64,000 bases of DNA from Geothrix oryzae (GTDB lineage Bacteria; Acidobacteriota; Holophagae; Holophagales; Holophagaceae). A program made the translations under genes and the position numbers. The notes below the pieces were generated by a model, which saw nothing but the letters and a program-made list of their open reading frames with translations, did no database searches and was not told the DNA's origin. Shown in pieces: positions 1 through 64,000 of the stretch; the first letter of the stretch is position 1; every line of letters starts with the position of its first letter. Location: the NCBI RefSeq assembly GCF_030295385.1, contig NZ_AP027079.1, positions 496,001 through 560,000 on the forward strand, read 5' to 3'.

Positions 1-304
1 GGCAGCCTTGGATGGCCTGCTGCAGGGCCGTCAGATCGGGGGCGGCGGCCACGGCTTCGGGAGGCGGGCAGCCGATGGGATCGGCTGGCGGCGCATAGGC
101 TGAGGGCGCGGGAGGGACCGGCCTGGGCGCCCGTTTGACTTCGGGGCCGGCCGGGACGCGGGCCGGCGCCGGCCGGGCGGGGGGCGCGGATGAGGGCACC
201 GCCGCCTGGGGTTGGGCCTGGGCGGGTTCCACGGGCTCGCGGACGAATCCCATCACCCCCAGATCCTCGAGGGTGTCCCGCCAGGCTCGGAGAGGCTCGT
301 CCAT
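1..304 (-). CDS. Uracil-DNA glycosylase-like protein, N-terminal part (runs off left edge)
   Basis: Only the first 101 codons are present, starting at an ATG at 304 and read leftward off the window. The N-terminus is a short helical stretch (MDEPLRAWRDTLEDLGVMGF), followed by about 60 residues rich in Pro and Ala, then DLTALQQAIQGC at the cut edge. Family 4 (iron-sulfur) uracil-DNA glycosylases often have this layout: a low-complexity linker leading into a helix that ends in a Cys-x-x-Cys-Pro-Leu cluster ligand. The rest of the enzyme, including the catalytic motifs, lies outside the window, so the call is tentative. The gene is divergent from the sigma-factor gene, with 64 bp between their start codons. 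Confidence 0.45.
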   Translation of the reverse strand, partial: MDEPLRAWRDTLEDLGVMGFVREPVEPAQAQPQAAVPSSAPPARPAPARVPAGPEVKRAPRPVPPAPSAYAPPADPIGCPPPEAVAAAPDLTALQQAIQGC

Positions 305-368
305 GGCTTCCAGCCTAGCCCGGAACTTCCGCCCTGCATCGGGCATCCTAGAGCGTCGGAGCCCGTGC

Positions 369-884
369 ATGGAGCAGTCCCCCCAAGAAACCCCATTCGG
401 CACCCAGGAGGCTTTCCACGCCGCCTTTGCCGAACTTTATCCAAGGCTCGTGAGCTATGCACGGCGTTACGGGGCGACCTTCCCGGAGGACATCGCCCAG
501 GAGGCCTTCGTCATCCTCATGCAGCGGGAGGAGCGGGTGGAGCATCCCACCGCCTTCCTGTACGGCACCGTGCGAACCCTGTCCCTGACCGAGCGCCGCC
601 CCATGAAGAACCAGAACCTCAGCCTGGAATCCGTCGCCGAGCCCGGCCTGGCCGGGGGCGCGGACGATCTGGTGCTGAACCAGGAGGTCCGGGAGCGGAT
701 GCGGCTGCTGTCGCCCACCTTCCGCGAAGCCCTGTGGTTGTTCGTGGTCGAGGGCCTCGCCATCCGGGAAATCGCGGACATCCTCAACATCCCCGAGGCC
801 ACCGTGAAGACCCGCATCCACCGGGCCAAGGCCCAACTCAAAGATCAGCTCAACCCCTCAGGAGGCGTGCATGTCCTGGTCTGA
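369..884 (+). CDS. ECF-type RNA polymerase sigma factor
   Basis: A 171-residue sigma-70 family protein. Region 2 covers about residues 15-75 (AELYPRLVSYARRYG, then FPEDIAQEAFVILMQ, the usual D-x-x-Q-E-x-F core). Region 4 covers about 115-163 (LSPTFREALWLFVVEGLAIREIADIL, then NIPEATVKTRIHRAKAQL), a helix-turn-helix for the -35 element. There is no region 1 or 3, which is ECF layout. The ATG at 369 was preferred because region 2 follows directly and upstream residues in this frame look non-coding. The last 14 bases overlap the next gene, so the two are probably co-translated. Known ECF factors are usually held by a membrane anti-sigma factor encoded next door, which fits the neighbour. Confidence 0.85.
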   Translation: MEQSPQETPFGTQEAFHAAFAELYPRLVSYARRYGATFPEDIAQEAFVILMQREERVEHPTAFLYGTVRTLSLTERRPMKNQNLSLESVAEPGLAGGADDLVLNQEVRERMRLLSPTFREALWLFVVEGLAIREIADILNIPEATVKTRIHRAKAQLKDQLNPSGGVHVLV

Positions 885-1419
885 TCCCGCTCGGCGATTC
901 GAACCTGCCGAGGATGTTCAGTTGCGGGCCGAGCTCCGCGACCTGCTGGGCCTCGGCCCCGTGGTCGCCAGCGCCCCCGCCGTGCCCGGCGCCAATCCGA
1001 ACATGGGGCCCAATCCCGAATTGACCGCCCTGGCGGATGACCTTCGCCGCGAGGCCCTGCGCCGCCGCCGCACCGAGCGCAAGCGGCCGTCCTGGGGCCT
1101 CTTGGCCGCCGCCGCCCTGCCGCTCCTGGCCGCCCTGGCCGGCATGGGCACCTGGGGTTTCCAGCAGAAGCAGCGGGCCGACGGCCTCGCCGCCCAGGCC
1201 CAACAGCAGTCCCGGGAACTGGACCGGCTGGCCGCCGCCCACGCCTCGGATCTGGCCAAGGAGCGCCAGGCCAAGGAGGAAGTCCAGCAACAGCTTCAAC
1301 TGGCCTCGAAGAAGGGGGGAGGGCGGAAGGCGGATCCCTACCTGGTCATCCCCGTGGAAAAGCCCCTGAAGTTCCAGAGTGACGATTATCAGCGGGTCAA
1401 GCAGAAGCCCCAGCAATAG
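871..1419 (+). CDS. Single-pass membrane protein with coiled coil, candidate anti-sigma factor
   Basis: A 182-residue protein overlapping the sigma gene by 14 bases, with AGGAGG ten bases before its ATG. The first 70 residues are predicted cytoplasmic and include a charged helix (ADDLRREALRRRRTERKR). A hydrophobic segment at about 75-96 (LLAAAALPLLAALAGMG) is one membrane span. Residues 97-146 are rich in Gln, Ala and charged residues and look like a coiled coil. No zinc-binding H-x3-C-x2-C anti-sigma motif is visible. The role is inferred from gene order (sigma gene followed by a one-span membrane protein), not from a recognised domain. Confidence 0.55.
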   Translation: MSWSDPARRFEPAEDVQLRAELRDLLGLGPVVASAPAVPGANPNMGPNPELTALADDLRREALRRRRTERKRPSWGLLAAAALPLLAALAGMGTWGFQQKQRADGLAAQAQQQSRELDRLAAAHASDLAKERQAKEEVQQQLQLASKKGGGRKADPYLVIPVEKPLKFQSDDYQRVKQKPQQ

Positions 1420-1469
1420 CCTGCGCCGCAGCGGCACGATCCTGGCAATCTGAAGGGCAAGGTGTGCCC

Positions 1470-1757
1470 ATGGCCAGCAATCCATTGCTTCTCCTCATCC
1501 TCCTCCTTTCGGCCCTCGCCACGGTGTTGGCCGGGATGGGCGTGTTCAGCAACAACCGCCCGCCCGATCCCCGGCTGAACAACCTGATGAACGAGCTCGA
1601 CGACATCAAGGGCATGCTTTCCCAGCTCCAGAAGTCCGTCCTGCAGACGGAGCGGAAGCTGGAAAAGGAGATCCAGACCAACCGGAACGAGAACCGGGAG
1701 GTGGTCGAGAAGCTGGCCGATGTGCTCGACAAGCGGATGAAGGAGCTGGTGGGCTAA
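1470..1757 (+). CDS. Small membrane-anchored coiled-coil protein
   Basis: A 95-residue protein with an N-terminal hydrophobic helix (residues 5-24, LLLLILLLSALATVLAGMGV), then a long charged amphipathic stretch (MNELDDIKGMLSQLQKSV to KLADVLDKRMKEL) typical of a coiled coil. The ATG at 1470 is used: an AAGG stands about 8 bases upstream, while the in-frame GTG at 1464 would sit almost on top of it. Third gene of the apparent sigma operon. It may assemble with the preceding membrane coiled-coil protein, but no known family is recognised. Confidence 0.6.
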   Translation: MASNPLLLLILLLSALATVLAGMGVFSNNRPPDPRLNNLMNELDDIKGMLSQLQKSVLQTERKLEKEIQTNRNENREVVEKLADVLDKRMKELVG

Positions 1758-1761
1758 GTTG

Positions 1762-1792
1762 GGGTGAGGGCCGCGTGTCGCGGCCCTCACCC
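1762..1792. terminator. 14-bp inverted repeat between convergent genes
   Basis: GGGTGAGGGCCGCG (1762-1775) pairs perfectly with 1779-1792 across a 3-base loop. It sits between the convergent small membrane gene and the WYL/XPB-N-like gene and contains the stop codon of the latter. There is no T-run on either side, so if it terminates transcription it would need help or act by pausing. Confidence 0.45.
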
Positions 1793-3697
1793 GGCCTGGC
1801 TGTGGTTGGCGGGGGTCCAGCCGCGCTCGTTCAGGAGCTTCACGCCCTGGATGCGGGTGAGGCGGAAGGCCATCTCCTCCTGGTGGAGGTGGCAGAAGGC
1901 CAGCAGGTGATCCTCCTGGATGGTGCGCGGTGACACGCGGCGCAGCTGGGTGCGGTGGGCCGCCGGAGGCAGGTAGGTGAGCTCCACCATGAGGGTGTGT
2001 CCGCCTGCGTATTCGAGGATGCGCTGCACCTCTTCCGCCAGCTGATCCTCGCCGCCCAGGTGCAGCATGGGGATGCGGCGCTGGACTTCCTGGTAGAGGA
2101 AGGGGTCCTCGTCGTGGAGGCGCTGGAGGGATGAGCGCACCATCTGCTGCACCGGCTCCAGGTGGTGGTTCATGCCCTTCTCGTCGACGAAGGCGAGGGC
2201 GGCCAGGGCCCAGAGGTAGAGCTTCTCGTCGGCATCCAGGCTCAGGGCGAGGAAGCGGCCGGGCTTGGGCATGAAGCCCGCCTGCTTGAGGAGGGCGTGG
2301 GCATTGCCGTCGCCGCGCACCTCCAGCACGGTGTCGGAGAGCGAGCCCAGCTTGAGGGGGGCCAGTTCGGGCCGCAGCTTCAGTTCATCGGCCAGATGCG
2401 GTGTGCGGGCCCGGACGAGCCTCACGCCCTGGTGCACTTCCACTTCGCCCACGCGGCGGGAGAGGTCCTCCAGCAGCTGGAGCAGGGGCTGGGGCAGGGT
2501 CTGCGTGGAGGCGCCCAGGCGCTGGCCCAGGTCGTCAAGGGGGACGCCCGCGTCGAGGGCCCGCACCAGGGTGGCGTGGCTCACGCGGAAGGTGCCCATG
2601 GCATCGAGGGCCTCCACATCGGCCAGCTGGGCGAGCTGGAGCAGGCGGTGGGGGTTCTGGAGCAGGGGGGTCAGCAGCTCGAGGGTGGGCTGCAGGACCA
2701 TGGGCTGATCCAGCGCCAGGGGTTGCCAATGGGCCGCGGTGGCCTTGAGGTCGCGCAACAGGTACTCGTGGGCCAGGGCCTCGCCGTGTTCCGTGAGCTG
2801 GAGGTGCGCGAAGTCCGCATCGCCCCGGATGATGCCCATGCGGCTGAGGAAGGGCAGGAAGACCGATCGCGTGCGCTCCTCGTCCAGGGGGTGCAGGGTC
2901 TTGAGGAAGGCGAGGAAGGGCTGGACGGCGAGCACCTGGCTCCGGCGCTCCAGCAGATGCTGCATGAGGAAGTGGCGATCCTCGGCGGGGGGCATGCCCC
3001 AGGCCTTGAGGTCGTGCTCGAGGAGGCTGGCGAAGGCCCGCTCGGCCACCCAGCGCGGCGGATGGCTGGTCACGGCGGGGAGCAGCGTCTCCACGCGCCC
3101 GTCGCGATTCCAGAGCAGGCCCAGCCGGTGCAGCAGGGTGAAGAGCAGCGTGGCGTCCTGCTCCTCCTGGAGCATGGCGTTGCGCTGCATGAGCTGGCCG
3201 AGCTCCTTCTTGGCGGGAAGGCCGCCCTTCAACACGCGCAGGCCGGGGACGCAGCGGAGCAGGACGCTCGTGAGGGCCAGGGAGAAGCGGAAGGGCTCGG
3301 CGGCCCGCAGCTTGACCTCGGCCGGGGCCTGGAAGCTCAGGGCGCCGTCGTCGAAGTCATCGAGGGCATCGGCCACCCGCTCGGCCACGCCCCAGCCCTC
3401 GCCGTCGGGCAGGATGAGGCCGAGGTCACGCAGGGCCTCGAGGGTACCGGCCGCGGGCAGGATGCCTTCGCTGGCGAGGTGCTTGAGGGCGACCAGGGAG
3501 CCGCTGTCGAGATCCGCCAGGGTGTCCGACAGCCGCTTGTGGTCCTCCAGGTGGAAGACCATGGTCTTCAGCAGGCGCACCCGGCCCTCGGCGCCATCCT
3601 CCCACCGGATGGGAATGGGCAGGCGCCGGCGTTCACAGATGGTCCTGAGCTGCTCATCCGAGCAATTCGAAAGGAGCTGGTAGTGCGTGAGCGTCAT
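1787..3697 (-). CDS. XPB/Ssl2 N-terminal-domain (Rv0862c-like) protein with WYL-like C-terminus
   Basis: A 636-residue protein without helicase motifs. The ATG at 3697 (MTLTHYQLLSNCSDEQLRT) is preferred to a GTG 12 codons earlier because AGGTG lies just before it. The first half is a long helical region of repeated winged-helix-like units (for example KHLASEGILPAAGTLEALRDLGLI). The last 70 residues (VELTYLPPAAHRTQLRRVSP, then LLAFCHLHQEEMAFRLTRI) look like a WYL-type domain. This layout is known from mycobacterial Rv0862c-like proteins, annotated with an XPB/Ssl2 N-terminal domain and encoded beside a bacterial XPB helicase. Here the XPB gene lies 4 kb to the right. The inferred role is a partner or regulator of that helicase in DNA repair or transcription. 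Family call moderate, function unproven. Confidence 0.6.
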   Translation of the reverse strand: MTLTHYQLLSNCSDEQLRTICERRRLPIPIRWEDGAEGRVRLLKTMVFHLEDHKRLSDTLADLDSGSLVALKHLASEGILPAAGTLEALRDLGLILPDGEGWGVAERVADALDDFDDGALSFQAPAEVKLRAAEPFRFSLALTSVLLRCVPGLRVLKGGLPAKKELGQLMQRNAMLQEEQDATLLFTLLHRLGLLWNRDGRVETLLPAVTSHPPRWVAERAFASLLEHDLKAWGMPPAEDRHFLMQHLLERRSQVLAVQPFLAFLKTLHPLDEERTRSVFLPFLSRMGIIRGDADFAHLQLTEHGEALAHEYLLRDLKATAAHWQPLALDQPMVLQPTLELLTPLLQNPHRLLQLAQLADVEALDAMGTFRVSHATLVRALDAGVPLDDLGQRLGASTQTLPQPLLQLLEDLSRRVGEVEVHQGVRLVRARTPHLADELKLRPELAPLKLGSLSDTVLEVRGDGNAHALLKQAGFMPKPGRFLALSLDADEKLYLWALAALAFVDEKGMNHHLEPVQQMVRSSLQRLHDEDPFLYQEVQRRIPMLHLGGEDQLAEEVQRILEYAGGHTLMVELTYLPPAAHRTQLRRVSPRTIQEDHLLAFCHLHQEEMAFRLTRIQGVKLLNERGWTPANHSQAG

Positions 3698-3756
3698 GGG
3701 CACCTGGGTACAGACGATCGTCCAGTGTCCCACGAATCCCCGGAGCGCTCACGCAC

Positions 3757-3784
3757 AAAAAAAGCGCCCGGGGGGTCCGGGCGC
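3757..3784 (-). terminator. Rho-independent terminator of the cohesin-like/dockerin operon
   Basis: On the minus strand an 8-bp perfect GC stem (3764-3771 with 3777-3784, 5-base loop) is followed by seven T residues (3763-3757). It lies 19 bases after the lipoprotein stop codon and before the next minus-strand gene. Confidence 0.9.
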
Positions 3785-3802
3785 CGGGGAGAACGGGGGG
3801 CC

Positions 3803-4408
3803 CTACTGGGCCGTGAGGGTGCCCACGCTGACGGTGATGGGCGTGGGATTGGAGGCCTTGTCGGTCAGGACCTGGCATTTGACCGCATCGGCGCTGAGGG
3901 TGATGGCGGTGCCCTGGGCCAGACCCAGCCCGGATTTCAGATCGAGGGCCACCCGGAGCAGCGAGCCGTTGAGAGAGGCCGGGGCCGTGGGGTCCTTCTG
4001 GGCGATGGTGGCCTGGAGCACGCCGCTGGTGGCCTTGGCCTTCTGGATGGGAGTGCCGCTGCCGAGGGTGAACTGGGTGCCGTTCTGCATCAGCACCGCC
4101 GTGGTCCCGCCGGCGGGGACATCGACCCAGGTGGCCCTGGCCGCGTCGGTGCTGAGGGTGATGGAGACCCCCATGGCCGTGCCGGTGCTGGGGCCGACGA
4201 GATCGAGGACCAGGTGCGAGCCGGAGCTGGAGGCGTTCTTCACCAGCTTGTAGGTGCCGCTGGCGGGATCGACATAGGCGAGGCTGGTGGCGGTGGCGGG
4301 CGGCGCGGGCGCGGGAGTGGCGGAACCGCCGCCACCGCCGCCGCAGCCCAGGAGGGTGGCCAGCGCCAGGACAGCGGAGCCGGAGAGGAGCTTGGTCATC
4401 GGGGTCAT
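3803..4408 (-). CDS. Secreted lipoprotein with cohesin-like beta domain
   Basis: A 201-residue lipoprotein. The signal peptide ends in the lipobox LLGC (Cys22), followed by six Gly and a Pro/Ala linker. The remaining 150 residues are beta-rich with no enzyme motif. Their pattern (THLVLDLVGP-type strand, a mid-region GVLQATIAQKD, then LLRVALDLKSGLGLAQGTAI and ITLSA) resembles cohesin modules, whose last strands read as a hydrophobic strand, KxG and a Gly-Thr turn. The upstream overlapping gene ends in a dockerin, the known binding partner of cohesins. The ATG at 4408 has GGAG six bases upstream; earlier in-frame GTG and ATG codons overlap the previous stop. Lipoprotein call firm; cohesin call is inference and needs a profile or structure search. 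Confidence 0.6.
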   Translation of the reverse strand: MTPMTKLLSGSAVLALATLLGCGGGGGGSATPAPAPPATATSLAYVDPASGTYKLVKNASSSGSHLVLDLVGPSTGTAMGVSITLSTDAARATWVDVPAGGTTAVLMQNGTQFTLGSGTPIQKAKATSGVLQATIAQKDPTAPASLNGSLLRVALDLKSGLGLAQGTAITLSADAVKCQVLTDKASNPTPITVSVGTLTAQ

Positions 4409-4419
4409 GGTCATCTCCA

Positions 4420-7400
4420 TCACAGGCCGGCGAGCAGGAGGGTGAGGTCGGCGTCGTCGACCTTCCCGTCCCCGTTGAAATCACAGGCCACATTGGTGCT
4501 GCCGTAGTACTTCGCGAAGAAGAGCAGATCGCGGAGGTCCACCACGCCATCGCCGTTCAGGTCCATGGTCGTCACGGTCACCGTGGCCGTGCCGGCCGTG
4601 GTGCCGGGCCAGACGCTGGTGGCGGTGATGGTGTAGGTCCCGGCGGTGGTGGGGGCGGTGTAGGCGCCCGCCGATGTGATGACGCCTCCGGTGGCCGTCC
4701 AGGTGACGGCCTGGCTCGGCGCATTCGCCACCGCGGCGGCAAAGGTGAAGGTCCCGCCCGTGGGGAGGGTCTTCGTCGTGGGCGTCACGGACACGGTCAC
4801 GGCGGCCGGGGCGTAGACATTGACCGTGGCCGTCGCATTGGCCGTGGCCGCCTCGTTGCTGGTGGCCGTGACGGTGTAGATTCCGGGCGTGGCCGAAGCG
4901 GTGTAGGTGGTGGCGCTCCCGCTGGCGGTCTGGGCCGGGCTCACGGCCCCGCCGCTGGACGCGGTCCAGTTCACCTTGTTGTCCGCCGTGAAATTGGTCA
5001 CGGTGGCCGTGAAGGTCGTGGTGGCCGACGGGTTCAAATTGAACGAGCTCTTGTCGAGGGTGACGGCGGTCTGGTTGGCCGTGGTCGTCTGCAGCTCCCA
5101 CACGCCGCGGCCGTAGGTGGCGGCGCGGAGGAAGCTGCCGTCCGGCGCGATGTAGAGGTCGCGCACGGCGACCATGGGCATGCCGTTGCCGTAGCGGGCC
5201 CAGGTGGTGCCGCCGTCGGTGCTCTGGTAGACGCCGAAATCCGTCCCCGCGAACAGGGTGTTGAGGCTGCCGGGGAGGTTCTGGACCACATGGACCGGGA
5301 TGCCGAAGGGCAGGCCGTTGCTGGCGCCGGCGGCTCCGTCGATGGGGGCCCAGGTGGCGCCGCCGTTGACGCTCTTGAACAGGTGGTGGGCGGTGGCGTC
5401 CGGCGCGACGGTGGCGCCGTAGACGATCTGGTCGTTCTGGGTGTTGAACCAGATGTAGCTGGTGTTGAGCTTCCCGGCCGTGATGTCGCCGGAGTCGGTC
5501 CAGGTGGCGCCATCGTTGTAGGTGGTCCAGAAATGGCCGCCGCTGCTGGCGGCCCCGACGGCGTTGGAACTCCGGGAGCCGTTCACATTCCGGAGCGTTC
5601 GGCCCGAAGTGGAGAAGCCGGTCATGGTCATGGCGGACCAGTTGCTGCCGAAGTCCGTGCTCTTGTAGACCTTGCTGTTGACGAAGGTGTAGACGGTGTC
5701 CGGCGAGGTCGTGGGTCCCAGGGCGATCTTGGGGGCGAAGGGGGCCGAGCTGGAGTTGTTTGACTCGGTGATGCCCGTGGACGAGGCCGTGAAGGGCGTG
5801 GCGCCGCCGTCCGTGCTCTTGTAGATGCGCGTGTAGTAGATGGACCCCAGCATCAGGTCCCCATTGGCCGGGTGGATCAGGGTGCCGAAGCCGTCCCCGC
5901 CGATCATGTCCTCGAAGACCCCACTGGTCTGGAGGGCCGAGCCGCTGCCCTGGCGGACGCGCGTGCCGTTGTCCTGCATGCCCAGGCTGATGCGCCACTT
6001 GGCGTTCGCCGGTGTGGCGGCCGTCGTGGATCCCAGGTTGTAGACCATGTGGGTGCTGAGGCCCTTGTTTCGCCGGTTGTCGATGAACGAGAGGTCATCC
6101 GTGGCGGTGGGCACGATGGCGCGCCAGGGATCCCTCAGGATCGCCAAGCCGCCGTCATTGGCCACATAGAGGGTGCCGTTGGACCAGGCCGTGGCGTGGT
6201 TGTCGGCGTGGGTATAGGGGTGGCCATTGCCATACCAGTGCGTGAGCTGGGTCCAGCTGGTTCCGCCGTCCGTGCTGCGGTAGAGCGCCAGGTTGGAGCC
6301 GACCACGATCCTCAGGGGGTTCGTGGGGTCCACGGCGAGGCCGTGGTTGTACCAGCCCTGGCCGCCGTCGCTGGTCATCTGCGGTCCGGTGCCCTGGAAT
6401 AGGCTGCCGCTGAGGGTGGGGGCGGCCACCCAGGTCCAGGTGAGGCCCTTGTCGGTGCTCTTCAGGACGCCACGGGCCACCTTGGTGCTGGAGGCCGTGG
6501 TGTCCTCCACGATGCCGTAGGCCGTGGTGCCATCCCCGCCGGCGGCCAGGGTGATGCGACCCATGGGGAAGGTGACGCCGGTGATGGTGGCCAGCGTCCA
6601 GGTGGCCCCGGCATCGGCGGAGGTGTAGATCTGGCCGGCCGTGCCCTGCATGGAGCACGCGAGGTCGGTGCCGGTGAACTTCTGGATGGACCAGGCATCT
6701 CCCGTGGCCGGGGCGCCGGCGGCCGGGGCGAAGGTGGCGCCGCCGTCGTTGGAGATCTTCAGGCCATCGTTGGTGGCCCAGAGAATGCGCGTGGCCGTCA
6801 GGGGGAGGATGGAGTGCGAACGGGTGGCGTTGCCCAGGCCGGCGGTGGCGGCGGTCCAGGTGGCGCCGCCGTCGAGCGTCTTGTAGAAGCCGCGGCCCTC
6901 GGCATCGAAGGGATCGCCGAGGCCCACATACAGGACCGCGGCATCGGCCGGGCTCATGGCCATGGCGCCGATGGACACATTGCCGCCGGACCCGCTGGCG
7001 GGCAGGTCATCGGTGATGGCGGTCCAGGTCCAGTCGCCCGTAGCGTTCAGGTCCGCGTTGGTGCATTTGAAGACGCCGCCGCCGCTGGTGGCGAGGTAGA
7101 GCGTGGTCGGCGTGGTGGGGTGGGGCACGACGGCCACGGGGCGGCCGCTGTCGATGCCGCTCCAGGTCGCGTCCACGAGGTTGGAGGTGGGGCCGAGGTT
7201 GGTCCAGGAGAAGCCGCCGGTGCCGCTGGGGGCGGGCAGGATGGCCGCCAGGGCGCGGTCGGTGCCGGCCTTGGGCAGGAGGTGGCCCCACTTCCGGATT
7301 TCCTCGGCGGCGGTGCGGTTCTTGAAATCCATGTAGTCGGGCGTGAGCTTGCCGCCGAACCAGTAGAGGTCCCAGTCGCGGCGGAGGTCGGCGCGATCGT

Positions 7401-7539
7401 GGCCGCTGAGGGCATCCGGCCCCACCCGGGCCGGGAGCGACCGGCGGCGGAGCACCGGGTTGGTGGGTGCCTGGGCCTCCAGGCCGCAGGCCACCACCAA
7501 GGCCAGAGAGGTGAGGACTCGAGTCATCGGCATGCCCAT
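4420..7539 (-). CDS. Secreted Asp-box (BNR/sortilin-like) beta-propeller protein with Ig-like domains and C-terminal dockerin
   Basis: A 1039-residue exported protein. Signal peptide 1-24 (MGMPMTRVLTSLALVVACGL, AxA-type cut). Residues about 110-820 carry some ten Asp-box repeats of the form S-x-D-G-G-x-T-W (RSTDGGTSWTQLT, QSTDGGTTWARYG), as in sialidase, Vps10/sortilin and xyloglucanase propellers. Two Ig-like domains follow (about 822-991). The last 48 residues form a dockerin with two intact calcium loops, DLNGDGVVDLRD and DFNGDGKVDDAD. No catalytic sialidase set (Arg triad, Tyr-Glu) was recognised, so the ligand is unknown. The ATG at 7539 follows GGAG at six bases. The downstream cohesin-like lipoprotein probably holds this protein at the cell surface through the dockerin. 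Confidence 0.8.
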   Translation of the reverse strand: MGMPMTRVLTSLALVVACGLEAQAPTNPVLRRRSLPARVGPDALSGHDRADLRRDWDLYWFGGKLTPDYMDFKNRTAAEEIRKWGHLLPKAGTDRALAAILPAPSGTGGFSWTNLGPTSNLVDATWSGIDSGRPVAVVPHPTTPTTLYLATSGGGVFKCTNADLNATGDWTWTAITDDLPASGSGGNVSIGAMAMSPADAAVLYVGLGDPFDAEGRGFYKTLDGGATWTAATAGLGNATRSHSILPLTATRILWATNDGLKISNDGGATFAPAAGAPATGDAWSIQKFTGTDLACSMQGTAGQIYTSADAGATWTLATITGVTFPMGRITLAAGGDGTTAYGIVEDTTASSTKVARGVLKSTDKGLTWTWVAAPTLSGSLFQGTGPQMTSDGGQGWYNHGLAVDPTNPLRIVVGSNLALYRSTDGGTSWTQLTHWYGNGHPYTHADNHATAWSNGTLYVANDGGLAILRDPWRAIVPTATDDLSFIDNRRNKGLSTHMVYNLGSTTAATPANAKWRISLGMQDNGTRVRQGSGSALQTSGVFEDMIGGDGFGTLIHPANGDLMLGSIYYTRIYKSTDGGATPFTASSTGITESNNSSSAPFAPKIALGPTTSPDTVYTFVNSKVYKSTDFGSNWSAMTMTGFSTSGRTLRNVNGSRSSNAVGAASSGGHFWTTYNDGATWTDSGDITAGKLNTSYIWFNTQNDQIVYGATVAPDATAHHLFKSVNGGATWAPIDGAAGASNGLPFGIPVHVVQNLPGSLNTLFAGTDFGVYQSTDGGTTWARYGNGMPMVAVRDLYIAPDGSFLRAATYGRGVWELQTTTANQTAVTLDKSSFNLNPSATTTFTATVTNFTADNKVNWTASSGGAVSPAQTASGSATTYTASATPGIYTVTATSNEAATANATATVNVYAPAAVTVSVTPTTKTLPTGGTFTFAAAVANAPSQAVTWTATGGVITSAGAYTAPTTAGTYTITATSVWPGTTAGTATVTVTTMDLNGDGVVDLRDLLFFAKYYGSTNVACDFNGDGKVDDADLTLLLAGL

Positions 7540-7691
7540 GGGGCGCTCCAAAAATGAGAATCCCGGCGAGGCGGGGAAGGGCTTCGGGGGGGTCCCCAAC
7601 TATACGCTTCGAGGGGGGTTCTGATCGTCTGACTTTTCCTTAATGAAGGCCCCGGGAGCCGAGGGAATCTGGCCCCTTCCCAACCCCTTCA

Positions 7692-7720
7692 TTGACCCCT
7701 CCGGCCCAGGCATCTAGGCT
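7692..7720 (+). promoter_or_regulatory. Sigma-70-type promoter of the XPB helicase gene
   Basis: TTGACC (7692-7697) and TAGGCT (7715-7720) are separated by exactly 17 bases and lie 25 bases before the GTG start at 7745. The -35 matches five of six consensus positions; the -10 keeps the first two positions and the last T. Confidence 0.65.
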
Positions 7721-7744
7721 GAAAGGTTTGAGCCTGCTGACGCC

Positions 7745-9490
7745 GTGATCGCCCTCCGACCCGACAATCCCCTGATCGTCCAGAGCGATCGCACCCTGCT
7801 GCTCGAGGTGGCGCACCCTGATTTCGAGCAGGTGCGCGACGAGCTGGCCCGTTTCGCGGAACTGGTGAAGAGCCCCGAGCACATCCACACCTACCGCATC
7901 ACGCCCCTGAGTCTCTGGAACGCCTCGGCTTCGGGCGTGGCCTGCGCGGACATCCTCGAGACCTTGAACACCTGGTCCAAATACCCGGTGCCGCAGAACC
8001 TGCTGCAGGAGATCGAGGACCACGGCACGCGCTACGGCAAGTTGCGCCTGGTGGCCAAGGGCGACCGGCTGGCGCTGGAAATGGATGACCGGGGCCTCTT
8101 CTGGGAACTCGAGAACCAGAAGTCCCTGTTCGGCCTGCTGGCGGAGCCCTATCCGGACGAGAAGGGCATCTTCCTGCACACGGGGATGCGCGGCGAGGTG
8201 AAGCTGCAGCTCATCCGCCTGGGCCACCCCGTCCAGGACATGGCCGGCTACAAGCCCGGCGACCCGCTCCCCTTCGAGCTGTCGCCCATCACCAAGCAGA
8301 ATGGCAAGCCCTTCGGCCTGCGCCACTACCAGCAGGCCGCGGTGGATGTCTTCCACGCGGGCGGAGGGCCCGACGGTGGTGCGGGCGTGCTGGTGCTGCC
8401 CTGCGGCGCGGGGAAGACGGTCATCGGCATCGGCTGCATGGGCAGCCTGCAGACGCACACCCTGGTGCTCACCACCAACGGCACCGCCGTGAAGCAGTGG
8501 AAGCAGGAGCTGCTGGACAAGACTACGCTCACCGAAGACCAGGTGGGCCTCTACACGGGCGACACCAAGGAGATCAAGCCCGTCACCATCGCCACCTACC
8601 AGATCCTCACCTACCGCCGGAGCAAGACGGGGCCCTTCGAGCACTTCAAGCTCTTCGAGGCCGCCAACTGGGGGCTGGTGATCTACGACGAAGTGCACAT
8701 GCTGCCCGCGCCGGTGTTCCGCGCGGTGGCCGAGCTCCAGGCCAAGCGGCGCCTGGGCCTCACGGCCACCCTGGTGCGCGAGGACGGCAAGGAAGAGGAT
8801 GTCTTCAGCCTCATCGGCCCCAAGCGGGTGGATGTGCCCTGGAAGATGCTGGAGAAGGACGGCTTCATCGCCACGGCCCACTGCCTCGAAATCCGGGTTC
8901 CCCTGCCGACCGACGAGCGCATGGAGTACGCCGTGGCGGACCAGCGCCAGCGCTTCCGCATCGCCTCGGAGAACAGCCTGAAGCTGGCGGTGATGGACGA
9001 ACTGCTGGCCGGGCACCCCAAGGACAACATCCTCGTCATCGGCCAGTACCTCGAGCAGCTCCGGATCATCGGGGAGCGCCTGGGGGCGCCGGTGCTCACG
9101 GGACAGACCCCCGAGAAGGAGCGCGAGGTGCTCTTCCGGCAGTTCCGCGAAGGCCAGCTGCGGGTGCTCATCGTGAGCAAGGTGGCCAATTTCGCCATCG
9201 ACCTGCCCGATGCCTCCGTGGCCATCCAGGTGAGCGGCACCTTCGGCTCGCGCCAGGAGGAGGCCCAGCGCCTGGGCCGGATCCTGCGTCCCAAGGGCGA
9301 GCGCAATGTGAGCTACTTCTATTCGCTCATCAGCAGCGAAACCACCGAGCAGGAATTCGCCCGCAACCGCCAGCTGTTCCTCACGGAGCAGGGCTACCGC
9401 TACCTCATCGAAAGCCGCCGTTTCGACGACACGGGCCACCTCAACGAGCCGGCCGTCTGGAAGCGGCTGCTGGAGGAAACCGCAGGCTAG
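7745..9490 (+). CDS. Bacterial XPB-type superfamily 2 DNA helicase
   Basis: A 581-residue helicase read from a GTG. The N-terminus (PLIVQSDRTLLLEVAHPDFE, then HIHTYRITPLSLWNA) closely follows the damage-recognition-like domain of mycobacterial XPB. Helicase motifs: Walker A LPCGAGKT (about residues 217-224), DEVH box YDEVHMLP (about 315-322), GLTATLVREDG (motif III and RED region), and the C-terminal motif VI region QRLGRILRPKGE. Bacterial XPBs are ATP-driven 3'-5' helicases thought to act in DNA repair. The gene is divergent from the dockerin protein and convergent with pgpA. Its usual partner family is encoded at 1787-3697. No N-terminal or nuclease fusion is present. Confidence 0.92.
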   Translation: MIALRPDNPLIVQSDRTLLLEVAHPDFEQVRDELARFAELVKSPEHIHTYRITPLSLWNASASGVACADILETLNTWSKYPVPQNLLQEIEDHGTRYGKLRLVAKGDRLALEMDDRGLFWELENQKSLFGLLAEPYPDEKGIFLHTGMRGEVKLQLIRLGHPVQDMAGYKPGDPLPFELSPITKQNGKPFGLRHYQQAAVDVFHAGGGPDGGAGVLVLPCGAGKTVIGIGCMGSLQTHTLVLTTNGTAVKQWKQELLDKTTLTEDQVGLYTGDTKEIKPVTIATYQILTYRRSKTGPFEHFKLFEAANWGLVIYDEVHMLPAPVFRAVAELQAKRRLGLTATLVREDGKEEDVFSLIGPKRVDVPWKMLEKDGFIATAHCLEIRVPLPTDERMEYAVADQRQRFRIASENSLKLAVMDELLAGHPKDNILVIGQYLEQLRIIGERLGAPVLTGQTPEKEREVLFRQFREGQLRVLIVSKVANFAIDLPDASVAIQVSGTFGSRQEEAQRLGRILRPKGERNVSYFYSLISSETTEQEFARNRQLFLTEQGYRYLIESRRFDDTGHLNEPAVWKRLLEETAG

Positions 9491-9519
9491 CGCCTGGGGT
9501 TTAAAGGCAGGCTAGCGCC
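9482..9519. repeat. 13-bp direct repeat carrying both convergent stop codons
   Basis: GCAGGCTAGCGCC occurs at 9482-9494 and again at 9507-9519. The first copy supplies the TAG of the XPB gene on the plus strand; the second supplies the TAG of pgpA on the minus strand. The repeat itself is exact; its origin is unknown. Confidence 0.7.
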
Positions 9520-10096
9520 ACAGCTCCGGGTGCAGCAGCGACCGGGCGCCCAGCCACTGGTCCAGGGGCCACACGAAGAGCGCGGCAAACAGGCCTGCCA
9601 GCACATCGTCCATGACCACACCCCAGCCCCCGGGCAGGCGCTGGGCGGTGTCCACGGGGCCGGGCTTCCAGATGTCGAAGAGGCGGAAGAGTAGGAAGGG
9701 CGCCACCAGCCGGGCGGCCCACAGGCTCCAGGGCTGGGGCTGGACCGTGACCGTGAAGAGCAGCGGCGTGAGCGCGAACCAGAGGCCCGCCCACTCGTCG
9801 ATCACGACGAAGGAGGGGTCCTTCTGGCCCGTCTCCGCCACGACGCGTCCCGCCGCCCAGGCGGCCAGCAGGGTGAGGGCCAGGGGGGCCGCCAGCCGGA
9901 GCCAGGGCGCCCAGGCCTGGCCGCGCAGGTTGAGCACCAGCAGCAGCCAGGCCCCCAGCCCCGCCAGGCTGCCCCAGGTACCCGGGGCCGGCCTCAGATA
10001 CCCGCTGCCGAACCCCGTGGCCAACCACCAGGCGATCCGCGGCGCCTTCTTCCCTGAGGACTGAGGACCGAGGGCTGAAGCCTGTTCTTCAGACAT
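9512..10096 (-). CDS. pgpA: Phosphatidylglycerophosphatase A
   Basis: A 194-residue membrane protein that should dephosphorylate phosphatidylglycerophosphate to phosphatidylglycerol in phospholipid synthesis. Family signatures: ATGFGSGYLRPAPGTWGSL near the N-terminus, VVIDEWAGLWFAL in the middle, and FRLFDIWKPGPVDTAQRL with GWGVVMDDVLAGL towards the end, whose acidic residues bind Mg. About four hydrophobic spans are visible. The start overlaps the end of the upstream permease gene by 8 bases, so it is probably the last gene of that transcript, although the functions are unrelated. Confidence 0.92.
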   Translation of the reverse strand: MSEEQASALGPQSSGKKAPRIAWWLATGFGSGYLRPAPGTWGSLAGLGAWLLLVLNLRGQAWAPWLRLAAPLALTLLAAWAAGRVVAETGQKDPSFVVIDEWAGLWFALTPLLFTVTVQPQPWSLWAARLVAPFLLFRLFDIWKPGPVDTAQRLPGGWGVVMDDVLAGLFAALFVWPLDQWLGARSLLHPELWR

Positions 10097-11333
10097 GTCT
10101 CAGCGCCTCCACGATGCGCAGCCGGGCGGCCTTGAGGCCCGGGAACAGGGCGCTCACCTGGAGGGTCGCCTGCAGCCCCAGGGCCACGATGGCGTAGACG
10201 CCGGGGACGAAGTGGATGTTCAGTTCATAGCCGTGGCTGGTGCCGGGAGGGGCGGGCATCTGGAGGTGGAGGGCGTTGAGTCCCGCCCGCAGCAGGAGCG
10301 TGGTCGCCAGGCCGAGGGCGCTGCCCATGAAGCCCAGGAAGGCCCCCTCCCACTGGAGCAGCTTCAGCAGCTGCCCCGGCTGCAGGCCCATGGCCCGCAG
10401 GACGCCGAACTCGCGCACCCGCTCCATGACCGACATCAGCAGGGTGTTGACCGTGGCCAGCAGCACCACCAGGAACAGCACCAAGCCCATGAAGCCGAAG
10501 ATGGCGAAGTAGAGCAGCTTCACCTGCCGATAGAAGGAGGCCAGCTCGAACCATGGTTTCACGGAGGTGTCCGGCAGCAGGGTTTGGATCCGCCCCTGCT
10601 CAGAAGCGGTGTCCTGGGGTCGCTTCAGCACGACGGACAGCCGCGACCGGGCCGCCCCCGCGTCCAACAGCTGCCCCGCGGTGCCCAGGCTCGCGGTGAG
10701 GACGCGATCGTTGAGTTCGCGGAGTCCCAGATCCTGGAGGCCCACGACCTCCACATCCACGGCGTTCAGCGCGCCGTCGCGGGTGGTGGACATCAGGGTG
10801 AGCGAGCTGCCCACCGAGGCGCCCAGGGCCCGCGCCAGGCCCGTGCCAAGGATCACCTCCCGGGCCGAGGGGTCGGCGGAGAGCCAGCGGGAACCGGTGC
10901 CGCCGGGGGCCGTGGCGCCGTCCTTCAGCGAATCGAGGCAGGCCATGTGCTTCGGCTCCAGCACGGGATCCACGGCCGTGCCGAGGAAGGCCACGCTCTT
11001 CGCGCCGCTGGACAGCAGGCCCATGAACTGGATGCGGGGCAGTACCTCGGCCACGGCCGGGTCCCGGCGCAGCTTCAGGGCCAGCGCCTCCCCGTCGGGC
11101 AGGGCCCGCTCCAGGCTCTGGGCCTCGTCACCCTCCAGGGCGCCGGGGGGCATGACCTGGAGGTGGCCCAGGCCCCCGCGGATGGCGGCATCGGACAGCC
11201 CCTGGAAGGTCTGGGCCATGAAGCCCCCGGCCAGGCTCAGGGCGAGGAAGCCGGCCACCACCACCATGAGCGTGAGGGCCGTGCGCCGCCGCTGGCGCAG
11301 CAGGTTGCGGAGGGCCAGGCGCGCGAGGATCAC
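10089..11333 (-). CDS. ABC transporter permease of the FtsX/LolC-E/MacB type
   Basis: A 414-residue permease. The GTG at 11333 (VILARLALRNLLRQRRRTAL) is chosen because homologues start with this amphipathic helix and upstream sequence in frame is non-coding. One span follows at about 25-45 (LTLMVVVAGFLALSLAGGFM), then a 220-residue periplasmic domain, then three spans typical of FtsX domains (LLYFAIFGFMGLVLFLVVLL; the coupling segment RVREFGVLRAMGLQPGQLL; a final span near the end). The ATPase is encoded immediately upstream. LolCE-like pairs extract lipoproteins from the inner membrane, but with one permease gene the substrate cannot be fixed from sequence. Confidence 0.8.
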   Translation of the reverse strand: MILARLALRNLLRQRRRTALTLMVVVAGFLALSLAGGFMAQTFQGLSDAAIRGGLGHLQVMPPGALEGDEAQSLERALPDGEALALKLRRDPAVAEVLPRIQFMGLLSSGAKSVAFLGTAVDPVLEPKHMACLDSLKDGATAPGGTGSRWLSADPSAREVILGTGLARALGASVGSSLTLMSTTRDGALNAVDVEVVGLQDLGLRELNDRVLTASLGTAGQLLDAGAARSRLSVVLKRPQDTASEQGRIQTLLPDTSVKPWFELASFYRQVKLLYFAIFGFMGLVLFLVVLLATVNTLLMSVMERVREFGVLRAMGLQPGQLLKLLQWEGAFLGFMGSALGLATTLLLRAGLNALHLQMPAPPGTSHGYELNIHFVPGVYAIVALGLQATLQVSALFPGLKAARLRIVEALRHV

Positions 11334-11376
11334 GGGCGCACCCCAGGGCCACGGGAAGGCAGGACCCGTTTTTTCT

Positions 11377-12045
11377 TCATGCCGCCTCCACCAGCCGCCC
11401 GTCAGCGAGGCGGTACACCCGATGGGCCCGGGCGATGACAGCGGGGTCGTGGCTGGCCACGAGGAAGGTCGCGCCTCGCTCAGCGGCGAGATCCGCCATG
11501 AGGTCCATGAGCGGCCCGCCATGGGCGTGGTCGAGGCTGGCGGTGGGTTCGTCCGCCAGCACCAGGAGCGGGTCCGGGGCCAGAGCGCGGGCGATGGCGA
11601 CCCGCTGTTGCTGGCCGCCGCTCAGCTGGCCGGGGCGGTGATGCAGGCGGTCCGCGAGTCCCACGCGGTCCAGGGCGGCGGCGGCGCGGCGGCGGGCCTC
11701 GACCTCGGCGATCCCCTGGAGCTGCAGGGGCAGCATCGCATTTTCCAGGGCGGAGAGCACCGGCACCAGGTTGAAGGCCTGGAACACGAAGCCCAGGCGC
11801 CGCAGGCGGAGGTCGCAGCGCTCCCGCTCCGACAGGCTGGACACCTCCTGTCCATCCAGGAGGACGGCGCCCTCGTCAGGCTGATCCAGCAGGCCCGCCA
11901 GCTGGAGCAGGGTGGTCTTGCCGCTCCCGCTGGGCCCTGCCAGGACGGCCAGGCAGCCTTTCGGCACCGCCAGCGTCACGCCGAACACGCCGGCGCGCTC
12001 GCCGCCGAGTTCATAGGCGCGGGTCAGGTTGCGGAACTGCAGCAT
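11377..12045 (-). CDS. ABC transporter ATP-binding protein (LolD/MacB type)
   Basis: A 222-residue ATPase with all nucleotide-binding motifs: Walker A GPSGSGKTT (about 38-46), Q-loop VFQAFNLVPVLS, signature LSGGQQQRVAIARAL (about 138-152), Walker B LLVLADEPTASLD and switch His in ATFLVASHD. The order is that of the MacB/LolD/FtsE subfamily. It pairs with the permease 43 bases downstream and is the first gene of a run that continues into pgpA. Confidence 0.88.
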   Translation of the reverse strand: MLQFRNLTRAYELGGERAGVFGVTLAVPKGCLAVLAGPSGSGKTTLLQLAGLLDQPDEGAVLLDGQEVSSLSERERCDLRLRRLGFVFQAFNLVPVLSALENAMLPLQLQGIAEVEARRRAAAALDRVGLADRLHHRPGQLSGGQQQRVAIARALAPDPLLVLADEPTASLDHAHGGPLMDLMADLAAERGATFLVASHDPAVIARAHRVYRLADGRLVEAA

Positions 12046-12071
12046 CCGACCAGTGTAGCCTTCCCTTTGAT

Positions 12072-14261
12072 TCAGAACTGCATGGCCCAGGCCAGCTTGG
12101 CGAAGAGCCCCCGCTCCACCATCCGTTCGGTGGGGAGGATGGCGAGGGGATCCCGCCGCCGCTGGCCGGACCAGCCCACATAGGCGTTGGTGAAGGCATT
12201 GGGCTGCCAGCCCAGGAAGGCCTTGAGGAACTTGTCCACGCCGTCGATCTCCGACCCGTCGTACCGCACCACGAAGGCCTGGGCCTTCAGGTAGAAGAAG
12301 CGGGGCATCTGGTAGGTGGCCGTGGTGGTCAGCTTCCGGGCCCGCACGAGCCGCAGGTCGTCGGACTCGCGACTCAGCTCCGTCCTCTGGGCCGTCAGGT
12401 CGTAGCAGACATCTCCCACGGCGCCGTGGGAGCTGAAGCTGGTGGTGTGGATGCGCGCCGGGGCGCCGGTGGCCAGATCGATGGTGCGCCCCTCGATGAC
12501 CCGGGCCAGCAGCTGCGCCCAGCTGAGCTTCTTCCAGCTCAGGGCCATGTTGATGTTGCGGGTGGCGTTGGAGGTCACCTCGTCATCGGCCCAGGTGCGC
12601 CCCGCGATGTCCCAGTCCACGCTCCAGGCCCAGCGGTTGGCGGTCTCCACATAGGCGCTCAGGCCCACGGCGCGATCGAAGGGATTGCCGTTCCACCAGG
12701 TGAGGCGCCGTCCGCGCAGGCTGGCGTTCGCCTGGGAGAACCGCCCGCCGTTCCAGGTGCCTTGCCATCCGAAGGACCCGGTCTGCTGGCGGTAGCCCCG
12801 GAGGTCCGTGAACCCCGAGACCAGCACGAGGCCGGGGCTGGTGGTCTGGTTGACGGCCGACGCGAACCAGTGGCGGGTGTTCCAGTCCAGTTCGGCCGAG
12901 GTGGAGGTCCCGCGCTGGGAGAGGAGGCCGCCGTCGGCCTGGGGCAGGCGCGAGGTGGCGCTCATGGCGCTGCCGATGACATGGAATTCGGAGCCCAGGT
13001 ACTGATCCAGGTAGATGCCGCCGCTCTGACCGCCGATCAGTCCACCGGCGGCATCCGGCCCGCCCTGCAGGCGCTTGTCCGTGCCGAGGAAGGACAGGCC
13101 CGAACCCCGGCCGTCCAGCTGAAGGCGCAGCGCCGCCGCCGTGTCGCGGGTGGGCAGTCCGTCCACGCCCCGGGCGCCGTTGGCGCTCAGCATGAGGCCG
13201 CCATCCTCGTCCTTGGCGTGGAGCACGGTCCAGCTGGCCAGCGAGTCCTGGCCCGAGACCTTGAGGCCGTAGAGGGGGCTCTGGATGGAGCGGCTGAAGA
13301 ATTGCCGCTGAGCGGAGGGCGGGGAGAGCAGATCCATGCCCTCCAGGAAAAAGGGGCGCCGCTCGGGGTAGAACACTCGAAAGCGGCTGTTGATCTGGAG
13401 CGGGTCCACATCCGCGTCGGCCGTGGCGAAGTCGGGGCGGTAGGTGCCTTCGAAGGTCAGGGCCGTGGTGGCGTAGCGGAGATCCATGCCCAGGCGGGTC
13501 TTGGACTCCGGGCGCGCGGCCGGATCGGTTTCCAGGGATTGGGTGCGGGCATGGGTGGCGAAGGGGATGAGCAGGAAGGGGGAGCCGGGCTTGTCCACCG
13601 GGGCACCGGAGACCCGGGCCATCTGGCAGATGTCGCACTGCACATCCTTGCTCATGCGGGGCCAGGAGATACCGTAGCGTCGCTCCCGGGGGATGATGCG
13701 CAGGATGCGGAAGGCCCAGTCGCCGGGGCGGCGGCGCAGGCTGCTGTAGGGGATGCGCATCTTCACGACATAGCCGTCCGGCGTCAGCACGCCGGTGGAA
13801 TCCCAGAGGCAGTCGTAGGAGGCGTTCTCTCCGGTGCTGTCGGTCATGATCTCGTCGATCTGGCCGCCCAGGGGCGTCACGAAGAAGCGGGCGATGCTCT
13901 GGCCCTTGCCGGAGGGATCCAGGTCCACGCCCACGAAGTCGAAGTCGCCGTTGTTGGTGTCACGCATGTGCCGGGCGGCGTGGATCTTCGCGGGCTCCGG
14001 GTCCTTGGCCTCCACGGCCACATAGAGCGCATCGGGGCCCCAGCCCACATGGACGATGGTGGGCCAGCGGTTCTCACCCTTGTCGTCCGGCATGATCATG
14101 CCGAACTCGGTGAGGACCAGGGCCTCCTTCCAGGTGGAGAGGTCCGCATCGCGGGCCATGGAAGGCGCCTGGGCCAGCCGGGGGATGGCGAGGTGGGGCG
14201 GGTTGGGCGCCTGAGAGGCCAGGATGGGCAGGCACAGAAGGGGCAGGGCCGGAACACGCAT
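12072..14261 (-). CDS. DUF5916 family outer-membrane protein with N-terminal CBM9-like domain
   Basis: A 729-residue exported protein (signal peptide MRVPALPLLCLPILASQA). Residues about 30-235 form a CBM9-like beta sandwich (IVHVGWGPDALYVAVEAKDP, NGDFDFVGVDLDP, WAFRILRIIPRERR) seen at the front of DUF5916 proteins. From about 245 to the end the sequence alternates polar and hydrophobic residues in beta-strand fashion with VFYPERRPFFLEGMDLL, a DUF5916 hallmark. It ends in Phe (KLAWAMQF), the usual last residue of outer-membrane barrels. Homologues are often called hydrolases without evidence; substrate and role are unknown. It follows the ABC genes on the same strand but has its own gap of 128 bases upstream. 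Confidence 0.8.
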   Translation of the reverse strand: MRVPALPLLCLPILASQAPNPPHLAIPRLAQAPSMARDADLSTWKEALVLTEFGMIMPDDKGENRWPTIVHVGWGPDALYVAVEAKDPEPAKIHAARHMRDTNNGDFDFVGVDLDPSGKGQSIARFFVTPLGGQIDEIMTDSTGENASYDCLWDSTGVLTPDGYVVKMRIPYSSLRRRPGDWAFRILRIIPRERRYGISWPRMSKDVQCDICQMARVSGAPVDKPGSPFLLIPFATHARTQSLETDPAARPESKTRLGMDLRYATTALTFEGTYRPDFATADADVDPLQINSRFRVFYPERRPFFLEGMDLLSPPSAQRQFFSRSIQSPLYGLKVSGQDSLASWTVLHAKDEDGGLMLSANGARGVDGLPTRDTAAALRLQLDGRGSGLSFLGTDKRLQGGPDAAGGLIGGQSGGIYLDQYLGSEFHVIGSAMSATSRLPQADGGLLSQRGTSTSAELDWNTRHWFASAVNQTTSPGLVLVSGFTDLRGYRQQTGSFGWQGTWNGGRFSQANASLRGRRLTWWNGNPFDRAVGLSAYVETANRWAWSVDWDIAGRTWADDEVTSNATRNINMALSWKKLSWAQLLARVIEGRTIDLATGAPARIHTTSFSSHGAVGDVCYDLTAQRTELSRESDDLRLVRARKLTTTATYQMPRFFYLKAQAFVVRYDGSEIDGVDKFLKAFLGWQPNAFTNAYVGWSGQRRRDPLAILPTERMVERGLFAKLAWAMQF

Positions 14262-14389
14262 GAAGGGATCCCCGAATCAAAGAAGGACTCGGGTGGGCCT
14301 ACGAGGACTTTCGCAGGTCCGTTTAGGCACGACCTGGCTTTTCCTCTGGCGCCATGTTCAAGTGATCCCACCCCACGCCTGGACCCCCG

Positions 14390-15208
14390 ATGACGGAAGC
14401 CCCCAGCCCCGCCGTGTCTGCCCCTGACGCCCACCGCGTCAACCGGGCCTTCGCGGGCGTGGGGGCGGGTCTGGGGCTCGCCGCGTGGTACCACCTGTTC
14501 ACCTTCCCCCTGGGGCTGGCCTCCGCCCTCGTCATGAAGACGCACCTCCGCCTGGGGCTCTTCTTGGGGTTCCTGGCCCTTCTCGCGGTGGTGCCCGGGG
14601 TCCTCTGGGTGGCGACCTCCGCCTGGGGTAGGCAGTGGCGGAGGGCGCTTCCCCTGGCTGCCGTGAGCTGGGGGGTCCTGATCTGGACGGCCCTGTGCGT
14701 CCTGGCTTTCATCCCGCTGGTGGTGGGCTGGGCGCTGATCGTGGATCGACTCGTCGGCCTGCCCAGCCTTCCCAACCCCATGACCTCGGTCGGCGTGCTG
14801 GGCCTGGTGCTCGGGGCGCCCCTCTCGGAGGAAGTCCTGTGCCGGGGCTATGGCCTGGCGCGGATCCGCGAGCTCGCGGGGGATCGGCGGGCCCTGCTGT
14901 TCACGGCCCTCGTGTTCGCGCTGCTCCACGGCAGCTGGGTCAAGCTGCCGGGAACCTTCGCCCTCGGGCTCTTCCTCGGCTGGCTGGTTCTCCGCACGGG
15001 ATCCCTGTGGCCCGCCTTCGTCGGCCATGCCACCAACAACGGGGCCGTCTTCGCGTTGAGCCGGTGGGGCCCCGCGGCCGCCCTCGAGGCCGGGCACGCG
15101 AGCTGGCTCCTCATTGTCATGCTCGGGGCCGGGGGCCTGGCCTGCCTCGCCTTCCTGGGATCGACCCGAGTCCGCGGGCGGATCAGCGGGTTGAGCTCCT
15201 CGCCTTGA
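14390..15208 (+). CDS. CPBP (CAAX-like) family intramembrane metalloprotease
   Basis: A 272-residue protein with about seven hydrophobic spans. The three conserved family motifs are present: E-E-x-x-C-R-G in PLSEEVLCRGYG (about 145-156), F-x-x-x-H in VFALLHGSW, and H-x-x-x-N in GHATNNG. These Glu and His residues bind the catalytic zinc in known relatives. Bacterial members are linked to bacteriocin self-immunity or protein processing; the substrate here is unknown. The tail overlaps the convergent rimO gene by 26 bases. Confidence 0.85.
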   Translation: MTEAPSPAVSAPDAHRVNRAFAGVGAGLGLAAWYHLFTFPLGLASALVMKTHLRLGLFLGFLALLAVVPGVLWVATSAWGRQWRRALPLAAVSWGVLIWTALCVLAFIPLVVGWALIVDRLVGLPSLPNPMTSVGVLGLVLGAPLSEEVLCRGYGLARIRELAGDRRALLFTALVFALLHGSWVKLPGTFALGLFLGWLVLRTGSLWPAFVGHATNNGAVFALSRWGPAAALEAGHASWLLIVMLGAGGLACLAFLGSTRVRGRISGLSSSP

Positions 15209-16565
15209 AGGCGGTTTCGTAGGCGGCGGTGCTGGCCTCCAGGCCGCCCTCCTCGACCTCGCCGATGAGGTCGTAGGCGTGGGCCTTCACGATGCGCACC
15301 TTCTGGATGGTGTTGACCTGGGGCGCACCGTCCACCAGCAGCACATTGCCGTCGATGTCCGGGGCCTGGCCCGCGTGGCGGCCCTTGACCAGGAGGTCGG
15401 TCTCCTCATGGGCGCCCTCCACGAGCACCTCGATGACCTGGCCCACCTTCTCCTGGTTCTTCTCCCGGGCGATCTTCTGCTGCAGCTCCAGAATGCGGCG
15501 CTTGCGGGACTCCTTGGTCCGCTTGGGGATGGGGTCGCCCAGGCCGAAGGCGGAAGTCCCCTCCTCGGGGCTGTAGGTGAAGACGCCCACATGGTCGAAG
15601 CGGGCCTCCTTCACGAAGGCCTTCAGCTCCTCGAAGGCGGCGTCGTCCTCGCCGGGGAAGCCCACGATGAAGTTGGACCGGATGGCGATGCCCGGCACGA
15701 TGCGGCGCACCTTCTCGAGCAGCTTCAGGAACTGGGCGCGGCTGCCGCCGCGGGCCATGGCCTTGAGGATGGCCGCGTCCGCGTGCTGCAGCGGCATGTC
15801 CAGATAGCGGGCGCAGTTCGGCGTCTCGGCGATGGCATGCAGCAGGCCGTCCGTGAGGCGGTTCGGGTAGGCGTAGTGGATGCGGAACCAGCGGAGGCCC
15901 TCCACCTGGCCCAGGGCGCGGACCAGCTTCTCCAGGGCATCGGGATCGCCGAAGTCGCGACCGTAGTCCGTGGTGTCCTGCCCCACGAGGCTGATCTCGA
16001 GGACACCCTGGGCCACGAGGTTCCGGGCCTCGGCCACGACGCTCTCGACGCTGCGGCTGCGCTGGCCACCGCGGAGCCGGGGGATGACGCAGAAGGCGCA
16101 GGCGTGGTCGCAGCCTTCACTGATCTTCAGGTAGGCGCTGGCCTTGGGCGTGGTGAGCATCCGAGGGCTCTGCTCGGTGTAGAGGTAGTCGGGGTTGGGA
16201 TTCAGCTCGAAGGCGGCTCCAGCGCCGATCACCTCGGCGATCTGCTCGATGTCCCGGGTGCCCAGGCACGCGTCGATCTCCGGCATCTCAGCCATGAGCT
16301 CGTCGCGGTACCGCTCCACCAGGCAGCCGGCCACGATGAGTTTCTGGCAGGCCCCCTCCTTCTTCATGGAGGCGGCCTGGAGGATGGCCTCGACGCTCTC
16401 CTGCTTGGCGGCGTCGATGAAGCCGCAGGTGTTCACCACCAGCACCTGGGCCTCCTCCAGCACGGGGGTGATCTGGTAGCCCTTGAGCCGCAGGTGGCCC
16501 AGCATGACTTCCGAATCCACCAGGTTCTTGGGGCAGCCCAGGGACATGAAACCGACTTTGGTCAA
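15183..16565 (-). CDS. rimO: Ribosomal protein S12 Asp methylthiotransferase
   Basis: A 460-residue radical-SAM enzyme that adds a methylthio group to a conserved Asp of ribosomal protein S12. The N-terminal UPF0004 domain shows KVGFMSLGCPKNLVDSE and the cluster Cys in NTCGF and AGCLVERY. The radical-SAM motif C-x3-C-x2-C is in ISEGCDHACAFCVIPRLRG, and a C-terminal TRAM domain follows (QVIEVLVEGAHEETDLLVKG). A TTG start at 16565 is proposed because GGAGG lies four bases before it and the protein then begins like other RimO proteins. An in-frame ATG at 16598 has no ribosome-binding site. Confidence 0.9.
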   Translation of the reverse strand: MTKVGFMSLGCPKNLVDSEVMLGHLRLKGYQITPVLEEAQVLVVNTCGFIDAAKQESVEAILQAASMKKEGACQKLIVAGCLVERYRDELMAEMPEIDACLGTRDIEQIAEVIGAGAAFELNPNPDYLYTEQSPRMLTTPKASAYLKISEGCDHACAFCVIPRLRGGQRSRSVESVVAEARNLVAQGVLEISLVGQDTTDYGRDFGDPDALEKLVRALGQVEGLRWFRIHYAYPNRLTDGLLHAIAETPNCARYLDMPLQHADAAILKAMARGGSRAQFLKLLEKVRRIVPGIAIRSNFIVGFPGEDDAAFEELKAFVKEARFDHVGVFTYSPEEGTSAFGLGDPIPKRTKESRKRRILELQQKIAREKNQEKVGQVIEVLVEGAHEETDLLVKGRHAGQAPDIDGNVLLVDGAPQVNTIQKVRIVKAHAYDLIGEVEEGGLEASTAAYETAFKARSSTR

Positions 16566-16658
16566 CGGACCTCCGACCACCTGCTGGTGGAACCTCATAG
16601 AATACCGCGCCCTGCCGATACCGTCAGCAGCGCGTGATAAACTCACCACCCCTCCGGA

Positions 16659-18287
16659 ATGCCCATGAAGCTCACCCTCCAGGTAGATGGCGCCTTATAC
16701 CCCGTGACGCTCACGGAAGACGGCGTGACCATCGGCCGGGGCGACCAGGCCACCATCCGCATCCAGGCCAATGCCGTGAGCCGGGTCCACGCCCGCATCT
16801 TCCTGAAGGATGGCCAGCCCCATGTGATGGACATGAAGTCCCTGAACGGCACCTCCCTCAACGGGGCGACGCTGTCCGGGCCCGAGCCGCTGCATCCCGG
16901 GGACACGGTGCTGCTCGGCGAGGCCATGGTGATGTGGGTGCCCGAGGGCGCCCCCGCCGGGCCCCCGGCGCCGGGATTGAACATGACCCTCGCTCCCAAG
17001 GCGGGCATCTCGAGGATCTCGCTCGAAGATCGGGCCTTCGACGCCTCCGGTTCGATCCTCGTGCCCCACGCCAGCCTGGAGGCCATGCTGGCCCAGGCCA
17101 GCGGCCAGCATCCGGCGGGCGAGGCCGTGACGCTGTTCCAGCGCCTGGCGAGCATGGCGGGCACCCTGCTCCGGGCCGCCGGCCTCACGGAGCTGCTGGA
17201 ATCGGTGATGGGCCTGGTCACGGCCCAGATCCCCTGCCAGCGGGGCTTCATCCTCCTGGCCGATGCCGGGGGCGAGCTGGTGCCCGAGCTGGTCTGGGAA
17301 GAGCAGCCGGGGCTGCACGCCAATCCCATCAGCCGCACCATCGCCCACACCGCCATGAAGGACCGCGTGGCCATCCTCACCACGGATGCCCGCATGGACC
17401 CCCGGTTCAGCGCCGGCGAGAGCATCAAGATCCACGGCATCACCTCGGCCCTCTGCGCCCCGCTCATCGTGGAGGATCAGGCCTTCGGCGTGATCTACCT
17501 GGAAACCAGCCTCAGCAAGGGCGGCTTCAAGCGCGAGGACGAGCACCTGCTGAGCGCCATGGCCAACTTCGCCGCCGTGGGCATCCAGCGCGAGCGCGAG
17601 GCCAAGTTCCGGCAGCGCCTGGAGCGCTACCACAGCCCGGCGGTGGTGGATCAGATCCTCAAGTCCAGCCAGAACAAGGAGGCGCCGGCGCTCCAGGCCC
17701 AGCGCTGCCAGATCAGCGTGCTCTTCGCCGACATTTCGGGCTTCACGCGCATGAGCGAGGGCATGGAGCCCCTGGTGCTGGCGGGCATCCTGAACCGCAC
17801 CTTCGAGGCCATGACCGACCAGATCTTCAGCCGGGGCGGCACCCTCGATAAGTACATCGGCGACGCCATCATGGCCTTCTTCGGCGCCCCCAGCCCCGAT
17901 CCCGACCACGCGCGCCATGCCGTGGAGGCCGCCACGGCCATGCAGCAGATCCTGCAGGCCCTGAATGCCGCCCGGCCGGAAGGCTATCCCGAGCTGAAGA
18001 TGCGCATCGGCATCAACAGCGGCGAGGCCTTCGCGGGCGACATCGGCTGCGAAAAGCGCATGGACTACACGGTGATGGGCAGCACTGTGAACCTGGCTTC
18101 GCGCCTGGAGAGCAGCGTGGCCAAGCCCGGCCAGATCGTCGTCGGCCCGCGCACGGCGGACCTGGTGGGGAGGGACCGGCTGCGCCAGCTGGAGGGCTTC
18201 GCCCTCAAGGGCATCGAACAGGAGGTGCGGCCCTTCGAGGTGCTCTGGGCGCCGGAAGGGACCGCGACCATCCCGGATCGGGGCTAG
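16659..18287 (+). CDS. FHA-GAF-class III adenylate/guanylate cyclase
   Basis: A 542-residue signalling protein. An FHA domain occupies about 1-90 (VTIGRGDQATIRI, VSRVHARIF, KSLNGTSLNG: the R-S-H-N phosphothreonine-binding pattern). A GAF sensor occupies about 165-305 (LVTAQIPCQRGFILLADAGG, ITSALCAPLIVEDQAFGVIY). The catalytic domain runs about 345-520 (VLFADISGFTRMSE, LDKYIGDAIMAFFGAP, MRIGINSGEAFAGDIG, YTVMGSTVNLASRLE), with both metal-binding Asp residues and the transition-state Asn/Arg region. It should make cAMP in response to a GAF ligand and phosphoprotein docking. It is soluble, with no membrane span. Confidence 0.9.
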   Translation: MPMKLTLQVDGALYPVTLTEDGVTIGRGDQATIRIQANAVSRVHARIFLKDGQPHVMDMKSLNGTSLNGATLSGPEPLHPGDTVLLGEAMVMWVPEGAPAGPPAPGLNMTLAPKAGISRISLEDRAFDASGSILVPHASLEAMLAQASGQHPAGEAVTLFQRLASMAGTLLRAAGLTELLESVMGLVTAQIPCQRGFILLADAGGELVPELVWEEQPGLHANPISRTIAHTAMKDRVAILTTDARMDPRFSAGESIKIHGITSALCAPLIVEDQAFGVIYLETSLSKGGFKREDEHLLSAMANFAAVGIQREREAKFRQRLERYHSPAVVDQILKSSQNKEAPALQAQRCQISVLFADISGFTRMSEGMEPLVLAGILNRTFEAMTDQIFSRGGTLDKYIGDAIMAFFGAPSPDPDHARHAVEAATAMQQILQALNAARPEGYPELKMRIGINSGEAFAGDIGCEKRMDYTVMGSTVNLASRLESSVAKPGQIVVGPRTADLVGRDRLRQLEGFALKGIEQEVRPFEVLWAPEGTATIPDRG

Positions 18288-18304
18288 GCTTCCCGCTGAC
18301 GGAA

Positions 18305-18334
18305 AAGGCCCCGGGACCTGGGTCCCGGGGCCTT
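18305..18334. terminator. Bidirectional terminator
   Basis: A 14-bp perfect inverted repeat (18305-18318 with 18321-18334) lies between the convergent cyclase and small membrane gene. On the minus strand four T residues follow the stem; on the plus strand only two. Confidence 0.75.
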
Positions 18335-18350
18335 CGTGCATTGAGTGCGG

Positions 18351-18623
18351 TCAGTTCCTCTGGCCGGCGGGCCAGGTCCCGAAGGCCAGGATGCAGAGGA
18401 CGATGATCATGCCGATGCCCGGGATGAGGCAGAGCAGGGCCATGGCGCCGTTGTAGCCGGCCTTCTGGAAGATGCGCCAGAAGCAGAAGATGGGGAAGAC
18501 CACCATCGCGAGGAGGACCACGAGCCAGACCATGCAGCCGGCGGCGGCCAGGCCCGCCAGGGCGGCGTCATTGGTGTGGGGCTGCAGGAGCCCGAGTAAA
18601 GGAAGCGCGGCCGGAATCGGCAT
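18351..18623 (-). CDS. Small two-span membrane protein
   Basis: A 90-residue protein with hydrophobic spans at about 27-48 (LAAAGCMVWLVVLLAMVVFP) and 60-80 (ALLCLIPGIGMIIVLCILAF), joined by CFWRIFQKAGYNGAM. The motif of a Trp, KAG and a second span with Pro-Gly resembles small DUF5684/signal-peptidase-associated membrane proteins, but the family is not certain. Translation is probably controlled by the hairpin directly before the start codon. Confidence 0.6.
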   Translation of the reverse strand: MPIPAALPLLGLLQPHTNDAALAGLAAAGCMVWLVVLLAMVVFPIFCFWRIFQKAGYNGAMALLCLIPGIGMIIVLCILAFGTWPAGQRN

Positions 18624-18654
18624 GAATCACCTCGAGGTTGGGTTGAGGTGATTC
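18624..18654 (-). promoter_or_regulatory. Hairpin sequestering the ribosome-binding site of the small membrane gene
   Basis: In the minus-strand transcript GAATCACCTC (18654-18645) can pair perfectly with GAGGTGATTC (18633-18624), giving a 10-bp stem with an 11-base loop that ends one base before the AUG. The 3' arm contains the Shine-Dalgarno GAGGTG, so the folded form would block initiation. As DNA it could equally be a dyad operator. Confidence 0.55.
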
Positions 18655-18678
18655 TATGCGATCGATGTCGTGCCGCCA

Positions 18679-19206
18679 CTACTCTTTGACGAAATCCTTC
18701 CACAGCATGGACGGCTGGATGCCCGAGTTGTGCTGGTATTTGCCCGAGTCGTAGCTGTCGTAGTCGCCGCTGACGGTGTGGTAGAAGATCTGGCAGATGC
18801 CCACGCCGGCGTAGATCCGAACGGGCTGGATGCAGCTGATCTCCAGGGTCCAGAAGCCGCAGAAGCCGATGTCGCCGAAACCGGCCGTGACATGGACGAA
18901 GAGGCCCAGCCGGCCCACGCTGCTGCGGCCCTCGAGCATGGGGACCATGCCGTGGGTCTCCGTGTACTCCAGGGTGCGCCCCAGGTAGAGCGTTCCCGGC
19001 TTCAGCAGCAGGCCCTCGGCGGGGATCTTCAGGAACTCGATGCCGTTGGGCTTGGCCATGTCGAGCTCGGTGTCGGTGTAGATGGCCAGATCCTCGCCCA
19101 GACGCAGGTTGTAGCTGTTCGGGTTGAGCTGGTCGTCGCGCCAGGGGTCGATGCGGATCCGGCCCTGGGCCCGGGCCTCGAGGATCTGACGGCCGGTGAG
19201 GATCAC
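18679..19206 (-). CDS. dcd: dCTP deaminase
   Basis: A 175-residue enzyme that deaminates dCTP to dUTP for thymidylate synthesis. The family core is clear: QLNPNSYNLRLGEDL near the N-terminus, LLLKPGTLYLGRTLEY, and the active-site block LEGRSSVGRLGLFVHVTAGF followed by GDIGFCGFWTLE with its catalytic Glu. Slightly shorter than E. coli Dcd (193) but complete. Two bases separate its start from the stop of the FHA-RDD gene, so both are likely on one transcript. Confidence 0.92.
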   Translation of the reverse strand: MILTGRQILEARAQGRIRIDPWRDDQLNPNSYNLRLGEDLAIYTDTELDMAKPNGIEFLKIPAEGLLLKPGTLYLGRTLEYTETHGMVPMLEGRSSVGRLGLFVHVTAGFGDIGFCGFWTLEISCIQPVRIYAGVGICQIFYHTVSGDYDSYDSGKYQHNSGIQPSMLWKDFVKE

Positions 19207-19208
19207 CG

Positions 19209-20201
19209 TCAGCGGTCCACTTTCAGGACTTCCGATTTCGCCAACATGTCGCTGAGGCTGGTGCGCTCATCGCCCTTGACGGCCAGCACGATGAGGTTCA
19301 GGGCGAGGATGTTGCCGATCTGGCGCAGGATCGCGGGGCCCAGGTCGAGGCGGCCCTGGGGGTTGCCTTCGGGCACCACCCGCAGCTTCATGACCTTCTT
19401 GCCGATGCTGGCGCCGTACTTCGACACGCACCAGGGCACGAAGAACCAGTAGTAGGCAAGCTGGGCGACGATGTTGAGGGGCAGCAGGATGCAGCCCACA
19501 TAGGGCACGATGCCCAGGATCGTGAAGGCGATGGAGAGGAGGATCGCCGGGACCACATCGATGAGCACCGCCAGCAGGCGCGTGACCAGATCGCCCCGCT
19601 CACCCGTGGGCACGGCATCGTCGGGGATGGCCGGCAGGAGGGAGCCCAGGAAGGACTGCTCGGCCGGGCCGGCGGGCTGGCCAGTATGCGGGACGGGCCT
19701 GGGGGCGGGCGGTGGCGCCACCGGCGGGATGCCCTTGGGCGCGTTGGGGATGGGGCCGGTGATGATCTGGTCCGAGGCGGGGCCCTTCGGCGCCGGATCG
19801 CCAGCGGGCGGCTTGCCGGTATGGATGGCCGCCAGTTCGTCGGCGGACATGCGCACGGTGCCCGTGGGGACGGCCGGGACCTCGTCCCGGTTGATGGCCA
19901 CGGTGGCGCCTTCGGGCCGCGGATCCTGGAAGGTGAGCTGGACCTGGCCCAGGGTGACGCGGTCCCCGTCCCGCAGCGGGGAGGACTGGACGCGGTTTCC
20001 GTTGACCAGGACTCCGTTGCTGCTCTGGAGGTCCTGGACCTCGTAGCCGCCGCCCACCTTCCGGATCACGCAGTGGTGGCGGCTGATGCTCGGGTCGGGA
20101 AGGCGCAGCGTGTTGTCCAGCTCGCGCCCCATGTGGACTTCCTCGTCCACGATCTCGAACTCTCGGATGCCCGCGCTTTCGTGCACCAGCAGCTTGGCCA
20201 T
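19209..20201 (-). CDS. FHA domain-RDD membrane protein
   Basis: A 330-residue protein. Residues 1-92 are an FHA domain (EVHMGRELDNTLRLPDPSIS, RHHCVIRKVGG, LQSSNGVLVNG), keeping the Arg, Ser-Arg-His and Asn residues that read phosphothreonine. A Pro-rich linker covers about 95-190. Residues 205-310 form an RDD-type membrane domain with two or three spans (RLLAVLIDVVPAILLSIAFT, GCILLPLNIVAQLAYYWFF), then GASIGKKVMKLRVV. The ATG at 20201 follows GAGGG by five bases. It is divergent from the MglA-like GTPase gene and probably co-transcribed with dcd. Confidence 0.85.
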   Translation of the reverse strand: MAKLLVHESAGIREFEIVDEEVHMGRELDNTLRLPDPSISRHHCVIRKVGGGYEVQDLQSSNGVLVNGNRVQSSPLRDGDRVTLGQVQLTFQDPRPEGATVAINRDEVPAVPTGTVRMSADELAAIHTGKPPAGDPAPKGPASDQIITGPIPNAPKGIPPVAPPPAPRPVPHTGQPAGPAEQSFLGSLLPAIPDDAVPTGERGDLVTRLLAVLIDVVPAILLSIAFTILGIVPYVGCILLPLNIVAQLAYYWFFVPWCVSKYGASIGKKVMKLRVVPEGNPQGRLDLGPAILRQIGNILALNLIVLAVKGDERTSLSDMLAKSEVLKVDR

Positions 20202-20287
20202 AGAAACCCTCGGGGATGGTGGGATGGCCGGAAGTGTAGCGCACCCGCGGGGAAGGCGGGGGCCCGAACCGGAATCTCGGTTCTTTC

Positions 20288-20316
20288 TTGACGGGGTTCC
20301 GCAGACCCGCCAATCT
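20288..20316 (+). promoter_or_regulatory. Possible promoter of the mglA-like gene
   Basis: TTGACG (20288-20293) is followed after 17 bases by CAATCT (20311-20316), 27 bases before the ATG at 20343. The -35 is good, the -10 weak. Confidence 0.35.
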
Positions 20317-20342
20317 TCCCCGGAGATCGCGAAGGTGCAGGC

Positions 20343-21218
20343 ATGGTGCTTTTCAATGCGGCCACGAAGGAGTTGACGGCCAAGATCGTCTACTACGGCC
20401 CCGGCCTGTGCGGGAAGACCACCAATCTCCAGCATGTCTACGACATCCTGCCCGGCGAGGGACGCGGCAAGATGCTGTCCCTGGCCACCCAGACGGATCG
20501 CATGCTGTTCTTCGATTTCCTGCCCATCGACCTCGGCACCATCCGGGGCATGAAGACCCGGGTCCAGCTCTACACCGTGCCCGGCCAGGTCTTCTACGAC
20601 GCCACCCGCAAGCTGGTGCTCCGGGGCGCCGACGCGGTGGTCTTCGTGGCGGATTCCCAGGCTCCGGCCCTGGAAAGCAACAAAGAGAGCTTCCAGAACC
20701 TCATCGTCAACCTCAAGGACCAGGGCGCCGACCTGTCGAAGATCCCCCATGTCATCCAGTGGAACAAGCGGGACACGCCGAACGCCCTGCCCGTGGAGAC
20801 GCTGGACCGGGAAATCAACCTCTTCGGGGCGCCCACCTTCGAGGCCTGCGCCATGCGGGGCGAAGGGGTCAAGGAGACCCTCACGGGCGTGGCCCGGCTG
20901 GTGCTGAAGAGCCTGGCCGACAAGTACGGCGGCGGCGTGGTCGAAGAGCCCCCCCCGATTCTCGCCGGTGCCGCCCCGCCCCCGCCCCCCTCGCCGGCGG
21001 CGGACTCCACGAAGCCCCTGGAGGTCGAGGAGCTGTCCGCGGGCGAGCTGCTGGAGGAGATCGAGGAGATCCCCGCGGAAGCCAGCTCCACCCCCCATGT
21101 CGCCGCCCCGATCCACATGCCGCACAGCAGCGTGGTCGAGGTCCCGGTGGTCCTGGACCGCAGCCTCTTCAACGGGGAAAACCCCGTCGAGATCAAGCTG
21201 AAGCTCTACATCAAGTAG
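20343..21218 (+). CDS. MglA-like small Ras-family GTPase with C-terminal extension
   Basis: A 291-residue protein. Residues 1-200 match the gliding/polarity GTPase MglA: P-loop YYGPGLCGKTTN (about 18-29), switch region ATQTDRMLFFDFLP, the MglA-type G3 TVPGQVFYDATR in place of DxxG, and G4 QWNKRD. About 90 extra residues follow: a Pro/Ala linker, an acidic helix (EVEELSAGELLEEIEEIP) and a hydrophobic beta end (VPVVLDRSLFNGENPVEIK). MglA proteins set cell polarity and place motility or type IV pili machinery; many bacteria use paralogues for other purposes. No MglB/roadblock gene is adjacent. GAAGGTG stands before the ATG. Confidence 0.85.
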   Translation: MVLFNAATKELTAKIVYYGPGLCGKTTNLQHVYDILPGEGRGKMLSLATQTDRMLFFDFLPIDLGTIRGMKTRVQLYTVPGQVFYDATRKLVLRGADAVVFVADSQAPALESNKESFQNLIVNLKDQGADLSKIPHVIQWNKRDTPNALPVETLDREINLFGAPTFEACAMRGEGVKETLTGVARLVLKSLADKYGGGVVEEPPPILAGAAPPPPPSPAADSTKPLEVEELSAGELLEEIEEIPAEASSTPHVAAPIHMPHSSVVEVPVVLDRSLFNGENPVEIKLKLYIK

Positions 21219-21306
21219 GGACGGAGAACCCAGCGCGTTTTTCGCATCCGCACGGACGCGGTGCGCGCGCTTGGGGCACACTGGAGGTTTGATTCGAGGC
21301 CCTCCC

Positions 21307-22779
21307 ATGTCCCGCCAGGTCGTCACCCGCTTCGCCCCGTCCCCCACCGGCATGCTCCACATCGGCGGGGTGCGCACGGCGCTGTTCTGCTGGCTGTTCG
21401 CCCGCAGGCACGGCGGCCGCTTCATCCTGCGCATCGAGGATACGGACCTCTCCCGCAGCACGGACGACAACATCCGCATCATCGAAGAGGGCATGGCCTG
21501 GTGCGGGCTGACCTGGGACGAGGGGCCGGTGGTGGGGGATCCCAGCCAGTGGAAGGGCCCCCACGGCCCCTATCGCCAGATGCAGCGCATGGACCTCTAC
21601 CGGACCAAGATCCAGGAGCTGCTGGACAAGGGCCTGGCCTATCGCTGCCGCTGCTCGCGGGAGGCGCTGGACGAACGGCGCAAGGCCGTGGAGGCCGCCG
21701 GCAAGGTCTTCCAGTACAACCGCGGGCTGGATGCCGGGAAGGGCTGCGCCGAGGCGGGCCACGACGCGAGCCAGCCGGCCGCCATCCGCTTCCGCATGCC
21801 CAAGGGCGGCGACATCGTGGTGCCGGATCTCATCAAGGGCGAGACCCACTTTCCCGCCGACAGCCTGGATGACTGGATCATCGCTCGCACCGGGGAGGGC
21901 CCCGGCGAGATCGGGGTGCCCACCTACAACTTCTGCGTCGTGGTGGACGACACCCACATGGAAGTGACCCATGTGATCCGAGGCGACGATCACCTGAACA
22001 ACACGCCCAAGCAGATCCCGCTCTTCGAGGCCCTGGGCTACGAGCTGCCGGCCTTCGCCCATGTGCCCATGATCCTGGGCGCCGACGGCGCGAAGCTGAG
22101 CAAGCGCCACGGCGCCACCAGCATCACGGAGTACCAGGCCATGGGCCTGCTGCCCTCCGCCGTGCGCCTGGCCCTGGCACGGCTCTCCTGGACCCCCAAG
22201 ATCGACGGCAAGGCGGTGGAGAGCGCCGAGGAGGAGCTGCTCACGGATGAGCAGATGATCCAGCTCTTCGACCTGGCCGATTGCCAGAAGAGCGCCGCCC
22301 GCTTCGACATGGACAAGCTGCAGTGGCTGAACCAGAAGCTCATCCAGCGGGCCTCCTGGCAGGAACTGGAGCCCCACCTCCGGCCCTTCGTGCCCGGCAT
22401 GTGGGACCAGAAGCCGGAAGCCTGGAGAGCCCAGGCCATCCAGTCCACCCAGAAGGGCAAGTCCCTGACCGACATGGCCGAGGCCCTGCGCTTCGCCTTC
22501 GAGCGTCCCGCCGCCTTCGACGAGAAAGCCGTGGAGAAGTTCATGACGCCGGCCATCAAGCCGGCTCTGGGTGAGGTCTGTGCGCTGACGGACTACGGCC
22601 ACGACGCGCTGGAGGCGGGCATCAACGCCATCTTGGCCAGGCACGGCCTCAAGACCAAGGACCTGGCCCAGGCCCTCCGCGTGGCCCTCTGCGGCAAGCC
22701 CGTCAGCCCGGGCATCTTCGATACGCTCATGCTCGTCGGCCGCGACGAGGTGGTGGCGCGGCTGGAGCGGTGGCTCTGA
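21307..22779 (+). CDS. gltX: Glutamyl-tRNA synthetase
   Basis: A 490-residue class I aminoacyl-tRNA synthetase. The HIGH-type motif is in FAPSPTGMLHIGGVRTALF (about 9-27) and the KMSKS-type motif is KLSKRHG (about 260-266). The Glu-specific connective region includes FILRIEDTDLSRS and VTHVIRGDDHLNNTPKQ. The ATG at 21307 begins MSRQVVTRFAPSPTG, as in the family. The stop overlaps the next start (TGATG). Confidence 0.95.
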   Translation: MSRQVVTRFAPSPTGMLHIGGVRTALFCWLFARRHGGRFILRIEDTDLSRSTDDNIRIIEEGMAWCGLTWDEGPVVGDPSQWKGPHGPYRQMQRMDLYRTKIQELLDKGLAYRCRCSREALDERRKAVEAAGKVFQYNRGLDAGKGCAEAGHDASQPAAIRFRMPKGGDIVVPDLIKGETHFPADSLDDWIIARTGEGPGEIGVPTYNFCVVVDDTHMEVTHVIRGDDHLNNTPKQIPLFEALGYELPAFAHVPMILGADGAKLSKRHGATSITEYQAMGLLPSAVRLALARLSWTPKIDGKAVESAEEELLTDEQMIQLFDLADCQKSAARFDMDKLQWLNQKLIQRASWQELEPHLRPFVPGMWDQKPEAWRAQAIQSTQKGKSLTDMAEALRFAFERPAAFDEKAVEKFMTPAIKPALGEVCALTDYGHDALEAGINAILARHGLKTKDLAQALRVALCGKPVSPGIFDTLMLVGRDEVVARLERWL

Positions 22780-23123
22780 TGGATCTGGAGGAATTCACCC
22801 ACCTCACCCTCGCGGTGCTGGAGGACCAGGGCGCCGCCGTCTACGCCCCCACGATCATCGCTGGGGAGACGGTCCAGGTGATCCAGGGCATCCCGGAGGG
22901 GATGGACCACCGGGCGGCCCTCCAGGAGACGGCGCTCCGCCTGGGGCTGGAGCAGTCCGACTTCTTCTTCGGCGTGCGCTCGGGCCCGGGCGAGATCACG
23001 ACGGGCTTCCACTCCCCCACCTGCACGCAGTTCCAGCGCATCTCGGCGATGCGGCAGGGCTTCGTGGTCTCCCAGTTGGACGACTGCGCCTGGTGGACCC
23101 TGGGGCAGGGCCGGGACCAGTAG
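22779..23123 (+). CDS. Conserved hypothetical protein coupled to gltX
   Basis: A 114-residue soluble protein whose ATG shares one base with the gltX stop, so translation is coupled. It begins DLEEFTHLTLAVLEDQGAAV and alternates strands and helices (ETVQVIQGIPEGMDHRAALQ, then LRLGLEQSDFFFGVRSGPG). No signal peptide, membrane span or catalytic motif is recognised. Coding is supported by the tight overlap and by composition like its neighbours. Function unknown. Confidence 0.65.
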   Translation: MDLEEFTHLTLAVLEDQGAAVYAPTIIAGETVQVIQGIPEGMDHRAALQETALRLGLEQSDFFFGVRSGPGEITTGFHSPTCTQFQRISAMRQGFVVSQLDDCAWWTLGQGRDQ

Positions 23124-23186
23124 CCGGAAGCTTTCCAGCTGCCTGAAATCTCCCATTCGCCTCCGGGCCCGGCTATGCTGGGTGCC

Positions 23187-23261
23187 ATGATCCTCCGCCC
23201 CATCCTCGTCGACCCGCGCCCTAGCACCTCGAGTGCGGGGGGGAGACGCACGCGACACTGA
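23187..23261 (+). CDS. Candidate leader peptide of the proC attenuator
   Basis: A 24-codon open frame from ATG 23187 to TGA 23261 reads MILRPILVDPRPSTSSAGGR and ends RTRH. Pro codons are at positions 5, 10 and 12 (CCC, CCG, CCT); Ile, Leu and Val codons are also clustered early. A TATGCT eight bases before the ATG could be a -10 box, making the message nearly leaderless. It is immediately followed by alternative RNA hairpins and a strong terminator before proC. Coding is inferred from this arrangement only. Confidence 0.5.
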   Translation: MILRPILVDPRPSTSSAGGRRTRH

Positions 23262-23316
23262 CCCGGCCACCGGGTTCCGACATCCTCCCCCGCCCTTGTG
23301 CGGGGGTTTTTGTTTT
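23213..23316 (+). promoter_or_regulatory. Transcription attenuator upstream of proC
   Basis: Four pairing segments can be drawn. Segment 1 (CCCGC, 23213-23217) can pair with segment 2 (GCGGGGGGGAG, 23235-23245). Segment 2 can instead pair with segment 3 (CTCCCCCGC, 23285-23293) as an antiterminator. Segment 3 can also pair with segment 4 (GCGGGGG, 23300-23306) to form an intrinsic terminator with a 7-bp GC stem, 6-base loop and TTTTTGTTTT (23307-23316). A small hairpin (23261-23275) lies between 2 and 3. The leader peptide stop is at 23261. This is the layout of ribosome-stalling attenuators such as trp. Proline is the expected signal, given proC 12 bases downstream, but an Ile/Leu/Val signal is also possible from the leader codons. 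Confidence 0.65.
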
Positions 23317-23327
23317 GAGGAGCGCCC

Positions 23328-24146
23328 ATGAACATGCACCCCGACCTGGCCATCCTGGGCTTCGGCACCATGGGGCAGGCCATCAGCGCCGGCCTGGTGG
23401 AGGCCTCCGGCTACCCCGCGGCGCGTCTCCGGGTCGCCACGCGGCATCCCGCCGGGGCGGTCCGCGCCCGGGCCGAGGCCCTGGGCATCACCCTTTCGGG
23501 CGACGCCGCCGCCGCGGTCAAGGCGGCGGAGGTGGTGCTGCTCTGCGTGAAGCCCAAGGAGCTGAAGGGCCTGTTGGCGGGCCTCGCCGCCGCCGGCGCC
23601 CTGGACCATCGCCCCCTGGTGGTCTCCATCGCCGCAGGCACGACCCTCGACTTCCTGGCCGCCCACACGCCCGAAGGCACCCCCCTGGTGCGGGCCATGC
23701 CCAACACCCCCTGCGCCATCCGCCGGGGCATGACGGTGCTGGCGGCGGGGCAGGGGGTCACCGGGGCCCAGCTGGCCCAGGCCCGGGCCCTGTTCGAGCC
23801 CCTGGGCCGGGTCATGGACCTGGACGAGAAGCACATGGACGCGGTCACGGGCCTCAGTGCCAGCGGCCCGGCCTTCATGTTCGTGATCCTCGAGTCCCTG
23901 GCCGAAGGCGGCGTCCAGTGCGGCCTGCCCCGGGCCGTGGCGTTGGAGCTGGCCGCCCAGATGACGCTGGGGGCCGCCTCCATGGTGCTGGAAACCGGCC
24001 GGCACCCCGCCGCCCTCAAGGATGAGGTCACCACGCCCGCCGGCTGCACCATCGCCGGTTTGATGGTCCTGGAGGATGGCCGGATCCGCTCCGTCGTGGC
24101 CCGCGGCATCGAGCGCGCGACGCAGGTGGCGGCGGGGCTGGGATGA
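23328..24146 (+). CDS. proC: Pyrroline-5-carboxylate reductase
   Basis: A 272-residue NAD(P)H enzyme that makes proline from pyrroline-5-carboxylate. Rossmann motif LAILGFGTMGQAISAGL (about 7-23), VLLCVKPKEL, RAMPNTPCAIRRGMTVL (about 123-139), and the C-terminal signature LKDEVTTPAGCTIAGL (about 226-241). GAGG stands seven bases before the ATG at 23328. Transcription must pass the terminator at 23287-23316. Confidence 0.95.
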   Translation: MNMHPDLAILGFGTMGQAISAGLVEASGYPAARLRVATRHPAGAVRARAEALGITLSGDAAAAVKAAEVVLLCVKPKELKGLLAGLAAAGALDHRPLVVSIAAGTTLDFLAAHTPEGTPLVRAMPNTPCAIRRGMTVLAAGQGVTGAQLAQARALFEPLGRVMDLDEKHMDAVTGLSASGPAFMFVILESLAEGGVQCGLPRAVALELAAQMTLGAASMVLETGRHPAALKDEVTTPAGCTIAGLMVLEDGRIRSVVARGIERATQVAAGLG

Positions 24147-24205
24147 CCATTACCGGGGAGGGCCGGCCAGCGGGTATCTTTGAGGTTTGCATCCTGTGAG
24201 CCCCG

Positions 24206-25915
<1,710 letters not shown>

Positions 25916-26139
25916 GGAATCGCAGGCTGCACCTGGGATTTCCCCGAGGCGGCTCCGCCGCGAAAGAACCGGACCGTCGATTCTTTTACCTGCGGCCCGA
26001 GTGCTGGCCTTGACCGGGGCTGTGACCCAGGTCGCATCGGCGCCGCCAGGGTTCTTTCCCTCCGTGTCGGGAAGGGCGTTGGTCTGATAGGCTCGATGGG
26101 TTGGGCCTCCCCGCGGGTGGCCCTGCCGGGAAGCCGCCC

Positions 26140-27201
26140 ATGGACAAGCTTGCGAGCCTGCTGCACACCACGCCTGCCACCGCCTGGATGGTGGCGAAAC
26201 TCGTCATCGTCTTCGGTGGCGTCTTTTCGCTGGCGGCCGTCTGGACCTGGGTGGAGCGCCGAGGCGCGGCCATGATCCAGGACCGCATCGGTCCCAACCG
26301 GGCGGCCCTCTTCGGGAAGATCAAGATCATCGGCCTCGCGCAGCCCGTGGCGGACGGCATCAAGTTCTTCTTCAAGGAGGACCTGGTCCCCCACGACGCG
26401 AACAAGACCCTCTTCTGGCTGGCGCCCTTCCTGGCCTTCGTGCCGGCCCTCATGGGCTTCGCCGTGATCCCCTTCGGGCGCAGCTTCGTGAGCGGCGGCC
26501 AGACCTACCACATGGCGCTGCTGGATCCCGGCAACGGCATGGGGATGCTCTATCCCCTGGCCATCGGCGGCATGGCGGTCTACGGTGTGCTGGTGGCGGC
26601 CTGGTCGAGCAACAACAAGTGGTCGATCCTCGGCGGCATGCGGGCCTCCGCGGCGATGGTGAGCTACGAGATCGGCATGAGCCTGGCCGTGGTCACCATC
26701 TTCATGACCGCCGGCGGCTACGACCCCTCCGACATCATCACTTCCCAGGGCCATCTGCCCTGGGCCTGGAACATCGTCCGCCAGCCCCTGGGCTTCGTGG
26801 TGTTCTTCACCTGCATGTTCGCCGAGACCAACCGCCTGCCCTTCGACTTCGCCGAGGGCGAGAGCGAGATCGTGGCGGGCTTCAACACCGAATACGGCAG
26901 CATGAAGTTCAGCCTGCTGGCCCTGTCGGAGTACTGCCACTTGATGACGGCCTCGGCCCTCATCGCCACGCTCTACTTCGGCGGCTGGCAGGTGCCCTTC
27001 GTGAAGGACCCGGCGGTGATGCTGTCCGTGGCCAGCTTCCTGCTGAAGATGCTGTTCTTCGCCTGGGTCTTTGTCTGGATCCGGTGGACGCTGCCGCGGT
27101 TCCGCTACGACCAGCTCATGCATCTCGGGTGGAAGGTGATGCTGCCGCTCTCCATGGCAAACCTGGTCTTCCACGCCTGGCGCATGAGCCAGGGACACTG
27201 A
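26140..27201 (+). CDS. nuoH: NADH-quinone oxidoreductase subunit H
   Basis: A 353-residue membrane subunit at the joint between the peripheral and membrane arms of complex I. Signatures: WVERRGAAMIQDRIGPNRA (about 42-60), the quinone-site region GLAQPVADGIKFFFKED, and the charged loop ETNRLPFDFAEGESEIVAGF followed by NTEYGSMKF. About eight spans. The ATG at 26140 gives the usual N-terminus. First of seven nuo genes with gaps of 8-10 bases or small overlaps. No peripheral-arm gene lies upstream. Confidence 0.95.
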   Translation: MDKLASLLHTTPATAWMVAKLVIVFGGVFSLAAVWTWVERRGAAMIQDRIGPNRAALFGKIKIIGLAQPVADGIKFFFKEDLVPHDANKTLFWLAPFLAFVPALMGFAVIPFGRSFVSGGQTYHMALLDPGNGMGMLYPLAIGGMAVYGVLVAAWSSNNKWSILGGMRASAAMVSYEIGMSLAVVTIFMTAGGYDPSDIITSQGHLPWAWNIVRQPLGFVVFFTCMFAETNRLPFDFAEGESEIVAGFNTEYGSMKFSLLALSEYCHLMTASALIATLYFGGWQVPFVKDPAVMLSVASFLLKMLFFAWVFVWIRWTLPRFRYDQLMHLGWKVMLPLSMANLVFHAWRMSQGH

Positions 27202-27211
27202 GGAGTTGGCG

Positions 27212-27775
27212 ATGGGTGTCCTGGTCAAGAAGGTCGAGCTGAGCTGGCTGGACCGCACCTATGTGTGGCCGGTGCTGAAGGGCATGGGCATCACCTTCCA
27301 GCACTTCCTACGGCAGCTCTTCACTTCCACCGCGAAGCGCTACACGATCCAGTATCCGGACATGAAGAAGGAGATGCCCGCGGGCTACCGCGGTCTCCAC
27401 GAGTTGAAGCGGTTCGAGGACGGCGCCATCAAGTGCGTGGCCTGCTTCATGTGCCAGGAAGCCTGCCCGGCCCGCTGCATCAGCATCGAGGCCGAGGAGT
27501 TCAGCGACCTGACCTACACCCAGGGCTTCGAGGAGAAGCGGCCGGCCAAGTTCAGCATCGACATGCTCCGCTGCATCTACTGCGGCATGTGCGAAGAGGC
27601 CTGTCCCAAGGATGCGATCTGGCTCCGCAACGACTACGAAGTGGCTGCCTACGACCGGCTCTCCATGAAGTACGGCAAGTGGGACCTGATGAACACCTAC
27701 GCCGAGACCGACGGCAAGGAAGCCATCAGCCAGGATCCCACCCCCTCCGTGCCGCGCCGCACGATCGCGATGTAA
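27212..27775 (+). CDS. nuoI: NADH-quinone oxidoreductase subunit I
   Basis: A 187-residue iron-sulfur subunit with two 4Fe-4S sites: KCVACFMCQEACPARC (about 75-90) and RCIYCGMCEEACPKDA (about 115-130). It carries electrons towards quinone. The ATG at 27212 follows AGGAG by six bases; a TTG two codons earlier lies inside that spacer. Second gene of the nuo run. Confidence 0.95.
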   Translation: MGVLVKKVELSWLDRTYVWPVLKGMGITFQHFLRQLFTSTAKRYTIQYPDMKKEMPAGYRGLHELKRFEDGAIKCVACFMCQEACPARCISIEAEEFSDLTYTQGFEEKRPAKFSIDMLRCIYCGMCEEACPKDAIWLRNDYEVAAYDRLSMKYGKWDLMNTYAETDGKEAISQDPTPSVPRRTIAM

Positions 27776-27784
27776 GGAGAGGCC

Positions 27785-28279
27785 ATGTTCATCACCTTCG
27801 CCCTCATCACGCTCCTGGGTGCCCTGGGGATGCTGCTCCAGAAGAATGTCGTCATGGCCGGCCTCTGCATGGTGGCCGCCTTCTTCGGCGTGGCGGGCCT
27901 CTTCGTGCTGCTGGCCAACCCCGTGGCGGCGGCCTTCCAGGTCATCGTCTATACCGGCGCCATCATGGTGCTGGTGCTCTTCGTGATCATGATGCTGAAC
28001 AGCCACGAGGAGGAGAAGGCCGAGGTGGCCCATCCCATCCAGCGCTGGCTCTCCCTGGCCCTGCTCGCGGCCATGGGCTTCGGCGCCGTGAAGCTGGTGC
28101 TGGCCTCCGGCGGCCTGAAGGACCTGGCGACGAGGGGCGAGGCGCTGCCCCGAGCCATGAACCTGCAGGCTGTGGGCTCGACGCTCTTCGCCGACCACCT
28201 GCTGGGGTTCGAAGTGGCGGGCCTGCTGCTGTTGGCGGCCATGATCGGCGCCGTGGCGCTGACCAAGCGGAATCTGTGA
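27785..28279 (+). CDS. nuoJ: NADH-quinone oxidoreductase subunit J
   Basis: A 164-residue membrane subunit with five spans. NuoJ features: VMAGLCMVAAFFGVAGLFVL, the conserved AAFQVIVYTGAIMVLVLFVI with the pi-bulge helix, and a final span ending ALTKRNL. AGGAGA stands before the ATG. Confidence 0.93.
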   Translation: MFITFALITLLGALGMLLQKNVVMAGLCMVAAFFGVAGLFVLLANPVAAAFQVIVYTGAIMVLVLFVIMMLNSHEEEKAEVAHPIQRWLSLALLAAMGFGAVKLVLASGGLKDLATRGEALPRAMNLQAVGSTLFADHLLGFEVAGLLLLAAMIGAVALTKRNL

Positions 28280-28289
28280 GGAGCCAGCG

Positions 28290-28619
28290 ATGACCGGCAT
28301 GGACGCGATCCTCCACGGCGGCCTCCAGGGATACCTGGTGGTGGCCCTCCTGCTCTTCGCCCTGGGGCTGGCCACGGTGCTGCTGCGTCGCACCCTGATC
28401 ATGCAGTTCATGGGCGTCGAGCTGATGCTCAACGCCGCCAATGTGGCCCTGCTGGCCTTCGCCCGTTTCCGGAGCGGGGATGCCCAGGCCACGGTGTTCT
28501 ACCTCTTCATCATCGCCGTGGCCGCCTGCGAAGCGGCCATTGGTCTGGCGCTGATCATCGGCCTCTACCGTCACCGGGACACCACCGACTCGGACCGGGC
28601 CGCCAGCCTGAAGCAGTGA
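28290..28619 (+). CDS. nuoK: NADH-quinone oxidoreductase subunit K
   Basis: A 109-residue three-span subunit, part of the proton channel. MQFMGVELMLNAANVALLAF (about 38-57) and AVAACEAAIGLALIIGLYR (about 78-96) carry the two conserved membrane Glu residues. The residue after MGVE matches the family. GAGG lies before the ATG. Confidence 0.94.
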   Translation: MTGMDAILHGGLQGYLVVALLLFALGLATVLLRRTLIMQFMGVELMLNAANVALLAFARFRSGDAQATVFYLFIIAVAACEAAIGLALIIGLYRHRDTTDSDRAASLKQ

Positions 28620-28626
28620 GGATGCG

Positions 28627-30531
28627 ATGAACAAGTACTACTGGCTCATTCCGATCCTCCCCCTGCTGGGCGCGGCCTTCAACGGCCTGCTGGGCAAGCG
28701 CGCCGGCAAGGGCGCCGTCACCTTCGTCGGCCTCGGCGTGGTGCTGGGCTCCCTGGTGCTGGCCACCTCGGCCTTCTTCACCATGAAGGGCATGCCGGAC
28801 CATCGGCTCGCCCTGACCTACGGCGAGTGGATGGCCACCGGGACCCTGAGCGTCCCCTTCGGCCTCGTCATCGATTCCCTCAGCGGCACCATGATGCTGA
28901 TCGTCACGGGCATCGGTTTCCTCATCCACCTCTACTCCGTGGGCTACATGCACGGGGACGAGGGCTACGCCCGGTTCTTCAGCTACCTGAACCTCTTCGT
29001 GTTCTTCATGCTCACCCTGATCATGGGCTCCAGCCTGCCGCTGATGTTCGTGGGCTGGGAGGGCGTGGGCCTCTGCTCCTACCTGCTCATCGGCTACTAC
29101 TACGAGACGGACTTCGCGCCCCAGGCGGGCCTGAAGGCCTTCCTCACCAACCGCGTGGGTGATCTGGGCGTCTCCATCGGCATGCTGGTGCTCTTCGCCG
29201 CCTTCGGCACGCTGACCATCTCCGACATCCTGACCCAGTCCGGCCACCTGGCCCCCGAAGTGGGTTTCGGCGTCCTCACCTTCGCCACCCTGATGCTCTT
29301 CGTGGGCGCCACGGGAAAGAGCGCCCAGCTGCCCCTCTACCTCTGGCTGCCGGACGCCATGGCGGGCCCCACGCCCGTCAGCGCCCTCATCCACGCAGCC
29401 ACCATGGTGACCAGCGGCATCTACATGATCTGCCGCCTGGCGCCCGTCTTCACCCTGGCTCCCATCACGATGACCGTGGTGGCCTGGGTGGGCGCCGCCA
29501 CGGCGCTCTTCGCCGCCACCATCGGCCTCTTCCAGCGCGACATCAAGAAGGTGCTGGCCTATTCCACCGTCTCCCAGCTGGGCTACATGTTCCTGGGCCT
29601 GGGCGCGGCGGGCTTCGCGGCCGGCTTCTTCCATGTCTTCACCCACGCCTGGTTCAAGGCCCTCCTCTTCCTCGGCGCCGGCAGCGTGATCCACGCCATG
29701 CACCACGAGCAGGACCTGTTCAAGATGGGCGGGCTGAAGACCAAGACGAAGATCACCTTCCTCACCATGGTGGCCGGCACCGTTGCCATCATGGGCTTCC
29801 CGGGCACTTCGGGCTTCTTCAGCAAGGACGAGATCCTCTACCTGGCCTACCTGAAGTCCCCGGCCCTCTGGGTGATCGGCGTGATCGGCGCCTGCTGCAC
29901 CAGCTTCTACATGTGGCGCCTCATGGCCCTGACCTTCTGGGGCGAGCCCCGCGATCACCACGCCTATGAGCACGCCCACGAGAGCCCGCTCACCATGACG
30001 GTGCCGCTCATGGTGCTGGCGGTAGGCTCCCTGCTCTGGGGCTTCTGGGGTGTGCCCGAGGCCTTCGGCGGCCACTTCCGGATCGGCGAATGGCTGAACT
30101 CCGCCCTGACCTACGGCCAGACCCATGGCGCCCACGGGCACCACGAGGGGCCGGCGGTCCTGCTCGCCCTCATTTCCACGACCCTGGGCCTGCTCTTCGG
30201 CTTCCTGGGCTGGTCGAAGTACAAGGATGGCCCGGCCTGGGAACTGGCCTTCGCCACGAAGTTCCCCTTCGTCCACAACCTGCTGCTGAACAAATATTTC
30301 GTGGATGAGGGTGTGGAGCTCTACCTGCTCCGGCCCATCCGCTGGTTCGGCAATGTGCTGTGGAAGCTCTTCGATGTGATCATCATCGACGGTGTGGGCG
30401 TGAACCTGCCGGGCGCGCTGGCCCGGGTGTTCGGGGACTTCACCGCCCTCTTCCAGACCGGCCGGGTGCGCAACTACGCGCTCAGCATGGCTCTGGGGGC
30501 CGCGGTCCTCCTCTATGTCTTCCTGAAGTAG
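28627..30531 (+). CDS. nuoL: NADH-quinone oxidoreductase subunit L
   Basis: A 634-residue antiporter-like proton-pumping subunit with about 16 spans and the long lateral helix at its C-terminus. Family signatures: FVGWEGVGLCSYLLIGYYY (about 139-157), TGKSAQLPLYLWLPDAMAGP then TPVSALIHAATMVTSGIYM (about 225-265), FQRDIKKVLAYSTVSQLGYM, and TSGFFSKDEIL. Eight bases separate it from nuoK. Complete. Confidence 0.95.
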   Translation: MNKYYWLIPILPLLGAAFNGLLGKRAGKGAVTFVGLGVVLGSLVLATSAFFTMKGMPDHRLALTYGEWMATGTLSVPFGLVIDSLSGTMMLIVTGIGFLIHLYSVGYMHGDEGYARFFSYLNLFVFFMLTLIMGSSLPLMFVGWEGVGLCSYLLIGYYYETDFAPQAGLKAFLTNRVGDLGVSIGMLVLFAAFGTLTISDILTQSGHLAPEVGFGVLTFATLMLFVGATGKSAQLPLYLWLPDAMAGPTPVSALIHAATMVTSGIYMICRLAPVFTLAPITMTVVAWVGAATALFAATIGLFQRDIKKVLAYSTVSQLGYMFLGLGAAGFAAGFFHVFTHAWFKALLFLGAGSVIHAMHHEQDLFKMGGLKTKTKITFLTMVAGTVAIMGFPGTSGFFSKDEILYLAYLKSPALWVIGVIGACCTSFYMWRLMALTFWGEPRDHHAYEHAHESPLTMTVPLMVLAVGSLLWGFWGVPEAFGGHFRIGEWLNSALTYGQTHGAHGHHEGPAVLLALISTTLGLLFGFLGWSKYKDGPAWELAFATKFPFVHNLLLNKYFVDEGVELYLLRPIRWFGNVLWKLFDVIIIDGVGVNLPGALARVFGDFTALFQTGRVRNYALSMALGAAVLLYVFLK

Positions 30532-30539
30532 GTGGGGCG

Positions 30540-32159
30540 ATGACCTGGCTGAACTCCCATCCCCTCACCTTTCTGGTCTTCGCGCCGACCCTGCTGGGTT
30601 TCGTGCTGATGGCCCTGCCGCACTCCCTGGGCAAGCTGGCCCGGCTGCTCGGGTTCCTGGGCGCCCTGGGCGTCTTCATCCTGAGCCTCGCGTGGCTGCT
30701 GGGCCACGGATCGGCCGGCGCGGTCCTCGTCGAGCGCGCCCCCTGGTTCACCCTTGTGAACTTGCCGGTGGACTACGCCCTGACGGTGGACGGCCTGAAC
30801 CTCTGGCTCGTCATCCTCACCACCTTCCTCGTGCCCCTCACCATGCTGGGCACCTGGAACAGCCTGAAGGACCGCATCGGCACCTTCGCGGCCCTGTTCC
30901 TCCTGCTCGAGACCGGCATGCTGGGCGCCCTGATGGCCCAGGACCTGTTCTTCTTCTACCTCTTCTGGGAGGCCATGCTGATCCCGATGTACTTCATGAT
31001 CGGGGTCTGGGGCGGGGATGAGCGCCGCTACGCCGCCAACAAGTTCTTCCTCTACACCCTGAGCGGTTCGCTGCTCTGGCTGGTGGCGCTGCTCTACCTG
31101 GCCAACAAGGCGGGCGGCTTCAATCCCGCCGTGATGGCCCAGGCCGCCTCGGCGCTGCCCTTCGGCGTCCAGTGCTGGCTGTTCGTCGCCTTCGCGGTGG
31201 CCTTCGCCATCAAGGTGCCCCTCTTCCCGCTCCATACCTGGCTGCCGGACGCCCATGTGCAGGCACCCACGGCCGGTTCCGTCATCCTCGCCGGCGTGCT
31301 GCTGAAGCTCGGCGGATACGGCTTCATCCGCTTCGCCATCCCCATGTTCCCCCAGGCGGCGATGCACTACGCCCAGCCCATCGCCCTCCTCAGCGTCGTC
31401 GCCATCGTCTACGGCGCGCTGGTGGCCATGGTGCAGCGCGATATCAAGAAGCTGGTGGCCTACTCCTCCGTGAGCCACATGGGTTTCGTGATGCTGGGCC
31501 TCGCGTCCATGACCGTCATCGGCACCCAGGGCGCCATGCTCCAGATGCTCAACCACGGCATCAGCACCGGCGCGCTCTTCCTCCTGGTGGGCATGCTCTA
31601 CGACCGGGCCCATACGCGCATGATCGCCGACTTCGGCGGCGTGGTGACGAAGATGCCCGTGTTCACCACCTTCTTCATGATCGTCACCCTGAGCTCCATC
31701 GGCCTGCCGCTGACCAACGGGTTCGTGGGCGAGTTCTGGATCCTCAACGGCACCTTCCTCTCCGGCTTCGGCTGGGGCCGGCTCTACGCCTGCCTCGCCA
31801 CCTCCGGCGTGCTGCTGGGCGCGGTCTACATGCTCTGGATGTTCATGCGGGTCTTCTGGGGCCCCGAGAACAAGGACGAGGACAGCGGCACCCACCACCT
31901 GCACAGCGACCTGAATGCGCGGGAGATCGCGGTGATGCTGCCCCTGGTGGTGCTCATCGTGTGGATGGGCGTCCATCCGAAGACCTTCATGGTCGCCAGC
32001 GAAGCCCCCGTGGCCTCGCTGCTGCAGGACATCAAGGCTCCGGCGCCCCGGACCTTCGTCCTGAGGCCGGCCGTCCATGAGGCGCCGGCGCCCGCCGGGG
32101 CCCAAGCCCATGAAGCTTCCGCGGCTCCTGAACCCTCCGCCGCCCACGAGGTGCACTGA
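30540..32159 (+). CDS. nuoM: NADH-quinone oxidoreductase subunit M
   Basis: A 539-residue antiporter-like subunit with about 14 spans. Signatures: FYLFWEAMLIPMYFMIGVWG with the key membrane Glu (about 139-158), KVPLFPLHTWLPDAHVQAPT (about 224-243), and VQRDIKKLVAYSSVSHMGFV (about 299-318). The ATG at 30540 follows GGTGGGGCG. The C-terminal 50 residues are an Ala/Pro/Glu-rich tail not usual in NuoM. Its TGA overlaps the nuoN ATG (TGATG). Confidence 0.95.
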   Translation: MTWLNSHPLTFLVFAPTLLGFVLMALPHSLGKLARLLGFLGALGVFILSLAWLLGHGSAGAVLVERAPWFTLVNLPVDYALTVDGLNLWLVILTTFLVPLTMLGTWNSLKDRIGTFAALFLLLETGMLGALMAQDLFFFYLFWEAMLIPMYFMIGVWGGDERRYAANKFFLYTLSGSLLWLVALLYLANKAGGFNPAVMAQAASALPFGVQCWLFVAFAVAFAIKVPLFPLHTWLPDAHVQAPTAGSVILAGVLLKLGGYGFIRFAIPMFPQAAMHYAQPIALLSVVAIVYGALVAMVQRDIKKLVAYSSVSHMGFVMLGLASMTVIGTQGAMLQMLNHGISTGALFLLVGMLYDRAHTRMIADFGGVVTKMPVFTTFFMIVTLSSIGLPLTNGFVGEFWILNGTFLSGFGWGRLYACLATSGVLLGAVYMLWMFMRVFWGPENKDEDSGTHHLHSDLNAREIAVMLPLVVLIVWMGVHPKTFMVASEAPVASLLQDIKAPAPRTFVLRPAVHEAPAPAGAQAHEASAAPEPSAAHEVH

Positions 32160-33658
32160 TGAGCCTCACCCCCAGCCAGTGGGCGGCCCTGCTGCCGCTG
32201 ATCCTCCCGGCCCTCGGCGCCTGCCTGATCCCCCTCATGTCCCTAGACAAGGACCAGGCCACCGCCAAGTGGATCCGGGCCGTCATGTACGGCACTGCCC
32301 TCTTGGCCGTGGGCGCGAGTTTCTGGTACCTGACCGACCTCTGGCAGACCGGCGCCCAGCCCAGTTTCTTCCAGCTCCGCATGGACCGCCTGGCCCAGTT
32401 CACCGGCATCTTCCTGCTGGTGGCCGCGGCCCTCACCATCCTCCAGAGCTGGGACCACTTCCACCAGGAAGGCTGGGTGAAGGGGGAGAGCCTCTCCCTG
32501 CTCCTCTTCTCCGTGGTGGGCATGATGCTCTTCGCCTCCACGACGCACTTCGTGGCCCTGTTCCTGGGGCTGGAACTCTTCAGCGTGCCGCTCTACGCCC
32601 TGGTGGGCACTGTGCGGGCGCGGCCCCAGAGCGCCGAAGGCGGCATGAAGTACTTCATCACCGGAGCCGTGGCCTCCAGCTGCTTCCTCATGGGCGGCGT
32701 GCTGATCTACGGCCTGAGCGGCAGCCTCGATCTGACCACCGCCGCCGTCATCCTCAAGGCCCAGGGCCTGGCCCTGGATCCGCTGGTGCTGGCGGGCGCC
32801 GCCCTCCTGCTGCTGGGCTTCCTCTTCAAGGTTTCCGCCGTGCCCTTCCACCAGTGGACGCCGGACGCCTACGAGGCTTCGCCCCATCCCATCGCCGGCT
32901 TCATGTCCGTGGCCACCAAGGGCGTGGCGTTCATCGCCCTGCTCCGCATCTTCCCCGGCAGCCTGGCGCCCTTGAGCGCCGTGGGCGTGAAGATGCAGGC
33001 CGTGGTGGCCGTGCTGGCCGTGGCCACCCTGGTGGTGGGCAACCTCACCGCCCTGGTGCAGTCCAATGTGAAGCGCATGCTGGCCTATTCCAGCATCAGC
33101 CATGCGGGCTACCTGATGCTCGGCTTCGTGGCCGGCACCCCCGCCGCCCACACGGGCGTGCTGTTCTACCTGGTCATCTACCTGGCCATGAACCTGGGCG
33201 CCTTCGGCCTGCTGACGGCCTTCGGCCTGGTGGGCGAGCACACCACCTTCGAGGACCTGCGGGGCCTGGGCTGGAAGCGGCCCGCCATGGGCTTCGCCGC
33301 CGCCGTGTTCATGCTGAGCCTGGCGGGCATCCCGCCCCTGGGCGGCTTCTACGGCAAGTACATGATCTTCCGCGAGCTGGTGGGCACGGGTCATGTGGGC
33401 CTGGCCATCCTGGGCGTGCTGGCGAGTCTGGTGTCCGCCTATTACTACCTGCGCTTCCTCGTGGCCCTCTTCCTCCAGGCCCCCAATGCCGAGGCGGAAC
33501 GCCTGGCCTCGGATCGCCCGGCGGTGCATGCCCCCCTGGCCGGCGCCACGGTGCTGGTGGCCGCGGGCATCGTCCTGACCGGCGGCTTTCTCCAGTATTT
33601 CCTTGCAGATGGGTTCGCCCGGCGCGCCCTGGTCGAGGGACTCGGCCTGATCCGCTGA
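32159..33658 (+). CDS. nuoN: NADH-quinone oxidoreductase subunit N
   Basis: A 499-residue antiporter-like subunit with about 14 spans: LFLGLELFSVPLYALVGTVR with the membrane Glu (about 137-156), SAVPFHQWTPDAYEASPHPI (about 226-245), VQSNVKRMLAYSSISHAGYL (about 300-319), and a late IPPLGGFYGKYMIF. The start overlaps the nuoM stop, so the two are translationally coupled. Last gene of the nuo run; no clear terminator follows. Confidence 0.95.
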   Translation: MSLTPSQWAALLPLILPALGACLIPLMSLDKDQATAKWIRAVMYGTALLAVGASFWYLTDLWQTGAQPSFFQLRMDRLAQFTGIFLLVAAALTILQSWDHFHQEGWVKGESLSLLLFSVVGMMLFASTTHFVALFLGLELFSVPLYALVGTVRARPQSAEGGMKYFITGAVASSCFLMGGVLIYGLSGSLDLTTAAVILKAQGLALDPLVLAGAALLLLGFLFKVSAVPFHQWTPDAYEASPHPIAGFMSVATKGVAFIALLRIFPGSLAPLSAVGVKMQAVVAVLAVATLVVGNLTALVQSNVKRMLAYSSISHAGYLMLGFVAGTPAAHTGVLFYLVIYLAMNLGAFGLLTAFGLVGEHTTFEDLRGLGWKRPAMGFAAAVFMLSLAGIPPLGGFYGKYMIFRELVGTGHVGLAILGVLASLVSAYYYLRFLVALFLQAPNAEAERLASDRPAVHAPLAGATVLVAAGIVLTGGFLQYFLADGFARRALVEGLGLIR

Positions 33659-33767
33659 TTCTGGAATTTCCGCCTCAACCGGGAACCTGATCTGGCGGTC
33701 CATACATCGTTATGCGAAGGTTTAAGGCTGGGCCCTGCCCGGCCCTTTGAGATTCGGAGCGCGGCGC

Positions 33768-35339
33768 ATGAAGCGGAACACCTGGATCGTTCTTGGCATT
33801 GGCGTCGCGGTGGTGGCGGCGGGAGCCGGCTACGCCCTCACGCGGCCCAAGGATGAAGTGAAGTGGCGCCAGGCCAAGCTGGACAAGGGCAACATCACCC
33901 AGCGCATCAATGCCACGGGCGCCGTGAGCCCGGTGGTGCAGGTGGCTGTGGGCACCCAGGTGTCCGGGGTGATCTCGGCCCTCTATGTGGACTACAACAG
34001 CATCGTGAAGAAGGGTCAGCTCATCGCCCAGATCGATCCGACCATCTGGGAGACCCAGCTGAAGGACGCCGAGGCCGGCATGGACCGGGCCAAGGCGAGC
34101 ATGGATGACGCCCGGCGCCAGTACGAGCGCGCCAAGCGCCTGGCGGCGGAAAAACTGCTGGCGGACCAGGATCTCGAGGCCAAGCAGGTGGCCTACCAGA
34201 CCGCCGTGGCCAGCTACGAGAACGCCAAGGCCTCCCTGGAGCGCGCCAAGGCCAACCTCGGCTACTGCAATATCACGGCTCCGGTGGATGGCGTCGTCAT
34301 CTCGCGGCTGGCGGATGTGGGGCAGACCGTGGCGGCGAGCTTCAGCACGCCCAACCTCTTCCAGATCGCCCAGGACCTGTCGAAGATGAAGGTCCAGGTC
34401 TCCATCGGCGAATCGGACATCGACGAAGTGAAGGTGGGCCAGCGCGCCTTCTTCACCGTGGACAGCCTGCCGGACCGCCAATTCGGCGCCACCGTGAGCC
34501 TGGTCCGGCAGGAGCCGATCACCACCCAGAATGTCGTGAACTATGTGGTCGAGATGATCGTCCCCAACGAGCCCCTCCCCGGCTCCGGCGAGGAGGCCCA
34601 GGGCTCCGCCCAGGCCGCCGGCGGCCATGCCCCCCGTGGCTCGGCATCAGGCGAGGCATCCGGCGCGGCACCTGGAGCGGGGCAGGGCGCTCCCGATCCC
34701 GAGAAGGCCTGGGAACGCATGAAGGACCGCCTGCCGGCGGGCACCACCAAGGCGGACTTCCTGAAGCGGTTCAAGGAGCGCCAGGCGGGACAGGGCAGGC
34801 CCGATCAGGTCCGCTCCATGGCCGCCGCGGCCCAGGCCCCCGTGGGCGATCCGAAGGCCCTGGCCCGGATCCCCGGCGGCGCCAGCCAGCTCGGCGGCCC
34901 GAAGTTCACCGGCACCCTGGCCCTGCGCTCGGGCATGACCGCCAATGTCACCATCGTCACCAACCAGCGCAAGGATGTGCTGCGGGTGCCGAACTCCGCC
35001 CTGCGCTTCAACCCCTCCGCCTTCATCAAGGATGAGAAGAAAACCGACGGCCCGCGCCTGGGCCAGCCCATGACGATGGGCGGCGGTCCCCGGCCCGGGG
35101 CCCAGAGCACCACTGGCAGCAAAGGGGGCCTGGTGGCCCGGCGGGAGGACCGCATCTGGGTGCTGGAGAACGGCAAGCCCAAGGCCCTCGTGGTGAAGGC
35201 CGGCATCACTGACGGCCAGTTCACCGAAGTAACCGGCGAAGGCCTCCAGGAGGGCCTGCAGATCCTGGTGGGCGTCGAAAACACCAAGCAGGCCAACGGC
35301 ACGGCGGCCACGCCGGGCGGCCAGGGCGGACGGCGCTAG
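33768..35339 (+). CDS. MacA/HlyD-type periplasmic adaptor protein
   Basis: A 523-residue membrane-fusion protein. One N-terminal span (NTWIVLGIGVAVVAAGAGYA), then QRINATGAVSPVVQVAVGTQ (biotinyl-lipoyl half), a long alpha-hairpin (about 90-165), the second lipoyl half NITAPVDGVVISRLADVGQT, and a beta-barrel with GMTANVTIVTNQRKDVLRVP. Between the barrel halves an insert of about 120 residues, rich in Gly, Ala and Pro (about 265-380), makes it longer than MacA (about 370). It should link an inner-membrane transporter to an outer-membrane channel. The permease follows after 12 bases. Confidence 0.85.
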   Translation: MKRNTWIVLGIGVAVVAAGAGYALTRPKDEVKWRQAKLDKGNITQRINATGAVSPVVQVAVGTQVSGVISALYVDYNSIVKKGQLIAQIDPTIWETQLKDAEAGMDRAKASMDDARRQYERAKRLAAEKLLADQDLEAKQVAYQTAVASYENAKASLERAKANLGYCNITAPVDGVVISRLADVGQTVAASFSTPNLFQIAQDLSKMKVQVSIGESDIDEVKVGQRAFFTVDSLPDRQFGATVSLVRQEPITTQNVVNYVVEMIVPNEPLPGSGEEAQGSAQAAGGHAPRGSASGEASGAAPGAGQGAPDPEKAWERMKDRLPAGTTKADFLKRFKERQAGQGRPDQVRSMAAAAQAPVGDPKALARIPGGASQLGGPKFTGTLALRSGMTANVTIVTNQRKDVLRVPNSALRFNPSAFIKDEKKTDGPRLGQPMTMGGGPRPGAQSTTGSKGGLVARREDRIWVLENGKPKALVVKAGITDGQFTEVTGEGLQEGLQILVGVENTKQANGTAATPGGQGGRR

Positions 35340-35351
35340 CCGGGAGGATCC

Positions 35352-36569
35352 ATGCGGTTCCTGGAGTTCATCAAGCTCGCGCTGTTTGCCATCACGCGCA
35401 ACAAGATGCGCGCGTTTCTCACCATGCTCGGCATCATCGTGGGCGTGGGGGCGGTCATCGCCATGATCGGCATCGGCGAGGGTTCGAAGCGGGCCTCCAT
35501 CGCCCTGATCCAGAACATGGGCTCCAACATGCTGACCATCTTCCCCGGCAGCGGCGGAAACCGCTTCGGTCCGTCGGCCATGGGCAGCGCGGACATCCTG
35601 CTGGAGAGCGATCCCCCCCTGATCCAGCAGGAGCTCGCGCAGAGCAGCGTGGTGGCGGCCTCGGCCCAGGTCCAGACCACGCGGCCCATCATTTTCCAGA
35701 ACAGCAACTATGTCACCCAGGTCCAGGGCACCGGCCCCGAGTTCCTCCAGATCCGGGGCTGGGAAGTCGAGAACGGGCGCTTCTTCACCGATACCGAAGT
35801 CCGTGGCATGGCCAAGGTCTGCGTCATCGGCCAGACCGTGAAGGACAACCTCTTCCCCAATGGCGAAGACCCCGTGGGCCAGACAGTGCGCGTGGGCGCG
35901 CTGCCCTTCCAGGTGGTGGGCGTGCTGGAGAAGAAGGGCGCCGGCATGTGGGGCGACCAGGATGACCTCATCGTGGCCCCCTACACCACGGTCATGCGCA
36001 AGATCATGGGGCGCGACAAGATCCAGCGCATCATGGTCAGCGCCCAGGAAGGGAAGGCCGAGCTGGCCGAAGCCGAGGTCACGGCTCTTCTGCGCCAGCG
36101 CATGAAGGTCGCGCCCAAGGACGACAACCCCTTCCAGATCCGCAAGCAGGACGACATCGTGCAGATGCAGAGCCAGCAGGCGGGCATCCTCACGGCCCTG
36201 CTGGCCGTGGCCGCCAGCATCTCCCTGGTGGTGGGCGGCATCGGCATCTCGAACATCATGCTGGTGAGTGTCACCGAGCGCACCCGGGAGATCGGCATCC
36301 GCCGCGCCCTGGGCGCCACCCAGCGGAGCATCCTCTGGCAGTTCCTCATCGAGGCCATCGTGCTCTCCGTGCTGGGCGGCGTCATCGGGATCGGATTCGC
36401 GTACACCGCCGTCTTCATCCTCCAGAAGTTCCAGGTGCCCGCCGTGACCGAAACCTGGGCCGTGGCCCTGGGCCTGGGCTTCTCCGGGGTGGTGGGCGTG
36501 GCGGCCGGGTTCCTGCCCGCTGTGAAGGCCGCGAAGCTGGATGTGATCGACGCCCTGAGGTACGAGTGA
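35352..36569 (+). CDS. MacB-type ABC permease (no fused ATPase)
   Basis: A 405-residue permease: first span MRAFLTMLGIIVGVGAVIAM (about 18-37), a periplasmic domain of about 220 residues, and three C-terminal spans with the FtsX-type coupling stretch ERTREIGIRRALGATQRSIL (about 311-330). It ends in the typical KAAKLDVIDALRYE. MacB proper carries an N-terminal ATPase that is absent here, and no ATPase gene is adjacent. It probably forms an efflux or export pump with the upstream adaptor, using an ATPase encoded elsewhere. Confidence 0.85.
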   Translation: MRFLEFIKLALFAITRNKMRAFLTMLGIIVGVGAVIAMIGIGEGSKRASIALIQNMGSNMLTIFPGSGGNRFGPSAMGSADILLESDPPLIQQELAQSSVVAASAQVQTTRPIIFQNSNYVTQVQGTGPEFLQIRGWEVENGRFFTDTEVRGMAKVCVIGQTVKDNLFPNGEDPVGQTVRVGALPFQVVGVLEKKGAGMWGDQDDLIVAPYTTVMRKIMGRDKIQRIMVSAQEGKAELAEAEVTALLRQRMKVAPKDDNPFQIRKQDDIVQMQSQQAGILTALLAVAASISLVVGGIGISNIMLVSVTERTREIGIRRALGATQRSILWQFLIEAIVLSVLGGVIGIGFAYTAVFILQKFQVPAVTETWAVALGLGFSGVVGVAAGFLPAVKAAKLDVIDALRYE

Positions 36570-36572
36570 GCC

Positions 36573-37820
36573 GTGGCTGAGGCCGCCGCCCCCCATGACC
36601 CCTACGCGGCCCTGAGGGACGGGAGCTACCGCTGGTTCATCGCGTCCATGGGTCTCGTCACCCTGGGGCTCCAGATGCAGGGCGTGGTGGTGGGCTGGCA
36701 GGTCTACGACCGCACGGGGGATCCTCTGGCTTTGGGGCTGGTGGGGTTGTCCGAAGCGCTGCCCTTTCTGGCCCTGGCGCTGTTCGGCGGCCACGCGGCG
36801 GACCGGATGAACCGCCTGCGCCTCTGCATGGCCTCGACCCTGGGGCTCGCCCTCTGCTCGGCCCTGCTCTGGGGGTTCAGCTGGCAGTTCCAGGCCGGGC
36901 CCCTGGCCAAGGCCGTCGGGCCCATCTACGGGATCATCTTCCTCACGGGCATCATGCGGGCCTTCTACCGTCCGGCCAATGTGGCCCTGGGCACGGACCT
37001 GCTGTCCAAGGAACTCTACGCGAACGGCTCGACCTGGCGCGTGGCCGTCTTCCACTCGGGCATGGTGCTCGGCCCGGCCCTGGGGGGCCTGGTCTATGCC
37101 TGGCGCGGCCCGGTGACGGCCCATTTCCTGGTGATGGCGCTGATGACGGGTGGCCTCCTGGGCATGTTCGCCGTCCGCTACGCGCCGCGGGCGGTGGCGC
37201 CGCGGGTGGGATCCATCCTCCAAAGCCTGGGCGAGGGCCTGCGCTTCGTGTTTTCCCGGCGCCTGCTGCTGGGGGCCATCAGCCTCGACCTCTTCGCCGT
37301 GCTGTTCGGCGGGGCCGTGGCCGTGCTGCCCGTGTTCGCCAAGGAGATCCTCCAGGTGGGACCTCAGGGCCTCGGCATCCTGCGTGCCGCCCCGGCCGCG
37401 GGTTCGGTGCTCATGGGCATCACCCTGGCCCACCGGCCGCCCCTGCGGCGGGCGGGCCGGACCCTGCTCCTCTGCGTGGGGGGGTTCGGCGTGGCCATGA
37501 TCGCCTTCGCCCTGAGCCGGAGCTTCCTCCTGAGCCTGCTGGCACTGGCGGCCAGCGGGGCTGTGGACAATGTCAGCGTGGTGCTGCGGGCCACCCTGGT
37601 TCAGACCCTCACGCCGGAGCACATGCTGGGCCGGGTGTCCTCGGTGAACCAGGTATTCATCGGTTCCAGCAACGAGATCGGGGCCTTCGAGAGCGGCCTG
37701 GCCGCCCGGCTTCTGGGCCTGGTGCCCTCGGTGGTCTTCGGCGGCTGCATGACCCTGCTGGTGGTGGCCACCACCGCCTGGAAGGTGCCCGAGCTGCGCA
37801 AGATGGACCGCATCCAGTGA
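36573..37820 (+). CDS. Major facilitator superfamily transporter (EntS-like)
   Basis: A 415-residue transporter with about ten to twelve spans, read from a GTG three bases after the permease stop. The MFS loop motif is GGHAADRMNRLRLCMA (about 69-84). MFS_3/EntS-type features include FYRPANVALGTDLL and LTPEHMLGRVSSVNQVFIGS (about 343-362). It is probably co-transcribed with the adaptor and permease. EntS-like proteins export small molecules; substrate unknown. Confidence 0.8.
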   Translation: MAEAAAPHDPYAALRDGSYRWFIASMGLVTLGLQMQGVVVGWQVYDRTGDPLALGLVGLSEALPFLALALFGGHAADRMNRLRLCMASTLGLALCSALLWGFSWQFQAGPLAKAVGPIYGIIFLTGIMRAFYRPANVALGTDLLSKELYANGSTWRVAVFHSGMVLGPALGGLVYAWRGPVTAHFLVMALMTGGLLGMFAVRYAPRAVAPRVGSILQSLGEGLRFVFSRRLLLGAISLDLFAVLFGGAVAVLPVFAKEILQVGPQGLGILRAAPAAGSVLMGITLAHRPPLRRAGRTLLLCVGGFGVAMIAFALSRSFLLSLLALAASGAVDNVSVVLRATLVQTLTPEHMLGRVSSVNQVFIGSSNEIGAFESGLAARLLGLVPSVVFGGCMTLLVVATTAWKVPELRKMDRIQ

Positions 37821-37823
37821 CGA

Positions 37824-37849
37824 AAAGGGCGGCCCCAAGGCCGCCCTTT
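37824..37849. terminator. Bidirectional terminator between MFS gene and tpx
   Basis: AAAGGGCGGCC (37824-37834) pairs perfectly with GGCCGCCCTTT (37839-37849) around a CCAA loop, giving A/T-flanked stems suitable for both convergent genes. Confidence 0.85.
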
Positions 37850-37868
37850 CCTGGAAACGGAAGATCGA

Positions 37869-38366
<498 letters not shown>

Positions 38367-38407
38367 GAGAGCTCCTCGTTGAGAACTCTCAGTTTACGCT
38401 TCCGAAG

Positions 38408-38947
38408 TTACTTCGGCGGGAACTTGGCGAGGATGTCGCGAACCGCCCTCGGCACGACCTCATCGGCATCTTCGGGGTTGTCCAGGCCCGTGAGGGCGCC
38501 CGCCGCGGCGCCCTGCCAGATCATCTGGTTGCTCTTGAAATCCACGATCTCGATGACGATGCTGCCTTCCTTGTAGTGGTGCACCTGGCTGGTGGAGGTG
38601 CCGATGTGTCCGTAGACCGGCCGGTAGCCCCAGCCCCAGCCCACATGGGTGGTGGTGCGGTACCTCCGTTCCTGCACGATGGGGTAGTAGGTCACGAGGA
38701 AGTCCGGGTCCGCCTTGGTCTCCATGGCGAAGCCCTTGGCCTGGAGCTCCTTCTCCACGGCGGCGCGCACCCGCTTGTCCATGAGGTTGGTGGTGCCGCC
38801 GGTGCCCTTCTTGGAGGTGTAGTAGTCGAAGGTCCGGTAGCGCCCATAGGAAGCGGTCACATCGTAGTCGTAGGTCACCTGGTAGCTGCTGCAGGCCCCG
38901 AGCAGGGCGAGGGACAGCAGGGCAGCGGGCAGTCTGAGGGGGCGCAT
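38408..38947 (-). CDS. DUF4136 family lipoprotein
   Basis: A 179-residue lipoprotein. The signal peptide ends in the lipobox LLGAC (Cys19). The DUF4136 pattern follows: VTYDYDVTASYGRYRTFDYY, an Ala/Lys-rich helix RVRAAVEKELQAKGFAMETK, DPDFLVTYYP and EGSIVIEIVDFKSNQMIWQG, with AVRDILAKFPPK at the end. Family function is unknown. It is 41 bases upstream of tpx on the same strand and may share its transcript. Confidence 0.85.
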   Translation of the reverse strand: MRPLRLPAALLSLALLGACSSYQVTYDYDVTASYGRYRTFDYYTSKKGTGGTTNLMDKRVRAAVEKELQAKGFAMETKADPDFLVTYYPIVQERRYRTTTHVGWGWGYRPVYGHIGTSTSQVHHYKEGSIVIEIVDFKSNQMIWQGAAAGALTGLDNPEDADEVVPRAVRDILAKFPPK

Positions 38948-39121
38948 GGAACCTCCGGGGCACCATTATGGACGCCCGAAACGGGCAGAGGTTGACGCGG
39001 GTGACCGGTCTACGGTGGTCTAAGGAGGGGGCGGAGCCCGGGGATCCTCGCCCAATGGTCTGTTCTGGGCTGTGAATTTCGTCGTCTTTCTTTGAAACAC
39101 CTTGGGGATCGGCCCATCCTG

Positions 39122-40591
39122 ATGGGGATGGTTCTCGATCCCACCCTCGACCCGGGCGCCTCCAGCCCCTTGTATCTGCAGCTGCAGCGGCGGCTTCGTG
39201 GCCTCATCCAGCAGGGCGAGTGGCGACCCGGCACGCGGCTGCCCGCCGTGCCCGAGCTGGCCCAGCGCTGGGGGGTCCATCGCCTGACGGTCCTGAAGGC
39301 CCTGGCCGGGCTCAAGCGCACGGGCTGGATCCAGACCGTGCAGGGGCGGGGCAGCTTCGTGGCGCCGCGCCTGCCGGAAGCCCCGGGCTTGCGCTCCACC
39401 AGCGAGTTCCCGTTTGAGGGTTCCCCGTTGCTGGTCCACGACGGGGAGTTGGGCTCCTGGCTGGGTGAGACCCTGGAGCGGGTCCAGGACAGGCACCTGG
39501 TGAGCTTTTCCGCGGGATTCATCCCCTCCGACCTGCTGCCGGCCGAGCAACTCCGGCGCATCACGGCCCAGGTGCTGAAAGACCTCGGCTCCGAGGCCTG
39601 GGTCTACTCCGCCCCCGCGGGCTATGCGCCCTACCTGGAAGCCGTGGGCCGCTGGCTGGCCTCCGAGGGCGAGCCCATCGACGAGGGCTGGGGCATCCGC
39701 ACCATCCCCGGGGCGCAGTCCGGTCTGGCCCTGGCCCTGGAATCCTTCACGGTGCCCGGTGACCGCGTGCTGGTGGAAAGCCCTTGCTATGTGGGCATCC
39801 TGGCCCTCATCCGCGCCCTGGGCCGTGAGGCGGTGCCCGTGCCCGTGGACCGCCAGGGCCTGGATCCCGAGCGGCTGGCTTCGGCCCTCCAGCGCAGCGA
39901 AGCCAAAATGCTCTTCACGGTGCCCAGCTTCCACAATCCCACCGGCATGACCCAGTCCAAGGCCCGCCGGGAGCGGGTGCTGGCGCTGACGCGGACCCAC
40001 GGCGTGATCCTCGTGACGGATTCGGCCTACGGCGACCTGCGCTTCTCCGGCAACTCCCTGCCGCCCTTCCGGCGGCTCGAGGGCGCCGACCATGTCATCC
40101 ACCTGGGGAGCTTCTCCAAGTCGCTGGCGGCGGGCCTGCGCCTGGGCTACCTCATCGCCAGGGACGACCTGCTCCGGCGCATGGCCCCCATCCAGGAAGT
40201 GCAGACCATCGCCCAGCCGCCGCTCATGCAGGCCGTAGTGGCCCGCTTCCTCGACACGGGCGGCTTCCGCCGCCATCTGGCCCGCGTGCGCCGCGCCCTC
40301 AAGGAGCGCCGCGATGCCATGGTCGAGGCCCTGGCCGAGCACTTCCCCGGGGGCACCCAGGTCTCCGAGCCGAAAGGCGGCATGCACCTGTGGGTGGTGA
40401 TGCCCGAGGGCTACTCGGCCCTCGACCTGCACCGCGACGCCCTGCAGCACGGCATCGGATTCGCGCCGGGGCCCCTCTTCTTCGCCGACGGCCGGGGCAC
40501 CAACTGCCTCCGCCTGAACTTCTCCACGCACGACCCTGCGACCACCCGGGACGCCATCGCGCGCCTGGGTCAACTGATCCACCGGGCCTGA
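39122..40591 (+). CDS. MocR-type transcriptional regulator (GntR wHTH fused to aminotransferase fold)
   Basis: A 489-residue fusion. A GntR winged helix occupies about 1-75 (PLYLQLQRRLRGLIQQGEWR, PAVPELAQRWGVHRLTVLKA), and a class I aminotransferase domain occupies about 110-489. The PLP Lys is in HLGSFSKSLAAGLRLGYLIA; the Asn of the cofactor site is in FHNPTGMTQS; Asp-Tyr equivalents are in VTDSAYGDLRF. MocR proteins usually use PLP and an amino compound to control a nearby gene. ilvE starts 35 bases downstream on the same strand. The start could also be the ATG at 39128. A true aminotransferase activity cannot be excluded. Confidence 0.8.
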   Translation: MGMVLDPTLDPGASSPLYLQLQRRLRGLIQQGEWRPGTRLPAVPELAQRWGVHRLTVLKALAGLKRTGWIQTVQGRGSFVAPRLPEAPGLRSTSEFPFEGSPLLVHDGELGSWLGETLERVQDRHLVSFSAGFIPSDLLPAEQLRRITAQVLKDLGSEAWVYSAPAGYAPYLEAVGRWLASEGEPIDEGWGIRTIPGAQSGLALALESFTVPGDRVLVESPCYVGILALIRALGREAVPVPVDRQGLDPERLASALQRSEAKMLFTVPSFHNPTGMTQSKARRERVLALTRTHGVILVTDSAYGDLRFSGNSLPPFRRLEGADHVIHLGSFSKSLAAGLRLGYLIARDDLLRRMAPIQEVQTIAQPPLMQAVVARFLDTGGFRRHLARVRRALKERRDAMVEALAEHFPGGTQVSEPKGGMHLWVVMPEGYSALDLHRDALQHGIGFAPGPLFFADGRGTNCLRLNFSTHDPATTRDAIARLGQLIHRA

Positions 40592-40625
40592 CCCGGACCT
40601 GGCCATCCCCCTCCAAGGAGCACCC

Positions 40626-41738
40626 ATGAGCACCGCGATGTCCACTTCCACCCTCGAGATCCGTCCCTCGGATCACGCCGCCAGTCCCGAGGAACGCGCC
40701 AAGCTCATGACCAACCTCCGCTTCGGGCAGGTGTTCTCCGACCACATGGTGGTGATCCCCTACAAGGAAGGGCAGGGCTGGGGCAAGGGCGTGCTGAAGG
40801 CCTACGGCCCCATCGAAATGTCCCCGGCCTCCTCCGTGCTGCACTACGGCCAGGCCATCTTCGAGGGCTTCAAGGCCTACAAGCAGAAGGACGGCAGCAT
40901 CGCCTCCTTCCGGCCCGAGGCCAATGCCCATCGCTTCAATAAGTCCGCCGCCCGCCTGGCCATGCCCGAGCTGCCGGAGGCCCGCTTCCTGGAAGCCGCC
41001 AAGGCCCTAATCACGCAGGACCAGGCCTGGGTGCCCGGCGCCGTGGGCGAGAGCCTCTACATGCGCCCCCTCATGATCGGCACCGAGGCCGCGCTGGGCG
41101 TCCACGCCAGCAACGAGTACCTCTTCCTCTTGATGGCCTGCCCCAGCGGCGCCTACTTCCCCGCCGGCGTGAAGCCGGTGACCGTCTGGATCTCCGATGA
41201 ATATGTCCGCGCCGCGCCCGGCGGCACCGGCTTCGCCAAGTGCGCCGGCAACTACGCGGCCAGCCTCGTGGCCCAGAGCCAGGCCAAGGATCAGGGCTGC
41301 GACCAGGTGGTGTGGCTCGACGCCATCCACCGCGAATACATCGAGGAGATGGGCGGCATGAACATCTTCTTCGTCTACCAGGAGAAGGGCGAGACCGTGG
41401 TGGTCACGCCCGAACTCACCGGCACCCTGCTGCCCGGCATCACCCGCGACAGCCTCCTGCAGCTGGCCCGCGAGCAGGGTTTCCGCGCAGAGGAGCGCAA
41501 GATCAGCGTGGCTGAGTGGAAGGCCGCCGTGGCCGAAGGCCGCATGACGGAAGCCTTCGCCTGCGGCACCGCCGCCGTCATCACGCCCGTGGGCCAGGTG
41601 AAGTCCCGGCAGGGCGAGTGGACCATCCACAACGGCGATACCGGCCCCGTGGCCGCCAAGCTCCGCGAAGCCCTCCTCAACCTCCAGCACGGCCTCGCGC
41701 CCGATCCCCACGGCTGGATGAAGAAGATCGTCGGCTAA
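40626..41738 (+). CDS. ilvE: Branched-chain amino acid aminotransferase
   Basis: A 370-residue fold-type IV PLP enzyme of the longer BCAT type. Signatures: VLHYGQAIFEGFKAYKQKDG (about 75-94), RFNKSAARLAMPELP, YMRPLMIGTEAALGV, KCAGNYAASLVAQSQAKDQG containing the catalytic Lys (about 204-223), EEMGGMNIFFV, and FACGTAAVITPVGQV. It performs the last step of Val, Leu and Ile synthesis. CAAGGAG precedes the ATG. It follows the MocR gene closely and a terminator ends the unit. Confidence 0.95.
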   Translation: MSTAMSTSTLEIRPSDHAASPEERAKLMTNLRFGQVFSDHMVVIPYKEGQGWGKGVLKAYGPIEMSPASSVLHYGQAIFEGFKAYKQKDGSIASFRPEANAHRFNKSAARLAMPELPEARFLEAAKALITQDQAWVPGAVGESLYMRPLMIGTEAALGVHASNEYLFLLMACPSGAYFPAGVKPVTVWISDEYVRAAPGGTGFAKCAGNYAASLVAQSQAKDQGCDQVVWLDAIHREYIEEMGGMNIFFVYQEKGETVVVTPELTGTLLPGITRDSLLQLAREQGFRAEERKISVAEWKAAVAEGRMTEAFACGTAAVITPVGQVKSRQGEWTIHNGDTGPVAAKLREALLNLQHGLAPDPHGWMKKIVG

Positions 41739-41756
41739 CCCCGATCGTCCAGCACG

Positions 41757-41784
41757 GAAACGCCCGCCGGAAGGCGGGCGTTTC
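41757..41784. terminator. Bidirectional terminator after ilvE
   Basis: GAAACGCCCGCC (41757-41768) pairs perfectly with 41773-41784 around a GGAA loop, between ilvE and the convergent DUF4382 gene. Confidence 0.88.
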
Positions 41785-41802
41785 TCTGGCGGTTGCCGAG
41801 CT

Positions 41803-42948
41803 TCAGGGGTAGGAGAGCACGGTGCTTGCGGTGCCGCCGGCGCTCACCAGCAGCTGGGTGGCGCTGGTCTTCATGACCGGCGCACCCCCCGAGGTGCTGC
41901 GCTGGGCCGTGACGCCGTAGGCGCTGGGGAAGAGGCCGAGGAACCCGGCCTGGTCCTGGGCCACGCCCGTGGCCACGGTCTGGGAGCGGACGATGAGGAC
42001 CTGGGAACCCCCCAGGCCCGTCGCAAGCGTCTGCCGCAGCTCGCCCCAGGTGCCCTGGGTGGCGGTGGAGGCTGGCGTGACCGTGAGGGTGAGGGAGCCG
42101 GGGGCCTGGGGAGCGCTGAAGGAGAGATCCGCGGCGTAGCTGGTGGCGGCCGTCGCGTTCACGGAAGTCGCAGCGGCGGGGTAGGCGCTGAGGGAGCCCG
42201 CAGGCTGGGCCACGAGGAACCAGAGGCCGCCGGCGGGCAGGGCCTCGAGGGCGTAGTTGCCGGCGGCGTCCGTGAAGGCGCGGCGCTGGAGTGTGGCCAG
42301 ACCGCTGCCATCCACCGTCTCCGCGAACACCTCCACGCCGGTCAGCGGGGTGGATCCCGCACTGAGGTGCCCCGTGATGCGGGCCGTGGCGCCCAGGTCA
42401 AAGGCGCGGCCCGTCGCCTGGAAGGTGTAGGTGGCGGCGCCGCCGGCGTGGGACTGCACCATCTGCTGCCCGCTCAGCATGATCTGGGCCGTGACATTCC
42501 CGTTGGCGGGCACGATCACGGGGCCGCTCACCACCGTGGTGGCGGGCATGGCGAGGGACTGCTCGATTCCGCCACTCGAGATCAGGTATGCCGCCACATG
42601 GGAGACGGACTGGTAGTTGACGGTGGCCCAGGTGAGCCGGAACTGCGCGTAGGTGGCGGCCGTGACCGACTTGGCCGGCAGGATCAGGGTGCTGCCTCCG
42701 CCCTGCAGGGCCAGGAGGTCGAAGGTGGCCTTGATGTCGCCGAGGGGGATCCAGGTGCCGCCGTCGACAGAAGCCTCCACCTTTTCAAGGCTCACGATGG
42801 CCTGGCTGAATCCGGGGAAGCTGTCGGCGCCGAGACGGAGGGTGAGGGTGCCGCTGGGGGAGGTCCGGTTGCTGCCGCCGCCTCCGCCGCCGCAGGCCAG
42901 CGTCAGTCCCAGGGAAACGAGGGCGACCAGGATGGGGCGTAGGCGCAT
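41803..42948 (-). CDS. DUF4382-type lipoprotein with carboxypeptidase-regulatory-like domain
   Basis: A 381-residue lipoprotein. The signal peptide ends LTLAC (Cys19), followed by six Gly. Residues about 33-175 match DUF4382 (TLTLRLGADSFPGFSQAIVS, VSLEKVEASVDGGTWIPLGD, TFDLLALQGGGSTLILPAKS). A carboxypeptidase-regulatory-like repeat follows at about 190-260 (ITGHLSAGSTPLTGVEVFAE, FTDAAGNYALEALPAGGLWF). The C-terminal 110 residues are Ser/Thr/Ala-rich beta sequence. Probably surface or periplasmic; role unknown. Confidence 0.75.
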   Translation of the reverse strand: MRLRPILVALVSLGLTLACGGGGGGSNRTSPSGTLTLRLGADSFPGFSQAIVSLEKVEASVDGGTWIPLGDIKATFDLLALQGGGSTLILPAKSVTAATYAQFRLTWATVNYQSVSHVAAYLISSGGIEQSLAMPATTVVSGPVIVPANGNVTAQIMLSGQQMVQSHAGGAATYTFQATGRAFDLGATARITGHLSAGSTPLTGVEVFAETVDGSGLATLQRRAFTDAAGNYALEALPAGGLWFLVAQPAGSLSAYPAAATSVNATAATSYAADLSFSAPQAPGSLTLTVTPASTATQGTWGELRQTLATGLGGSQVLIVRSQTVATGVAQDQAGFLGLFPSAYGVTAQRSTSGGAPVMKTSATQLLVSAGGTASTVLSYP

Positions 42949-43082
42949 CAGAGGCTCCGGAAAGGGGGTCCAGCCTCCAGTCTAGACCGGGCCGCCCTTT
43001 CGGCAGCATTAGCGACCCGTCGGTTGGATGATGCTACGGGCCCAACGGCGTAGTCTGAGGACCTCTTTCCGAGGAGGAATCC

Positions 43083-43436
43083 ATGGTTCCGATCCGTTCA
43101 CTGCTGGTGGGCTTCGTGCTGGGTGCCTGCGTGCTCTCGGCTGCAGGCCCGACCCCCATTGGGGCCGCCGCCTGCAAGATGTGCCACAAGGTCCAGTTCG
43201 AATCCTGGAACGCCTCCAAGCACGCCAAGCTCAGCCCCGTGCTGGATTGCGAGGCTTGCCACGGCCCCGGCAGCGAGTACAAGGCCGTGAAGGTGATGAA
43301 GGACCCCGTCGCCGCCAAGAAGGCGGGCCTGATCATGCCGGGCAAGGCGCAGTGCAACACTTGCCACGGCAAGAAGAAGGTGTCGGTCCTGACCGATGCG
43401 ATGTTCGCGAAGGTGCACGCGCACAAGAAGAAGTAG
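43083..43436 (+). CDS. Small exported three-haem cytochrome c
   Basis: A 117-residue protein with a signal peptide (LLVGFVLGACVLSAAG) and three c-type haem sites: CKMCH (about 31-35), CEACH (about 58-62) and CNTCH (about 97-101). Lone His residues (SKHAKL, KVHAHKKK) can serve as distal ligands. The spacing recalls cytochrome c-554-like fragments. It may shuttle electrons in the periplasm, in line with metal-reducing Holophagae, though that link is inference. GAGGAGG precedes the ATG. Confidence 0.85.
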   Translation: MVPIRSLLVGFVLGACVLSAAGPTPIGAAACKMCHKVQFESWNASKHAKLSPVLDCEACHGPGSEYKAVKVMKDPVAAKKAGLIMPGKAQCNTCHGKKKVSVLTDAMFAKVHAHKKK

Positions 43437-43480
43437 GCGGGCTCCCGCCTGGCTTCGAATCCCGCTCCCCATGAACGAAG

Positions 43481-43502
43481 GAAGCCGCCTTGCGGCGGCT
43501 TC
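43481..43502 (-). terminator. Hairpin after tRNA-Ser(UGA)
   Basis: GAAGCCGCC pairs perfectly with GGCGGCTTC (43481-43489 with 43494-43502, 4-base loop), two bases beyond the encoded CCA end. The same hairpin follows the other serine tRNA. Confidence 0.7.
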
Positions 43503-43504
43503 GA

Positions 43505-43594
43505 TGGCGGAGGGAGCGGGATTCGAACCCGCGGTGAGTTCACACCCACGACGGTTTTCAAGACCGTTGCCTTAAACCGCTCGGCCATCCCTCC
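43505..43594 (-). tRNA. tRNA-Ser (anticodon UGA)
   Basis: Acceptor stem GGAGGGA/TCCCTCC, anticodon arm ACGGT-CTTGAAA-ACCGT (anticodon TGA), long class II variable arm, T-arm GGGTTCGAATCCC, discriminator G and an encoded CCA. The 90 bases include CCA. All arms can be drawn by hand. Confidence 0.95.
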
Positions 43595-43677
43595 GTGCCT
43601 TCATCTTGAAGGCGGGACGCGGCTCCCGGCAAGAAGCCTTGTGCCGGAACCGACCCAACGGTAATCTGGAAAGCCTT

Positions 43678-43770
<93 letters not shown>

Positions 43771-43772
43771 CT

Positions 43773-43794
43773 GAAGCCGCCGCAAGGCGGCTTC
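43773..43794 (+). terminator. Hairpin after tRNA-Ser(GCU)
   Basis: GAAGCCGCC (43773-43781) pairs with GGCGGCTTC (43786-43794) around GCAA, then TTTC. Two bases separate it from the CCA end. Confidence 0.75.
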
Positions 43795-43799
43795 TTTCA

Positions 43800-43928
43800 T
43801 GGCGGGGAGAGGGCGATTCGTGCGGCCGGAGGGGACGCCGCGCAGCGGTGGCCCCGGGGGGAATCCCCCTGTTGGGACCGCTGGAACGATGGGCGAAGGC
43901 GGGCATGGCGGGGAGCGGGGGATTCGAA
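43800..43928. repeat. Inverted partial copies of serine tRNA 3' ends
   Basis: 43800-43820 matches the reverse complement of the last 21 bases of the plus-strand tRNA-Ser gene at 19 of 21 positions. 43906-43928 is another inverted copy ending GGGGGATTCGAA. A third copy lies on the other side (43454-43469), identical over 16 bases to the T-arm end of the minus-strand tRNA. Each tRNA end, its terminator and the inverted copy form one long potential cruciform. No gene is supported in 43795-43952. Confidence 0.65.
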
Positions 43929-43952
43929 GTCACGGAATCGCCGGCCCGACCG

Positions 43953-44633
43953 TCAACTCCGCTGGTCCCACCCCTCCGCCGCCCGGAAGCTGTGGTAGCG
44001 GTCATGGCCGAGAATGAGGTGGTCGGCGAGGGGCACGCCCAGGGACTCGCCAGCGGCGAGGAGGCGGCGGGTGAGCTGGGTGTCTTCGCGGCTCGGGGTG
44101 GGATCGCCGCTGGGGTGGTTGTGGAAGGCCAGGGCGGTGGTGGCGCCGTAGCGCAGCGCTTCGCGGAAGAACTCCCTCGGGCTGATGAGGGTGGCCGTGG
44201 CGGTGCCCTGGCTGAGGATGCGCTCCGCCAGCAGGTCTCCTTTGGCGTTCAGCGCCAGCAGGCCGAAGCGCTCTTCCGTCCAGCCGCGGCAGCGGGGCAG
44301 CAGGTAGGTGCCCGCGGCCCGGGGGCTGGTGATGCGCAGGCGCTCGGCGCTGCGGGAACCCCGGCGGGCGAGCTCCAGGGCGGCCCAGAGCTGCCCGGTC
44401 TTGGCGGGGCCGAGGCCCGGTTGGACGAGCCAGTCGCTGAGCCCCAGGGCCAGCAACCCTGCCAGGCCGCCCGTGCGGCCGAGCACCGACTGCGCCAGCT
44501 CCACGGCGCTCTGGCCTTGGCGCCCCGTGCCCCAGAGCAGGGCCAGGAGGTCGGCATCGGACAGCCCTTCGCCGTGGCCTGCCAGCAGGCGCTCCCGGGG
44601 GCGCTGGTCAGGGGAAAGATCGAGGATTCGCAT
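43953..44633 (-). CDS. radC: RadC/JAB1-type DNA repair-family protein
   Basis: A 226-residue RadC protein. The N-terminal helix-hairpin-helix-like part is about 1-90 (RPRERLLAGHGEGLSDADLL, LGPAKTGQLWAALELARR). The C-terminal JAMM-like metal site is in ALAFHNHPSGDPTPSREDTQ (about 165-184), followed by LADHLILGHDRYHSF. The biochemical role of RadC is unsettled; in several bacteria it accompanies competence or mobile genes. It is the last gene of the run that begins with comEA. Confidence 0.93.
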   Translation of the reverse strand: MRILDLSPDQRPRERLLAGHGEGLSDADLLALLWGTGRQGQSAVELAQSVLGRTGGLAGLLALGLSDWLVQPGLGPAKTGQLWAALELARRGSRSAERLRITSPRAAGTYLLPRCRGWTEERFGLLALNAKGDLLAERILSQGTATATLISPREFFREALRYGATTALAFHNHPSGDPTPSREDTQLTRRLLAAGESLGVPLADHLILGHDRYHSFRAAEGWDQRS

Positions 44634-44705
44634 GCAGGGCTCCGGTCGATGGGGACGGCATTGGGTGGGTGCAGCGGGCCGGCGTTCCTCCGGGAGGGCC
44701 GACCC

Positions 44706-45149
44706 TCAGCACCGGGTCCAGGCCCGCAGCAGGGGGCGATACCGCAGGAGCTCCACGGTTCCCGAGAGCTCCAGGCGCAGGCAGAGGGCCTCCTGGCCGT
44801 GGTGGAGGAACCAGACATTCGCCGCGGCCCGGCGCTGGGGCATGACCGTGATGGGTCGCGGGCGGCCATCCCGCCATCCGCTGTCCGCCAGGCTTGGCGG
44901 AAGGGGAACGGCTGCGGGGCAGCCCCAGTCCACCCCGGCGGGAAGGCGCACGGAGATCCGCCCTTCAGAGGGGCCCTGGCAGGGCTCCAGCACCACCACG
45001 CGGCGGTGGGTGGCGGCCAGGCGGAAGGCCAGGTGCAGGCTGCGGCACAGCTCCATCCGGGCGGTCCGGAGGGGCGGGCAGAGGGGCGCCGGCAGGCAGG
45101 AGGCCAGGGTTTGAAAGAGGCGGGGGAGGTGGGACAGCGGGGCCGGCAT
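44706..45149 (-). CDS. Pilin-like paralogue lacking the prepilin N-terminus
   Basis: A 147-residue protein whose ATG overlaps the upstream stop (TGATG). Its second half parallels the upstream pseudopilin: FLHHGQEALCLRLELSG, then LLRYRPLLRAWTRC, against FLNDGQEALCMRLSGHG, then VLRWRRDRRVWTRA. VRLPAGVDWGCPAAVPLPPS also aligns with VKWGKPAHIPLPPD. It lacks the hydrophobic cleavage helix, starting MPAPLSHLPRLFQTLASCLP. It therefore looks like a duplicated pilin head domain without an assembly helix. Homology is seen directly; function is unknown. Confidence 0.65.
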   Translation of the reverse strand: MPAPLSHLPRLFQTLASCLPAPLCPPLRTARMELCRSLHLAFRLAATHRRVVVLEPCQGPSEGRISVRLPAGVDWGCPAAVPLPPSLADSGWRDGRPRPITVMPQRRAAANVWFLHHGQEALCLRLELSGTVELLRYRPLLRAWTRC

Positions 45150-45652
45150 CAGGCCCTCGTCCAGACCCGGCGGTCGCGGCGCCAGCGCAGCACCTGAAGG
45201 CGCCCGTGCCCCGACAGGCGCATGCACAGGGCCTCCTGGCCGTCGTTCAGGAACCAGGCGCCGGCCAGCGCCGTGCGCCGGGGCGTCACCGTGAACAGCG
45301 CATGGGACTCGCCCATGGTGGCCGCCACGCTGTCGGCATCCATGTCCGGAGGGAGGGGGATGTGGGCGGGCTTGCCCCACTTCACCCGGCGGCCGAGCTG
45401 CACCGGCAGGTGCTCGCCGGCTCCGCCGGCCCTGCCGAGGGCCACGGTGACATTCGTGCCCCGGGCGCGGGCCAGGGTAAAGGCCTGATCCAGGCTGCCG
45501 CGGATCTCCTGGTGGGCCGCCGCCAGCTCGGCGGCGCCCGCGTCCAGGTGGAAGAGCCCCACCGCGGCCAGCACGGCGGCCACGCCCATGGCGACGGTGA
45601 GTTCCAGCAGGGAGGAGCCCTGCTGAGTGCTTCGGCGGCGGCCCGGGATCAT
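45149..45652 (-). CDS. Type IV pilin-like / GspH-type pseudopilin
   Basis: A 167-residue protein with a prepilin-type start: basic leader RRRSTQQG, then SSLLELTVAMGVAAVLAAVG with Glu at +5 after the Gly cleavage site. The first mature residue is Ser rather than Phe. The rest is a GspH/FimT-like head (ELAAAHQEIRGSLDQAFTLA, RGTNVTVALG, ending FLNDGQEALCMRLSGHG). Such minor pilins prime type IV pili or competence pili. It lies nine bases after comEA and overlaps its truncated paralogue. Confidence 0.75.
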   Translation of the reverse strand: MIPGRRRSTQQGSSLLELTVAMGVAAVLAAVGLFHLDAGAAELAAAHQEIRGSLDQAFTLARARGTNVTVALGRAGGAGEHLPVQLGRRVKWGKPAHIPLPPDMDADSVAATMGESHALFTVTPRRTALAGAWFLNDGQEALCMRLSGHGRLQVLRWRRDRRVWTRA

Positions 45653-45661
45653 GGCGGCCCC

Positions 45662-45976
45662 CTACTTCTTGGCGGCCGCGGGGCGCGGCACGGGAGACAG
45701 GGCCAGGAAGGGCTTGAGCTTGGCGTAGGACTTCTCGCCGATGCCCTTCACATTCATCAGCTCTTCGGGCCGCTGGAAGCCGCCGTGCTGCTTGCGGAAG
45801 GCCACGATGCGCTCGGCGGTCTTCTGCCCGATGCGGGGCAACTGCATGAGCTCGGTGACCGTGGCGGTGTTGAGGTTCACCGGCCGCTGGGGGGCCTGGG
45901 GGGCGCGATCCGGCGCGGCGGAGAGGGGAAGGGCCAGGGCGAGCGCCAGGGCCAGGGTGGTGAAGGGGTTGGACAT
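45662..45976 (-). CDS. ComEA-type helix-hairpin-helix DNA-binding protein
   Basis: A 104-residue exported protein (signal peptide LALALALALPLSAAP). The two HhH motifs read VNLNTATVTELMQLPRIGQK (about 33-52) and RPEELMNVKGIGEKSYAKLK (about 69-88). ComEA binds incoming DNA in the periplasm during natural transformation; short forms like this also occur without known competence. A pilin-like gene next to it supports a DNA-uptake setting. Confidence 0.88.
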   Translation of the reverse strand: MSNPFTTLALALALALPLSAAPDRAPQAPQRPVNLNTATVTELMQLPRIGQKTAERIVAFRKQHGGFQRPEELMNVKGIGEKSYAKLKPFLALSPVPRPAAAKK

Positions 45977-46020
45977 GGTTGCCTCCTTTCAGGCAAGCCA
46001 TACCAATCGAGGGTTGTGCC

Positions 46021-46190
46021 AGTTAATAAGTTGTTTATTTGTATAAATAAAAAATTTAATCTGAAAAATTATGTATTAAAAAAATGACAAAATTTCATAA
46101 ATATTTAGTAATTATAATTATTTCAATAATTATTTTTTGTTATAAATTTTATAATAAATTATTTAAAGTGACAAATTTAGAACCCCAAAA
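46021..46190. other. Extremely AT-rich island upstream of ahcY
   Basis: By hand count 17 of the 160 bases at 46021-46180 are G or C (about 11%) against about two-thirds in the surrounding sequence. The edges are sharp. It has no open frame of note and consists of A/T runs and short palindromes such as TAATTATAATTA. ATGACA near 46084, with TATAAT-like sequence 20 bases on, could serve as a promoter. It separates divergent comEA and the ahcY riboswitch. Confidence 0.8.
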
Positions 46191-46234
46191 AATCCCTCCC
46201 GTGAACACCTGTCGGAACCGCTTATCCTGAAGGG

Positions 46235-46314
46235 GTCCGAGGAGCGCTGCAGGACTCCGCCCGCATGGCGAGGGATCTCAGGCTCGGACGCTTCCGATTC
46301 TGGAACGGCGCTCA
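46235..46314 (+). ncRNA. S-adenosylhomocysteine (SAH) riboswitch
   Basis: The conserved SAH-riboswitch core is present: GTCCGAGGAGCGCTGCAGG (from 46235), CAGGCTCGGAC (46279-46289) and AACGGCGCTCAC (to 46314). P1 pairs GTCCGAG (46235-46241) with CTCGGAC (46283-46289). The pseudoknot pairs GAGCGC (46242-46247) with GCGCTC (46308-46313). Known examples switch on ahcY when SAH accumulates. A second hairpin (46313-46342) next to the pseudoknot strand may belong to the expression platform; it has no T-run, and AGGAGG-like sequence lies 30 bases further on. Confidence 0.92.
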
Positions 46315-46382
46315 CCTCACCCCGTCCGGGGTCGATGAGGTGGGTTGCCCCGCCCGTCGTTCCCGCCCTTCGTGGAGGTCCC

Positions 46383-47780
<1,398 letters not shown>

Positions 47781-47804
47781 GCTGAAGCGCCGCGTGCTTC
47801 CATA

Positions 47805-47830
47805 AACAGGGCGCCGAAGGGCGCCCTGTT
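47805..47830 (+). terminator. Terminator after ahcY
   Basis: AACAGGGCGCC (47805-47815) pairs perfectly with 47820-47830 around GAAG, followed by CATTT. The A-rich 5' side also suits the convergent caspase-like gene. Confidence 0.8.
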
Positions 47831-47851
47831 CATTTCGGGTGGGAGTCCAGG

Positions 47852-48730
47852 TCAGGTCGGCATGTCCGTGGGCAGGGGCGTCACATTGGCGGGCACCGCC
47901 TCGGCCCTCATGACGGCGTGGCGGGTGACGGCCTCGCAGTCCAGCTGCGGCGTCTGCGTGAAGTGGGCGACGCCGAGATCCGAGCGGATCTTGGCCAGCA
48001 CCTTGGCCCGGGAGAGGTGGTTGCCGCTGGCCCGGGCCTCCCGGCAGAAGTGGTAGGTGAAGGCGCCGTGCCAGGCCCCGTCGAGGAAGGCATCCGCGGC
48101 GGTCTGGTTCTGCTTGCAGGCGGTCCAGAGGATGTGGTGCGACAGGCCCTTTTCCAGCAGCTTTTGGTGGGCGGGCCGGGCGTGGCGGTATTCGATGTCG
48201 CGGAAGGCCTCGACGGACGGCGGCGGCAGATAGCGGGGTCGGCGGTCCATCAGCAGGTCCGCGGCCCGAAGTCCCGCGCCGCTGTGGCAGGTGTCGAGCA
48301 GCACCTCGAGGATCACGGTCGAGGGCAGCTGCACGAACAGGTCGTGGAGTTCGTCGTCCACGATGAGGTGATCGCGGTCCCACTGGGGTCCGCTCGGGGC
48401 CAGATCATGGGGGCAGAAGGCCTCGTCCGCCCGGTCGAATTCGTCGAGGTTCAGGTCGGGCACCTGTGTGCCGTGACCGGAGAAGGTGAAGACCAGATGA
48501 TCGTACCGGCCGGCCAGGGCGCCCTCCACCATGCGCTTCAGCTCGCGCATGATGTTGGCCTTCGTGGCGGCTTGATCGGACAGCCGGGTGATGTCGGAAT
48601 CCTCGAAGCCCAGCAGATCCTTCAGCAGCGACGCCATGTCCTGGGCATCGTTGACGCAGCCGCTCAGAGTGGCCGAGGGGAAGTGCTGATACTGGTTGAT
48701 CCCGATGCAAAGCGCGGTGCGGTGGAGCAT
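47852..48730 (-). CDS. Metacaspase/orthocaspase-like C14 peptidase
   Basis: A 292-residue soluble protein consisting of one caspase-fold domain. ALCIGINQYQHFPSATLSGC is the first strand; catalytic His86 is in VFTFSGHGTQVPD and catalytic Cys148 in LEVLLDTCHSGAG, both with family context. After the domain come LWTACKQNQTAADAFLDGAW, GAFTYHFCREA and a short tail. No signal peptide, membrane span or second domain is visible. Prokaryotic metacaspases cut after Arg or Lys and act in stress, defence or cell death. GGAGG precedes the ATG. No obvious partner gene is adjacent. Confidence 0.88.
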   Translation of the reverse strand: MLHRTALCIGINQYQHFPSATLSGCVNDAQDMASLLKDLLGFEDSDITRLSDQAATKANIMRELKRMVEGALAGRYDHLVFTFSGHGTQVPDLNLDEFDRADEAFCPHDLAPSGPQWDRDHLIVDDELHDLFVQLPSTVILEVLLDTCHSGAGLRAADLLMDRRPRYLPPPSVEAFRDIEYRHARPAHQKLLEKGLSHHILWTACKQNQTAADAFLDGAWHGAFTYHFCREARASGNHLSRAKVLAKIRSDLGVAHFTQTPQLDCEAVTRHAVMRAEAVPANVTPLPTDMPT

Positions 48731-48940
48731 GGAAACCTCCTTGGCTTCGCTCGGGGCGCATGAGGCACGGGGAACTTGCTCGTCGTGGCAACGGAGGGCA
48801 CGCGCCGGATCAGAGGAGGACTGCGGCACACCACGCACATCCCAGATGGCTCCAGCACCTACGATAAGCCGCACGGAGGCTGGGGCAAGCGCCGGGCCGC
48901 GGTTCCATGGAATGATGAAACCTTGTTGCGGCGGAGTCCC

Positions 48941-49471
48941 ATGAGCGATGAGAAGAAGGAACCCTGGCTGAACCTGCTGGCCCTGACCACGGTGGTCCTG
49001 GCCGTCTGCGCGACTCTGGCGACCTTCAAGGGGGGCGGCCATTCCACCCGCGCCGTGCTGAGCCAGAGCCAGGCGTCGGATCAGTGGGCCTACTACCAGG
49101 CCAAGGGCATCAAGGGGAACCTCTACGAGCTGGAGGCCCTCCGGCTCAAGCGCGAGTTGCAGCTGGCGCCGAAGGCCGCCGTGCCGCTGCTGGAGCAGAG
49201 CCTCGCGGATGTGGAGAAGAAGACGGCGAAATACGAAGGCGAGAAGGCGGAGATCCAGAAGGAGGCCCGGCGTTTCGAGGCGGTGAAGACCGAGGCGCAG
49301 GGCCATGGCACGGCCTTCGGGCTGGCGGGGATCTTTCTCCAGATCGCCATCCTCCTCTCCTCCATCGCCGCCCTCCTGAAGCAGAAGCCGGTCTACTACC
49401 TGGGCCTCGCCGTGGGGCTCGTGGGCCTCGTCTACTTCATCAACGGCTTCTTCCTGTTCCTCCCCGCCTGA
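48941..49471 (+). CDS. DUF4337 family membrane protein
   Basis: A 176-residue protein with an N-terminal span (LNLLALTTVVLAVCATLATF), then the family's SQSQASDQWAYYQAKGIKGN (about 42-61), a charged coiled coil (VEKKTAKYEGEKAEIQKEAR), and two C-terminal spans. This is the DUF4337 layout; function unknown. Its stop overlaps the Nudix start (TGATG). The 210 bases between it and the divergent caspase-like gene hold no gene. Confidence 0.85.
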   Translation: MSDEKKEPWLNLLALTTVVLAVCATLATFKGGGHSTRAVLSQSQASDQWAYYQAKGIKGNLYELEALRLKRELQLAPKAAVPLLEQSLADVEKKTAKYEGEKAEIQKEARRFEAVKTEAQGHGTAFGLAGIFLQIAILLSSIAALLKQKPVYYLGLAVGLVGLVYFINGFFLFLPA

Positions 49472-49914
49472 TGTGGGCCCTCACGGTCGCCGCCGTCATT
49501 GAACGGGAGGGGCGCTTCCTCTTCGTGGAGGAGCCCGACAAGGTCACCGGCCTGCCTGTGATCAACCAGCCGGCGGGCCATGTGGAGCCGGGTGAAGCGC
49601 TCCTCGACGCCGTGCGCCGCGAAGTGCGCGAAGAGACGGGGCTGGCCTTCACGCCCCAGGCCATCGTGGGTCTCTATCCGCTGAGGGCGGCCAACGGGAA
49701 GGACTACTTCCGGGTGTGCTTCACCGGCACGGTGCCTGCTGGATGCGAGGCCGTGCCCGAGGATCCCGACATCCTTCGGTGCCACTGGCTCACCCGCGCG
49801 GAACTGGCCGCCGCTCGGCTGCGCTCGGGCTGGGTGCTGCGCTGCCTGGACGACGCCCTCGCGGGCCGGCGCTTCCCGCTGGACCTCGTGGCGGCGATCC
49901 GGAACGAGCGCTGA
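49471..49914 (+). CDS. Nudix hydrolase
   Basis: A 147-residue enzyme with a canonical Nudix box, GHVEPGEALLDAVRREVREE followed by TGL (about 35-57), where the R-E-x-x-E-E residues bind metal. NudJ-like features include LTVAAVIEREGRFLFVEEP at the start. It should hydrolyse a nucleoside diphosphate derivative, perhaps a thiamine or prenyl pyrophosphate as in NudJ. Translationally coupled to the DUF4337 gene. Confidence 0.9.
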   Translation: MWALTVAAVIEREGRFLFVEEPDKVTGLPVINQPAGHVEPGEALLDAVRREVREETGLAFTPQAIVGLYPLRAANGKDYFRVCFTGTVPAGCEAVPEDPDILRCHWLTRAELAAARLRSGWVLRCLDDALAGRRFPLDLVAAIRNER

Positions 49915-49935
49915 AGCCCGGCCTGAGCTCGGCCC

Positions 49936-50469
49936 TCAGCGCTTCCGGTACCAGGCCGCGGCCACCAGGGAGGTGAAGAGGCCCGTGATCCAGGTGCCCA
50001 GGGCGCCCGCAAAGGCGCTGCCCAGGGGCTTCTGCATGGGGGCCTGGGCCTTCACCACGGCTTCGATCTGCTCGGGGCTCAGCCCCTGCTTCGCCATCTG
50101 GATCCGGCCCAGGGCCTCCAGCTCGGCGAAGTAGCTGGGGAACACCACCATCGTGAAGAGCAGGCTGGCCATGAAGATGATCATCGAGGCGATGACCGAG
50201 GCCCCCACGCCGTTCTGCACCTGGCGCAGGTAGCCCGCGGTGGGGGCCGTCCTGCGGAGCATCCACACCAGCACCACGATCTGGAGGGGGATGACCAGCC
50301 AGAAGAGGAAGAGGAGGTTGGGGTGCCGGTACCAGCCCGTGAAGCCCATGGTGAAGGTCCACAGGGCCACCAGGACGCCCAGCAGGGCGCCGGCCCGGAG
50401 GGGGGTCAGCAGCGCTTCCTCGGGGGTGGCGGTGGGTGCGGGGGTGGGGGTGCTGCGCGGATCGGTCAT
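49936..50469 (-). CDS. DUF4199 family membrane protein
   Basis: A 177-residue protein with four spans: about 25-47, 55-75, 92-115 and 152-172 (LLFLFWLVIPLQIVVLVWML, VIASMIIFMASLLFTMVVFP, FAGALGTWITGLFTSLVAAA). A soluble loop between spans three and four contains QMAKQGLSPEQIEAVVKAQA. This matches DUF4199; function unknown. The ATG overlaps the DinB-like stop by four bases (ATGA), so the two are coupled. Confidence 0.75.
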   Translation of the reverse strand: MTDPRSTPTPAPTATPEEALLTPLRAGALLGVLVALWTFTMGFTGWYRHPNLLFLFWLVIPLQIVVLVWMLRRTAPTAGYLRQVQNGVGASVIASMIIFMASLLFTMVVFPSYFAELEALGRIQMAKQGLSPEQIEAVVKAQAPMQKPLGSAFAGALGTWITGLFTSLVAAAWYRKR

Positions 50470-50969
50470 CGCTGCTCCAGCAGGTCGGCCACGGCCATGG
50501 CTCCGGCGCTGGCCGGATCGCCCGTGAGGGCGCGGCGCAGGTAGCCTGCCTGGCCCAGATGAAAGGCCAGGTGCGTGGCCAGGTGCATCAGGAAGATCCC
50601 CGTGGGGGGGCGGTGGGGCCCCACCGGAGTCGGGAAGGGGGCCACCTGGGCCTCCGGGGTCAGGGCCACCAGGCCCGCCTCCACCGCCACGAGGGCGGCT
50701 TCCAGCTCCGCGATGACAGAAGCCCGGGAGCCCTCGCGCTGGGTGAATTCCCGTTCGCGCTGGCGGGCGTAGCCCGTCCCGCCCAGCACGGCGCCCACGA
50801 AATGCTGCAGGTTGCCCGCGAGGTGGAGGGCCAGGTTGCCCGCGCTGTTGGCGATGCCCGGCACCACGCGCCAGAGCGCCGCATCGTCGGGGAACAGCCC
50901 GACCTCGCGGATGAAGCAGCGCAGGTCGCGGCGGAACAGGGGGAGGAGGTCGGCGGCGAGGGGCGTCAT
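50466..50969 (-). CDS. DinB-like four-helix-bundle protein (DUF1572 type)
   Basis: A 167-residue protein of the DinB/YfiT superfamily: helices LLPLFRRDLRCFIREVGLFP, ANSAGNLALHLAGNLQHFVG (first metal His), AVLGGTGYARQREREF, and GIFLMHLATHLAFHLGQAGY (second and third His). Members often bind a metal and may act as thiol transferases. The ATG at 50969 is preferred for its spacing to AGGATGG; another lies three codons upstream. Confidence 0.8.
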   Translation of the reverse strand: MTPLAADLLPLFRRDLRCFIREVGLFPDDAALWRVVPGIANSAGNLALHLAGNLQHFVGAVLGGTGYARQREREFTQREGSRASVIAELEAALVAVEAGLVALTPEAQVAPFPTPVGPHRPPTGIFLMHLATHLAFHLGQAGYLRRALTGDPASAGAMAVADLLEQR

Positions 50970-51011
50970 GGGGACCATCCTAAACCCGAAGGCCTGTGGG
51001 ATTCTGGGGGC

Positions 51012-51923
51012 ATGGATCTTCAAGCCCTCCTCGATGACCTGGCCGCAGAGGCCGCGCCGTTCGCGGCGCAGGGCAAGGTAGCGGACTACATCCCGGCCCT
51101 GGCGGCGGTGGATCCCGCGCGGTTCGGGATCGCCCTGGCGACGGTGGACGGGCAGCTCTTCGGCAGCGGCGACTGGCGCGCGCCCTTCTCCATCCAGAGC
51201 GTGTCCAAGGCCTTCTCGCTGGCCCTGGTGCTCGCCGGGGATGGCGAGACCCTGTGGAAGCGCGTGGGCCGCGAGCCTTCGGGCAACCCCTTCAATTCGC
51301 TGGTGCAGCTGGAATACGAGAAGGGCATTCCCCGGAACCCCTTCATCAATGCCGGAGCCCTCATCCTCATCGACCGCCTGCTCTCGCAAACGGGCGACTC
51401 CCTGGGCACCCTGCGGGCCTTCCTGCGGGCTGAGAGCGGCAATCCGGCGGTGGACCTGGATCCCGAGGTGGCCGCCTCCGAAGCCGCCCACGGGCACCGG
51501 AACGCGGCCCTAGCGCACTTCATGGCCAGCTGCGGCAACCTGGAGAACCCCGTGGAGCGCGTGCTCGACCACTATGTCCGACAGTGCGCCCTCACCATGA
51601 GCTGCGCGGATCTCGCCAAGGCGGGCCTCTTCCTGGCCAACCACGGCCTGCGGGCCGACGGTTCGCGCCTGCTCACCCGCAGCGAAGCCAAGCGCATCAA
51701 CGCGATCATGCTCACCTGCGGCACCTACGACGCGGCCGGCGACTTCGCCTACCGCGTGGGTCTGCCCGGCAAGAGCGGCGTGGGGGGCGGCATCCTGGCG
51801 GTGCTGCCCGAGCGCGGCGTCCTGTGCGCCTGGAGCCCCGCCCTCGACCTCCACGGCAACAGCGTGGCCGGGGTGGAGGCCCTAGACCGTTTCACCACCC
51901 GCACGGGCTGGTCGGTCTTCTAG
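51012..51923 (+). CDS. glsA: Glutaminase
   Basis: A 303-residue serine-dependent beta-lactamase-fold enzyme hydrolysing glutamine to glutamate and ammonia. The catalytic S-x-x-K is in FSIQSVSKAFSLAL (about 58-71). Other signatures: EPSGNPFNSLVQLEYEKGIP followed by RNPFINAGAL, CALTMSCADLAKAGLFLANHG and GLPGKSGVGGGILAVLPE. The length matches bacterial glutaminases (about 305-310). Confidence 0.95.
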   Translation: MDLQALLDDLAAEAAPFAAQGKVADYIPALAAVDPARFGIALATVDGQLFGSGDWRAPFSIQSVSKAFSLALVLAGDGETLWKRVGREPSGNPFNSLVQLEYEKGIPRNPFINAGALILIDRLLSQTGDSLGTLRAFLRAESGNPAVDLDPEVAASEAAHGHRNAALAHFMASCGNLENPVERVLDHYVRQCALTMSCADLAKAGLFLANHGLRADGSRLLTRSEAKRINAIMLTCGTYDAAGDFAYRVGLPGKSGVGGGILAVLPERGVLCAWSPALDLHGNSVAGVEALDRFTTRTGWSVF

Positions 51924-51936
51924 CTTCCAGGCGCGC

Positions 51937-52260
51937 TCAGTTTTTCCTGCCGCGCAGCAGCCACGCCGCCCAGGCGGTGATGAGGGCCACGGCACCCAGG
52001 ATGAGGGCCAGGCGCAACCACGGCACGCCATGGGCCAGTCGCTCGTCCACCCGCATCCAGGCCGTGCCCAGCCAGGCGACGGCGCCGAGCCAGAGCCCTG
52101 CGGACAGCGCGGTCTGGATTGCGGCCTTGGCGATGAAGAGCAGCACCAGGGCCGCCAGGGTCAGCGGCAGGGCCAGGGGGAAGGGCAGGCCCAGGCGCAG
52201 GGACAGGGCCCCCAGCATCAGGAGGGCGAGGCAGGCGGGGAGGCGGCGAAGGAGGAACAT
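51937..52260 (-). CDS. Small membrane protein, paralogue of the next gene
   Basis: A 107-residue protein with four hydrophobic segments. It aligns with the 133-residue neighbour along its length: LRRLPACLALLMLGALSLRL against LRILPAQIALLLLAALFMRL, and MRVDERLAHGVPWLRLALIL against LRVQERLAYGEPWSRLAGIL. No family recognised. Confidence 0.65.
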   Translation of the reverse strand: MFLLRRLPACLALLMLGALSLRLGLPFPLALPLTLAALVLLFIAKAAIQTALSAGLWLGAVAWLGTAWMRVDERLAHGVPWLRLALILGAVALITAWAAWLLRGRKN

Positions 52261-52329
52261 GGAGGACCTCCGGCGGCGGGTGCATCGGGCGGACCCACCT
52301 CGAACATTCGGTCTTGGGGCGGTCAGGCT

Positions 52330-52731
52330 CTAGGTGGCCGACTGGTCCAGGCCGGTCGTGCCGATGCCAGTCATGCCCGGGTCGGAGGTTCCAAACCGGT
52401 GCTGGTCCCCCTTCCGGGCGCTCCACACCAGCCAGGCGGACCAGGCGGTGAACAGGGTCACGCCCATGAGGATCCCGGCCAGACGGGACCAGGGCTCGCC
52501 GTAGGCCAGACGCTCCTGCACCCGCAGCCAGGTCATGAAGGCCCAGAGAAGCGAGCAGAACCCCATGACGCCCGCCATCAGGGCCCGGGCCTCGGCCCAG
52601 GGCACCAGGAGCCCCAGCATGAGCAGCACGGTCATGGGGACGATCATGATCAGCGGGAAGCCCAGGCGCATGAACAGGGCGGCCAGCAGCAGCAGGGCGA
52701 TTTGGGCGGGGAGGATGCGAAGGAAGGACAT
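52330..52731 (-). CDS. Small membrane protein, paralogue of the previous gene
   Basis: A 133-residue protein with four spans and the conserved stretch WLRVQERLAYGEPWSRLAGI shared with the downstream copy. A soluble Gly/Thr-rich tail of 25 residues is unique to it. The pair is a tandem duplication with 69 bases between. Function unknown. Confidence 0.65.
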   Translation of the reverse strand: MSFLRILPAQIALLLLAALFMRLGFPLIMIVPMTVLLMLGLLVPWAEARALMAGVMGFCSLLWAFMTWLRVQERLAYGEPWSRLAGILMGVTLFTAWSAWLVWSARKGDQHRFGTSDPGMTGIGTTGLDQSAT

Positions 52732-52780
52732 GGGAACTCCGGCAACCCATAAATCATACTGAGTTGTCCGAAATATTGGA

Positions 52781-53776
52781 TCACAACCCTTCCCACCGGC
52801 TTCGCCAGGCTTCCCGGGCCTCCCGGGGCAGGAAGGTCCAGGCCACGAAGCGGCTCTGCTTCTGGCCCTGGGCCATGGGCACGATACGGATCTCCTCCGC
52901 CCCCGCCTGCCGCAGGGCCCGGTGGACGGCGGGGAGGCTGGCGGAGCTGGAGAGCAGGGTGGTGAACCAGAGCACCTGGGTGCCGAGGGCCTGGCTTTCC
53001 GCGACCATGCGCCGGGCGAAGCCCGCCTCGCCCCCCTCGCACCAGAGCTCGACCCCTTGGCCGCCGAAGTTGAGCAGGGGTTTGGCAGAGGCGCCGCGCC
53101 CGAGGTTGCGCCATTTCCGCTGGGTGCCCTCCCGGGCCTCGCGCAGCGACCCGTGGAAGGGCGGGTTGCAGAGCGTCAGGTCGAAGCGCTCCCCGGGGTC
53201 CAGCACGCCCGCGAAGATCGACCCCCGGTCCGGCTGCCGCCGCAGCGTGATGACGGTCTCCAGGCCGGGATTGGCCGCCAGGATGCGCGCGGCCGAGGCC
53301 AGGGCCGCTGCATCGATGTCCGAGCCCACGAAGGACCAGCCGTACTCGCCGTGACCCACCAGGGGATAGATGGCGTTGGCGCCCACGCCCACATCCAGGA
53401 CGCGCACGCCCGGGCCCCGGGGGATCGCGCCTCCGTTGGAGGCCGCCAGCAGGTCCGCCAGGTGGTGCAGGTAGTCCGCGCGGCCCGGCACGGGTGGGCA
53501 CAGGTACCCGGGAGGCAGCTCCCAGCCGCGGACGCCGTAGGCCTGGAGGAGCAGGGCCCGGTTCAGGGCCTTCACGGCCGCCGGATCCGCAAAGTCGATG
53601 GAGGGGCCGCCATGGATCGCGCGGACCACGAAGGGCGCCAGGTCCGGAGAGACCTTCACCAGCTGCGGGAAGTCGTACCCCCCGGCGTGCCGATTGCGGG
53701 GATGCAGCCCCGGCTTGGCGGGCCGGGGCGGGCCTGGTGCGGGCTTTGGGGCGGGCTTCGGGGCACGGGATCGCAT
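52781..53776 (-). CDS. rlmF: 23S rRNA (adenine1618-N6)-methyltransferase
   Basis: A 331-residue SAM-dependent enzyme. After a Pro/Lys-rich start come [43 protein letters not shown] motif [16 protein letters not shown] (about 123-138), and the N6-adenine motif [12 protein letters not shown] (about 199-210), where N-P-P-F is diagnostic. [18 protein letters not shown] is also typical of RlmF. It methylates A1618 of 23S rRNA. Confidence 0.93.
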
Positions 53777-53804
53777 CCGGTCAGTGTCCGCCGGCCGGGG
53801 CGAT

Positions 53805-54206
53805 TCAGGGAAGGGCCGGGGTCGCCCCGGGCGATGGCGGGGGCGATGGCGGCGGCTCCTTGAATTCCACGAGGATCACATGGGTGTCGCTGGCGCCGAT
53901 GTTCTCGCCGATGTGGATCTGGCCCTCCAGGAACACCACATCACCCTTCTTGAAAGTCCGGGTCATGGATTTCCCGTCCGGAAAGGTCAGGCGCCGGGCG
54001 AAGTCGCTGAGGGCGTAGAGCACCGAATCCGGGTGGCGATGGGCATGAGTCCGGTCGCCAGGATGGTCCCGGAACTCCAGCACCCGCGTCCGCGCATTCT
54101 CGAGGATCACGATGTACTTCCCGGGATCGGTCTTGGCCGGGTCCTGGGCCGGGGCCAGGGAGGCGGCGAGGCCGAGGACGGTCGCCAGGGCGGGAGCACG
54201 GGTCAT
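53805..54206 (-). CDS. Exported cupin-fold protein
   Basis: A 133-residue protein with a signal peptide ([15 protein letters not shown]). The cupin core is [20 protein letters not shown], then [16 protein letters not shown] (metal-type His pair), [20 protein letters not shown] and HVILVEFK, ending in a Pro-rich tail. AAGGAGG precedes the ATG at 54206. Probably a small metal-binding periplasmic protein. Confidence 0.75.
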
Positions 54207-54316
54207 GGTTCCTCCTTGGGGCCCTTCCAGGGCGAAGGGCTCCAACATGGCCCCTCCCGGCGGCCCGTCAAGGAGCCCGGGCCCCCGGCATGAGGACTCG
54301 GGGTCAGGCTTCGGGC

Positions 54317-54889
54317 TCAGGCTTCGGGCTCAACCTCGGTTTCGGGGAGGGAGCGGGTGGCCAGGAACCAGAAGCCGAAGGCCAGGAGGACCGTCAGCGT
54401 GGCCACGGTATAGGCCAGCTTCCGGCCCTGCCACAACCCGTCGAACCAGCGCCGGAACTCGGTGGCCAGCACATTCGCCTTCCCGCCGTAGAGCTCCAGA
54501 TCGCGCAGGTACCGCTTGGTGTCCTCGGGCTCGTAGCCGAGGGGGTTGGGCCGCCTGGGCGGGGCCGTGAGGTAGAGGGCGACCGCGCTGCCCAGGCCTC
54601 CGGCCAGCAGGAGGCTGGTGATGCCGCGGATGCGGGCGAGGCGGGAGGCGCGGCCCGTCCCCAGCAGGTCGGCGTGCTCCCAGCCCGAGGCCGCCCGGTC
54701 CGCGTCGCGCCGCGCGAGGCTGGCCCGGATCCGCGCCCCCTCGTCTTCGCTGACGGGATGGCCCCGCCGGCCGAGCTCCACCAGGGCGGCCTCCACCGCA
54801 TCCGTGCGGTAGTCCGAGGAATGCTCCAGGATCCGCCGCAGGTCGGCGTCCGCGAGGGTGGGAAGGCGTGCGTGGAAGGTGTCGGTCAT
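54317..54889 (-). CDS. Hypothetical two-span membrane protein
   Basis: A 190-residue protein. The first 85 residues are soluble and helical (LADADLRRILEHSSDYRTDA, EAALVELGRRGHPVSEDEGA), a pattern often seen before membrane anchors in DUF-type proteins. Spans lie at about 92-110 and 160-178 (AYTVATLTVLLAFGFWFLAT). The sequence ends in repeated Glu-Pro. No family recognised. Confidence 0.55.
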   Translation of the reverse strand: MTDTFHARLPTLADADLRRILEHSSDYRTDAVEAALVELGRRGHPVSEDEGARIRASLARRDADRAASGWEHADLLGTGRASRLARIRGITSLLLAGGLGSAVALYLTAPPRRPNPLGYEPEDTKRYLRDLELYGGKANVLATEFRRWFDGLWQGRKLAYTVATLTVLLAFGFWFLATRSLPETEVEPEA

Positions 54890-54932
54890 GGGGTTTCGTC
54901 GGGGCCGGAGGGATCCAGGGGAAGCGGGGAGG

Positions 54933-55475
54933 CTAGGTGGCGACCTGGTATTCACTTTGAACCAGGCCACTGGGAAAGGCCCGGGTCGCGATGTGGGTCA
55001 GCCGCACATCCCGGGGCAGGCTGCCGAAGAGGGGGATCCCCTCGCCGAGGAGCACCGGGACGCGCGTGATGATCAGGCGTTGGATGAGCCCGGCGCGCAG
55101 GAAGGCCTGGAGGGTGATCCCGCCATCGATGTACAGGTGATGGGCACCGCTCGCGGCAAGCCTGGAGACGATCTCGGCAGGAGCGCCGGCCATGTGCTCC
55201 ACGGCGGCTCCAACGCCCCCGGCGTCCCTGACGGCCGCGGCCACATCGACAGGCCGGCTGCTCAGGACCACCACGCGCTTGTTCCCATAGGGCCAGGCGC
55301 CGAAGGTCAGGACCTTCTCGAAGGTGTGGCGACCGAGCACGAGCGCATCCACGCTGGCCATGAACTCGTCGTACCCGTGGGGTTCGCCCCCGTCCGCCGG
55401 CAACCAGTCGAGGTCCCCGTTGGGGCGGGCGATGAAGCCATCCACGCTGGCGCCAATGAAGATCGATGCAGTCAT
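54933..55475 (-). CDS. RibD C-terminal/dihydrofolate reductase-fold protein
   Basis: A 180-residue protein of the DHFR-like YwjB/YyaP group: SIFIGASVDGFIARPNGDLD (about 4-23), ALVLGRHTFEKVLTFGAWPY, and HHLYIDGGITLQAFLRAGLI with the Gly-Gly NADPH loop. It is a probable NADPH reductase of unknown substrate. AAGGAGG stands before the ATG. Confidence 0.88.
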   Translation of the reverse strand: MTASIFIGASVDGFIARPNGDLDWLPADGGEPHGYDEFMASVDALVLGRHTFEKVLTFGAWPYGNKRVVVLSSRPVDVAAAVRDAGGVGAAVEHMAGAPAEIVSRLAASGAHHLYIDGGITLQAFLRAGLIQRLIITRVPVLLGEGIPLFGSLPRDVRLTHIATRAFPSGLVQSEYQVAT

Positions 55476-55506
55476 CGGGACCTCCTTCCCTGGGTGGGCC
55501 GGGCCT

Positions 55507-56037
55507 TCAGCCGCCGAGGTCGCGGTAGAAGACGGTCGTGCTGCACGGTCCGCCCTGCGGGAACAAGGCGTACCCGGGGATCTCGCCCACCCGCACCCAG
55601 CCCAGGCCCGCGTACAGGCGGGCGGCCTCGCCCCCGGTGACGGCGTCGAGCACCAGCAGCGTCCGGCCGCAGTCCCGGGCCGTGCCCTCGGCGGCCCGCA
55701 TGAGGGCCGCACCCAGCCCCTGGCGGCGGGCCCGGCGATGCACCAGCATCTTCGCCAGGTCGGCGCGGTGGGGCTGATTCTCGGGCAGGTCGAGCACCAG
55801 CTGCACGGTGCCGCAGATGCCGTGGGCATCCTCGGCGATCAGCAGCGCGCGTTCTCCCGCCGCCACGCCCCGGGCGATGCGGCGCCAGAACGCCGTGGCA
55901 CGGTCCCGGGTCAGCGGCTGCATGAAGCCCACTGAGGCCCCGCCCTCGACGCAGTCGATCAACAAGCTGGCGAGGCCGTCGATCTGCGCCTCGTCGACCG
56001 AGGCCAGGCGTCGCAGGGACCAGGCGGGTGGGAGCAT
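55507..56037 (-). CDS. GNAT family N-acetyltransferase
   Basis: A 176-residue acetyltransferase. Motif A, the acetyl-CoA loop, is KMLVHRRARRQGLGAALMRA (R-R-x-G-x-G/A, about 95-114). Strands before it read LIAEDAHGICGTVQLVLDLP, and motif B reads LLVLDAVTGGEAARLYAGLG with WVRVGEIPGYALFP. Substrate unknown. Confidence 0.88.
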   Translation of the reverse strand: MLPPAWSLRRLASVDEAQIDGLASLLIDCVEGGASVGFMQPLTRDRATAFWRRIARGVAAGERALLIAEDAHGICGTVQLVLDLPENQPHRADLAKMLVHRRARRQGLGAALMRAAEGTARDCGRTLLVLDAVTGGEAARLYAGLGWVRVGEIPGYALFPQGGPCSTTVFYRDLGG

Positions 56038-56066
56038 GGAGGTGACCTGAGGAAGGAAGGGAGGCG

Positions 56067-56594
56067 TCAGGCGGGCGTCAGGGGAAGCCTGAATCCGAAG
56101 ACCGGCAGGTCCTGCTGCGAGAAGTCCAGGTCCTCCGAGCGCACGAAGCCCAGCCGCTCATAGAGCTGCCAGGCGATTTGCATCGCCTGCGTCGTGTGCA
56201 GGATGACCTGGGCATGCCCCTTCTCCCGGGCCAGCTGGATGCAGGCCTGGGTCAGGGCCCTGCCCACGCCCAGATTCCGGGACTTGGGGCTGACGCCGAG
56301 CAGGCGGATGCCGGAAGCCTTCCGGACGGTGGTCGCCGTTCCGCCGGATCCGTATTCGGCCATGTCGCCGAAATAGACGACGCCGCCCACCAGTTCCTCT
56401 CCGGTCAGTGCCACGAGCACCCGGGCATCCTTTTTCTGGGTGAAGTCGCCGATGTGGGCGAGCAGCTCGTAGTAGCGGGGCTGCTCGTCCGGCGTGGGGA
56501 AGCCCTCGAGGCTCGAGTACACCTCGACCATGAGCCGGCCCAGGGCATCGGCCTCGGTCGGGCGGAGGTCCCGGATGGTGAGCTGCGGGATCAT
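56067..56594 (-). CDS. GNAT family N-acetyltransferase
   Basis: A 175-residue acetyltransferase: IRDLRPTEADALGRLMVEVY at the start, motif A IRLLGVSPKSRNLGVGRALT (about 95-114), and motif B VILHTTQAMQIAWQLYERLG followed by F. AAGGAG stands before the ATG at 56594. Different in sequence from the neighbouring GNAT. The 137 bases upstream hold no gene. Confidence 0.88.
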   Translation of the reverse strand: MIPQLTIRDLRPTEADALGRLMVEVYSSLEGFPTPDEQPRYYELLAHIGDFTQKKDARVLVALTGEELVGGVVYFGDMAEYGSGGTATTVRKASGIRLLGVSPKSRNLGVGRALTQACIQLAREKGHAQVILHTTQAMQIAWQLYERLGFVRSEDLDFSQQDLPVFGFRLPLTPA

Positions 56595-56731
56595 GCCTGC
56601 TCCTTGCGTGATCGAAGGGTGCGCCAAACGGTGCCCGCGTGCGGCCCCAGCCTGGGCGGAAGGTCCGTTCAGGTTACTGCGATCCCTGGGCGCGGATGGA
56701 TGGGAAAGGGCCCGGACCTCCGCGGCGCTCC

Positions 56732-57265
56732 CTACTTCATCTTCGACTTGAGTTTGAGGTGCTCCCCGGAGACCACGAACTCGCCCCGCCCGAGGTGGTG
56801 GATGGTTTGCGGGGGCAGGGCGGCATCCTTCCAGGCCTTGACGACTTCCAGCACGAAAAAGCAGTACTTGGGCACCAGCCGGGTATCGACCACTCGGCAC
56901 TCGAGGTTGGCGAAGCATTCGGCGATGAGGGGCGCGGCGACGCGCGAAGCGGGCCTGGCCGTGAGGCCGAACCGGGCGAACTTGTCCACCCGCCGCCCGG
57001 AGGTGTTGCCGCAGCCCACCACCTGCTCCGCCAGGTCCACAGAGGGAATGTTGAGGACGCACTCCCGGGTCGTCTTCAGCAGGCCGAAGGAGTGGTTGCG
57101 GTTGCTGATGACGCAGCCGACCAGGGGCGGCTCGAACTCCATCATGGTGTGCCAGGACAGGGCCATGATGTCGCGGTGTCCCCCGTGTGCAGTCGTGAGC
57201 AGGACCACGGGCCCCGGCTCGAGCAAGCCGTAGACCTTGGAGAGGGCGAGGGCTCGTCTGGGCAT
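56732..57265 (-). CDS. Flavin reductase-like protein
   Basis: A 177-residue FMN-binding split-barrel protein: LLEPGPVVLLTTAHGGHRDI, MALSWHTMMEFEPPLVGCVI (about 34-53), SFGLLKTTRECVLNIPSVDL and CRVVDTRLVPKYCFFVLEVV. These match the flavin reductase domain family (for example DIM6/NTAB-type). Substrate unknown. Eight bases separate it from the next gene on the same strand. Confidence 0.85.
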   Translation of the reverse strand: MPRRALALSKVYGLLEPGPVVLLTTAHGGHRDIMALSWHTMMEFEPPLVGCVISNRNHSFGLLKTTRECVLNIPSVDLAEQVVGCGNTSGRRVDKFARFGLTARPASRVAAPLIAECFANLECRVVDTRLVPKYCFFVLEVVKAWKDAALPPQTIHHLGRGEFVVSGEHLKLKSKMK

Positions 57266-57271
57266 GGGCGC

Positions 57272-57811
57272 TCAGGGTTGGCGGCGCTTGAAATGGTTGC
57301 GGCTGTAGACGGCAAAGGGCTTGCCTGCCTGCGACAGCTCGAAGGTCTCGGTGAATTCGTCGGCCGAGATCAGGTCGTAGGTCTCGCGGGCTTTCCAGGA
57401 ACTGGGGATGTTCTCGGCCTGCTCGCTGTCGAAGACCAGCCTGGAAGGGGTGCTCAGGGCCGGGTTGAGCGCGTAGGTGACGACGAAGCTTTCCTGATGG
57501 AACTGCCGGAAGAGGAGGGTCTTCCGCTTTTTGTCGTGGCTGAAGAGGCTCCAGTGCTCATGGACTTCGCCCGCCTTGTTCTTTTCCTGGGGCGGGAAGG
57601 TGGAGGTGTTGCGCTCGTGCATGAACTGACCGCCCAGGATGAATTCGTAATGGCGGACGACCGTCCCCGTCCCGGGTTCGCCCGAGGCGGTGCCCTGCCA
57701 ATCCCCGACCATGAACCGCATCGGCGCCCAGGCATCGGGTTTCGGGGCCTGGACCTGGGCCCATGTGGGCCAGCCGATGAGGCAGAGCAGGATGGCGGCG
57801 GCTTTGGTCAT
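57272..57811 (-). CDS. Exported DUF1579-like (lipocalin-type) protein
   Basis: A 179-residue protein with a signal peptide (AAAILLCLIGWPTWAQ). The MRFMVGDWQGTASGEPGTGT start, FILGGQFMHERNTSTFP, EHWSLFSHDKKRKTLLFRQF and ETYDLISADEFTETFELSQA resemble DUF1579/THAP4-like ten-stranded barrels. Possibly binds a small hydrophobic ligand. Function unknown. Confidence 0.65.
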   Translation of the reverse strand: MTKAAAILLCLIGWPTWAQVQAPKPDAWAPMRFMVGDWQGTASGEPGTGTVVRHYEFILGGQFMHERNTSTFPPQEKNKAGEVHEHWSLFSHDKKRKTLLFRQFHQESFVVTYALNPALSTPSRLVFDSEQAENIPSSWKARETYDLISADEFTETFELSQAGKPFAVYSRNHFKRRQP

Positions 57812-57864
57812 GGTGTCCCCAGGGGGTGGCGAGAGGGGCTGGCCGAGGATGGTGTCAGCCGGAT

Positions 57865-58260
57865 TCAGTGGATCCGGATCAGTGATCCGACCACGGCCGA
57901 GATGATCTGCTCCGAGGTGGTCCGGAAGGTGATGCGGGCCCTGAACACCCGATCGCCGGAGGTGATCTGCAGCTCGTAGGGCTGGATGCCCAGGGCGCGC
58001 AGATGGTCTTTGCCCAGCTTCCATCGAAGGCGGAGGAAATCCGGGGTGGTCTCCATGCCCAGATCTTCCGGCTGGCCGCCGATGAATTCGACCTTCCAGG
58101 GCCGGTCTCCCGCAGTGGAGGAAATCAGAACCTTCACATAGGTGGACTCGCCCTCCTTGGCGCACTCTCCCGTGATGCGAAGGTCCTTTTCCCCGTGGTG
58201 TCCGGTGACGAGCGGAGTGCAACCCGCCCACAGCAGGGCCAGGGTACCCAGGGAGGCCAG
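57865..58260 (-). CDS. Lipoprotein without a standard start codon
   Basis: The clear coding part reads from a GTG at 58137, but the same frame continues upstream through LASLGTLALLWAGCTPLVTG, a good lipoprotein signal with lipobox WAGC. Between the in-frame stop at 58351-58353 and 58137 there is no ATG, GTG or TTG. The entry therefore begins at a CTG (58260) as the most likely start; ribosome-binding support is weak. The body (YVKVLISSTAGDRPWKVEFI, LRALGIQPYELQITSGD) is soluble beta sequence of unknown family. A mutated start, a rare start codon or a sequence error would all explain this. Confidence 0.45.
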   Translation of the reverse strand: MASLGTLALLWAGCTPLVTGHHGEKDLRITGECAKEGESTYVKVLISSTAGDRPWKVEFIGGQPEDLGMETTPDFLRLRWKLGKDHLRALGIQPYELQITSGDRVFRARITFRTTSEQIISAVVGSLIRIH

Positions 58261-58333
58261 GTGTGCGGTTCGCGTGTCGCGCCTCTGGGAATGAAAGGTG
58301 GATGGGATCGAGCGGCGTGGAGCGTTCGATCTG

Positions 58334-58786
58334 CTACTCGGAAACCTCGGCTACCAGCGCGTCCCCAAAGTACACCTTGGTGGGGAAGGCCAGGCGGCCC
58401 GTCAAGGCATACTCCCTCGAGGCCCGAGCGCCAGGGGCCAGGCGCAGCGACATGGGCAGCGTGTCATCCGCGAGGTTCCTCTCGAAGACCGGAAACACCT
58501 GAACGCCATCTTTCCCGACGAAGCTCAGATCTTGCGGGTCGAACCGCTTGAACGCAGCTCCCTTGTTTTCCACCGTGACCTCCACTCTGGCCCGGCCCGC
58601 GAACTTCCGCTCGCGATCAAAAACCTTGTAGCCCGAAAGGGCCGTGATGGTGACGCTGAGATCGCTTGAAACGAAGGGGTGGGACGGCAGCTCCTTGGCG
58701 GCGCACTTCAGGGCACCCTGAGCCGCCATCGGCAGGGCCATCAGGGCCAGCAGGAGGGGCAAAACCAGGTTCCGACCAACGAGCAT
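58334..58786 (-). CDS. Exported hypothetical protein
   Basis: A 150-residue protein with a signal peptide (LVLPLLLALMALPMAAQG). The remaining domain is beta-rich: LSVTITALSGYKVFDRERKF, RARVEVTVENKGAAFKRFDP, LAPGARASREYALTGRLAFP. This recalls Ig-like proteins that compare a measured value with a limit, but no family is recognised. GGAG precedes the ATG at 58786. Confidence 0.65.
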   Translation of the reverse strand: MLVGRNLVLPLLLALMALPMAAQGALKCAAKELPSHPFVSSDLSVTITALSGYKVFDRERKFAGRARVEVTVENKGAAFKRFDPQDLSFVGKDGVQVFPVFERNLADDTLPMSLRLAPGARASREYALTGRLAFPTKVYFGDALVAEVSE

Positions 58787-58806
58787 GGGTGGCTCCTTTG
58801 AAGGGG

Positions 58807-58870
58807 GTCTCACGAAGGAGGCTAGCAGGTCCCGCCGGCACCGGGGCGCCGAGCGGAGGACGGGGGTGCA
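58807..58870 (-). other. attC-like site (degenerate)
   Basis: In cassette orientation the outer box is GTGAGAC (58813-58807; one mismatch to GTTRRRY), preceded by CTGCTAGCCTCCTTC. TCCGCTCGGCG lies on the far side as the complementary arm. The other outer box is not clear. Confidence 0.45.
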
Positions 58871-58897
58871 GCTTCATGCAGAGGCCGAGGGCCGTGG

Positions 58898-59284
58898 TCA
58901 CTGGCCGGCCGGGGGCTCCCAGAGCTCGACCTTGTTGCCCTCTGGATCCATGACCCAGGCGAACTTCCCGTACTCGGATTCGTCCATCGGATCGAGCACA
59001 TGGCAGCCTTCTTCCTTCAAGGCCTTGATCAGGCCGGGAAGGTCCTCCACCCGGTAGTTGACCATGAAGGGCGCGGTGCTCGGAGCAAAGTGGTCGCTTT
59101 CCTGCGGATCGATCAACCAGGCCGTGGTCCCTGCGACCGGCTTGCCTTCGGCGTCGGTCCAATCGAAGGCAGCCCCGCCCCAGGCCTGGACATCGACCCC
59201 CAAGTGCCGCTGGTACCAGGCCCGCAGGGCTGGGGCGTCTTTGGCCTTGAAGAAGACGCCACCGATGCCAGTGACTCGTTTCAT
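58898..59284 (-). CDS. VOC (glyoxalase/bleomycin-resistance) family protein
   Basis: A 128-residue protein with two beta-alpha-beta-beta-beta halves: GIGGVFFKAKDAPALRAWYQ, RHLGVDVQAWGGAAFDW, then NYRVEDLPGLIKALKEEGCH and FAWVMDPEGNKVELWEPP with the metal-type Glu. Such proteins are common in integron cassettes and include antibiotic-binding and lyase enzymes. Substrate unknown. Confidence 0.88.
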   Translation of the reverse strand: MKRVTGIGGVFFKAKDAPALRAWYQRHLGVDVQAWGGAAFDWTDAEGKPVAGTTAWLIDPQESDHFAPSTAPFMVNYRVEDLPGLIKALKEEGCHVLDPMDESEYGKFAWVMDPEGNKVELWEPPAGQ

Positions 59285-59316
59285 GGAACCTCCGATGTGC
59301 GATGGGGGGAGAGGTG

Positions 59317-59378
59317 GGCTTCAGCTGCGATCTGGCGAATGGGGTCCAAGCTGAGCGGAGGGCCCAGCTGGTTTACGA
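59317..59378 (-). other. attC-like site (weak)
   Basis: Between the VOC and DUF3788 genes the cassette strand carries CCCTCCGCTCAGC (as in the 63541 site) and, 24 bases on, GCAGCTGAAGC as a rough partner. GTAAAC at the upstream stop codon is a poor outer box. Included because it continues the pattern. Confidence 0.3.
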
Positions 59379-59780
59379 GAGGGCCGTTTTGATGTCAAGC
59401 AGTGTAACGATCGACGCAAGCTCATCTGGAGAATGGATCGCGAAACGGATTCCGCGACCTTCGGCATAGGGTCTGGCTTCGAGTAACAGCTTCTTGATTC
59501 CGCCGGGAAGCGAGCTGGCAAGGGCAAGGTGAAAGGCGCGTTCGCCCAGAATGACCGCCACCCAGACCTTTCCCTGGTCGGGCGTGAGGTAGAGCAGGGT
59601 CCGCTTCTTCTGCTGGAGCAGGCACATGCGGCCGAATTCCGTTTTCGAAGGCTTCCAGGTTTCGACCAGGGGCGCATGGGTTGCTCTGGCGTGGCTGAGG
59701 ACCCCATGCCAAACCGCCAGAGCGGGGCCCAATACGCCTTTGAGCTCGGTCGTGCTGGGAGGGTTGGGGTTCACGGCCAT
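59373..59780 (-). CDS. DUF3788 family protein
   Basis: A 135-residue protein: LKGVLGPALAVWHGVLSHAR, ETWKPSKTEFGRMCLLQQKK, RTLLYLTPDQGKVWVAVILG, GIKKLLLEARPYAEGRGIRF and a final helix. This is the DUF3788 pattern (a YdhG/DUF1801-like small fold), common on mobile elements. Function unknown. Confidence 0.75.
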   Translation of the reverse strand: MAVNPNPPSTTELKGVLGPALAVWHGVLSHARATHAPLVETWKPSKTEFGRMCLLQQKKRTLLYLTPDQGKVWVAVILGERAFHLALASSLPGGIKKLLLEARPYAEGRGIRFAIHSPDELASIVTLLDIKTALS

Positions 59781-59787
59781 GCGGGAG

Positions 59788-59897
59788 GCCTGATGAAAGA
59801 AGCTGATCGGCTGCGCCTGTGGCGGCGCGTGGGCGGGATGAGGCCTCGCAGAGGCGGCATCCGAGTCGGGCTGGAGTCCCGTTCACGAGGGTTCATC
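59788..59897 (-). other. attC-like site
   Basis: In cassette orientation CCGATCAGC (59810-59802), TTCTTTC, then ATCAGGC (59794-59788) directly before the DUF3788 gene; this matches the 61388 site at 19 of 24 positions. Inside are stems CGGATG/CATCCCG and CCGCCTC/GAGGCC. The far outer box (GTTCACG or GTTCATC on the plus strand) is degenerate. Confidence 0.5.
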
Positions 59898-60216
59898 AAA
59901 AGGTGATGACCTTATCAGCCCATTCGACCATGTGGAGGCAATCGTCCATGGTTGACATGGGACAGACCTCGGATTCGTTCTGATGGCGGCTCCTGATGCA
60001 AGTTCCGCAAGCCCTGATTGTTCCTTGGCTTTCCGCGAACGAGTAGAGCTGGGCCCGAACATCGTATTTTTCGTGCGTGATGGATTCGGCCTCGACGCCA
60101 GCGCTCATCAGAAACAATTGGACTTCGTGGCCCTGTTTGAGCGCTGCGTTGCAGAATCGGACCCCATTCCACGCTTTTTCGGGTTCATTGGTTTCGAGAA
60201 TGACGCCGAGTTTCAT
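59896..60216 (-). CDS. DsrE-like sulfur-relay family protein
   Basis: A 106-residue protein: KLGVILETNEPEKAWNGVRF, CNAALKQGHEVQLFLMSAGV, and SQGTIRACGTCIRSRHQNES with Cys residues in the position of the DsrE active-site Cys, then MDDCLHMVEWADKVITF. DsrE/DrsE-fold proteins pass sulfur or act as small stress proteins. A GTTGGAC attC box lies 17 bases before its ATG. Confidence 0.8.
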   Translation of the reverse strand: MKLGVILETNEPEKAWNGVRFCNAALKQGHEVQLFLMSAGVEAESITHEKYDVRAQLYSFAESQGTIRACGTCIRSRHQNESEVCPMSTMDDCLHMVEWADKVITF

Positions 60217-60232
60217 GGGTGGCACTCCGTGA

Positions 60233-60329
60233 GTCCAACGAAAGAAGCCAAGTGGCCCCATCGCTGTGGGAAGGCGGATGCTGAACGGTGCAAAGACTCC
60301 AGGACACAGGGATGGGGTTCGAGTTGTGC
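60233..60329 (-). other. attC-like site
   Basis: GTCCAAC (60233-60239; perfect RYYYAAC on the plus strand) and GTTGTGC (60323-60329; one mismatch to GTTRRRY) bound a 97-base element. Inside, CCCCATCGCTGTG (60256-60268) pairs with CACAGGGATGGGG (60305-60317) at 12 of 13 positions. Confidence 0.6.
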
Positions 60330-60372
60330 GGCAGGTACGGAGGACCTTTGGTTCGCAGTTCTTGGGTGCGGC

Positions 60373-60717
60373 CTAACCGCCGTGCTGGGGCCCCACACCC
60401 AATTGACGATATGAAAAGGCTAGGCAGCAGCAGCCGATGAGGAGTGTACCAAGGCAGAACAGAAGCCAAAGCCATCGATTTTGATGCGGCGATACGAAGC
60501 CGCCGCCGCGAAGTGGAATCGCCCAATCATAAGCGAAAGTAAATAAGCCAAAGAGTCCCCAAAACAGGCCAAAGGAAACGCCAACAAACGGGCCCAGGCT
60601 CTGGCGCCAGGCGGGGAGAGCCATGGCCATCAGCAGGACGAAGGCGAGCAAGGCAAGAGCGCTCAGCAAGCGCCCCGCCCAAGCTGGCGATTCAAAAACT
60701 TTGTGCTGGGATTCCAT
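60373..60717 (-). CDS. Three-span membrane protein (cassette gene)
   Basis: A 114-residue protein with spans at about 15-34 (LLSALALLAFVLLMAMALP), 44-64 (FVGVSFGLFWGLFGLFTFAY) and 82-103 (WLWLLFCLGTLLIGCCCLAF). No family recognised. The ATG at 60717 is used; an in-frame TTG lies four codons upstream. GTTAGGC spans its stop codon. Small membrane proteins of unknown role are frequent cassette cargo. Confidence 0.55.
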   Translation of the reverse strand: MESQHKVFESPAWAGRLLSALALLAFVLLMAMALPAWRQSLGPFVGVSFGLFWGLFGLFTFAYDWAIPLRGGGFVSPHQNRWLWLLFCLGTLLIGCCCLAFSYRQLGVGPQHGG

Positions 60718-60722
60718 GAAAC

Positions 60723-60778
60723 GCCCCAACGAATGAAGTAGGCCTGCCTGCCGCGAGAGGCTGAGCAGAGGGGTTGCT
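60723..60778 (-). other. attC-like site (short, degenerate)
   Basis: Outer boxes on the plus strand are CCCCAAC (60723-60729) and GTTGCTG (60772-60778), each with mismatches. Inside, the cassette strand has AACCCCTCTGCTCAGC, close to GAACCCCTCCGCTCAGC in the 63541 site, and TGC-GCC/GGC-GCA stems. Confidence 0.4.
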
Positions 60779-60785
60779 GCAGGGT

Positions 60786-61382
60786 TTAAAGAGCAGAACG
60801 AACAGGGTGTTTGGGCTTGCGGCTTCGGGAAGCCAATAGCGCAAGGGCGCCGTTGAGGAGAAAGACATAGGCGACGAAAGTCGTGTTTTCGAAGTTATGG
60901 GTTTGAATCGACAGGAGACTGATGCCAAAACCGAATGCGCTGACCGCATAGGCCACCCAACTCTCGGAATGGGGATGTCGATGCGCCTTGATGAGGGTCG
61001 GTATGCCCGCCAGCATATCAGCCAGCAATGCGAACAGCAGGGCCAGGTTCGGCTGGTCGGTCACGACCCAGAGGATGATGCCGAAGATCGCCGCGGCCAT
61101 CAGGTAGTAGTCGCGGGGTTCACTCTTCCAATAGGCTTGCCGGTTGAAGAAAGATGCCACGACGATGAGCAGCGGCGTCAATCCGGCGGCCAATGACGCC
61201 CAGGACACGCCTGCGACGCCCTGCGCCCTTTGCGCAACGAAGATGACCATCGGGAAGATGCCCCAGAGCAGCCAGGTGACTCGGTTGGGTTGGGCTTTGC
61301 CGAGGAGGGTCTCGTACAGGTAATAGAAGCCGCCGAGCGAGCCGATGATGGCGCCGATCATCGCGAAATAGTCGGGAAGCAT
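60786..61382 (-). CDS. Multi-span membrane protein, possibly PQ-loop-like
   Basis: A 198-residue protein with about six to seven spans. Two halves resemble each other: KAQPNRVTWLLWGIFPMVIF and KAHRHPHSESWVAYAVSAFG each place a Pro and a Trp after a loop, as in PQ-loop/SWEET transporters, but a classic Pro-Gln is lacking. The ATG comes six bases after a perfect attC box (GTTAGGC). Substrate and function unknown. Confidence 0.6.
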   Translation of the reverse strand: MLPDYFAMIGAIIGSLGGFYYLYETLLGKAQPNRVTWLLWGIFPMVIFVAQRAQGVAGVSWASLAAGLTPLLIVVASFFNRQAYWKSEPRDYYLMAAAIFGIILWVVTDQPNLALLFALLADMLAGIPTLIKAHRHPHSESWVAYAVSAFGFGISLLSIQTHNFENTTFVAYVFLLNGALALLASRSRKPKHPVRSAL

Positions 61383-61387
61383 GGACG

Positions 61388-61511
61388 GCCTAACGAAGGA
61401 AGCTCAGCGGAGCGAACCCGCGCCGAGGTGAAAGTGGGGCCCGGGAAGCGGGAAACGGTGGGAGAGCGGAAGGCAAAGCAGGTTGGGTCCGAGTGGCGCA
61501 CAGGGTTGGGC
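61388..61511 (-). other. attC recombination site (best example)
   Basis: GCCTAAC (61388-61394) and GTTGGGC (61505-61511) are perfect RYYYAAC and GTTRRRY boxes on opposite ends of 124 bases. Just inside are GCTCAGCGGAGCG (from 61402) and GTCCGAGTGGC (61487-61497), partly complementary. In cassette orientation CCGCTGAGC, then CTTCGTTAGGC six bases before the next ATG, is the usual attC 3' end. A second GTTRRRY (61482-61488) lies inside. Confidence 0.75.
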
Positions 61512-61543
61512 GTGATCGTGCCGCCTCATGGGAACCGCGCCTA

Positions 61544-62749
61544 CTACTTGATATCGAATTTGAGGATTTCAGTGCGGGCGCCTCCCTCTCCCAACCCACC
61601 GATGGAGTAGAAGATTCCGTCATTGGATAGGACGGTTGCGTGGAAAAACCGTGGCGGAGCGGACCCTTGCACCAACGAGAAACGATTGGTGGCCGGGTCG
61701 AAGATTTCGTCGACCGTCACATTCTTCGCGCGGAGTGTGCCCGTTTGGAGGTTGATCTGAGAAGACTCACCTCCAGAGATGTAAACGCGACCATCCGGCA
61801 GGGGCGTCGCGCGGAAATTGTGACGAGCCACACTCAGGAGTGGTCCGGGGGTGACGGTTCCATTGCGGGGATCATAGAGTTCGGTGGTGTTGAGGGAGCT
61901 TCTCGATATCCCATCGAAACCAACGCCTCCTATGACAAGGATTCTTCCATCTGGCAAAAGGGTGCTTGCGTGAGAGTACCGAGGCGTCATGAGAGGCGTG
62001 GCCACGGTGATCCTCTTTAGCAGAGGGTCATATACCTCGACGATGCCAACAGGAGCAAGGTAGGGCGTATCCTCGCGACTGCCAAATCCGCCAAGCAGAA
62101 TGACACTTCCGTCGGAGAGGAGATGGGAGGTCATCAGAGATCGATTCGTTACCGAACTTCTGACTTGCGTGTGGAGCCACCCGACCGTTTCTGTCGTGTT
62201 GCTGGATGGGTCGAAGACCTCGCAGGTATAGTTCTGGTCCCCTGATCCCCCTGCCAAGAAAATCTTGCCATCCTGCAGGAGCGTCGCCGTGTGCTCCCAG
62301 CGGACCGTAAAGGTGTGGCCAGCCAGAACAAAATCATTGAGGGCCGGGTCAAAGTACTCGACATGTGTGAGTCGGCTGTCGACGGTACCCCCAAACATAT
62401 AGACTCGACCGTTGGGAATTCGAGTGGAGGTATGCGTAGACCTAGCGAGATACATGGTTGGCAGAGCCATTGACTGCTTGGTGGAGGGATTGAAGGTCTC
62501 GGCAGATCCCAAGTAGTCAAAGGAGGAAACGGAAGTGGTCGAATTCCCACCTGCCATCAATATCCGGCCATCCAAGAGGGTGGTTGCAGTATGGGAATGC
62601 CTTGGTGAAAGCATCTGACCCGCAATAATCAGGCTGGAAACCGGAGCCGGCTGGACACCTGGTGGTTGGGTGCCTGAACCACCGCCCCCGCAGGCGAGCT
62701 GGGCAGCGAGCATGACACCGCTAAAGAAAACGCATAAAAATGACTTCAT
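61544..62749 (-). CDS. Kelch-repeat lipoprotein
   Basis: A 401-residue lipoprotein: lipobox LAAQLAC, then CGGGGSG. Six to seven kelch-type repeats follow with the rhythm H-T/S-A-T-x-L-x-D-G-R-I-L-x-x-G-G, for example HSHTATTLLDGRILMAGG, HTATLLQDGKIFLAGG and YSHASTLLPDGRILVIGG, each followed by a Tyr/Phe-Asp-Pro turn (EVYDPLLKRITV, ELYDPRNGTVTP). This predicts a beta-propeller on the cell surface. AGGTGG precedes the ATG at 62749. At 1.2 kb and exported, it is unusual for a cassette gene. Confidence 0.85.
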   Translation of the reverse strand: MKSFLCVFFSGVMLAAQLACGGGGSGTQPPGVQPAPVSSLIIAGQMLSPRHSHTATTLLDGRILMAGGNSTTSVSSFDYLGSAETFNPSTKQSMALPTMYLARSTHTSTRIPNGRVYMFGGTVDSRLTHVEYFDPALNDFVLAGHTFTVRWEHTATLLQDGKIFLAGGSGDQNYTCEVFDPSSNTTETVGWLHTQVRSSVTNRSLMTSHLLSDGSVILLGGFGSREDTPYLAPVGIVEVYDPLLKRITVATPLMTPRYSHASTLLPDGRILVIGGVGFDGISRSSLNTTELYDPRNGTVTPGPLLSVARHNFRATPLPDGRVYISGGESSQINLQTGTLRAKNVTVDEIFDPATNRFSLVQGSAPPRFFHATVLSNDGIFYSIGGLGEGGARTEILKFDIK

Positions 62750-62840
62750 CTCACCCACCTGCCTTCATGCTTGACCGGAATGGATGATGGCAAACCTGGG
62801 TTCGGAACCATTGCTCGCTCCTTCGGGCCAACCTGCTGCG

Positions 62841-62907
62841 GACTAGACGAAGAGGACTCGGCGGACCAGACGCTGGCGTCTGGATCCGCTGGCGCGAGAG
62901 GTCAGGC
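62841..62907 (-). other. attC-like site
   Basis: In cassette orientation GCCTGAC (62907-62901, overlapping the DinB stop codon), CGCCAGCGGATCC, a central CAGACG/CGTCTG stem, TCCGCCGAG, then CTTCGTCTAGTC (to 62841). The inner arms are well paired (GGACCAGACG, 62863-62872, with CGTCTGGATCC). The outer boxes each have one change or insertion. Confidence 0.55.
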
Positions 62908-63477
62908 CTTGCTTGACCCTGCCTGATTGGGAACGGACTCCTGCTGGCGATCCTTCAAGATCGAGAGGTACTGCCCCCAGGGACCGACCGCACGGGTGTG
63001 CGCCTTGGCAAGTGTTCGGGCAATCTGGCCGAGATGGTCGAGATCATGCACGGCCCAGGTCGCCAGCAGTTGGCCCAAGGTGACTTCACCGAGCTCTGGA
63101 TGCTGTCCGACACGGTTGAAGTCCGCCTCCGTAAGGTTCATTCCAGCGAGCGCGGCCAGGTTGTCCCGCCTGAGCAGCTCGAATGTCTTGAGCAGCTCGG
63201 ATAGCTGCTTACCTTGGCTCTGGGTGAATTGAGCCGTTCGGTCAAATGGATCAAAGGGACGGGTCTCACCCGCCAGGATGTGCCGCGCGCGCGGGAGCCA
63301 ATTGACGCGTTCGCCGTTGATGAGGTGACCCATCACATCATAGGGAGACCAGGTATTGTAGCCTTCGGTGGCCGTCACCAGGGCCTGAGGCAATCCTTCA
63401 AGCAAGGCCGACAGGCTCGCGGGGGTGCGCGCCAGAATGGCCACGATGTCATCAAGGAGAGGCTTGTGGGGAGTCAT
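62902..63477 (-). CDS. DinB family protein
   Basis: A 191-residue DinB-fold protein: ALVTATEGYNTWSPYDVMGH (first metal His), LINGERVNWLPRARHILAG, LRRDNLAALAGMNLTEADFN, HPELGEVTLGQLLATWAVHD (second His) and LDHLGQIARTLAK (third His). This is the bacterial YfiT/DinB metal site. Lies between two attC-like elements. Confidence 0.88.
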   Translation of the reverse strand: MTPHKPLLDDIVAILARTPASLSALLEGLPQALVTATEGYNTWSPYDVMGHLINGERVNWLPRARHILAGETRPFDPFDRTAQFTQSQGKQLSELLKTFELLRRDNLAALAGMNLTEADFNRVGQHPELGEVTLGQLLATWAVHDLDHLGQIARTLAKAHTRAVGPWGQYLSILKDRQQESVPNQAGSSKA

Positions 63478-63540
63478 GAAGATATTCTACTGCCACCGAA
63501 TTTAGACGAGGCTTTCGGAGAGTGACGCCTTGGATCACGG

Positions 63541-63603
63541 GCCTTGTGAGTGAAGCTAAGCGAATCAGTGCCTTCACCGAGGCGCTGAGCGGAGGGGTTC
63601 GGC
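63541..63603 (-). other. attC-like site
   Basis: In cassette orientation GCCGAAC (63603-63597, one mismatch), CCCTCCGCTCAGCG, a 20-base middle, CGCTTAGCTTCAC, then ACAAGGC (63547-63541, decayed GTTAGGC). The inner arms pair at seven of eight positions. Confidence 0.5.
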
Positions 63604-63621
63604 CCCATGGGCTCGTGCGAT

Positions 63622-64000
63622 TTATTTTCTGACTTCGCCGGGACCCAGCCCAATGCGCTTGTTCTCCCTGAGAAGAGAGATGGCTTCTGTGATCCGCTTG
63701 TGGCGAGTTTCTTCCCGCTTGGCAGCCGAGATCCATCCGACATATCGGCGTTGGTGGGACGGTGGCAGGCCGAGAAAGGTGTTCCAAGCCGTGGAATCAG
63801 ATTGTATGGCAGCCTGAAGCCAGTCTGGGATATCGGAACCCTGCTGTTTGAGGGGATGGGCGGGGGTAGGTTCAGAAGAAGGCTTCGAGGCAAGGCCCGC
63901 GGAGGTCATCAGGCCTTTGGCCTCTAGCATCGTCGCCAAACCCATATTTACTTCAGACCAATGAGAGGATTTGATTCTTGGCGAGAATCGTTGAGCATAC
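63622..64000 (-). CDS. YdeI/OmpD-associated (OmdA) family protein, C-terminal part
   Basis: The frame is open to the right edge, so the N-terminus is missing. Visible are 125 codons: YAQRFSPRIKSSHWSEVNMG then LATMLEAKGLMTSAGLA, which matches the middle of YdeI-like proteins (YxQRFSPR...KW...N...L...GxM...GL), and the OmdA C-terminus TAWNTFLGLPPSHQRRYVGW then ISAAKREETRHKRITEAISL. These proteins are linked to peptide or bacteriocin tolerance in some bacteria. An ATG at 63945 is internal, not the start. Confidence 0.8.
   Translation of the reverse strand, partial: YAQRFSPRIKSSHWSEVNMGLATMLEAKGLMTSAGLASKPSSEPTPAHPLKQQGSDIPDWLQAAIQSDSTAWNTFLGLPPSHQRRYVGWISAAKREETRHKRITEAISLLRENKRIGLGPGEVRK

Follow-up and report, generated by a model that had tools for sequence, protein, structure and literature searches.

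The window analysed here is a stretch of 64,000 nt from Geothrix oryzae (assembly GCF_030295385.1, contig NZ_AP027079.1, positions 496,001–560,000, forward strand), whose genome is a single contig of 3.27 Mb recorded as 100% complete in the genome table. On the + strand of the window lies proC, the product of which matches TIGR00112 with a score of 262.5 bits (cut-off 196.75; E 4.6e-78). The gene and the features upstream of it are as follows.

23174..23179, + strand: -10-like element TATGCT, 7 nt 5′ of the leader ATG (read from the sequence)
23187..23261, + strand: leader ORF of 24 codons, ATG at 23187–23189 and TGA at 23259–23261, peptide MILRPILVDPRPSTSSAGGRRTRH
23213..23227, + strand: strand 1 of the protector stem (1:2), spanning both control proline codons (RNAalifold consensus)
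23214..23222, + strand: control codons Pro10 (CCG)–Arg11–Pro12 (CCT), inside strand 1 of the protector stem
23233..23245, + strand: strand 2, GTGCGGGGGGGAG, partner of strand 1 (protector) or of the 5′ arm of the terminator (antiterminator)
23261..23275, + strand: spacer hairpin ACCCGG/CCGGGT, at the leader stop codon and immediately 3′ of it
23287..23306, + strand: terminator hairpin, strand 3 CCCCCGC (23287–23293) and strand 4 GCGGGGG (23300–23306)
23307..23316, + strand: T-run TTTTTGTTTT, predicted 3′ end of a short transcript
23317..23322, + strand: GAGGAG, probable proC ribosome-binding site (read from the sequence)
23328..24146, + strand: proC, pyrroline-5-carboxylate reductase, 272 amino acids (TIGR00112)

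An earlier note on this DNA had described a 24-codon leader with proline at codons 5, 10 and 12, and the leader is as it said, the three codons being CCC, CCG and CCT, respectively. The alternative pairings that it had drawn are likewise present: GCGGGGGGGAG at 23235–23245 is complementary to 23285–23293, and the terminator pairing involves 23300–23306. The terminator before proC, which was also picked up by a terminator scan of the window sequence, is found where the note had placed it, except that 11 bases rather than 12 separate the end of the T-run from the proC ATG at 23328. A small ORF (22779–23123, ~114 amino acids) sits between gltX and the leader; it has no NCBIfam or Pfam match and, judged by eye, seems to stand before proC in many relatives.

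From the spacing of the TATGCT element, transcription is predicted to begin at the leader ATG or right beside it, giving a leaderless mRNA. One of the sequences TATGCT, TATAGT or TATATT is located 6–7 nt 5′ of the ATG in 23 of 34 proC leaders (see below), with other elements (CACACT, for example) seen by eye to precede the remaining proC leaders and most proB leaders. No sigma-70 site was found in a scan of the leader region, so any -35 element must be weak or absent.

Taken by itself, the G. oryzae sequence is only suggestive of regulation, since the 141-nt leader as a whole folds with no exceptional stability (z -1.09) and proline is equally common in other reading frames: the mean proline fraction of the leader frame is 0.15 at proC and 0.20 at proB, against 0.19 and 0.21 in the +2 frame. 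The case for a candidate attenuator is made instead by conservation, beyond the single sequence. To this end, 56 proC upstream regions from Holophagaceae were collected by ProC searches (a first set of 30 and a later 26, with a ProC fragment in genome G082 left out). A leader was seen at 17 of the first 30 loci, G. oryzae included. Across all 56, a short ORF with a Pro-x-Pro motif is found at 37, three of which (G005, G014 and G094) were set aside for want of a leader-like layout downstream. The 34 accepted leaders come from 27 of 43 same-genus and seven of 13 other-genus loci (genera g1, g17, g21 and g23), and two of them (G068 and G074) have no terminator by our rule. Sixteen same-genus genomes have ProC but no proC leader; in 14 of them proC lies close behind the upstream gene, as judged by eye. 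At two loci (L007 in G010 and L014 in G017) a T-run stub is seen between the upstream gene and proC, the leader having seemingly been deleted.

The sequence GCGCCCTAGCAC has a single exact site in the G. oryzae genome, at proC, and a motif pattern scan of GTDB genomes returned 13 stretches, all of them from Geothrix (G. campi, G. terrae, G. oryzisoli, G. limicola, G. fermentans, G. fuzhouensis, G. paludis and others) or from Acidobacteria/Holophagaceae MAGs. A detector requiring a short ORF that contains Pro-x-Pro or four or more prolines, followed within 90 nt by a hairpin and T-run, was positive within the family at 31 of 56 upstream regions for proC and 24 of 31 for proB, counts to which the members of the family do not contribute independently. 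Among 46 proC upstreams taken from Acidobacteriota of other families, seven of them from the same class, it was positive at none, although the mean GC content of these controls is lower (0.59, with 23 above 0.60), which alone makes such ORFs rarer. The controls comprise the seven loci from the class list plus 39 from other matching genomes (180 matched), mainly the best-scoring loci together with some picks; G218 was left out as too short. Within the window, 112 long ORFs beginning with ATG, many of which are not genes, were scanned on both strands; the detector was positive upstream of two, proC and an ORF on the opposite strand.

What is conserved in the leader peptides is proline at codons 10 and 12. 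Whilst the proC peptides diverge widely (for example, MILRPILVDPRPSTSSAGG, MFFHPGLPPQPGTPGAAG, MTFHLAPSPCPLPRTLGA, MYIVPRISIPHPRPFSRG, MSVAPRITMPNPNPG and MSALHFQTPRPSLPPPGAP), alignment on Pro-x-Pro gives proline in 34/34 and 34/34 leaders at proC and in 27/28 and 28/28 at proB, and the two proline columns are the only ones with two or fewer kinds of residue in both sets. Because membership of the proC set was decided by the Pro-x-Pro motif, its 34/34 figure is circular; the same-genus proB loci were included without such selection. Each proline column contains three synonymous codons; it is thus the amino acid, and not a particular codon, that is preserved. The residue between the prolines is mostly arginine, with glutamine, serine, asparagine, proline and isoleucine also seen. 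The test suggested in the earlier note, for leader proline codons conserved in related genomes, thus comes out positive for codons 10 and 12 and negative for codon 5, which is not conserved. The second control proline is CCT in 47 of 62 leaders, a codon that makes up 3% of the proline codons (20 of 675) in the 27 long ORFs of the window that were selected on codon-position GC. The use of rare codons at attenuator control sites is a known idea; here, pairing rather than rarity may be what keeps CCT in place.

When 17 proC leaders were folded together with RNAalifold, unguided, the consensus contained three elements, namely the terminator, the spacer hairpin and a 1:2 stem that runs through both control proline codons. 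Four of its 23 pairs show compensatory changes: in the protector stem, C33–G53 is replaced by G33–C53 in three sequences and C27–G57 by U–A in one, and the spacer hairpin has two compensatory pairs (UA to CG and GC to AU). In a structure drawn by hand, 95.4% of cells are paired, compared with 37–53% when it is slid along the alignment, and two pairs covary; this comparison favours the drawn structure because it was drawn from the same sequences. The antiterminator helix (strands 2:3) is paired in 94.8% of cells with zero covarying pairs. At three loci (L020, L021 and L026), strand 2 is replaced by GTGCCGCGGGACG, which, by eye, is still complementary to both strand 1 and strand 3 once the register is shifted. 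RNAalifold of 26 proB leaders recovered the terminator only, one pair of which is GC in 13 sequences and AU in 13, with no upstream consensus stem. Of the covarying stems that the earlier note had proposed looking for, the protector stem, spacer hairpin and proB terminator were therefore found to covary and the antiterminator helix was not. The note had made its attenuator reading depend on the leader frame or antiterminator pairing being conserved; the frame and the complementarity of strands 2 and 3 are both kept in most of the relatives examined.

A covariance model (R1) built from the 17 proC leaders was run on 77 family genomes and gave 23 strong matches (E < 1e-17), every one of them directly 5′ of proC: the 17 training sequences and six new ones. 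Inspection of 16 weaker matches revealed eight leaders with proline codons before proB (for example, MIPVVTINPRPSHPITGRPVGGL) and eight with phenylalanine codons before pheA (for example, TTSRRFFPFSFRTSGARVGGV after the start codon). Gene identity was checked by HMM for one pheA and one ProB; the eight proB positions match those of a ProB search, and the remaining pheA genes were assigned by eye. Seven further weak matches comprise two before proC (G085 and G083), a proB leader (L069), three pheA leaders (L063, L065 and L068, by eye) and one (L067) that resembled a plain terminator. These weak-match counts do not include stretches L162–L168.

The presence of a similar leader before proB, another proline-specific gene, agrees with the view of the earlier note that proline is the signal. 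The ProB search matched 35 of the 77 family genomes, and leaders are found in 28 of the 31 proB upstream regions cut (30 loci plus G088). At same-genus proB loci with a readable upstream region, a leader is present in 26/26 and Pro-x-Pro in 25, the other being Gln-Arg-Pro (G033, added by eye), and the automatic rule finds a terminator in 23 of the 26. The G071 proB is outside this count, as its match begins at query residue 62 and the true upstream was unread; the proB genes of G073, G089, G093 and G082 are also outside the leader counts. No proB leader was found in G074, where proB lies behind proC, or in G075. In another genus, the region 5′ of proB in G092 (L116) has a proline-rich leader, MLNLRPIPRPPFRPTGA, and no T-run; this leader could act by translational rather than transcriptional attenuation.

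Three of the features by which such attenuators are recognised are found here: codons for the product amino acid in a short ORF (proline at proC and proB, phenylalanine at pheA), an intrinsic terminator before the gene, and control codons on the strand that shields the antiterminator segment. On this comparative evidence, the proC leader is very probably a proline-specific, ribosome-mediated transcription attenuator. At proC itself, we infer translation of the leader, the stalling, the start site and the sign of the response. Transcription would start at or next to the leader ATG. When prolyl-tRNA is ample, the leading ribosome would reach the stop codon and cover strand 2, allowing the 3:4 terminator to form and transcription to end near 23316. 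Under a shortage of prolyl-tRNA, the ribosome would wait at Pro10 or Pro12 on strand 1, leaving strand 2 free to take strand 3, so that no terminator would form and proC would be transcribed. If the leader were not translated at all, the 1:2 stem would form and termination would be favoured.

Folding with a modelled ribosome was carried out on the 62 leaders tabled (34 proC, 28 proB), of which 56 entered the terminator-probability calculation and 59 a calculation in which the RNA was cut before strand 4. With no T-run or hairpin by rule, proC G068 and G074 and proB G003, G023, G072 and G092 were left out of the former, and G068, G074 and G092 out of the latter. With a 14-nt footprint, the predicted probability of the G. 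oryzae terminator is 0.82 for ribosome-free RNA, 0.08 when a ribosome sits at Pro12 and 1.00 when it sits on the stop codon. In this last state the terminator probability exceeds 0.8 in all proC (32/32) and proB (24/24) leaders; holding the ribosome at the second proline brings it below 0.2 in only 12/32 and 6/24, respectively. In the cut RNA, the 5′ arm of the terminator is paired upstream with a probability of 0.74 in the stalled state, 0.64 untranslated and 0.22 with the ribosome at stop for the 32 proC leaders, and 0.76, 0.58 and 0.28 for the 27 proB leaders; for the G. oryzae leader the value is 0.93 untranslated versus 1.00 stalled. Shuffled versions of strand 2 pair with the 5′ arm nearly as well as the real sequence (0.71 versus 0.74 at proC; 0.64 versus 0.76 at proB), with seven of 100 shuffles of the G. 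oryzae strand pairing as well as the real one. The modelling therefore supports a dependence on ribosome position and not a sequence specificity beyond G-richness.

The outcome also varies with the settings. For footprints of 12, 14 and 16 nt, the G. oryzae terminator probability is 0.80, 0.08 and 0.01 with the ribosome at Pro12 and 0.04, 0.86 and 0.72 with the ribosome at Pro10. Results for the untranslated state are mixed: RNA ending at 23316 gives a terminator probability of 1.00, whereas in RNA extended to 23327 this drops to 0.14 and the antiterminator reaches 0.86. The fold favoured there, with strands 2:3 and 1:4 paired, is also the MFE fold of the 141-nt leader. Depending as they do on footprint and RNA end, the predicted energetics agree with the attenuator model in part, without proving it.

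Other readings of the locus have to be weighed against proline-specific attenuation. That the terminator is a plain one, belonging to the upstream gene or simply unregulated, with a chance ORF lying in C-rich DNA, would account for the unexceptional stability of the whole fold, and C-rich sequence does yield proline codons in any frame; the reading frame, proline columns and pairings are kept across four genera, however, the same type of leader recurs at proB, and the detector is positive at 0/46 loci in other families, making a chance arrangement very improbable. The earlier note had left room for a branched-chain signal, set by the early isoleucine, leucine and valine codons. The window leader does begin MILRPILV, with similar starts in some relatives, and in equilibrium folding ribosomes placed at codons 1–9 likewise lower the G. 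oryzae terminator. These codons vary, however (as in MFFHPGLPPQPG, MNSFSAVHPRPST and MTFHLAPSPCPLPRT), and are missing from many leaders, and neither proC nor proB is a branched-chain gene, so that we give this possibility next to no credence.

A subtler question is what would hold the ribosome on the control codons. The attenuator could be the same and the stall could come from the nascent peptide or from slow proline bond formation, thereby reporting EF-P state or translation rate, rather than uncharged tRNA-Pro. Proline codons are inherently slow, the control site reads Pro-Pro-Pro in five proB leaders and the HPRPST core is very uniform within the main proC clade, all of which would suit such a mechanism. 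The usual pattern, however, is Pro-x-Pro (x mostly arginine) and not Pro-Pro, and the flanking residues vary between genera, unlike those of arrest peptides. Furthermore, the genes behind these leaders, proC and proB, serve proline synthesis, and phenylalanine codons take the same place in the layout at pheA. We therefore consider this variant unlikely, and return to proline supply as the probable signal. A wider proposal is that the leaderless Pro-x-Pro attenuators, with a second codon that is usually the rare CCU, form a Holophagaceae proline regulon at proB and proC that reads tRNA-Pro charging whilst avoiding EF-P-dependent Pro-Pro stalls, and that remains on proC in species without proBA; we put this forward tentatively, as a possibility that is rather doubtful in its entirety.

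Within the G. oryzae genome, the ProB search identified no proB (TIGR01027 gave three matches, all far under the cut-off) and TIGR00407 gave no match for proA, whilst an ornithine aminotransferase scored over the cut-off. Proline is therefore probably made from ornithine via ProC, in which case the attenuator would act on the sole proline-specific step left in this organism.

The classical leader-peptide attenuators are those of the trp, his, leu, ilv, thr and phe amino-acid operons. The proC leader resembles them in that its short ORF places codons for the amino acid being made on strand 1, in that a terminator precedes a biosynthetic gene, and in its predicted protector, antiterminator and terminator pairings, which exclude one another. 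It differs in its amino acid (proline) and genes (proC and proB), in the Pro-x-Pro spacing, in the predicted leaderless start and in its host phylum, Acidobacteriota (PMC2965389, 2010, cited for the phylum). Proline-codon leaders are described in PMC3641672 for Salmonella, where conditions depleting charged tRNA-Pro raise transcription downstream of mgtP (at mgtCBR) and mgtL (at mgtA). These leaders share a proline-codon ORF with that of proC, but control Mg2+ transport and virulence genes rather than proline synthesis, and mgtP has three consecutive proline codons in place of Pro-x-Pro (PMC3641672). A leader of the mgtP/mgtL type was rejected for this locus, the gene behind the leader being proC and not mgtC, mgtB or mgtA.

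In Bacillus subtilis, proBA and proI are under T-box control, in which uncharged tRNA-Pro is the signal for full-length transcription (PMC9245794). Pathway and signal are the same, but there the RNA senses the tRNA itself, with no leader peptide (PMC9245794). A T-box riboswitch at proC was rejected, as there is no Rfam T-box match at the gathering threshold, nor any in 23100–23400 at E values up to 10. Rfam amino-acid leader families also gave no match, at E 5 for six proC, proB and pheA leader loci or at E 10 for 23100–23400. In Sinorhizobium meliloti, the 5′ end reported for the trpL transcript coincides with the leader ATG (PMC7298713), so that it is like the proC leader in its leaderless start—reported for trpL, predicted here—but it has tryptophan codons and precedes trpE. 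The Rhodobacterales cysS candidate uORFC-8-2, likewise an amino-acid leader identified by computation, also combines control codons with a terminator; it differs in its amino acid (cysteine), its gene (for a tRNA synthetase) and its alphaproteobacterial hosts (PMC8632094).

The earlier note knew of no described proline attenuator of this type, and among the matches listed for open-licence PMC papers we too found no report of a leader-peptide attenuator at proline-biosynthesis genes (proC, proBA). The mechanism is classical; its use on proline-biosynthesis genes would, within that literature as matched, be new. If confirmed, proline would join the amino acids with biosynthetic attenuators, the Acidobacteriota would gain an amino-acid attenuator with an assigned signal, and the Bacillus T-box would have a contrasting counterpart on the same pathway. 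The leaders would also offer a natural test of the sensing of proline supply versus the inherent slowness of proline.

Two other RNA elements were noted in G. oryzae. Outside the window, a stretch designated L070 (G000:C1:377511-377630) contains a phenylalanine-rich leader, MPTPRSFFAFSFRTPGARVGGF, and a terminator; the gene behind it encodes chorismate mutase/prephenate dehydratase (pheA), and from its sequence L070 is probably a phenylalanine attenuator with the same anatomy as the proC leader. Inside the window, a SAH riboswitch (RF01057, 48.4 bits) is located at 46233–46320, directly 5′ of an S-adenosylhomocysteine hydrolase gene at 46335–47780 (PF05221).
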